A stretch of 11,491 nucleotides of DNA from Thermoplasmatota archaeon (GTDB lineage: Archaea; Thermoplasmatota; Thermoplasmata; RBG-16-68-12; JAGMCJ01). The position numbers were made by a program, and so were the translations under genes. Position 1 is the stretch's first letter. Each line of letters opens with the position of its first letter. Location of the stretch: assembly GCA_022848825.1 (NCBI GenBank), contig JAJISH010000130.1, positions 1 through 11,491 on the forward strand, written 5' to 3'. Under the pieces are notes generated by a model that saw only the letters and a program-made list of their open reading frames with translations, ran no database searches and had not been told where the DNA came from. Of this stretch, positions 1 through 11,491 are shown one piece after another.

Positions 1-7
1 ACTGTGT

Positions 8-1210
8 ATGGATGTCTCCGCCATAAGGAAGGATTTCCCGGTGCTCCAAGGTGACGATGCACCGATATTCTTCGATAGTGCTTGCACGACACTGAGGCCC
101 GCTCAGGTCCTCGAGGCGATGAGCGACTACTACGAGAAATATCCATCCTGCGGCGGGAGAAGCATACACAAGTTCGGAACCCGCGTGACCCTGGAGGTTG
201 ACGAGGCCAGGAAGAAGGTCCATCGCTTCCTCAACTCGGAGACACGAGAGGAAATCGTATTCGTGAAGAACACGACGGAGGCGATCAACATGGTCGCCTC
301 GTGCCTCGGCTTCGAGCGGGGCGATGTCGTGCTGACAACGGACAAGGAACACAACTCCAATCTCGTTCCCTGGCATGAGCTCTCGAGGAAGAAGGGCGTG
401 ACGTACAGTGTCGTGAGGTCCAACGAGGACAACACGTTCTCCATGGAGAACCTCAAGGAGATGATGTCAAAGAAGGTGAGGCTCGTCAGCATGGTTCACA
501 CATCCAATCTCGATGGGCACACCATTCCGGCGAAGGAGATCGCGGAGGTCGTTCACGACTACGGCGGGCTTTTCATGATGGACGGTGCGCAGAGCGCGCC
601 CCACTTGCCGGTCGATGTCCAGGACCTGGATGTGGACTTCTTCGCGTGCTCCATCCACAAGATGTGCGGTCCGAGCGGCATGGGTGTGTTCTACGGGAAG
701 TACGACCTCCTCGAGGAGCTCGACACGTTCATCGTTGGCGGGGACACGGTCTCGGACTCGAGGTATGAGGGGTGCGAAATCCTGAGACCGCCCCACAAGT
801 TCGAGGCGGGGCTCCAGAACTTCAGCGGCATCATAGGAGCCGGCGAGGCGGTGGACTACCTCTCGAACATCGGCCTGGCGGAAATAGAGGAGCATTCGCG
901 CATGCTCAACAGAAAGGGCACGAAGCTGCTGGAGAACGTTCCCGGTCTGGAGATCCTGGGTCCGGACGTGGAGGGCCGGGGAGCGATTCTGCCTTTCAAC
1001 ATGGAAGGGCTCGATCCCCACGACGTCGCCATGATCCTGGACGAGGTGGCGAACATAATGATCAGGAGCGGGATGCATTGCGTGCACAGCTGGTTCAACG
1101 CCCACAACATGAAGGGCTGCTCGAGGGCATCTTTCTACATCTACAACACCGAAGAGGAGGTCGACATCCTCGGCGAGCAGCTTGCCAAGATGTCAGAGCA
1201 GTTCTCCTAG
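8..1210 (+). CDS. SufS-like cysteine desulfurase (class V aminotransferase fold)
   Basis: A 400-residue PLP enzyme of the class V aminotransferase fold, close to the usual ~400 residues of SufS/CsdA group II cysteine desulfurases. Family members remove sulfur from L-cysteine as a protein-bound persulfide for Fe-S cluster or thiolation pathways. Visible landmarks are DGAQSAPH near residues 192-199 (PLP-contacting Asp192 and Gln195), SIHKMCGPSGMG with the probable Schiff-base Lys218, RSGMHC with Cys358 at the position of the SufS active-site cysteine, and RASFYIYNTEEEVD near the C-terminus. The active-site motif reads MHC rather than the HHC common in SufS, so the substrate could differ (selenocysteine lyase or another desulfurase). 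The ATG at 8 fits the family N-terminus (MDVSAIRKDFPVL), but upstream signals lie outside the window. No SufBC or IscU gene is adjacent here. Confidence 0.85.
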   Translation: MDVSAIRKDFPVLQGDDAPIFFDSACTTLRPAQVLEAMSDYYEKYPSCGGRSIHKFGTRVTLEVDEARKKVHRFLNSETREEIVFVKNTTEAINMVASCLGFERGDVVLTTDKEHNSNLVPWHELSRKKGVTYSVVRSNEDNTFSMENLKEMMSKKVRLVSMVHTSNLDGHTIPAKEIAEVVHDYGGLFMMDGAQSAPHLPVDVQDLDVDFFACSIHKMCGPSGMGVFYGKYDLLEELDTFIVGGDTVSDSRYEGCEILRPPHKFEAGLQNFSGIIGAGEAVDYLSNIGLAEIEEHSRMLNRKGTKLLENVPGLEILGPDVEGRGAILPFNMEGLDPHDVAMILDEVANIMIRSGMHCVHSWFNAHNMKGCSRASFYIYNTEEEVDILGEQLAKMSEQFS

Positions 1211-1444
1211 CCTCCTGATGTGGACGACTTTCTGGCGGGCGTCCTCGAGTCTGATCCTCTCAACCACTACATCGCTGTTCTTGAGCTTGGAGAGTGCAAA
1301 ACGCAGCGTTCTGGGACCCAATCCGGTCTCTTCGCGAAGCTCCTTGTGAGTCATTGGGCCATTGTACAACAAAACTCTATAGACTAGCTTGGCCGAGGGA
1401 GGCATTCCTTCGAGGGCAAAGACCCGCCCTGTCGTTCCGGACAA
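1193..1444 (-). CDS. Small winged-helix DNA-binding protein
   Basis: An 83-residue protein that is almost entirely one winged helix-turn-helix domain. Residues ~14-60 (MPPSAKLVYRVL, then LREETGLGPRTLRFALSKL) form helices 1-3, and residues ~61-78 form the wing. This pattern is common in small archaeal MarR/TrmB-like regulators; the target is unknown. The listed start is a TTG preceded by GAGG four bases upstream, only two codons after an in-frame stop. An ATG at 1405 would start at MPPSAKLVY, which is where the conserved fold begins, and is a real alternative. The gene lies 66 bases downstream of the pilin-like pair on the same strand, so it may be co-transcribed with them. Its 3' end overlaps the convergent desulfurase gene by 18 bases. 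Confidence 0.65.
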   Translation of the reverse strand: MSGTTGRVFALEGMPPSAKLVYRVLLYNGPMTHKELREETGLGPRTLRFALSKLKNSDVVVERIRLEDARQKVVHIRRLGELL

Positions 1445-1510
1445 GGTTCCTCATAGTTTTCTTCCTCCGAGCCGATCATCGGCGGGGATGCAGATAACTG
1501 TTGCGGTGGC

Positions 1511-1930
1511 TCAGCCAATCGAGAGGAGCGCATATGTGCCGGGACCGCCGCTCCTGACCTCCAAGTGGACCTCCCACGTGCCGCTGGACAGCCTGAGAGG
1601 GCCATCGCTGGCGGTCATCCTCAGACCGTAGTCCTCCAATGTGAGATACCGCGTGTCCTCACCGATGAATCTGTACCTTATGGAGGCGCACAGAGGAGAG
1701 TCCAGTGGTCCCCCGAATTCGACGAAATCTATGTGGCGCAGCACGCCGTCACGAAGCCTGACGGTGATATCCGCTCGACCGCCCCCCGCATCGAGATACA
1801 GAACCGAGATGTTCACGAACCTGGCGATTTCGTTGACCAGATCGTCCTCGGTCCTCAAGCGGTCATACGTCTCGAACGCGGAAAGGACCATGGGAACGGA
1901 TATGGCAAGGACGACGGCGAACAGGAGCAT
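1511..1930 (-). CDS. Pilin-like membrane-anchored protein; 5' end probably frameshifted
   Basis: A 139-residue reading from ATG 1930. It begins with a hydrophobic segment (LLFAVVLAISVPMVLSAF) followed by a beta-rich, presumably extracytoplasmic domain; no family is recognised. The same frame is open upstream to 1988 and encodes GGGSVGLSTN just before the ATG. This resembles GSSGSVEGLPLQ before the membrane helix of the neighbouring gene, so the true N-terminus probably lies upstream of the ATG. No ATG, GTG or TTG exists in that frame, but a GTG at 1991, overlapping the neighbour's TGA stop (GTGA), starts a second frame encoding VIHASSKREQR. Skipping one base around 1955-1965 would join the two into a typical short basic leader plus pilin helix. 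It is therefore listed as a coding gene with an uncertain start. Confidence 0.55.
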   Translation of the reverse strand: MLLFAVVLAISVPMVLSAFETYDRLRTEDDLVNEIARFVNISVLYLDAGGGRADITVRLRDGVLRHIDFVEFGGPLDSPLCASIRYRFIGEDTRYLTLEDYGLRMTASDGPLRLSSGTWEVHLEVRSGGPGTYALLSIG

Positions 1931-1987
1931 GTTCGTTGACAGACCGACCGAGCCGCCACCGTTGCTCGCGTTTAGAGGAAGCGTGGA

Positions 1988-2449
1988 TCACACCCTGACC
2001 ACGGGAAAGGTTCTTGTCAACTTGATGTAACCAGATTTCTCCACGAGTATCTCCAGATGGCCTATGGGCGATCCCCCGTTCGGAAGGAACGCATCCGAGA
2101 CATCGATACGAGCCTCACCGTCCTCATTTGTGGTCTTGTATTCTGACACGCCACAGCCTTGGACGACGACGACAGCTCCCGCCAACGGGTTCAGGCCCTG
2201 GTCGAACACGATGACCGTTATCCTCCTGGGCGAGACTTCCGCTTCATCCAGATCATACTCCAACGTGTCGATCTGTTCCTCGCCATCGGTGATCTGAACA
2301 TCCCGAATCGATTTCGGAGGTTCCAAGGATGACATCCATCCAAGGACCATCGCGATCACTATCCCCGTGACGACAACCGCTATGAGCAACTGAAGAGGAA
2401 GACCCTCAACAGAGCCGCTAGAACCCATCCTGATACCTTTCGACCTCAC
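1988..2449 (-). CDS. Pilin-like membrane protein with beta-sandwich domain
   Basis: A 153-residue protein with a short basic N-terminus (MRSKGIRMGSSGSVEG), one membrane helix at ~17-38 (LPLQLLIAVVVTGIVIAMVL), an acidic linker, and a C-terminal domain at ~75-153. The C-terminal domain (RITVIVFDQGLNPLAGAVVVV, then TTNEDGEARI) resembles carboxypeptidase-regulatory-like or PEGA Ig-type folds. The N-terminus suggests an archaeal type IV pilin-like or class III signal-peptide protein displayed outside the cell; this is inference from pattern, not a family match. The start is GTG with GAGGG five bases upstream; ATG 2428 is an alternative. A weak TATA-like stretch lies at ~2483-2491. It is the first gene of a short minus-strand unit with the next pilin-like gene, whose candidate GTG start overlaps this stop codon. 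Confidence 0.7.
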   Translation of the reverse strand: MRSKGIRMGSSGSVEGLPLQLLIAVVVTGIVIAMVLGWMSSLEPPKSIRDVQITDGEEQIDTLEYDLDEAEVSPRRITVIVFDQGLNPLAGAVVVVQGCGVSEYKTTNEDGEARIDVSDAFLPNGGSPIGHLEILVEKSGYIKLTRTFPVVRV

Positions 2450-2525
2450 TGCATCCCTCAGGACGTTGGAACGCCCTTGTGAGTATTCAAGCTTCGTTCA
2501 ACTACAATTGTGATTGTGCTCGGAA

Positions 2526-2551
2526 AAGCCACCGGAGAGACTCGAACTCCC
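2526..2551 (-). repeat. Displaced 3' fragment of tRNA-Thr (putative att site)
   Basis: These 26 bases match 3597-3622 with one mismatch (c at 2541 against t at 3612) in the same orientation. They correspond to tRNA positions 49-73 plus one base: the whole T arm, the 3' acceptor strand and the discriminator. No other tRNA part is present. A copy of a tRNA 3' end at the far end of a segment beside an intact tRNA gene is the usual footprint of site-specific integration. The mismatch falls in the T loop and does not break a stem. Confidence 0.75.
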
Positions 2552-2645
2552 TAGAATGTTAGGAAACTGGTGACACAGAGTGCCCCAAATGCGAGGGTTA
2601 CCTGGTGTATGGGATTTCCGAATTGATAGCTGAATACCATATAAC

Positions 2646-2653
2646 TTTAAATA
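2646..2653 (+). promoter_or_regulatory. TATA box of fic
   Basis: The stretch TTTAAATA lies in an AT-rich patch. Its centre is about 28 bases before ATG 2678 but only about 11 before ATG 2660. With the usual archaeal TATA-to-start distance of ~26, transcription would begin at about 2676, giving a leaderless message that starts with ATG 2678. Confidence 0.55.
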
Positions 2654-2677
2654 CCTAATATGGAATATCGCACTTCT

Positions 2678-3571
2678 ATGCGAGAATCTATATTGCTGGA
2701 ACTCCGTCAATCCCTCTTGACCCGCAGCCCCTTGCCTTCCCTTCCGGAGTCGGTCTGGAAGAGAATAGGGGCCCTGAACACATGGGGTACGAACGCCATC
2801 GAGGGTAATACGTTGACGTGGCGGGACGTCGAGATGGTCCTGTTGGAGCAGCGAAGCGTGGGAAACCGCCCCATCCTAGATGTGCTGGAGACGCTGCATC
2901 ACGAGACAGCATTTCGAGGTTTAGTCCAACGGCTCGACGCCCCGATCCGGTTGCAGACGGTCTTGGAGCTTCACGAAACCGTCTTCCGCGGTATCCATCC
3001 TGACGCTGGCCAGTGGAGACGAGTGAGCGTCCGGATTACCGGCTCAAGGCATTCCCCACCAAGAGCGGAGAAAGTAGTTACGGCAATGGCTTCGTGGGAG
3101 GAGGAGTACGCAGAACGCGACCTGGCAGGCGAATCGACGTTCGGGTTGGCGTCGTGGATGCATCATCGTTTTGAGTCGATTCACCCTTTCACCGATGGCA
3201 ATGGACGTATCGGGAGGCTGCTCCTCAACTTGCACTTCCTCAAACACAGTTGGCCACCAGTGCACGTGTTACCACCACATAGGAATCGATATATTCACGC
3301 CCTTGAATCGGGGCTTTCGGAGGATCTCAGTGAGCTGAAGGCCTTTCTCAAGACCGCTATGGCCCGTTCTCTTCTGGACTTGCTTGACCAGGTGGGGACG
3401 CAAGAAGATGAGCTGAAACCTCTTGGGGCCCTCGAGGCTCGAGGTGATCACTCCACGAAATATCTGGGGCTCCGTGCGAGTCAAGGAGAACTACCCGCTA
3501 TCAAGACTTCAGGAAAATGGCATTCCAGCGACCGGGCCACGCGTCTCTACACCCAGTTCGTTGGCCGCTAA
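2678..3571 (+). CDS. fic: Fic family protein (self-inhibited, with C-terminal HTH-like domain)
   Basis: A 297-residue Fic protein. Fic enzymes usually transfer AMP (sometimes another nucleotide-derived group) from a nucleotide to a hydroxyl side chain of a target protein. The complete catalytic motif HPFTDGNGRIGR starts at residue 169, with His169 as the catalytic base and the GNGR segment for phosphate binding. An N-terminal inhibitory motif, TNAIEGN at residues 38-44, fits the [ST]xxxE[GN] consensus, so this is an internally inhibited (class II) Fic that needs no separate antitoxin. The last ~50 residues (STKYLGLRASQGELPAIKTSGKWHSS, in part) resemble the MerR/excisionase-like HTH tails of some archaeal Fic proteins. 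ATG 2678 was preferred over ATG 2660 because of the TATA box position; the longer form adds six residues. It is the only gene in the tRNA-bounded segment, so recent acquisition is plausible. The target is unknown. Confidence 0.88.
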   Translation: MRESILLELRQSLLTRSPLPSLPESVWKRIGALNTWGTNAIEGNTLTWRDVEMVLLEQRSVGNRPILDVLETLHHETAFRGLVQRLDAPIRLQTVLELHETVFRGIHPDAGQWRRVSVRITGSRHSPPRAEKVVTAMASWEEEYAERDLAGESTFGLASWMHHRFESIHPFTDGNGRIGRLLLNLHFLKHSWPPVHVLPPHRNRYIHALESGLSEDLSELKAFLKTAMARSLLDLLDQVGTQEDELKPLGALEARGDHSTKYLGLRASQGELPAIKTSGKWHSSDRATRLYTQFVGR

Positions 3572-3597
3572 GGATCGCGGCTCGGCTCCTCTTGACA

Positions 3598-3670
3598 AGC
3601 CACCGGAGAGATTCGAACTCCCGACCTGCTGATTACAAGTCAGCCGCTCTTCCAACTGAGCTACGGTGGC
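3598..3670 (-). tRNA. trnT-UGU: tRNA-Thr (anticodon UGU)
   Basis: A complete 73-nt cloverleaf on the minus strand. The acceptor stem GCCACCG pairs perfectly with CGGTGGC. The D stem is GCTC/GAGC, the anticodon stem GCTGA/TCAGC encloses the loop CTTGTAA with anticodon TGT (decodes ACA), the variable loop is AGGTC, and the T arm is GGGAG-TTCGAAT-CTCTC with one G-U pair. The discriminator is U73, as in several archaeal tRNA-Thr, and CCA is not encoded. No intron is present. Its 3' end abuts the fic cassette and is duplicated at 2526-2551. Confidence 0.96.
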
Positions 3671-3694
3671 ACGATGCGTCTCAAGCCCAGGCGG

Positions 3695-3702
3695 CTAATA
3701 AA
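3695..3702 (-). promoter_or_regulatory. TATA box of tRNA-Thr
   Basis: On the minus strand this reads TTTATTAG, centred about 28 bases before the tRNA 5' end at 3670, which fits transcription starting at or next to the mature 5' end. It sits in the 102-bp divergent promoter region shared with the zinc-ribbon gene. Confidence 0.55.
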
Positions 3703-3733
3703 GATTATGGCCTATTGAAAATCACATCACAAC

Positions 3734-3744
3734 AAATATATAAG
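3734..3744 (+). promoter_or_regulatory. TATA box of the zinc-ribbon/SAP gene
   Basis: The stretch AAATATATAAG is a strong archaeal TATA element centred at ~3739. It predicts transcription from about 3765, leaving a leader of about 8 bases before ATG 3773. That leader contains GTGAT, which can pair with the 16S anti-Shine-Dalgarno tail. Confidence 0.65.
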
Positions 3745-3772
3745 CCTGCTATTATCGTCGAAGCGTGATATA

Positions 3773-5395
3773 ATGGTGGACTGCCCCAGGTGTGGTGCGT
3801 CCTTGCCAGATGACGCTGAGAAATGCGCGATTTGTGGCGGGGATATGAAGGAGATCGCCTGTCCTGAGTGCGAGAGACAACTGTCATATATCGCTGAGCA
3901 TGAAAGGTACTACTGCTATGAGTGCGAAACCTACGCGCCGAAGGGGATAGAGATGAGCGATGAGGAGAGGAAGTGCCCGGAGTGCGACAAGTACCTGACG
4001 TACGTGTCCCAGTACGACAGATGGTACTGCTTCAACTGCCAGTCCTACGCGCCCAAAGAGGAGGTGGAAGAGACGCCGGAAGAAGAGCTGGAAGAGCCCG
4101 AGGAAGAGGATAGGCCAGAGCTGACAGAGGAAACCGTGAAGGCTTCGAAGCGCGACGACCTTGTAGCGCTCTGCAGGGCCTACGGGCTGAAGGTCGGCGG
4201 GAAGAAGAAGGACCTCCAGGACAGACTCCTTGTCTGCATAGAGGAGCGGGAGGAAGTCCAGCCACCTGAGGAGGAAGCTCCTGAGGAGGTCGAGGAAGAG
4301 GTTCCTGAGGAGAAGGAGCTGCCCGAACCGCCCGAGGAGGAGAAGCTGCCAGCACCACCCGAAGAGGAGACCCCACCTGAAGCCGAGGAAGAGGCCGAGG
4401 AGGAACCCGCCGAAGAAGCTCCTGAAGAGGAGATCGTTCCAGAAGAGGCGGACCTCGAAAAAGAGATGGAAGAGATCCTGGTGGAGACGGGCGTGGAGGA
4501 AGTTCCAGAGGTCCCTCCCGAGGAGGAAGAGCCGTTTGAGGCCCCGCGGCCGCCCGAGGAGAAGCCACCCGTTGAGGAGAAGGTCGTACCCGCGATCGCG
4601 AAGGCTCCGCCCAAGGAGAAGCCAGGGGTCAGGAGATGTTCCACGTGCGGGGAACCTCTGACGTACATCGCCAAGTACGAGAGGTGGTTCTGCTCGACAT
4701 GCAAGAAGTACGCGCCTGAAGCTAAGAAGGCAGAGGCCAAGGTGAAGAAGTGCCAGACGTGCGGGGAGGCTCTGACGTACTACTCACAATACGACAGATG
4801 GTACTGCCATACATGCGGGAAGTATGCACCGAAGGAGGTCAAGAGGGCAGTGGCGGTCGAGGAGGGCACATGCCCGAAGTGCCATGGCAAAGCCACTTAC
4901 GTGGAGAAGTATGACAGATGGTACTGCCCCACATGCAAGTCATACCTGCCCGTCAAGAAGCCAGCAGTCATCGTGAAGAAGAAGGCGGCAAAGAAGTGCC
5001 AGACGTGCGGGGAAGACCTCACGTACGTCGAGAAGCACGATCGTTACTACTGCTACGTCTGTGCGAAGTACGCTCCAAAGGAGACCCCGGCCAGGGCAGT
5101 TCGTCCAGCCACGGTGGTAGTACCAGTGGGGAGATCCGGGAGCGCGAAGGCGGGGATTGCCATGATAGCGACCGGAGCCATGTTCATCCTGGTTTCCGGA
5201 CTGCTGACACTGCTCGTCGCCATGGGAATGATCTCTGAATTCTCGTTCTATGAGAGCGCTGGCCGGATAGTCACGCTGTACGGCATGGTCTTCACTTCGG
5301 TCTGGTTCGACCTGTTCCTGTTCCTCGGCATCGTCTTCGTTCTGTTCGGTGTCGTCGCAGGCCTTGTCGCCACTACGAGCCCCAAGACGAAATAG
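3773..5395 (+). CDS. Multi-zinc-ribbon, SAP-domain membrane protein
   Basis: A 540-residue protein of unknown function with a modular layout. Residues 4-21 form a short CxxC/CxxC zinc ribbon. Two further ribbons start at C30 and C68 and follow the pattern CPxC-x5-YxxxxxRxYC-xxC-xxYAPK. A SAP-like helical motif lies at ~120-155 (SKRDDLVALCRAYGLKVGG, then KKDLQDRL). A Glu/Pro-rich acidic linker follows (~156-285), then four more copies of the same ribbon starting at C289, C327, C367 and C409. Two or more membrane helices lie at ~459-482 and ~504-532, with a short tail. The six ribbons are near-repeats sharing LTYxxxYDRWYC. SAP motifs usually bind DNA, and the C-terminal helices would place the ribbons at the membrane, presumably on the cytoplasmic side. 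ATG 3773 is supported by the TATA box. RaSEA follows 40 bases downstream. Confidence 0.85.
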   Translation: MVDCPRCGASLPDDAEKCAICGGDMKEIACPECERQLSYIAEHERYYCYECETYAPKGIEMSDEERKCPECDKYLTYVSQYDRWYCFNCQSYAPKEEVEETPEEELEEPEEEDRPELTEETVKASKRDDLVALCRAYGLKVGGKKKDLQDRLLVCIEEREEVQPPEEEAPEEVEEEVPEEKELPEPPEEEKLPAPPEEETPPEAEEEAEEEPAEEAPEEEIVPEEADLEKEMEEILVETGVEEVPEVPPEEEEPFEAPRPPEEKPPVEEKVVPAIAKAPPKEKPGVRRCSTCGEPLTYIAKYERWFCSTCKKYAPEAKKAEAKVKKCQTCGEALTYYSQYDRWYCHTCGKYAPKEVKRAVAVEEGTCPKCHGKATYVEKYDRWYCPTCKSYLPVKKPAVIVKKKAAKKCQTCGEDLTYVEKHDRYYCYVCAKYAPKETPARAVRPATVVVPVGRSGSAKAGIAMIATGAMFILVSGLLTLLVAMGMISEFSFYESAGRIVTLYGMVFTSVWFDLFLFLGIVFVLFGVVAGLVATTSPKTK

Positions 5396-5398
5396 CCA

Positions 5399-5407
5399 AG
5401 TATTTTT
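5399..5407 (+). promoter_or_regulatory. Possible TATA element of raSEA
   Basis: AGTATTTTT lies in the 40-base gap after the zinc-ribbon gene, centred ~33 bases before ATG 5436, which would leave a leader of ~7 bases. The T-run could equally end the upstream transcript. The assignment rests on spacing only. Confidence 0.3.
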
Positions 5408-5435
5408 GCCTCCGCAACCTATTCGAGTGGGTACA

Positions 5436-6449
5436 ATGACCCTGGAGGACGTCATCAAGCGGCTCAGGAAGCCGGGCAAAAGGGACCCCGAGAGGTTCAT
5501 CTCGACATGGACCGAACAGGAGGTCCTGGACGGCGAGACTGTAGAGTGCCTTGTGATCATTCTCCGGACAAAGGGCTGCTATTGGTCCAGAACGAGCGGG
5601 TGTTCCATGTGCGGATACATTGACGACTGCGCCGAGGACGTCCCTTCAGAGGACATACTCATGCAGTTCGGGGAAGCCATGAAGCGCCATGCTGGACAGA
5701 GGTTTCTGAAGATATACACATCAGGGAGCTTCCTTGATGATGACGAGGTCGGGACCGATGCGGCTCAGAGAATGCTCACCGATGCGCTCGCCCGTGCCGA
5801 TAGGGTGCTCATCGAGAGCAGGCCGGAATTCGTCTCCAGGGAGCGTCTTGAGGGGCTGCCCGAGCCACACAGGATCGAGATAGCCATGGGCCTTGAGTCG
5901 GCGAGCGATGAAGTCCTCCGGAGCTCGATCAACAAGAAGATGGACTTCGAGGACTTCAGGAATGCGTGCGAGCTCTGCCGGGATCTTGGGATTGGGGCGC
6001 GGGCCTACATTCTGGTCAAACCCCCGTTCCTTACAGAGAAAGAGGCGGTGATGGATGCCGCGGCGGCAGCGCGATCGGCGTCCGGTCTCGCGGACGTCAT
6101 CTCCCTAAACCCCGTCAATGTTCAGAGGAACACGCTCGTGGAATACCTATGGAACAGGGGCGAATATCGACCTCCCTGGCTGTGGACGGTCCTGGATGTC
6201 GTCGAGCGGAGCAGGGACACGGGCTCGCGCGTCGTCGTCTCAACGGCGGGAGCCGGCAGCAGGAGAGGTGCCCACAACTGCGGCGGGTGTGATTCGGCGA
6301 TCATCGATTTCCTCCGCGAGTTCTCGTTGGACGACTCGGCGAGTCCACCAGATCCGGGATGCGACTGCCGGGAACAGTGGCTCGATCTCCTGGACGCGCA
6401 AGGGCCCATGCAGTGCTCGGCTGACCCTCGCTCCTTCTTCGACAGATAG
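5436..6449 (+). CDS. raSEA: Archaeosine biosynthesis radical SAM protein RaSEA
   Basis: A 337-residue radical SAM protein. RaSEA works with ArcS in archaeosine synthesis at position 15 of tRNA: ArcS attaches lysine to preQ0 in tRNA, and RaSEA cleaves the product to leave the formamidine base. The [4Fe-4S]/SAM site is a non-standard CX7CX2C motif, Cys48, Cys56 and Cys59, in GCYWSRTSGCSMCGY, preceded by VIILRTK, both characteristic of this family. Later landmarks are KIYTSGSFLD, a SAM-contacting ESRPEF and the IAMGLES strand. The C-terminus carries CGGC (Cys282, Cys285) and CDC (Cys309, Cys311). ATG 5436 was chosen because the open frame from 5349 runs back into the upstream gene and MTLEDVIKRLRKPG fits a natural start. 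Assignment is from motif recognition without a search. Confidence 0.8.
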   Translation: MTLEDVIKRLRKPGKRDPERFISTWTEQEVLDGETVECLVIILRTKGCYWSRTSGCSMCGYIDDCAEDVPSEDILMQFGEAMKRHAGQRFLKIYTSGSFLDDDEVGTDAAQRMLTDALARADRVLIESRPEFVSRERLEGLPEPHRIEIAMGLESASDEVLRSSINKKMDFEDFRNACELCRDLGIGARAYILVKPPFLTEKEAVMDAAAAARSASGLADVISLNPVNVQRNTLVEYLWNRGEYRPPWLWTVLDVVERSRDTGSRVVVSTAGAGSRRGAHNCGGCDSAIIDFLREFSLDDSASPPDPGCDCREQWLDLLDAQGPMQCSADPRSFFDR

Positions 6450-6457
6450 CTTTTTTT
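6450..6457 (+). terminator. T-tract after raSEA (possible terminator, possibly also promoter AT element)
   Basis: A run of seven T begins two bases after the raSEA stop codon. U-rich tracts without a hairpin are typical archaeal terminators. The same tract is centred ~27 bases before ATG 6481, exactly where a TATA element for the next gene would sit, and no other AT-rich element is present in the gap. Confidence 0.5.
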
Positions 6458-6480
6458 GGCGGGATTCCTCTTACCCCCTC

Positions 6481-6792
6481 ATGCGCCATTATCCCATCAA
6501 GGGGGGAAACAAAGAGAACCTGCAGCCGGACAATCTCCGCACAATCGTGACGGAGAGCTTCGGCGACTGCTCAGAGGAGGAGGGAAGATTCACCGCGTCC
6601 TTCGGTGCACTGAAGCACATCTCCGTCTGGATCGACGGAAAAGACCTGATTCTCGACACGGAAATGGATGCGTCCGTTCCGGATGACGTTGCGATGGAGA
6701 CCATAAAAAGATTCAACGACTTCCTTCTCAGGGCTACTGGCTACACGACCAAGGAAAGAAAGAAGAGGGCGGAGAAGGAGTCCAAGAAGTAG
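6481..6792 (+). CDS. Small conserved archaeal protein (DUF5611-like)
   Basis: A 103-residue soluble protein. The sequence MRHYPIKGGNKENL at the start, FGALKHISVWIDGKDLILDT in the middle and TIKRFNDFLLRATGYTTKERKKRA near the end recall the small archaeal family DUF5611, found in Thermoplasmata and methanogens. The function is not known. This match is from memory and should be treated as tentative. ATG 6481 was chosen because the open frame upstream runs inside raSEA in a different frame, and because the conserved N-terminus starts here. No Shine-Dalgarno sequence precedes it, so the message may be leaderless, starting from the T-tract element. The lysine-rich tail ends 130 bases before the convergent ribosomal cluster. 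Confidence 0.75.
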   Translation: MRHYPIKGGNKENLQPDNLRTIVTESFGDCSEEEGRFTASFGALKHISVWIDGKDLILDTEMDASVPDDVAMETIKRFNDFLLRATGYTTKERKKRAEKESKK

Positions 6793-6922
6793 CTGCAAAT
6801 CAGCACTCAAGATCTTCGTCATCGCCCTCAGGCTCAGACGGCCATTCTCATCACGATTCCTGAGCGTGGATCGACGTGCCTGGCCCCGCCGGAACTGCAG
6901 CTTGGGGCTGGAGGGAGCCAGG
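6793..6922. other. Convergent intergenic gap, no gene seen
   Basis: These 130 bases lie between the end of the DUF5611-like gene and the end of rpl12. Short open stretches on the minus strand have no start signal or recognisable product. No T-tract ends the rpl12 message within the gap; small GC-rich inverted repeats near 6905-6925 are too weak to call. Confidence 0.5.
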
Positions 6923-7225
6923 CTATCCGAACAACGCTCCCAGACCGGCGGCCGCCTCTTCTTCGCTGACTTCTTCCTTCTTCTCCTTCTTTTCCTTCTT
7001 TTCCTCTTCCTCGGGCGCTGCGGCTTCAGGTGCAGCAGCGGCGGGGATGGAGAACGCGGTTGACATTGCCTCTTCGATATCGACGCCTTCGAGCGACGCG
7101 GTCAGAGCTTTCACCCTTGTGGGGTCCGGCTTGACACCTGCCGCCTTGAGGACCTTTTCGACATTGTCTTCCGATATCTCCTTTCCTGCCGAGTGGAGGA
7201 GCATTGCCGAGTACACATATTCCAT
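6923..7225 (-). CDS. rpl12: Ribosomal protein P1 (archaeal L12)
   Basis: A 100-residue acidic stalk protein, the normal archaeal P1/L12 length. Residues 1-60 ([20 protein letters not shown]) form the helical dimerisation domain that binds the C-terminal helices of P0. An Ala/Pro hinge ([15 protein letters not shown]) and an E/K-rich linker lead to the conserved factor-binding tail [10 protein letters not shown], which recruits aEF1A and aEF2 to the ribosome. ATG 7225 is set by a perfect Shine-Dalgarno sequence GGAGGTG at 7231-7237 and by the family N-terminus; the open frame upstream overlaps the P0 gene and is not P1. It lies 19 bases after the P0 stop, as the last gene of the rpl1-rpl10-rpl12 unit. 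Confidence 0.96.
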
Positions 7226-7244
7226 TAGTTCACCTCCGTGATTC

Positions 7245-8228
7245 TCATTCTGATTGCGCTCCGGGATCCGACGCGGTCTCTTCCTCGGAGACTTCCTCTT
7301 CTTCCTTCTTCTCGTCGGGCTTCTCTTCAGGTTCACGCTTCTTCCCTGGCGTGAGCTTCTCCGTGAGCTCATCGTCGAGAGCGTCAGGGATCTGCGAGGA
7401 TAGACTGAGCATCTGCCCGTGAGCCTTCTGCAACAGAAGCTCCGCCGTCTTCTTCGTCAGGATTCCAGATGCCATGGCCACGTTCAGCGCTCTCTGCTCC
7501 GCCTGCACTATGAGGGGCTCGACGGTCCGATCCGTGACGTAGTGTATGAACATCGCCAGGTTCATCGTCGCGACAATTGCGTCGGACAGGCGTGACATGA
7601 ACTCGACGTCATCGATCCTGAGGTCCTCTGGCGAGAAGATCAGGCCGTTCTCATAGACTCCCGTCAGGTTCAGTCCCACGATGATGGGATAGATCTCGAG
7701 GCGGGTGAGGACCTGAGCCACTTGTTTGGGTATCTTCTCCCCTTCCTTCACGAGGACCGTGTCCTTCTTTATGACCACCTTGCCTCTCTCGATCGAGGCG
7801 GGCAGTCCTGCTCTCTGGAGCTCGCTCATGATCGGTCCTGGCTTGAAGGGCGTGTCACCCTCTTTGACGAGAATGTCCTCGGGGCTGACTTCTCCGCCCC
7901 TGGCGGGCGCCTTCGTCTTCGTGGACTCCATCTCCTTGAAGAGCTTGAAGGGATTGAGGTCCGTCAGCACGAATGCCACTTGCCCGTCCAAGCTGTCCAC
8001 GAGCTGCTCGATGCCCTCTCTGCTATCCGAGAGTCTCGTCAGTGAGTGCTGGATCAGGCTCTTCTTGGAGACCATTATCCTGACCCTCCCTCTCAGTTTC
8101 TGGCGAATGTGCTGGAGCTGAGGAGCGGGGATGCCCTTGACGTCCGCGATCGCAACTACAGGGCTCTCCGTGACCGCGGTGGTGAGTTCCTCGACTTTCC
8201 GGATCTTCCACTCAGATACTTCCACCAT
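7245..8228 (-). CDS. rpl10: Ribosomal protein uL10 / P0, lacking the usual C-terminal tail
   Basis: A 327-residue P0, the stalk base that binds 23S rRNA at the GTPase centre and carries P1 dimers. The N-terminal uL10 domain is clear ([32 protein letters not shown], then IMVSKKSLI). The P1-binding helices lie at about residues 205-285, followed by a charged linker. Archaeal P0 normally ends with the same hydrophobic motif as P1 (GLGALFG type). Here it ends [17 protein letters not shown], and the other two frames at this point do not encode the motif. The start was set at ATG 8228 because GAGGTGAT at 8233-8240 stands at correct spacing; ATG 8234 and GTG 8237 lie inside that Shine-Dalgarno sequence. 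The Shine-Dalgarno sequence overlaps the end of rpl1, which suggests translational coupling. Confidence 0.94.
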
Positions 8229-8238
8229 AGCCATCACC

Positions 8239-8877
8239 TCACATAATCTTGACAGAAGGTCCCATCGTCGTCTTCACATAAGCCGATTCGATGTTGTCCT
8301 TCCCCCTATCGAGGCGTGAGACAAGCCGCTTGAGGATCTCTTCCAGATTGTCGGCGAGGTCCTCGGGCGACATGCTCTTCGTCCCCACAGGGGCATGGAA
8401 CGTTCTCCTGTCCTTCGTTCTGATCCTCACGGTCCGCTTCATATTCGCGATTATCGGCTTGGGGTCTGCGCCTGGCGGCATGGGCCTGGGCATCTTCCCC
8501 CTTGTTGCCAGTATCATCCCAAGGCGCTTGCCTATCGTGGGCATGAGCGGGGCTTCCGCGAGGAAGAAATCAATCGTCCCCGCGATCTTTCGCGCCCTCC
8601 TCTTGTCGTCCGCCAGGTCCTCGATGTCCTCGGGCCCGAATATCATGTCCGCGGAGCCTTTCGCCTTGACGGCGAGCTCCCCCGTGGCGAAAATCGCTAT
8701 CCTGACCTGCCTCCCCCTGCCCTTTGGAAGGAGGATCTCCTCCTCTATCCGGTTCTTGGGCACGGAGAGATCCACGTCCTTGAGATTGACCGCGATTTCA
8801 ACGCTCTCATCAAAATTCCTCTGCTTGGAAGTTTCGATTGCCTTCTTTATTGCCTCAACCGTTCCTTTCTCGACCAA
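8239..8877 (-). CDS. rpl1: Ribosomal protein uL1 (probable autoregulator)
   Basis: A 212-residue L1, a normal archaeal length, which forms the mobile L1 stalk that guides the exit of deacylated tRNA. The family signature is visible around residues 100-135 (FFLAEAPLMPTIGKRLGMIL, then RGKMPRPMPP), and RNFDESVEIAVNLK sits near the N-terminus. The start is TTG 8877, five bases after a strong GGAGGTC (8883-8889); no ATG or GTG is available near the conserved N-terminus. In archaea L1 is known to repress its own mRNA by binding a mimic of its rRNA site. Here the leader directly upstream contains such a candidate, so L1 likely controls the L1-P0-P1 message. Confidence 0.96.
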   Translation of the reverse strand: MVEKGTVEAIKKAIETSKQRNFDESVEIAVNLKDVDLSVPKNRIEEEILLPKGRGRQVRIAIFATGELAVKAKGSADMIFGPEDIEDLADDKRRARKIAGTIDFFLAEAPLMPTIGKRLGMILATRGKMPRPMPPGADPKPIIANMKRTVRIRTKDRRTFHAPVGTKSMSPEDLADNLEEILKRLVSRLDRGKDNIESAYVKTTMGPSVKIM

Positions 8878-8882
8878 ACAGA

Positions 8883-8923
8883 GACCTCCCGTAGTGTCAG
8901 CGGCTTTCGCCTCCTACAGTGGG
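8883..8923 (-). promoter_or_regulatory. Structured rpl1 leader resembling the L1-binding site of 23S rRNA
   Basis: On the minus strand, GTAG (8917-8914) pairs with CTAC (8894-8891). Inside lies GGC-GAAA-GCC, a GNRA-capped hairpin, with asymmetric internal loops GA and GCTGACA. The flanking CCC (8923-8921) can extend the stem to GGG (8890-8888), the first bases of the rpl1 Shine-Dalgarno sequence. The arrangement GUAGGAG...UGAxxCUAC recalls the archaeal 23S L1 site, whose strands I remember as GUAGGAG and UGAAAUACUAC. An alternative fold pairs GCCTCC (8926-8921) with GGAGGC (8914-8909). Both folds are compatible with L1 binding blocking translation. The pairing is seen; the function is inferred. 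Confidence 0.6.
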
Positions 8924-8944
8924 AGGCTGAGTATCCAGTGCTCC

Positions 8945-8952
8945 GATATAAG
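8945..8952 (-). promoter_or_regulatory. TATA box of the rpl1-rpl10-rpl12 unit
   Basis: In the 86-base rpl11-rpl1 gap the minus strand reads CCAAAGACTTATATCGG, a purine-rich BRE-like stretch followed by a TATA element. It predicts a start near 8922, so the transcript would begin just at the outer stem of the structured leader. Confidence 0.6.
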
Positions 8953-8963
8953 TCTTTGGATTC

Positions 8964-9446
8964 TCAATCGCCCACGAGCACTCCGTCGAAGACGCCGTCT
9001 TTGATCTCCTTCTGCATGTCCTTGGGATCCTTCCCTTCCACGGTCACGCCTACGGAGACGCACGATCCGATGATCTCGAGCACTCTTTCCTTCTCCTTCT
9101 TGCCGAGCATCGACGACTTCTTCATGTCGGCGACCTTCTTGACCTGCTCGATCGTCAGGTTGCCGACTTTTGTCCGAGTCGGGTCTCCAGATCCCTTCTC
9201 CACTCCCAGCTCCTTGAGGATCAATGCTGAGGTCGGGGGCGTTCCCACTTCCACTTCGAAGTCCTTCGTGGACGCATCGACTGTGAGCGTAACGGGGACC
9301 TTCATCCCCTCGAACTGCTTCGTCTTCTCGTTTATGGCGTTGATGACCTCCATGATGTTGACCCCCATGGGACCAAGAGCCGGTCCAAGAGGCGGACCAG
9401 CGGAAGCCTTTCCTCCATCAACGAGAACCTTGAGAACCTCGGCCAA
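8964..9446 (-). CDS. rpl11: Ribosomal protein uL11
   Basis: A 160-residue L11, which binds the thiostrepton-loop region of 23S rRNA next to P0. The N-terminal domain shows the family hallmark GGKASAGPPLGPALGPMGVN at ~11-30. The C-terminal RNA-binding domain spans ~85-150 (VGNLTIEQVKKVADMKK, then VLEIIGSCVSVGVTVEGKDP). The start was set at TTG 9446, which gives MAEVLKVLVDGGKA, matching the usual archaeal N-terminus, and which stands seven bases after GGAGG. A GTG at 9452, overlapping the spt5 stop as GTGA, is the alternative and adds two residues. It is the last gene of the ftsZ-secE-spt5-rpl11 run before the internal promoter. Confidence 0.95.
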   Translation of the reverse strand: MAEVLKVLVDGGKASAGPPLGPALGPMGVNIMEVINAINEKTKQFEGMKVPVTLTVDASTKDFEVEVGTPPTSALILKELGVEKGSGDPTRTKVGNLTIEQVKKVADMKKSSMLGKKEKERVLEIIGSCVSVGVTVEGKDPKDMQKEIKDGVFDGVLVGD

Positions 9447-9448
9447 TA

Positions 9449-10366
9449 TCACTCCTCCCTCTCTTCCTTCTGGATGACCCGTACGCTGTCTCCCCTCACC
9501 GTGACCGGTATCGGAACGACGGCTTCGAAGAGTTCGACCGTGATCTCTTCCTTACCCTCATCGATCTGTTGGACCCTGGCCTTCTCGCCCTTGAACGGTC
9601 CCGCGATGAGCTCGACGATGTCGCCTTCGATAATCCCGGACACGAGCGGTTTGGGCGCCAGGAAATGATCGATCTCGGAGAACGACGTGTCCCCTTTCAC
9701 AATGCCCCGGGCCCTCCGGATGCCCTTCACGATCTCCTCGAGCCTGTCAGGGTTCATCGTCTCAACGAGCACGTAGCCCCTGAGGGTCGTCGGCGATAGG
9801 ACGGAGAACACCCCGGTCTTCGGGGACTTCGCCCTCGCCGCGATGGAGTCCGCGACGCTCTTCTCATGGCCTATGGAGGTCTTGACGGCCATCACCATCT
9901 GCCTGACGGTAGTGGATATCGTTTTCATGTCGGAAAGAGCCGGATCTCCTCTTGATGTAGCAGTGACCACCACGTTCAGACGGTCACCGTATTTCGGTCC
10001 CCTCGGGGCGACCACGTTCAACGTGAACTCCTTCTTCTCGTGCGAGCCCGTCTCGATCTCCCTTTCGGTCAGCTCGGTCAGCGTGATGTCCCACAAGTTC
10101 CTGAAGAGTCCCTCGACCTTGACGGTCCACTCAGAGTGCTCTCCTTCCTCCTCCTCGGCATACATGAGGTCGAGCTTGATCTGAACGGTGTCCTCGGCGT
10201 CCCCGAGGTTCTCCAGCGTCATCTCGAAGTCGTTGGACGATCCCGATGTCACGACGCGCATCAGATCCTCGCACGTGAGTGCGATTCCGAACCGCTCGGG
10301 ACGTTCCTCGGGTTCCTCTTCTTCCCCTTCCTCTTCTTCCCCTTCCTCTTCTTCAAAAACTCCCAC
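9449..10366 (-). CDS. spt5: Transcription elongation factor Spt5/NusG with large N-terminal extension
   Basis: A 305-residue protein; archaeal Spt5 is normally ~150. The C-terminal half is a canonical Spt5: an NGN domain at ~157-240 ([19 protein letters not shown], then LRGYVLVE), which with Spt4 clamps RNA polymerase, and a KOW domain at ~244-298 ([20 protein letters not shown]), which in bacterial NusG contacts the ribosome. The first 155 residues are extra: an acidic run (EEEEG repeats, 5-18), then a beta-rich region at ~27-155. Its pattern ([19 protein letters not shown], then [11 protein letters not shown], then [10 protein letters not shown]) resembles NEW3/CARDB Ig-like domains, usually found outside cells. 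The frame is continuous from GTG 10366, which has AGGGGGAT eight bases upstream. An internal start at Met147 or Met157 would give the standard protein. Confidence 0.92.
10313..10354 (-). repeat. 15-bp tandem repeat in spt5 (EEEEG units)
   Basis: The plus strand carries two full copies and 12 bases of a third copy of ttcctcttcttcccc, with no mismatch. It encodes [14 protein letters not shown] near the Spt5 N-terminus. Because the unit is a multiple of three, copy-number change would alter the acidic tail length without breaking the frame. Confidence 0.85.
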
Positions 10367-10383
10367 TGGATCAATCCCCCTGG

Positions 10384-10608
10384 CTATGCAAACATCTTTG
10401 GAAGCTCTACCATGATGAGGAATATGAGAAAGCCCACCGCACCGATCAGGAGTATGCCGAGACCCGTGATTTGAAGAACCCTGATGTACTCGTCCGTCGT
10501 CGGTTTTCGAGCCATCCTCAGGATCCTGCCGTACTTCCCCCTGCCGATCCTCTTGGCCTTCTCCTCAATCTTCCTCTGTATGTCCCATGACTTGTCAACG
10601 ATGTCCAT
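10384..10608 (-). CDS. secE: Protein translocase subunit SecE / Sec61 gamma
   Basis: A 74-residue single-span membrane protein of the SecYE-beta channel. The cytosolic amphipathic part ([20 protein letters not shown], then [18 protein letters not shown]) carries the conserved KPTxxEY-type motif. One membrane helix follows at ~47-68 ([20 protein letters not shown]). ATG 10608 was preferred: GGTG lies six bases upstream and MDIVDKSW fits the family. A GTG at 10617 would add three residues. It starts 13 bases after the ftsZ stop and ends 17 bases before spt5, which is the normal archaeal order. Confidence 0.93.
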
Positions 10609-10621
10609 TGGTCGCACCGAA

Positions 10622-11491
10622 CTACTTGATTAAGTCAATACCGCCTACTTCAGCTTTTCGGACCTCTTCTCGGCCCAGAATCTGTCTGGACTTCACGCCC
10701 GTCAGAATCACCATGACCCGCATGAGGTGCTCCAGGGACGGTTCCACCGCGGCTCCCCAGATGATTCGTGCGTTCCGGCTGATCCTGCTCTGAACTATCT
10801 CGGCGACCTTTTCCGCTTCGCTGACGGTCATGCTTGTACCGCCGGTGACGTTGACCAGCGCGCCCGAGGCATCGCTTATGTCGACATCGATCAGAGGAGA
10901 GTTTATTGCTTCCTCGACGGCTTCCTCGGCCCGGTTGTCGGAGTCGCCCTCACCGAGGCCGATCATCGCCACACCGCCGCCCTTCATGATCGTCCTTATG
11001 TCGTTGAAATCGAGATTGACCAGGCCGGGTTTCGTGATGACCTCGGTGATTCCCTTGATCGACCGCATCAGAACCTCGTCGGCCACCTTGAAGGCAGCGT
11101 TGAGCGCCAGTCTCGGGACCAGCTCGATAAGCTTGTCGTTCGGGATCACTATCACCGTGTCAGCGTAGTTCCTCAGCTTCTCGAGCCCGTACTCCGCGTT
11201 CTCCATTCTGATCGTGCCTTCTGCCCTGAACGGAAGAGTGCATATCGCGATCGTGAGCGCCCCGACCTCCTTGGCCAGGCTCGCAATGTAGGGTGTTGCG
11301 CCCGTGCCCGTGCCGCCTCCGAGACCACACGTGACGAAGACCATGTCCGCCCCTTGGAGCATGCCTCGCAGCTCCTCCTCGCTCTCGCGGGCGGCTTCCT
11401 CGCCTATCTGCGGCAGCGCTCCGGCCCCCAGACCTCTCGTGGACCTCTTGCCCAGGAGCAACTTGTGGGGCGACCGGATGGTCAGCAGGTG
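10622..11491 (-). CDS. ftsZ: Cell division protein FtsZ (5' end cut by window edge)
   Basis: 289 residues of FtsZ are visible and the frame runs open to the window edge, so the N-terminal part is missing. FtsZ is the tubulin-like GTPase that forms the division ring. The tubulin/FtsZ signature [10 protein letters not shown] is present, preceded by RGLGAGA and FVTCGLG, and followed by the T7-loop region [16 protein letters not shown] with the catalytic Asp residues. The C-terminal domain includes [20 protein letters not shown] and IIWGAAVE. The protein ends VGGIDLIK without a long tail. Linkage to secE and spt5 is typical of archaeal FtsZ1-type genes; without the N-terminus the subfamily is not certain. 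Confidence 0.95.

Follow-up and report, generated by a model that had tools for sequence, protein, structure and literature searches.

To our knowledge, Spt5/NusG is the only elongation factor common to all domains of life. Reviews describe it as an NGN domain plus a KOW domain, with an N-terminal addition in eukaryotes, and the solved Spt5 chains of the archaea P. furiosus, M. jannaschii and T. kodakarensis start at NGN. A beta-rich addition to this housekeeping factor exists in Thermotoga maritima NusG, where the extra domain DII sits inside NGN, and an extra domain is also present in the NusG of Aquifex aeolicus. DII is described as supporting recruitment and stabilising the NusG:RNAP complex as a heat adaptation, and NGN and KOW of the same protein are described as interacting (PMC7819879). 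In eukaryotes, the extension located directly before NGN (Spt5N) is described as histone-binding and for the most part without structure, and the stretch that immediately precedes NGN as lying between the DNA upstream and the nucleosome downstream (PMC8886531). For archaea, the NGN domain of T. kodakarensis (Tko) Spt5 is reported to contact both large polymerase subunits and, with residues 12, 13 and 68, to touch the non-template strand immediately upstream of the bubble (PMC11616081). Searches of the open-licence literature yielded no report of an Ig or Nudix domain at the N-terminus of archaeal Spt5, and the words Ig-like, immunoglobulin and thermoplasm are absent from the main text of a survey that includes 40 archaeal proteomes (PMC13289920).

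The window analyzed here, a stretch of 11,491 nucleotides from a Thermoplasmatota archaeon (contig JAJISH010000130.1), encodes an Spt5 of housekeeping archaeal type that carries an N-terminal addition. The spt5 gene occupies positions 9449..10366 of the minus strand, stop codon included, starts with GTG and specifies 305 aa, as assigned from the open reading frame, Pfam and the NCBIfam Spt5 equivalog TIGR00405. The NGN domain comprises residues 160-236 (9659..9889, minus strand; PF03439, E 2.4e-17 in the genome scan and 1.1e-16 in the protein), and the KOW domain residues 247-278 (9533..9628, minus strand; PF00467, E 4.9e-8). Both lie in the same 305-aa frame and, unlike the NGN of T. maritima NusG with its inserted DII, the NGN of the window is uninterrupted, which bears out the view of an earlier sequence-only reading of this DNA that the core is intact. 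That reading had also called the protein twice the usual archaeal length; this holds, since the solved archaeal NGN-KOW chains measure 138-147 residues and align from residue 155-157 of the structural model onward. TIGR00405, with its 145 positions, spans only residues 160-302 (E 1.4e-52; 177.5 bits against a curated cut-off of 69.95), and a protein search with the whole Spt5, limited to 8000 candidates, retrieved at least 1794 proteins at E <= 0.001.

The genomic context of the gene is likewise that of other archaeal Spt5 genes, synteny with ribosomal-protein genes being general for Spt5/NusG. The gene order is ftsZ, a secE-like gene, spt5, and then L11, an L1-like gene, L10 and L12. The upstream gene (10384..10617, minus strand; 77 aa) is probably secE, judging from its position, the Pfam SecE match reaching an E of 0.035, below cut-off; the spt5 GTG follows its stop by 17 nt and is preceded by a G-rich stretch. 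Downstream, the gene of ribosomal protein L11 (8964..9452, minus strand; PF03946, E 8.4e-24) has a GTG start that overlaps the spt5 stop codon, and the 212-aa frame at 8239-8877 is taken by us to be L1 because of its position. Around spt5, a scan for sigma-70-type promoters gave no promoter-like site and a terminator scan one terminator-like site, on the other strand and at chance level, both scans not being designed for archaea. The Spt4 gene was detected in 55 of 61 genomes of the class Thermoplasmata, including all 27 good ones, and in three of four same-genus genomes, and had no match in the window's own genome (89% complete). Elsewhere in the window, on the plus strand, positions 2660-3571 encode a Fic/DOC family protein of 303 aa (Fic domain, E 9.4e-21), and positions 3773-5395 a 540-aa protein with a double zinc ribbon, a SAP domain, more zinc-ribbon-like repeats, long acidic low-complexity stretches and apparent C-terminal membrane segments.

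Residues 1-156 of the window Spt5 form the extension ahead of NGN. The sequence-only reading had recognized in it an Ig-like beta-sandwich, and predicted structures agree. An AlphaFold model of the whole protein, computed with 117 sequences, has a mean pLDDT of 89.2 and a pTM of 0.72; its ten-residue blocks between residues 31 and 155 have pLDDT values of 90-98, apart from block 71-80 (70). Because the structure comparison of the whole model was swamped by NGN-KOW entries, the Ig domain was also predicted and searched alone, which yielded a nearly all-beta model (pLDDT 93.7, pTM 0.87) and an Ig-like fold in the comparison; the extension thus contains a two-sheet, all-beta sandwich of about 110-130 residues. 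Predicted structure and residue conservation delimit this domain to residues 27-155 (9902..10288, minus strand). The junction from the last Ig strand to the first NGN strand, residues 148-160 (9887..9925, minus strand), measures exactly 13 residues in 117/117 aligned sequences, and its R155 and Q156 are mostly retained across the aligned family; their conservation need not stem from the Ig domain, as some Spt5 proteins that lack it, in other classes, have similar KRQ and ERP stretches ahead of NGN.

At the sequence level, the Ig domain is much more variable than the core that it precedes. Trp80 is invariant (117/117), and E79, P121 and the G-x-x-Y-G-D stretch at 123-128 are also conserved; these few residues look structural, the rest of the Ig surface being poorly conserved as judged from the alignment. 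The median pairwise identity among 60 sequences is 0.22 for the Ig part vs 0.63 for NGN-KOW, and between family representatives the Ig part has a median identity of 0.21. Its net charge is -13 in the window and -6 as the median over 117 sequences, and the Ig part is positively charged in two of 27 family representatives. At two loci of family f3 (L050 and L113), the Ig domain is enlarged ahead of the E101 region by an insert of some 45 residues, charged and probably helical.

The proposed likeness of the extension to NEW3 domains stands at the level of the family but not for the window's own domain. A Pfam scan of the window extension gave nothing above cut-off; its Ig domain matches just FixG_C (PF11614), at an E of 0.014-0.024 and 15-16 bits against a cut-off of 25.6, and does not match NPCBM_assoc/NEW3 (PF10633) at E <= 0.1. 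Among 48 family members, at that same threshold, 19 match FixG_C (best E 4.4e-6) and 11 match NPCBM_assoc/NEW3 (best 2.9e-4), and some relatives have a precomputed PF11614 assignment. Both Pfam families share the Ig-like fold and distant sequence similarity with parts of the Spt5 family, whereas the window domain falls below both cut-offs and belongs to a factor of the cytoplasmic transcription machinery. A sequence search of the PDB with the Ig profile gave nothing convincing, the best match being archaeal bundling protein X (E 0.0093).

Ahead of the Ig domain, residues 1-26 (10289..10366, minus strand) form a tail predicted with low confidence (pLDDT about 50 for residues 1-20) and with a net charge of -13 in the window. 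The sequence-only reading had named this acidic tail as part of the fusion; as a defining part of the protein, it did not hold over the class: across 27 family representatives the tail charge ranges from -13 to +2 with a median of -2, so that the acidic tail is a local trait, strong acidity being limited to a few families that include the window's genus. The short forms in Thermoplasmatales and Methanomethylophilaceae-type families have no tail at all. More widespread is a short start peptide, MGVFE in the window (residues 1-5; 10352..10366, minus strand) and MGLLDD, MGLFDD, MSLLED or similar in relatives. The corresponding pattern, [GS][LVI][LFM][DE..], composed after the sequences had been inspected, occurs in 16 of the 27 representatives (13 with starts chosen blind to the motif), against 0.3 on average and four at most in shuffled tails, and is missing in 11 families. 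A few Spt5 tails from other classes, on proteins without the Ig domain, contain similar peptides (SLFEG and GLGILEE), a hint that the peptide may predate the Ig domain. A superficial resemblance to the hydrophobic-acidic start peptides of the class is also seen in the L12 protein of the window (6923-7372, minus strand), whose C-terminus consists of an acidic stretch and GLGALFG; it may be due to chance.

Among the genomes sampled, our comparative analysis places the Ig domain throughout the class and, in an Spt5, exclusively there. A profile of the extension built from 48 sequences and searched over 292 genomes of the phylum, including 90 of the class, matched at E <= 4.5e-17 in 87 of the 90 class genomes, the same 87 that have an NGN match; the other three (G144, G278 and G281) are those without one. 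When loci are counted instead, an HMM search placed the Ig domain and the top-scoring NGN match in one frame at 115 of 119 class loci (worst E 8.1e-15) and at none of the 62 loci from other classes; the loci are not independent, as some of them share a genome. Outside the class, among the matches listed, the best reached 7.1e-12 in a frame of 885 aa, and all lie in frames of more than 400 aa, none of them Spt5-sized. The carriers include Thermoplasma acidophilum (P0189), T. volcanium (P0220), Picrophilus oshimae, Acidiplasma, Ferroplasma, Thermogymnomonas acidicola and Oxyplasma meridianum, whose proteins, found as relatives of one class-mate, have 276-299 aa. A locus 97% identical to that of the window is labeled as a Thermoplasmata archaeon, and other loci are labeled as Methanomassiliicoccaceae, Methanomethylophilaceae and 'Euryarchaeota' bins. 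An alignment of seven sequences contains the Ig region with Trp80 in every one. Within the sample, class-wide conservation of the domain is thus established, and the conservation is specific to the lineage.

The four class loci in which the Ig domain and NGN do not share a frame coincide with the four class frames shorter than 250 aa. In G008 (L176, G008:C92), the Ig domain (3.7e-41) and NGN lie in different frames, either the gene or the assembly being frameshifted, and in G052 the contig begins inside NGN. The remaining two, from G057 (L177) and the second copy of G046 (L178), both of family f16, are divergent short NGN-KOW paralogues without an Ig domain; G046 also has the Ig form (L025), and G057 (57% complete) gave the paralogue only. 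In G334, the profile match crosses a TGA, yet a 284-aa frame contains the domain from the start codon on.

The inheritance of the domain can be followed in the same alignments. Over 60 sequences, the Ig identities and NGN-KOW identities correlate with a Spearman coefficient of 0.66, a value reached by none of 500 permutations, which indicates vertical inheritance. The Ig domain goes back to a single gain, no later than the ancestor of Thermoplasmata, the exact branch aside, and has been passed on vertically since then. As for its source, the frames matched by the extension profile in other Thermoplasmatota classes (up to 7.1e-12 among the matches listed) look like exported NEW3-type proteins. 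The Ig domain of Spt5 probably derives from a NEW3-type Ig domain of the kind common across the phylum in such long proteins, which appear to be exported, and the recruitment of an exported-type domain onto a cytoplasmic factor would be the simplest origin. A viral origin was also considered and rejected: viral contigs scanned with alignment A1 yielded 35 pattern stretches and no relative.

The position of the domain on polymerase can be approached by homology. In the alignment, residue 4 of Tko Spt5 (9bct_G) pairs with residue 156 of the window protein, and the Tko positions 12, 13 and 68 with its residues 164, 165 and 220, so that the Ig domain ends about nine residues, or one strand, before the non-template-strand contact. 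If NGN docks on polymerase in the way known from other Spt5 proteins, then the Ig domain, being placed next to NGN without a flexible linker, would take up a fixed position close to the bubble's upstream edge; the upstream edge of polymerase is accordingly its most likely location by homology. There it could offer an additional surface for protein binding or for stabilizing the complex, and a second contact might come, in many families, from the short hydrophobic-acidic peptide of the unstructured tail. Since the domain is on the principal Spt5 copy, encoded in a ribosomal-protein operon, it would accompany all elongation complexes as a stationary accessory rather than regulate a few genes.

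We therefore read the once-gained, vertically inherited Ig domain as a rigid docking or stabilizing module at the upstream edge of polymerase, with a probability of about 0.5 for these elements jointly. Acidic, rigidly joined and variable at its surface, the domain has the traits from which a protein-docking or complex-stabilizing function would be expected. Its median net charge of -6 favors a protein rather than a nucleic-acid surface, the two representatives with a positive Ig part leaving room for nucleic-acid contact. A surface so poorly conserved does not resemble a single, fixed binding site, and a co-evolving partner would be more probable than contact with an unchanging site on conserved machinery.

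Other explanations have to be weighed against this one, beginning with the possibility that the upstream frame is fortuitous, or its start wrong, and that the true protein begins near Met147 or Met157. The GTG start and several internal ATG and GTG codons could be invoked in its favor, but the extension is under purifying selection: in the three informative same-genus comparisons (L016, L017 and L020), dN/dS is 0.19-0.21 for the Ig part vs 0.08-0.15 for NGN-KOW. (The L018 comparison, where a dS of only 0.011 makes the ratio of 1.8 meaningless, was not used, and L031-L033 repeat the values of L018, L017 and L016 and add nothing.) The conservation of the domain throughout the class, its confidently predicted fold and the many relatives that begin at the same place with an ATG-start MGLLDD or MGLFDD also speak against a wrong start, which we consider scarcely credible. 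The upstream start is thus genuine, with related upstream sequence in both close and distant class-mates; unrelated upstream sequence in close relatives, which would have undermined the original claim, did not turn up. Nearly as improbable is that the Ig domain replaces Spt4 or another lost subunit of the elongation complex. Apart from its position beside the Spt4-binding NGN, nothing points this way, and the replacement of Spt4 is rejected by the presence of Spt4 in every one of the 27 good class genomes. By analogy with the histone-binding Spt5 tail of eukaryotes, tail and Ig domain might instead handle chromatin proteins displaced by polymerase. The window extension is placed directly before NGN like Spt5N and is acidic in the window's genus, including its tail; however, it is mainly a folded Ig-like domain, strong acidity is confined to few families, and the hosts are histone-poor, with histone-fold (PF00808) matches in only one of 61 class genomes. 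In the 126 phylum genomes, such matches occur in 11, all outside the class, and histone absence is common outside the class too, so that histone loss does not track the Ig domain; HU-type proteins are patchy (20 of the 126; 12 class genomes, in f19, f22 and f24). Chromatin handling is consequently quite unlikely.

Two further readings concern the machinery around the polymerase itself. The Ig domain might contact the ribosome or one of its proteins and so couple transcription with translation, as spt5 shares an operon with L11, L1, L10 and L12, the KOW domain of NusG-family proteins couples in bacteria, and expressome entries were among the structural matches. This synteny is nevertheless general for Spt5/NusG and hence unspecific, bacterial coupling runs through a KOW domain that is unchanged here, and the highly conserved surfaces of the ribosome are at odds with a fast-diverging Ig domain, which speaks against such coupling; we regard it as unlikely. 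A more serious competitor, although still a doubtful one, is that the Ig domain acts without a separate partner, either tightening Spt5 on RNA polymerase or keeping Spt5 closed until recruitment. It would have a precedent in DII of T. maritima NusG, the rigid Ig-NGN junction would fit, and fast divergence would suit a weak, largely steric role. On the other hand, the class includes organisms other than extreme thermophiles (Methanomassiliicoccales, groundwater or soil bins), so heat adaptation alone does not explain why the domain was retained. A docking or stabilizing module at the upstream edge of polymerase remains our preferred reading.

A folded domain on the principal Spt5 copy of a whole class is a stable part of its transcription machinery, and members of this class have been in culture since before the genome era. 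Standard annotation misses the domain, the TIGR00405 match beginning at residue 160. What archaea hold beside the upstream edge of RNA polymerase thus becomes a testable question, and an unrelated fusion in marine group II, which are abundant ocean archaea, turns it from a mere curiosity into a problem for comparative study. In families f41 and f49, outside the class, Spt5 (L156-L175; also L099, L100 and L118) has a different N-terminal domain of about 135 residues, in frame; the fusion was matched end to end in 25 of 26 genomes from the 126-genome draw, the 26th being cut by a contig end. Relatives of these proteins belong to Candidatus Thalassarchaeum betae, a Poseidoniales archaeon and a Marine Group II euryarchaeote. 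Of 17 members, nine have a Pfam NUDIX match to the domain at E <= 0.1, the best being 7.6e-5, and a weak match to NADH pyrophosphatase chains was obtained (0.0075). The Nudix motif is REUxEExGU; the Poseidoniales box reads ARVSESTGI or similar, so that, with two of the three glutamates gone, the domain is probably not an active hydrolase, to judge from the motif. This fusion also adds a domain to the N-terminus of Spt5 in the same phylum, but the domain is of another kind and its acquisition independent of that of the Ig domain.

With three unrelated additions to it in a single phylum, the Spt5 N-terminus would seem to be a tolerated attachment point. As a tentative possibility, it may serve archaea as a general one, to which lineages independently added Ig-like, Nudix-like (possibly sensing nucleotides or RNA ends) and HNH-associated modules. 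If so, each module would place lineage-specific binding or sensing at the upstream edge of all transcription, bypassing KOW. The third kind of addition is seen in families f31 and f55, where second NGN-KOW copies are preceded by HNH-associated repeats of the homing-endonuclease type; the repeats score 33.0 bits at L102:684-1514, against a cut-off of 26, and 24.5 bits, below it, at L103:701-1657, and L182 resembles these two loci in combining such repeats with a second NGN-KOW copy.
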